From an uncultured bacterium (GTDB lineage Bacteria; Patescibacteria; Microgenomatia; Levybacterales; UBA12049): a DNA stretch of 7,390 nt. Numbering within the stretch: the stretch's first letter is position 1; the number at the start of each line of letters is the position of its first letter. The notes beneath the pieces were generated by a model. That model ran no database searches. It saw only the letters and a list, made by a program, of their open reading frames with translations, and was not told the DNA's origin. This document shows positions 1 to 7,390 of the stretch, piece after piece. The position numbers were made by a program, and so were the translations under genes. The stretch covers positions 1 to 7,390 of the forward strand of contig CAMPGJ010000053.1 in the NCBI GenBank assembly GCA_946885425.1, written 5' to 3'.

Positions 1-1
1 A

Positions 2-127
2 TTGCGTGCTGCGGAGTACCAACAAAAATTGAATAAATTCGCAACTCTTGAATCTACAGGAAGATTGGAGGATGTTTGGGAATCTGCTAACCAAATGGCA
101 AAACGCATAGCCTCAAAGGAGTTGTAA
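2..127 (+). CDS. 3' end of an unidentified protein (partial)
   Basis: An open frame enters from the left edge and reads 41 residues to a TAA at 125-127. The tail is helical and charged. The stretch around STGRLEDVWE faintly resembles the C-terminal end of P-loop nucleoside or nucleotide kinases, where a beta strand ending in a small polar turn is followed by an EEVW-type helix. Too little is present to name the family. The next gene starts 7 bp after the stop on the same strand, and a purine-rich AAAGGAG (115-121) inside this tail could serve as its ribosome binding site, so the two are probably co-transcribed. A nucleotide kinase beside an HD nucleotidase would make sense, but that is inference. 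Confidence 0.6.
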   Translation: MRAAEYQQKLNKFATLESTGRLEDVWESANQMAKRIASKEL

Positions 128-134
128 CCCAAGA

Positions 135-947
135 ATGAAAGAGAGTAGTATCCCATTAGGTTTTCATTTTGCTGAACGAGAGCTTACTTTTGGAGAAATT
201 CATAAAGAATTCTCATCGACGAAATATGGAGATACTCTAAAAAATAACGTTCGTTTTAGATCTTTTAAGCCTGATGGTGTGTCTAATACAGAGTGGAGAA
301 AGCTCCTCGGTGCTGATGTAAATAATTTGGAACATATGCCTTTATCTCTTGGGTTAACAAAAGACTTTCTTCGTCATTGTGCGAATCCTTCCGATGGATG
401 GCAGGGGAAAGCCCCTGAAGAGGCAATGTTTACTTCGTCAGAGCAAAGTCTTCTACTTTTAACAGCTATAGTTCATGACCAAGCAGAAGCAGTGATAGGA
501 GATATTCCTCTGCCTGAAAAGACGAAATCAGATGAAGAAAGAGAGATGATTATATTCAAAAAAATATTTGGTGAGGTACTTGGAAAAGGAAAGGATACTC
601 ATGTTTATGAAGCAGCAGCTGATCAGGTAGTAGACATTTTAAGTAATACCAAGTCAAAACTTGGTAGGGCATTTAATGCTATTGAACATGTTGGTTATAC
701 CAGGACCGCTTTGCGTGCATGGGATCGCTCTCATAAAGTTGAAGGCGATGTAAAAGCTAGTTTAGAGCAAATGTCTGACGCAATCATTCCTCATGGGCTT
801 CCTAGGTTGGTTGCATATTCGGAAATTTATCCTCCTGTCGATTCGTTTTTAAAGCATCATCGGCAGAGTATTGATCAGATTTTAGAGAAACAAGGAAAGT
901 TGCCATATATAGTGAAAGATAAGGTAATCTGGCAGCAGACTTCTTAA
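135..947 (+). CDS. HD-domain phosphohydrolase, YfbR/HDDC2-like (possible 5'-deoxynucleotidase)
   Basis: 270 residues. The core is the HD signature HDQAEAVIGDIPLPEK (114-129), whose HD-x-x-E spacing, GD-x-P-x-P and lysine closely follow the E. coli YfbR / human HDDC2 pattern. Those enzymes remove the 5'-phosphate from deoxynucleoside monophosphates using a divalent metal. Seen here: a likely first metal His in LEHMPLSLG (His67), His114-Asp115, Glu118 and Asp123. The late Asp ligand of the family seems to be replaced by Glu184 in NAIEHVGY. The protein is longer than YfbR (about 200 residues), with an N-terminal extension of about 60 residues and a long C-terminal tail, so its substrate may differ. 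No signal peptide, so cytoplasmic. The start follows an AAAGGAG 13 nt upstream, a rather long spacing. The gene converges on the methyltransferase gene, with overlapping stop codons. The HD family is well supported; the deoxynucleotidase activity is inferred. Confidence 0.75.
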   Translation: MKESSIPLGFHFAERELTFGEIHKEFSSTKYGDTLKNNVRFRSFKPDGVSNTEWRKLLGADVNNLEHMPLSLGLTKDFLRHCANPSDGWQGKAPEEAMFTSSEQSLLLLTAIVHDQAEAVIGDIPLPEKTKSDEEREMIIFKKIFGEVLGKGKDTHVYEAAADQVVDILSNTKSKLGRAFNAIEHVGYTRTALRAWDRSHKVEGDVKASLEQMSDAIIPHGLPRLVAYSEIYPPVDSFLKHHRQSIDQILEKQGKLPYIVKDKVIWQQTS

Positions 948-1942
948 AATGACTCTGTTGGTAAAGTAGATGTTAGCTTTCTTATTTTGGCGATAAAAAA
1001 GCCCTCCATTTGTCCAGACGGGATGATCCGCGCAGTATTTGTAATCTGTGGATCAAACGGTTTGTTCCATGCGCTGATACCACTTTTTAGTCTCAAACCG
1101 GGAATATTGATCTCTTCAATTTCAATTGCACCTTTTTCCCGTTTTAATACCCAATCAATAACCTCTTCATTCTCTTCAGGCTCTAATGTACAGGTAGAGT
1201 AGACGATGACACCGCCTGGCTTGGTTGCTGAGATCGCAGAGCGCAAGAGATATTTTTGGAGCATGGATAATTGTTTAATTTTTTTTGTTGACCAATCCTC
1301 ATATGTTTTTGGATCATCACATTGGATTCTTCCTTCCATAGTACATGGGACGTCAACAAGCGTCCTGTCAAAATATTCGGGGAATTTTTTCCATAATGTT
1401 TCTCCACGGCTGCTGATGAGATATGTTCCTTGGGTATGGATGGACCATTGAAAGGGGATGCCGTATTGCTTCAAAAGCATTTCCATTTTGTACATTCTGC
1501 CTCTACTGACATCGTTTGCCACGAGGAGACCTTTGTTCTGCATAAGAGCAGCTAGTTGCGTCGTTTTACTTCCTGGCGCAGCTGTCAAATCAAGAACAAG
1601 TTCTTCAGGTTCAGGACTTAGAACAAGAGCGGGGAGCATACTGGAAAGATTTTGGATGTAGAGGAGTCCATTTTTATATTCGTCAGTTTCTGTTAATTCT
1701 CGGACGGATTTGTTTTTTAAGATAAACGCGTCTTTGTACCATGAAACTTGCTCCAATTCAAATCCACTTTTTTTAAGTGTATAAGCCAAATCATCAGAAG
1801 TTGTTTTTAATGTATTTGCCCTAAATGTTGGGAGTGGTTTATTGGAAAAGGCTTTTAATACTTGATTATAGTCTTCGTCAAAATAAATCCGCTTCAGCCG
1901 CTCTAAAAATTTTTCAGGTAAGTTATTGCATGTATTTTCCAT
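944..1942 (-). CDS. NOP2/RsmB/RsmF-family RNA (cytosine-5) methyltransferase
   Basis: 332 residues. SAM-dependent methyltransferase that makes 5-methylcytosine in rRNA or tRNA. In order: the family entry motif PTFRANTLK (38-46), QNLSSMLPALVL (97-108), the SAM-binding loop DLTAAPGSKTTQ (118-129), the acidic ribose contact in VANDVSRGRM (141-150), motif IV DVPCTMEG with Cys200, motif VI YSTCTLEPEENE with the catalytic Cys251, and the closing strand pair RIIPSGQMEGFFIAKI (305-320). Motif IV more usually reads PCSG; here it is PCTM, but the cysteine remains. It has neither the N-terminal NusB-like domain of RsmB nor the C-terminal PUA region of RsmF, so it is a minimal NOP2/Sun core and the target base cannot be assigned. 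The ATG lies 3 nt after the stop of the upstream gene at 1946-2482, which makes a two-gene operon; only a weak purine stretch (GAAGAAA) precedes it. The stop overlaps that of the convergent HD gene. Confidence 0.9.
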   Translation of the reverse strand: MENTCNNLPEKFLERLKRIYFDEDYNQVLKAFSNKPLPTFRANTLKTTSDDLAYTLKKSGFELEQVSWYKDAFILKNKSVRELTETDEYKNGLLYIQNLSSMLPALVLSPEPEELVLDLTAAPGSKTTQLAALMQNKGLLVANDVSRGRMYKMEMLLKQYGIPFQWSIHTQGTYLISSRGETLWKKFPEYFDRTLVDVPCTMEGRIQCDDPKTYEDWSTKKIKQLSMLQKYLLRSAISATKPGGVIVYSTCTLEPEENEEVIDWVLKREKGAIEIEEINIPGLRLKSGISAWNKPFDPQITNTARIIPSGQMEGFFIAKIRKLTSTLPTESF

Positions 1943-1945
1943 AGA

Positions 1946-2482
1946 TTATCTATTTCTTCGTTTATTATTTCTGCGTGAATGTTGTGCTGGTGCTGTAACA
2001 ATGTCTCTTATCCAGGGGTCAAACCGGTCATCCGATCGTTGCATGTTTCTTAAATTGTCTGCGTAAAGAACAACATATCTATCATCTGGAGCTGCATTAC
2101 TCATTACTTCTCGTTGCCTTGCTTTAGTATCAAATCCATCTTTGCTAGCTAAACTTATTTTTTTTCTATTTTTTTTGCTGTTTTGTGGCAGTTTATCCTT
2201 TTCAAAAAGAGTTATTTCTACATACACATTTGCAGCAGAATTATTTGGGTTAACGATAAGAAAATCTGGTGTTGTTTCTCGGTGTTCGCCAGATCGATCA
2301 GTAAAACTAAATGTTTCAGGATGAGAGATGACAATAAGGTTTGGGTTTCTCCGTAGAATACTTTGTGCAAATTCCCATTCAGTAACAGGCATTGTCTTAG
2401 GTTTATTTGTCCCCTTAATCCTATTTTTGTGCTTTTCTAACTTTTGTAATCTCGCTCGTGTTTGTCGTTCAATAGATGCCAT
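1946..2482 (-). CDS. Basic protein of unknown function, possible PD-(D/E)XK-like nuclease fold
   Basis: 178 residues; I do not recognise a named family. Both ends are strongly basic: residues 8-29 are rich in Arg and Lys, and the tail from 169 onward is almost all Arg, Lys and Asn, suggesting nucleic acid contact. The middle has the outline of a PD-(D/E)XK fold. A helix EWEFAQSIL (35-43) carries acidic residues, the strand TPDFLIVNP (71-79) holds Pro72-Asp73, and VYVEIT (87-92) holds Glu89. Later come ARQREVM (121-127) and the strand RYVVLYADNL (135-144), as in Vsr-like and similar nucleases. The catalytic Lys is not in place, since the motif reads E-I-T; a nearby Lys or a non-catalytic role are both possible. 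There is no signal peptide or membrane segment. It is the first gene of an operon with the RNA methyltransferase 3 nt downstream, and is read from a promoter so close that the leader would be only a few bases. Confidence 0.7.
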   Translation of the reverse strand: MASIERQTRARLQKLEKHKNRIKGTNKPKTMPVTEWEFAQSILRRNPNLIVISHPETFSFTDRSGEHRETTPDFLIVNPNNSAANVYVEITLFEKDKLPQNSKKNRKKISLASKDGFDTKARQREVMSNAAPDDRYVVLYADNLRNMQRSDDRFDPWIRDIVTAPAQHSRRNNKRRNR

Positions 2483-2491
2483 AGTTGTGTC

Positions 2492-2520
2492 ATTATAGCC
2501 TCAGGCTTATATTTAAGCAA
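2492..2520 (-). promoter_or_regulatory. Promoter of the unknown gene / RNA methyltransferase operon
   Basis: On the minus strand a perfect TATAAT (2497 down to 2492) is preceded, 17 bp away, by TTGCTT (2520-2515), which matches only the TTG of the -35 consensus. Transcription would begin near 2485, just 3-4 nt before the ATG at 2482, so the mRNA would be nearly leaderless. The spacer beside the -10 holds the inverted repeat AGCCT-C-AGGCT (2497-2507), a possible protein binding site. Assigned by eye. Confidence 0.55.
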
Positions 2521-2563
2521 GTTTTATCGGTGTGATTTTCCTTACTTACTTTTTATATAAACC

Positions 2564-2572
2564 TGTTATGAT
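2564..2572 (+). promoter_or_regulatory. Extended -10 promoter of the VOC gene, giving a leaderless start
   Basis: TGT-TATGAT is an extended -10 element (TGn plus a hexamer matching TATAAT at five of six positions). Exactly 6 nt separate it from the ATG at 2579, so the expected +1 is the A of the start codon. There is no Shine-Dalgarno sequence (ATTTTT lies between) and no convincing -35, which is common for extended -10 promoters. It diverges from the minus-strand promoter about 70 bp away. Confidence 0.6.
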
Positions 2573-2578
2573 ATTTTT

Positions 2579-2962
2579 ATGTTATCAAATGCACCAGTTG
2601 CACCAACTATTCCAGTTACTGATTTAAAAAAAGCCAGAGATTTTTATGAGAAGACTCTTGGTCTTTCTGTTAAGCAGGAAGATGAAGGGGAAGGTCTGCT
2701 TATAGAAGCTGGACAAGGATCGATGCTCTATCTTTACAAGCGTCCTCCAGCACCATCCCAACATACACTTGCTAGTTTCCATGTTAAAGATCTTGATGCT
2801 GAAATGGACGATCTAATTGCTAAAGGTGTGGTCTTTGAACAATATGATATGCCGGGGCTCAAAACTGATGAAAAAGGAATCGCTATGATGGGAGACATGA
2901 GAGGATGCTGGTTCAAAGACCCCGATGGAAATATCCTCGCTCTCGACGAAGAATCAAAGTAG
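2579..2962 (+). CDS. Small VOC (glyoxalase / bleomycin-resistance fold) protein
   Basis: 127 residues, the usual length of a single-chain vicinal oxygen chelate protein with two beta-alpha-beta-beta-beta modules. Module 1 begins with APTIPVTDLKKARDFYEKTLGL (split across 8-29); module 2 with LASFHVKDLDAEMDDLIAKG (64-83). It ends with the hallmark WFKDPDGNILAL (111-122). VOC proteins act on or bind small electrophiles, sugars or antibiotics, and the substrate cannot be read from the sequence. The metal ligands of true glyoxalase I are not evident: the final Glu position near GNILAL is Ala/Leu, and no His sits at the first-strand position. A binding or non-classical role is therefore as likely as glyoxalase activity. 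Soluble and cytoplasmic. It appears monocistronic, with its own leaderless promoter and a two-hairpin repeat starting 10 bp after the stop. Confidence 0.85.
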   Translation: MLSNAPVAPTIPVTDLKKARDFYEKTLGLSVKQEDEGEGLLIEAGQGSMLYLYKRPPAPSQHTLASFHVKDLDAEMDDLIAKGVVFEQYDMPGLKTDEKGIAMMGDMRGCWFKDPDGNILALDEESK

Positions 2963-2972
2963 TCCCTCAATT

Positions 2973-3074
2973 TCATGCTGATTTACTTGCAAAGCATGTT
3001 CTCGCACTGGACGAAGTGAATGTGTTTCAGCATCCAATAAGGAATATTAGATCCTGAAACGAGTTCAGGATGAC
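2973..3074 (+). repeat. Composite two-hairpin repeat, copy 1 (with a 35-nt insert)
   Basis: First hairpin: ATGCTGA (2975-2981) pairs with TCAGCAT (3027-3033). Second hairpin: ATCCTGAA (3051-3058), loop ACGAG, TTCAGGAT (3064-3071). The same order of blocks occurs on the minus strand of 5021-5100. Shared blocks are TCATGCTGA (2973-2981), ACTTG (2985-2989), TTTCAGCAT (3025-3033), a linker of 20 bases (3039-3058) that differs only by one missing A, and TTCAGGATGAC (3064-3074). Compared with copy 2, this copy has TTT added at 2982-2984 and 35 nt at 2990-3024, which enlarge the first hairpin. It lies between the VOC gene and trpS. It looks like a dispersed intergenic element of REP/MITE type; how many more copies the genome holds cannot be seen here. 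Confidence 0.8.
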
Positions 3075-3079
3075 TTTTT
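3051..3079 (+). terminator. Intrinsic terminator after the VOC gene (second hairpin of repeat copy 1)
   Basis: A perfect 8-bp stem ATCCTGAA / TTCAGGAT with the 5-nt loop ACGAG is followed, 3 nt later, by five T residues (3075-3079). The stem is only moderately GC-rich, so termination may be partial. It would separate the VOC transcript from trpS, whose -10 box begins about 25 bp downstream. Confidence 0.6.
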
Positions 3080-3099
3080 AAGCTTGAAATAACTGAATC

Positions 3100-3108
3100 T
3101 GCTATAAT
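3100..3108 (+). promoter_or_regulatory. Extended -10 promoter of trpS, giving a leaderless start
   Basis: TGC-TATAAT is a perfect extended -10 element, and exactly 6 nt separate it from the ATG at 3115, the same arrangement as for the VOC gene. The predicted first transcribed base is the A of the start codon. A TTGAAA lies at 3084-3089 but only 13 bp away, too close to be an ordinary -35. No attenuator or T-box leader can exist in this geometry, so trpS is not regulated by an RNA leader here. Confidence 0.65.
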
Positions 3109-3114
3109 GTAAAC

Positions 3115-4101
3115 ATGAAGAAACGGGTTTTATCAGGTATTCGCGCTACTGGCGGTTTGCATTTGGGAAATTATCTTGGTGCTATCAAGGGAATGTTTGC
3201 ATTGCAGGAAGATGTCGCCTATGAAAATCTTTACATGGTTGCCGATCTGCATACGTTAACTACACCTTATAAGGTGGAAGAATTACGCAAGCACAGACGG
3301 GAAATCGTTCTAGATTATCTCGCTGCGGGACTTGATCCCAAAAAAAGCATTCTCTTCCAGCAATCGAGTAATGTATATCACGCTGAACTGGCTTTCTATT
3401 TCTCGAGCGTGATGACAATTGCGCGTATGCAGCATTTGCCTACTTTTAAAGACAAAGTAAAACAGCATCCTGAAAGTGCCACTATGGCGCTTCTTAATTA
3501 CCCGATTTTAATGGCTTCGGATATCCTTATTTATAAAGCAAATTTCGTTCCGGTAGGTCTTGATCAGGAGCCGCATATTGAGGTAGCCCGTGAGATTGCA
3601 CGTAAAATGAACCAGGAGTATGGAATGGATTTTCCTGAACCGCAGCGGTTTAAAACAGAAGGCGAATATGTTCCATCACTGACAGGTGAAGGCAAGATGA
3701 GTAAATCTGTTGACGGAAGTTATATTAATCTTACAGATGATTTGGATGCTATCAAAACAAAGTTGGCGAAGGTACCAACAGACAGTGGTACACTTGGAGG
3801 CAATATCCCACAACAAGGTGGTGTCGCCAATCTTTTTACGCTTCTCAAACTATTTGAAGACAAGGAAGTTTTTGTTAAGTTTGTAATTGACTATAGAGAA
3901 GGAAAGATTCGCTATTCCGAACTAAAACAAGTATTAGCAGATGCTATTTACAAAGAACTTCAACCGTTTCAGAAAAAAAGGAAATATTTTGAAGAACATC
4001 CAGAAGAGGTTGATCAAATTATAAAAGAAGGTAATGAAAAGGCAACTGAATTAGCTGCAAAAACACTACAGGAAGTAAAGCAAAAAATGGGCTTACTTTA
4101 A
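3115..4101 (+). CDS. trpS: Tryptophan--tRNA ligase
   Basis: 328 residues, the normal length for bacterial TrpS. Cytoplasmic class Ic aminoacyl-tRNA synthetase that activates tryptophan with ATP and loads it on tRNA-Trp; active as a dimer in this family. The ATP-binding HIGH equivalent is GLHLGNY (14-20), the specificity loop includes VPVGLDQEPH (145-154), and the second ATP motif is GKMSKS (193-198). Further family landmarks are MVADLHTLT (41-49) and YPILMASDILIYKA (129-142). The Rossmann core is followed by a helical anticodon-binding C-terminus ending in a charged coil (about 285-328). The start is fixed by the family's short N-terminus before the first strand (KRVLSGIRATGG) and by the extended -10 box 6 nt upstream. 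mutY follows 39 bp after the stop with a possible promoter of its own, so the two may be partly co-transcribed. Confidence 0.97.
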   Translation: MKKRVLSGIRATGGLHLGNYLGAIKGMFALQEDVAYENLYMVADLHTLTTPYKVEELRKHRREIVLDYLAAGLDPKKSILFQQSSNVYHAELAFYFSSVMTIARMQHLPTFKDKVKQHPESATMALLNYPILMASDILIYKANFVPVGLDQEPHIEVAREIARKMNQEYGMDFPEPQRFKTEGEYVPSLTGEGKMSKSVDGSYINLTDDLDAIKTKLAKVPTDSGTLGGNIPQQGGVANLFTLLKLFEDKEVFVKFVIDYREGKIRYSELKQVLADAIYKELQPFQKKRKYFEEHPEEVDQIIKEGNEKATELAAKTLQEVKQKMGLL

Positions 4102-4114
4102 TTAGAGATCAGTG

Positions 4115-4120
4115 TATAAT
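4115..4120 (+). promoter_or_regulatory. Possible -10 box upstream of mutY
   Basis: A perfect TATAAT lies in the trpS-mutY gap, 14 bp after the trpS stop. No good -35 is visible (TTACTT 16 bp upstream is poor). If used, transcription would begin near 4126-4127 and give a leader of about 14 nt before the ATG at 4141. It would also rule out the in-frame TTG at 4120, which overlaps the box. Confidence 0.4.
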
Positions 4121-4140
4121 TGAATCCTCTGACTAGAATA

Positions 4141-5031
4141 ATGGATTTATCTCCTCAGGAAATAAAACAATTTCAAACAAGAATTTTTGATTGGTATAAA
4201 GTTAATAAGAGAGATTTGCCATGGAGGCAGATACCATTTGATACTACCTTACATCAGCGAGACCCGTATGAAATTCTTCTTTCCGAAGTAATGGCGCAGC
4301 AGACGCAGATTTCCAGAGTTATTCTCAAATATGAATCTTGGTTGGAGGCATTTCCTACTATCCAAGATCTTGCGAAAGCTTCAGTGTCGAACATATTAGT
4401 ATATTGGACAGGGTTGGGGTATAACAGGCGTGCCTTGAATTTAAAGAAAACGGCAGAGATTATTGTGAATCAGTATGATGGTAAATTTCCCCGAGAAGAA
4501 TCTGAGCTTTTAAAACTTCCAGGTATTGGGCAATACACTGCGAGGGCTCTTCTTTGTTTTGGATTTAATGAGCAGATAGCGGTTGTGGATACCAACATAC
4601 GAAAGGTTATTCTGACTCAGTTTATTAATAGTCATCCTGGAGAGGCAAAGACCTCGATAGGATCTCATTCAAAAATAGATTCTATCGCTTCGCTCCAGAA
4701 TGACATAAATGAGATTCAAAAAATAGCTGATCAATTGTTACCTCAAGGGAGAGCATACGAGTGGAATCAGGCACTGATGGATTATGCTAATGCAGTTTTA
4801 AAAAAAGAAAAAATCGATATCCCTAAACAATCAAAGTTTAAGGGATCACATCGCTACTATCGAGGACAAGTTTTGAAAAAATTGATCGAAAAGAAAAAAA
4901 TTTCACTTCCCGAACTTGGAGGATTGATTAAAAAAGACTACGATGAGGTTTGGTTACAAAGCTTAGTTTCAGAATTGCGGGATGAAGGGTTTGTGGAGCT
5001 TGATGGGAAAGTAGTCAAATTGTCATCCTGA
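4141..5031 (+). CDS. mutY: A/G-specific adenine glycosylase, cluster-less MutY variant
   Basis: 296 residues from the ATG. MutY removes adenine mispaired with 8-oxoguanine. Seen (ATG = 1): the N-terminal helix ending in KRDLPWR (23-29), SEVMAQQTQ (48-56) with catalytic Glu49, the helix-hairpin-helix LPGIGQYTA (126-134), VDTN (149-152) with catalytic Asp150, and WNQALMDYA (208-216). Where classical MutY then has four cysteines holding a [4Fe-4S] cluster, this protein has none; its only cysteine is Cys139. The MutT-like C-terminal domain that reads 8-oxoG in E. coli MutY (350 residues) is also missing. Residues about 236-296 look instead like a winged helix (RGQVLKKLIEKKKIS, then an ELRDEGFVEL wing). 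A stretch of about 15 residues is inserted around 165-190. An in-frame TTG at 4120 would add 7 residues, but ATG 4141 fits the family start and the upstream -10 better. The last two codons and the TGA lie inside repeat copy 2. Confidence 0.9.
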   Translation: MDLSPQEIKQFQTRIFDWYKVNKRDLPWRQIPFDTTLHQRDPYEILLSEVMAQQTQISRVILKYESWLEAFPTIQDLAKASVSNILVYWTGLGYNRRALNLKKTAEIIVNQYDGKFPREESELLKLPGIGQYTARALLCFGFNEQIAVVDTNIRKVILTQFINSHPGEAKTSIGSHSKIDSIASLQNDINEIQKIADQLLPQGRAYEWNQALMDYANAVLKKEKIDIPKQSKFKGSHRYYRGQVLKKLIEKKKISLPELGGLIKKDYDEVWLQSLVSELRDEGFVELDGKVVKLSS

Positions 5032-5045
5032 ATTTAGTTCAGGAT
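5025..5045 (+). terminator. Hairpin at the end of mutY, probable terminator
   Basis: Perfect 8-bp arms ATCCTGAA (5025-5032) and TTCAGGAT (5038-5045) with the loop TTTAG. The mutY TGA lies within the left arm. The downstream bases CTAATATTTCCTTTT are U-rich in RNA but interrupted, so this is a weaker terminator than the one after the VOC gene. Ribosomes reaching the stop would melt the stem, so its effect may be on 3'-end stability instead. Confidence 0.45.
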
Positions 5046-5075
5046 CTAATATTTCCTTTTAAATTGTAGCATGAA

Positions 5076-5096
5076 ATGCTGAAACAAGTTCAGCAT
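5076..5096 (-). terminator. Hairpin after msrA, probable terminator
   Basis: On the minus strand, 5 nt after the msrA TAA, ATGCTGAA and TTCAGCAT form a perfect 8-bp stem with a 5-nt loop, followed by only a short T run (TTTC). A position directly behind the stop codon suits a terminator or 3'-end protector; the weak T tract lowers certainty. Confidence 0.45.
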
Positions 5097-5101
5097 GACA
5101 G

Positions 5102-5647
5102 TTAACCTTCTTTATACTCGTCTTTAACATTTTCTCTAAAATGCTCCATTAACTTCCTCACTTTGGGATCGATAACAAACATGCAGTAGGGGGCCGAGGG
5201 ATTGCTATCATAGTAATCTTTGTGATGTTCTTCAGCAGGATAAAAATTGGTGAACGGTACGATTTGGGTTACGATGGGGTCATGAAATTTGCCACTTTTA
5301 TCCAGCTCTTCTTTTTTCTGCAAAGCAGTTTCCTTTTGTTTATCGTCATGAAAAAAAACGGCGGATCTGTATTGCGTTCCCACATCATCTCCTTGTCTGT
5401 TTGGTGTCGTGGGATCATGCGTACCAAAGAAAACATCCAGCATTGTTTTATATGAAATTATTGATGGGTCAAAGGTAATTTGAAGACATTCCGCGTGTCC
5501 TGTCATCCCGGATGATACATCTTCATATGTGGGATTTTCTACGTCGCCTCCAGTATAGCCTGATTGCACCGAGTCCACACCTTTTAGTCTTTTAAAAATC
5601 GCCTCAGTGCACCAAAAACATCCATTAGCAAATGTCGCCTTCTCCAT
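5102..5647 (-). CDS. msrA: Peptide-methionine (S)-S-oxide reductase
   Basis: 181 residues, a complete single-domain MsrA that reduces methionine S-sulfoxide in proteins and free methionine. The active-site motif GCFWC (9-13) carries the nucleophile Cys10, and Cys13 is a possible recycling partner. SGYTGG (29-34), HAE (51-53) with the catalytic Glu, GTQYRS (90-95) and YPAEEHHKDYY (136-146) are all in place. Cys155 in APYCMFVI could serve as another resolving cysteine, with reduction by thioredoxin, but no MsrB domain is fused. No signal peptide, so cytoplasmic. The ATG at 5647 gives the usual short lead-in to the motif. It follows mscS by 27 bp on the same strand and may have its own -10 box in that gap. 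With mutY opposite, two oxidative-damage repair genes end facing each other. Confidence 0.96.
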   Translation of the reverse strand: MEKATFANGCFWCTEAIFKRLKGVDSVQSGYTGGDVENPTYEDVSSGMTGHAECLQITFDPSIISYKTMLDVFFGTHDPTTPNRQGDDVGTQYRSAVFFHDDKQKETALQKKEELDKSGKFHDPIVTQIVPFTNFYPAEEHHKDYYDSNPSAPYCMFVIDPKVRKLMEHFRENVKDEYKEG

Positions 5648-5668
5648 ATTTCTACAACCTACAACCTT

Positions 5669-5674
5669 ATTATA
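5669..5674 (-). promoter_or_regulatory. Possible -10 box of msrA
   Basis: A perfect TATAAT on the minus strand starts directly after the TAG stop of mscS, 21 nt before the msrA ATG. No -35 is recognisable at a proper distance. The expected leader of about 15 nt contains most of a 7-bp tandem repeat (plus strand CTACAAC twice, 5652-5665) and no clear ribosome binding site. In AT-rich DNA a chance match is possible. Confidence 0.35.
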
Positions 5675-6496
5675 CTATCCAATCACAATTTTATTCTTCT
5701 CAAACTCCTTTTTCACGAGGTAGCGATATTTTCGTCCCACATCGAGTCGACGGATGGCAGGTGTGTAGATTGTTACTCGGATGGTCATAAAGTTAAATGT
5801 TTGAAACTCTTCAATGCCGACAACTTTTGATTCGTTGAAAACATATTTTCCGAGTTCTTCATCCTTGCTGAGTATATCAAGCGCTTTGTCGGCTGCTTTT
5901 AGTGTTTTGTCGATATCATTATCCGCTTTGACGAAAAGATCAATCAATGCACATGTTCTGGGACGGGAATAGTTAATAAATTTTTTTACTTTTCCATTTG
6001 GGACAATAATCAAAGTTCCGTCGAGATAGGACCGAATAGTAACTGTCCTAATGCCAATTCTTTCAACAATTCCTTCAGCTATGAATCCTTCTTTTGGATC
6101 ATCATCGATTTTGATGTAATCTCCAATAGTGAATGTTTCTTGAGAAAGAAGAAAAAGTCCATTCACAAAATCTTCGAGGATAGATCGTGCACCAATACCC
6201 AAGATGATACCGACAATACTAGCATAGGCAAGAAGGGGAGTCAGGTTAATATTTAGAACGTTAAAAATGATGTAAAAAGCAAAGACATAAACGATTGTTG
6301 TTATGATATTGCGAAAAAGAGCAGTAAGTGAACGGGTCCGTCTATTATCAAAATGTTTTGGTACTCGGATAAGCGATTTTAGTAATAAATCGACGAGAAT
6401 AGCGATGAGGATTGTCAGACAGATATAAAATGCTTTTTCTGTCGCGTCCTGACTAATGGTTAGATGACTTAGTTGGTATGGCAGGTTGAAGTCCAT
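5675..6496 (-). CDS. mscS: MscS-type small-conductance mechanosensitive channel
   Basis: 273 residues, close to E. coli MscS (286). Inner-membrane channel, a homoheptamer in the family, that opens under membrane tension and releases solutes on hypo-osmotic shock. Three membrane segments are visible: about 22-44, about 60-82 and the pore helix about 86-118, which starts LLAYASIVGIILGIGARS and runs into LEDFVNGLFLLSQETFTIGDYI (pieces within 86-128). The beta domain follows, with GIVERIGIRTVTIRSYDG-like strands (142-160) and the signature VPNGKVKKFINYSRPR (165-180). An alpha/beta C-terminal domain (about 185-270) makes the cytoplasmic vestibule. The pore helix keeps the Gly/Ala-rich packing face. 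The start at 6496 leaves a short periplasmic N-terminus. It sits 39 bp after the amidotransferase gene and 27 bp before msrA, so a stress-related transcription unit is plausible. Confidence 0.93.
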   Translation of the reverse strand: MDFNLPYQLSHLTISQDATEKAFYICLTILIAILVDLLLKSLIRVPKHFDNRRTRSLTALFRNIITTIVYVFAFYIIFNVLNINLTPLLAYASIVGIILGIGARSILEDFVNGLFLLSQETFTIGDYIKIDDDPKEGFIAEGIVERIGIRTVTIRSYLDGTLIIVPNGKVKKFINYSRPRTCALIDLFVKADNDIDKTLKAADKALDILSKDEELGKYVFNESKVVGIEEFQTFNFMTIRVTIYTPAIRRLDVGRKYRYLVKKEFEKNKIVIG

Positions 6497-6534
6497 ATTT
6501 TTTGTTTCTTATCCTTAGCATATAACACTCAGCT

Positions 6535-6540
6535 ATTATA
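6535..6540 (-). promoter_or_regulatory. Possible -10 box of mscS
   Basis: A TATAAT on the minus strand overlaps the TAA stop of the preceding gene (6536-6538). Transcription would begin near 6528, giving a leader of about 32 nt with an AAGGA 15 nt before the ATG, too far for a good ribosome binding site. There is no matching -35 or TGn extension. Low certainty; read-through from the upstream promoter is the alternative. Confidence 0.25.
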
Positions 6541-7336
6541 ATGCAATTGGCTCTGGTATCTGTGAAGGAATAAATGGAAGCTGGATGTCTTTATTCTTTT
6601 TAAATTGTTCTGCAGCTCTTGCGAAGGATTCAAATATAATATTCAAATGTCCAGAATTAGAGAGTTCAGGATGAAATTGTACACCTATATGGTAGGGCAG
6701 TGTGGGGTGTTCTACTATTTCCGCAATATGCCCATGTGATCTACCTGTAATGAGGAGAATTCCTGGGTTATCAACTGCTTGATGGTGTTTGGTAGGGGCT
6801 TTTTCCAAGGTTGTTTTCTGGAAAATCGTATATGCTTTTGTTCCTTTATCTATCTGCACATCATGAAAGATGTCATTATCTTGAGTTTCTCCCAATGCAT
6901 TGACTGATAATCCGTGCCGTTCATAGGGTATTAAATCAGGGAGGTGCTGGTGTAAAGTTCCCCCATGGGCAACTGCCATAACTTGAGCTCCACGACAGAC
7001 GCCAAGAAGGGGTATGCCATCTTTGTCTGCTTGCTGAACAAGCTTGATTTGTAATTCATCAAGTTGTGGATTGAGAGGTTTCATGAGTTGTGCATGGGGT
7101 TCTTGTCCATACCGCCATGGTTCGACATCTGTCCCACCGGGGATGAGTAAGCCGCTAGATTTGCTGTATAAATTATCAATTTGTTCAGGATCCATATCCG
7201 GGGTAACAATAAGAGGAATGATAGAAGTTCGTGCTAGATTTTTAATGTAAGGATTTTCGGCGGAAATCTTCCCTTCCTTTATAAAGGTGTTTTTAGTAGG
7301 CGCTGCGATGAGAATAGATAGTGGCTGCCTTTCCAT
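6536..7336 (-). CDS. Class I glutamine amidotransferase, peptidase C26 / gamma-glutamyl hydrolase type
   Basis: 266 residues. The fold is that of PuuD-like gamma-glutamyl-GABA hydrolases: cytoplasmic enzymes that cleave a gamma-glutamyl amide through a Cys-His-Glu triad. Visible motifs are GLLIPGGTDVEP (62-73), the nucleophile elbow LGVCRGAQ (111-118) with Cys114, GGTLHQHL (125-132), the substrate-side KHHQAV (183-188), and GVQFHPE (218-224) giving His222 and Glu224. All three catalytic residues are present, so it should be active. No other polyamine (Puu) gene is nearby, so a role in putrescine breakdown is not supported; glutathione-like, folate or other gamma-glutamyl compounds are possible. 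The 30-residue C-terminal tail ending in a Pro/Ile-rich segment is family-atypical. It is the first gene of the minus-strand run with mscS and msrA, and has the best sigma-70-type promoter in the window; no Shine-Dalgarno is visible. Confidence 0.9.
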   Translation of the reverse strand: MERQPLSILIAAPTKNTFIKEGKISAENPYIKNLARTSIIPLIVTPDMDPEQIDNLYSKSSGLLIPGGTDVEPWRYGQEPHAQLMKPLNPQLDELQIKLVQQADKDGIPLLGVCRGAQVMAVAHGGTLHQHLPDLIPYERHGLSVNALGETQDNDIFHDVQIDKGTKAYTIFQKTTLEKAPTKHHQAVDNPGILLITGRSHGHIAEIVEHPTLPYHIGVQFHPELSNSGHLNIIFESFARAAEQFKKNKDIQLPFIPSQIPEPIAL

Positions 7337-7356
7337 GTAAAAATAGGCAAGATTAA

Positions 7357-7379
7357 CTCAACTATATTGAGAGCTCAAT
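7357..7379. repeat. Three alternating half-sites over the amidotransferase promoter (candidate operator)
   Basis: The pattern CTCAA (7357-7361), TTGAG (7367-7371), CTCAA (7374-7378) alternates in orientation. The right-hand pair forms a perfect inverted repeat ATTGAG-AG-CTCAAT (7366-7379). It covers the -10 box and the spacer, a position where a bound repressor would block RNA polymerase. No regulator gene is in the window, so this rests on symmetry and position only. Confidence 0.4.
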
Positions 7380-7389
7380 AAAAAGTCAA
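7361..7389 (-). promoter_or_regulatory. Sigma-70-type promoter of the amidotransferase gene
   Basis: On the minus strand, TTGACT (7389-7384, five of six to TTGACA) and TATAGT (7366-7361, five of six to TATAAT) are exactly 17 bp apart, the ideal spacing. Transcription would begin near 7354, leaving an 18-nt leader without a recognisable ribosome binding site. It may drive the whole minus-strand run through mscS and msrA. Confidence 0.7.
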
Positions 7390-7390
7390 T

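Follow-up and report, generated by a model that had tools for sequence, protein, structure and literature searches.

Known REP systems and their enzymes

The closest described repeats are the CGTC REPs, a superfamily defined by Di Nocera, De Gregorio and Rocco in 2013 (PMC3733652), which the text of that paper available to us describes as not associated with transposase genes and apparently lacking a dedicated transposase. The repeats analysed here share with that description the TGTC/CGTC tag, the 8-bp stem starting with AT, the 5-nt loop, and the arrangement in outward-facing (head-to-head) dimers and heterodimers. They differ in that the present host phylum lies outside the five listed in the same text, and in that an enzyme gene, encoding a GIY-YIG nuclease, is associated with them.

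REPtrons, in which GTAG REPs accompany a RAYT (TnpA-REP) gene, are alike in having few enzyme genes per genome and many short palindrome dimers, with REPs on both sides of the gene and a REP type that matches the enzyme; they are unlike in combining a GTAG tag with an HUH tyrosine enzyme, whereas a (T)GTC tag goes with a GIY-YIG domain here. Small UvrC-like genes of COG2827 were placed under nucleotide excision repair, their role left open, in the portion of a 2007 Caulobacter study available to us (PMC1839093); they too are small and stand alone with the same nuclease domain.

We propose, at a probability of about 0.7, that the features described below are non-autonomous head-to-head dimers of CGTC-type REPs, and that a GIY-YIG nuclease moves the REP units. 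CGTC-type REP dimers were known already; new here is the associated GIY-YIG gene, which probably moves them.

Two inverted REP dimers in the window

The window, by which we mean the whole 7,390-nt stretch of DNA analysed, part of a Levyibacteriota-like (Patescibacteria) contig, contains two REP dimers, read in the sequence as copy A (2972-3074) and copy B (5022-5099), that enclose trpS and a mutY-like gene (Table 1). A preliminary description had noted two hairpins per gap and an opposite block order in the two gaps; both points hold in the sequence, the first with tags that point outward, the second through an inverted repeat, I1, that spans the copies over 44 nt at 80% identity. The shared linker that it also claimed is by itself moderately better than chance but weaker than stated, given the unequal linker lengths (15 nt in A, 28 nt in B) and a score at least as high in 424 of 20,000 shuffles.

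Table 1. Genes and REP units around the two dimers of the window.
Feature	Position	Strand	Remarks
glyoxalase-fold gene	2579..2962	+	PF00903; left of copy A
copy A outer REP unit	2972..3034	+	GCT type; 45-nt loop; degenerate tag; tail CCA
copy A linker	3035..3049	.	15 nt
copy A REP unit	3050..3074	-	CCT type; loop CTCG; tag GTCAT; GTCATCCTGAACTCGTTTCAGGATC
trpS	3115..4101	+	PF00579
mutY-like glycosylase	4120..5031	+	HhH-GPD; domain scan begun at ATG 4141
copy B REP unit	5022..5046	+	CCT type; loop TTTA; tag GTCAT; GTCATCCTGAATTTAGTTCAGGATC
mutY stop codon	5029..5031	+	end of ORF 4120-5031; inside copy B REP unit 5022-5046
copy B linker	5047..5074	.	28 nt
copy B REP unit	5075..5099	-	GCT type; loop CTTG; tag GTCAT; GTCATGCTGAACTTGTTTCAGCATT
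msrA	5102..5647	-	PF01625; copy B between msrA and mutY, convergent

The stems ATCCTGAA-N5-TTCAGGAT and ATGCTGAA-N5-TTCAGCAT account for three of the four units. The exception is the outer unit of copy A, in which the arms ATGCTGA (2975-2981) and TCAGCAT (3027-3033) form a 7-bp stem and TTTCAT replaces TGTCAT; further long-loop units occur in the closest relative, G001. Both units of copy B carry the TGTC tag, which is degenerate in copy A (TTTC, and AGTC at 3050-3074, where an A precedes the tag), and the tails, CCA-like in the CGTC superfamily, are CCA in the copy A outer unit and CTA or TTC in the others. Among the features of that superfamily, the tag, a stem of 8-9 bp starting with AT around a 4-5-nt loop, and a predominance of head-to-head dimers are present. 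A search of Rfam gave nothing at gathering score.

REP units in related genomes

The repeat occurs far beyond chance: exact units were found in 29 of 73 family genomes, as against no genome with the reversed pattern; the closest genome has 12 exact units. The earlier reading of a single, composite, dispersed, REP/BIME-like element is supported, and its likeness to MITEs stands insofar as an enzyme-coding version exists. Taken as a whole, the earlier observation was largely right, and its interpretation of the element is supported in part.

When 250 of 288 units from five relatives were taken in, all 79 close pairs were head-to-head. This bears on whether the hairpins could be plain bidirectional terminators of independent origin at the ends of genes, which their position might suggest, since the median distance from a unit to the nearest stop codon is 14 nt (n = 74) and 45 of the 74 lie within 20 nt. 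All 79 close pairs of five genomes agree in tag, in stem code and in facing outward, and the 23 other genomes with trpS relatives lack any exact unit; both findings speak against such an origin, which we consider very improbable, though the units may act as terminators as a by-product. The claim that the element sits only at gene ends holds within the window, where copy B contains the mutY stop, but not among relatives, where crude ORF calls place 27 of 162 units within ORFs of at least 90 aa. By these calls, the 88 unit-bearing gaps comprise 61 unidirectional, 14 divergent and 13 convergent ones, proportions much like those of all gaps at the same loci (192, 41 and 46).

The inverted copies flank a gene pair and could be thought to invert or mobilise trpS-mutY. 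None of the 25 trpS-relative loci examined shows the pair, with no recognisable mutY by tblastn in the fetched flanks (some of them short), and such dimers are scattered throughout the relatives' genomes; we give this explanation hardly any credence.

In the REP type of the window, the two members of a close pair never share the stem base that follows GTCAT (0/79; 30.7 expected), as opposed to 5 of 11 gene-bearing pairs of that type in which they do (Fisher p = 1e-5 against the close pairs). Selection against short perfect palindromes was considered as a general rule and is contradicted by another genome, G268, where the cores are identical in 11 of the 13 close pairs.

A GIY-YIG nuclease gene between outward-facing REPs

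Of five distinct outward pairs with a longer spacing (275-330 nt), four have a GIY-YIG ORF inside them; the pair of 308-nt spacing at G038:C3 is without one. The enclosed gene belongs to a clade of nucleases of about 90-100 aa (typically ~95 aa) whose genes, in dozens of other bacterial genomes, are framed by CGTC REPs that face outward. Its domain scores above the PF01541 cut-off, and PF01541 is precomputed for the 120 homologues listed. Of 120 matches of a tail-less query, 26 have a REP-encoded C-terminal tail, with the stop codon inside the REP. The nuclease had no match in a phage collection and none at E 0.01 among solved structures searched by sequence, and its sole NCBIfam match, a group I intron endonuclease, fell below the cut-off. 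Our literature search found no paper joining CGTC REPs with a GIY-YIG nuclease.

A tail-less profile, A2, retrieved 30 genes from the 73 family genomes at 80 bits or more, a cut chosen after the matches were seen. The top ten, six of which had been absent from profile building, all have REPs on both sides (9/10 by a strict test). Among the other 20, REPs were found on both sides of 16 by eye and of 4 or 6 by automatic rules, four being at best one-sided by eye; in a fresh set from the phylum, 16 of 29 genes were flanked automatically and 24 by eye, with five one-sided at best, where all by-eye counts were made without blinding and accept altered tags (L225, L286) and where the automatic match of L311, one of the 16, took a chance palindrome on the left that adjoins the real one. 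Shifted windows of the fresh set were REP-flanked in 0 of 161 cases, and control loci in 0/10, 0/10, 0/30 and 0/22 (72 rows, 69 distinct loci, three loci belonging to two control groups each). One control gene, L271, has GTCAC-tagged palindromes on both sides in the same orientation.

Genomes with the enzyme are REP-positive in 19 of 20 cases, compared with 10 of 53 others (p = 2e-9), and at a looser cut of E 1e-15 in 20 of 28 compared with 9 of 45 (p = 2e-5), both values being uncorrected for kinship. In ten of the 29 family genomes with REPs, no A2 gene reaches 80 bits; three of these, G031, G066 and G092, have 11-13 units. The assemblies are drafts.

The preliminary description had suggested looking for a REP-associated tyrosine (HUH, Y1) transposase; such an enzyme might move the dimers in trans. 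Y1_Tnp genes do occur in 41 of the 73 family genomes, and 20 of these 41 are REP-positive against 9 of the 32 without. This co-occurrence is weak (p = 0.06), four genomes with at least 10 units have no Y1 match, window-type units are absent at 30 Y1 loci, and none of the 22 loci among these that were long enough is REP-flanked; the tag also differs from GTAG. We therefore reject the HUH transposase as the mover, as a most improbable candidate. Neither of the marks of RAYT-REP systems (REPtrons, REPINs), a GTAG/GTRG tag and a REP-flanked HUH Y1 transposase, was found, and the want of transposase association typical of CGTC REPs applies here to Y1_Tnp, the only class examined, with a GIY-YIG nuclease associated instead. 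In L078, one unrelated two-tagged palindrome lies ~0.5 kb from a Y1 match.

The REP-GIY-YIG-REP layout also occurs in rhizobia, sphingomonads, Azospirillum and Aeromonas. From a plasmid collection, some of whose records are chromosome-sized, we sampled 16 of 33 records, spread across taxa and picked before their flanks were seen: nine loci, all from Proteobacteria, have simple outward REP pairs, four have REPs otherwise arranged, and three genes have no REP.

Enzyme clade, duplication and empty sites

REP stem type follows enzyme clade. For 56 of 59 genes (three without a classifiable REP were excluded), the nearest enzyme neighbour from another genome has the same REP type in 33 cases, compared with 9.8 expected and 23 in the best of 5000 shuffles.

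One recent duplication of a whole unit is found in G268, on a contig of a draft assembly, where two 410-bp copies differ by one mismatch, have unrelated flanks, contain both REPs within the copied block and begin on the left precisely at the tag TGTCAT. The REP type concerned has 60 units in this genome and 0-10 in 14 others. Close relatives without the unit also exist: in four Azospirillum genomes, the insert is absent between sufB and sufC. In S. meliloti Ak57, a 161-bp copy adjoins a 375-bp copy and retains both REPs with 213 bp of the gene deleted; because it arose with a tandem duplication that takes in the flank, this deleted copy alone is no proof of movement. MITEs offer a parallel in their shortness, their inverted ends, the coding relative with which the terminal inverted repeats are held in common, and such an internally deleted copy; they differ in that the ends here are themselves palindromes and in that inspection of the G268 copies by eye revealed no target duplication.

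The REPs might alternatively be a landing site, with a homing-type selfish GIY-YIG gene invading the linker of dimers that are spread by other means. GIY-YIG homing enzymes exist, the gene here has the same domain (PF01541), and gene-less short dimers far outnumber gene-bearing ones. This explanation, which we regard as unlikely, fits poorly with G268 copies that hold both REPs inside the copied block amid unrelated flanks, with a REP stem type that follows enzyme clade, and with genes whose C-termini are in some cases encoded by the REP. The gene-bearing G268 copies, moreover, have a CCAG tail at both ends, whereas each of the 13 short dimers in that genome, by eye, has a CC tail on one inner side and a CTA tail on the other; because of these tails, the gene-bearing copies are not simply a dimer plus a gene.

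Proposed mechanism

Under the explanation that we prefer, movement of REPs by the GIY-YIG nuclease, the full-length relative of the window dimers would be a unit of ~300-450 bp consisting of a REP, one nuclease gene and an inverse REP. The nuclease would recognise the tag and hairpin of its own REP type and make its cut at that tag. Either the complete unit or a short dimer that has lost the gene would be copied to a new site, often just behind a gene. That the nuclease is the mover, that it does the cutting and that it acts on short dimers are each inferred, as is the route of strand transfer: a hydrolytic nuclease joins no ends, and therefore repair or replication would complete the transfer.

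On balance, we also favour a broader proposal, that small GIY-YIG nucleases are dedicated mobilisers of the entire CGTC REP superfamily across bacteria, acting within ~400-bp elements that use a hydrolytic nuclease and not a transposase. Enzyme clades and REP stem types would co-evolve, and the dimers would be the non-autonomous offspring of these elements.

Significance

Now that a small nuclease gene framed by REPs of a matching type is seen in Patescibacteria, alphaproteobacteria and Aeromonas, the question of what moves CGTC REPs can be tested directly. If the proposal is true, small nuclease genes so far discussed in connection with repair would be re-read as mobile elements. The ~400-bp elements would then rank with the smallest ones to encode an enzyme of their own, and genome-reduced bacteria would contain a very small mobile unit of this self-coding sort.

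Window element and its dispersal

The window holds two gaps with hairpin pairs in inverse order, as the preliminary description had it; these pairs, copies A and B, are repetitive extragenic palindrome (REP) dimers that bracket trpS-mutY, and each REP unit is a tagged palindrome, the tag being GTCAT in three of the four units. In both copies the tags point outward, and the paired units are unlike in the stem base that follows it (C versus G). Copy B overlaps the mutY 3' end and provides its stop codon, and copy A is the more decayed of the two, its outer unit being long-looped and its tag there changed. The likeness of the linkers, from which a single composite element had been argued, is present, but it is a weaker argument than claimed, with 424 of 20,000 shuffles scoring equally well. 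A Pfam search identified the window genes as encoding a glyoxalase-fold protein, TrpS, a MutY-like glycosylase and MsrA; among the matches listed, the best for TrpS is a Levyibacteriota genome (71%).

The genome search upheld the claim of dispersal. The unit pattern GTCATSCTGAA-N1..6-TTCAGSATC has 12 matches in G001, the genome of the best trpS relative, is absent from 23 other trpS-relative genomes, and occurs in 29 of 73 genomes of the G001 family, with up to 101 copies each (reversed pattern, 0). The hairpin pairs of the window are a dispersed repeat. Long structured loops (GTCATCCCGAACTGCGCCGCTTCGGCGAAGCTAGTACCCTCTGGGGTATTTCGGGATC and close variants) also occur in REP units at four G001 loci (L031, L039, L040, L041); the outer unit of copy A is likewise long-looped, but its loop sequence differs.

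Using a wider pattern in five genomes, which took in 250 of 288 units, we found all 79 pairs within 150 nt to be head-to-head; their linkers measure 2-43 nt. None joins units with the same first stem base, against 30.7 expected and a minimum of 18 in 5000 within-genome shuffles. In genome G268, all 13 short dimers (L334-L346) comprise one CC-tailed and one CTA-tailed unit, so the dimer ends are distinguishable even with identical cores.

The window element fits the CGTC-tagged REPs of Di Nocera and colleagues (PMC3733652), which, in the portion of that paper available, carry a CGTC or TGTC tag, stems of 8-9 bp from AT and loops of 4-5 nt, form mainly head-to-head dimers with frequent heterodimers, and "apparently" lack a dedicated transposase. 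The hosts named there are Proteobacteria, Chlorobi, Bacteroidetes, Spirochaetes and Thermotogae, a list outside which the window's phylum, Patescibacteria, falls; the main texts of RepRanger (PMC12306157) and Quentin 2018 (PMC6006769) likewise do not contain that name.

Coordinates of window elements and of features at other loci (L-handles)
Feature	Locus	Position
Copy A	window	2972-3074
Copy B	window	5022-5099
ORF, no Pfam match at E 0.001	window	135-947
ORF, no Pfam match at E 0.001	window	1946-2482
Mixed unit (outer half GCT, inner half CCT, long loop between) facing a GCT unit	L062	near 1525
Unrelated two-tagged palindrome GTCATGCACC-GTCT-GGTGCATGAC, with a Y1 transposase match ~0.5 kb away	L078	2305-2328
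Half-REP direct repeats, 21-nt period, beside nuclease element	L212	1826-1910
Half-REP direct repeats, 21-nt period, beside nuclease element	L208	215-257
Putative prepilin-peptidase-like ORF encoding SVIPAQAGIQS, the translation of an in-frame, intragenic GTCATTCCCGCG-type REP	L312	3407-4354

Candidate mobilizing enzymes

A REP-associated Y1 (HUH) transposase had been proposed. Y1_Tnp genes occur in 41 of 73 family genomes, and their co-occurrence with REPs is weak (REP-positive: 20/41 with Y1, 9/32 without; p = 0.06); no window-type unit was found at 30 Y1 loci, and none of 22 was flanked by REPs. On these grounds, we rejected an HUH mobilizer.

A few outward REP pairs in the family are spaced 275-330 nt, and four of the five distinct ones enclose an ORF of ~95 aa for a GIY-YIG nuclease; the wide pair of G038:C3 encloses none. 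Three of the four enclosed proteins have the C-terminus DAETSSA, an in-frame reading of the REP, whose tag contains the stop. Such a REP-derived tail is carried by 57 of 120 protein-database matches listed for a query with the tail and by 26 of 120 listed for a tail-less query that we composed, for which a further 20 listed matches end in EMLK, the translation of a REP with a TTTA loop.

A tail-less profile (8 rows, 4 of them REP-flanked genes; cut 80 bits) recovered 30 genes at or above the cut in 20 family genomes. The top ten, six of them outside the profile rows, all have REPs on both sides (nine by a strict palindrome rule; L215 has one mutated unit). For the next 20, the strict rule gave 4 flanked genes and another rule 6, whereas by eye GTCAT-type REPs stand on both sides of 16 (L225 with altered tags) and on one side of 4; the automatic counts are lower because other, often longer-looped REPs occur (GTCATTGCGAG..GAAGCAATC, GTCATTCTGG..CCAGAATC, GTCATTCCCGCG). 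Flanking REPs were found at 0/10 weaker profile matches, 0/10 other GIY-YIG genes in REP-rich genomes (outward REPs) and 0/30 best generic PF01541 matches; across these groups and the 22 Y1 loci, three loci are counted in two groups.

The nuclease clade is present at E 1e-20 in 104 of 379 genomes sampled from the phylum. The 29 new loci among the matches listed have REPs on both sides in 16 cases, one side in 6 and neither in 7 by an automatic rule that gave 0/161 and 10/161 (both sides, one side) in shifted windows; by eye, 24 of 29 are flanked on both sides, including L286 with a GTCAC tag.

Enzyme and REP type go together. A REP could be classified for 56 of 59 genes, and for 33 of these the closest enzyme from a different genome shares the stem type (9.8 expected; maximum of 23 in 5000 shuffles; kinship not corrected). 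Several REP types can share one genome, each with its own gene (three in G038), and in G268, where the ends of the enzyme element (L301) are GTCATTCCCGCG, there are 60 units of this type, against 0-10 in 14 other genomes.

Occurrence beyond Patescibacteria

The nuclease is present in 33 plasmid-collection records, and flanks were read in 16. A simple outward CGTC REP pair stands at nine: Shinella (two), S. meliloti, Rhizobium CIAT894, Neorhizobium, A. lipoferum, Aeromonas caviae, Sphingobium and Novosphingobium aromaticivorans. CGTC-like REPs in another arrangement occur at four (Planktothrix, N. gonorrhoeae, Sinorhizobium K101, Spirosoma), and no REP was found at three, Photobacterium and two Rhizobium sharing a gene neighbourhood. 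On the Planktothrix plasmid (L238), the nuclease gene has an MmeI-type restriction gene on one side and DISARM drmA on the other. The CGTC REP hosts listed in 2013 (PMC3733652) include S. meliloti, A. lipoferum, N. aromaticivorans and Neisseriae.

A search for "GIY-YIG" together with "repetitive extragenic palindromic" found no paper (bioRxiv and most subscription journals lie outside it), and a wider one no title or abstract tying GIY-YIG to REPs among the matches listed; in the available part of PMC9465073, both terms occur, but in separate table rows.

Movement and proposed mechanism

Azospirillum lipoferum carries the element between sufB and sufC; in A. oryzae, A. ramasamyi, B510 and TSH58 this gap lacks it, but its sequence is too diverged for the joint to be read. 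The sufB-sufC gap is occupied in two genera, by elements with unlike REP types (L251, Shinella PSBB067; L248, A. lipoferum). Sphingobium TomTYG46 and TomMM7A have the element and TomTYG72 lacks it, and TomTYG74 and TomTYG64 carry at its point a single palindrome bearing both tags. S. meliloti Ak57 has a 161-bp copy in which both REPs remain but 213 bp of the gene are missing; it arose with a tandem duplication, since the flank is repeated too.

The putative catalytic residues Y7, Y18, R28, H32, E65 and N84 are invariant in both nuclease alignments (A1 and A2) and agree with GIY-YIG active sites.

Contig G268:C21 holds two 410-bp blocks, one base apart, with 4.4 kb of separation and unrelated surroundings, whose identity starts exactly at TGTCAT and stops five bases past ATGAC. 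That the copied block starts on its left exactly at the tag suggests cutting there, which we propose would be done by the nuclease; we infer all steps that would follow.
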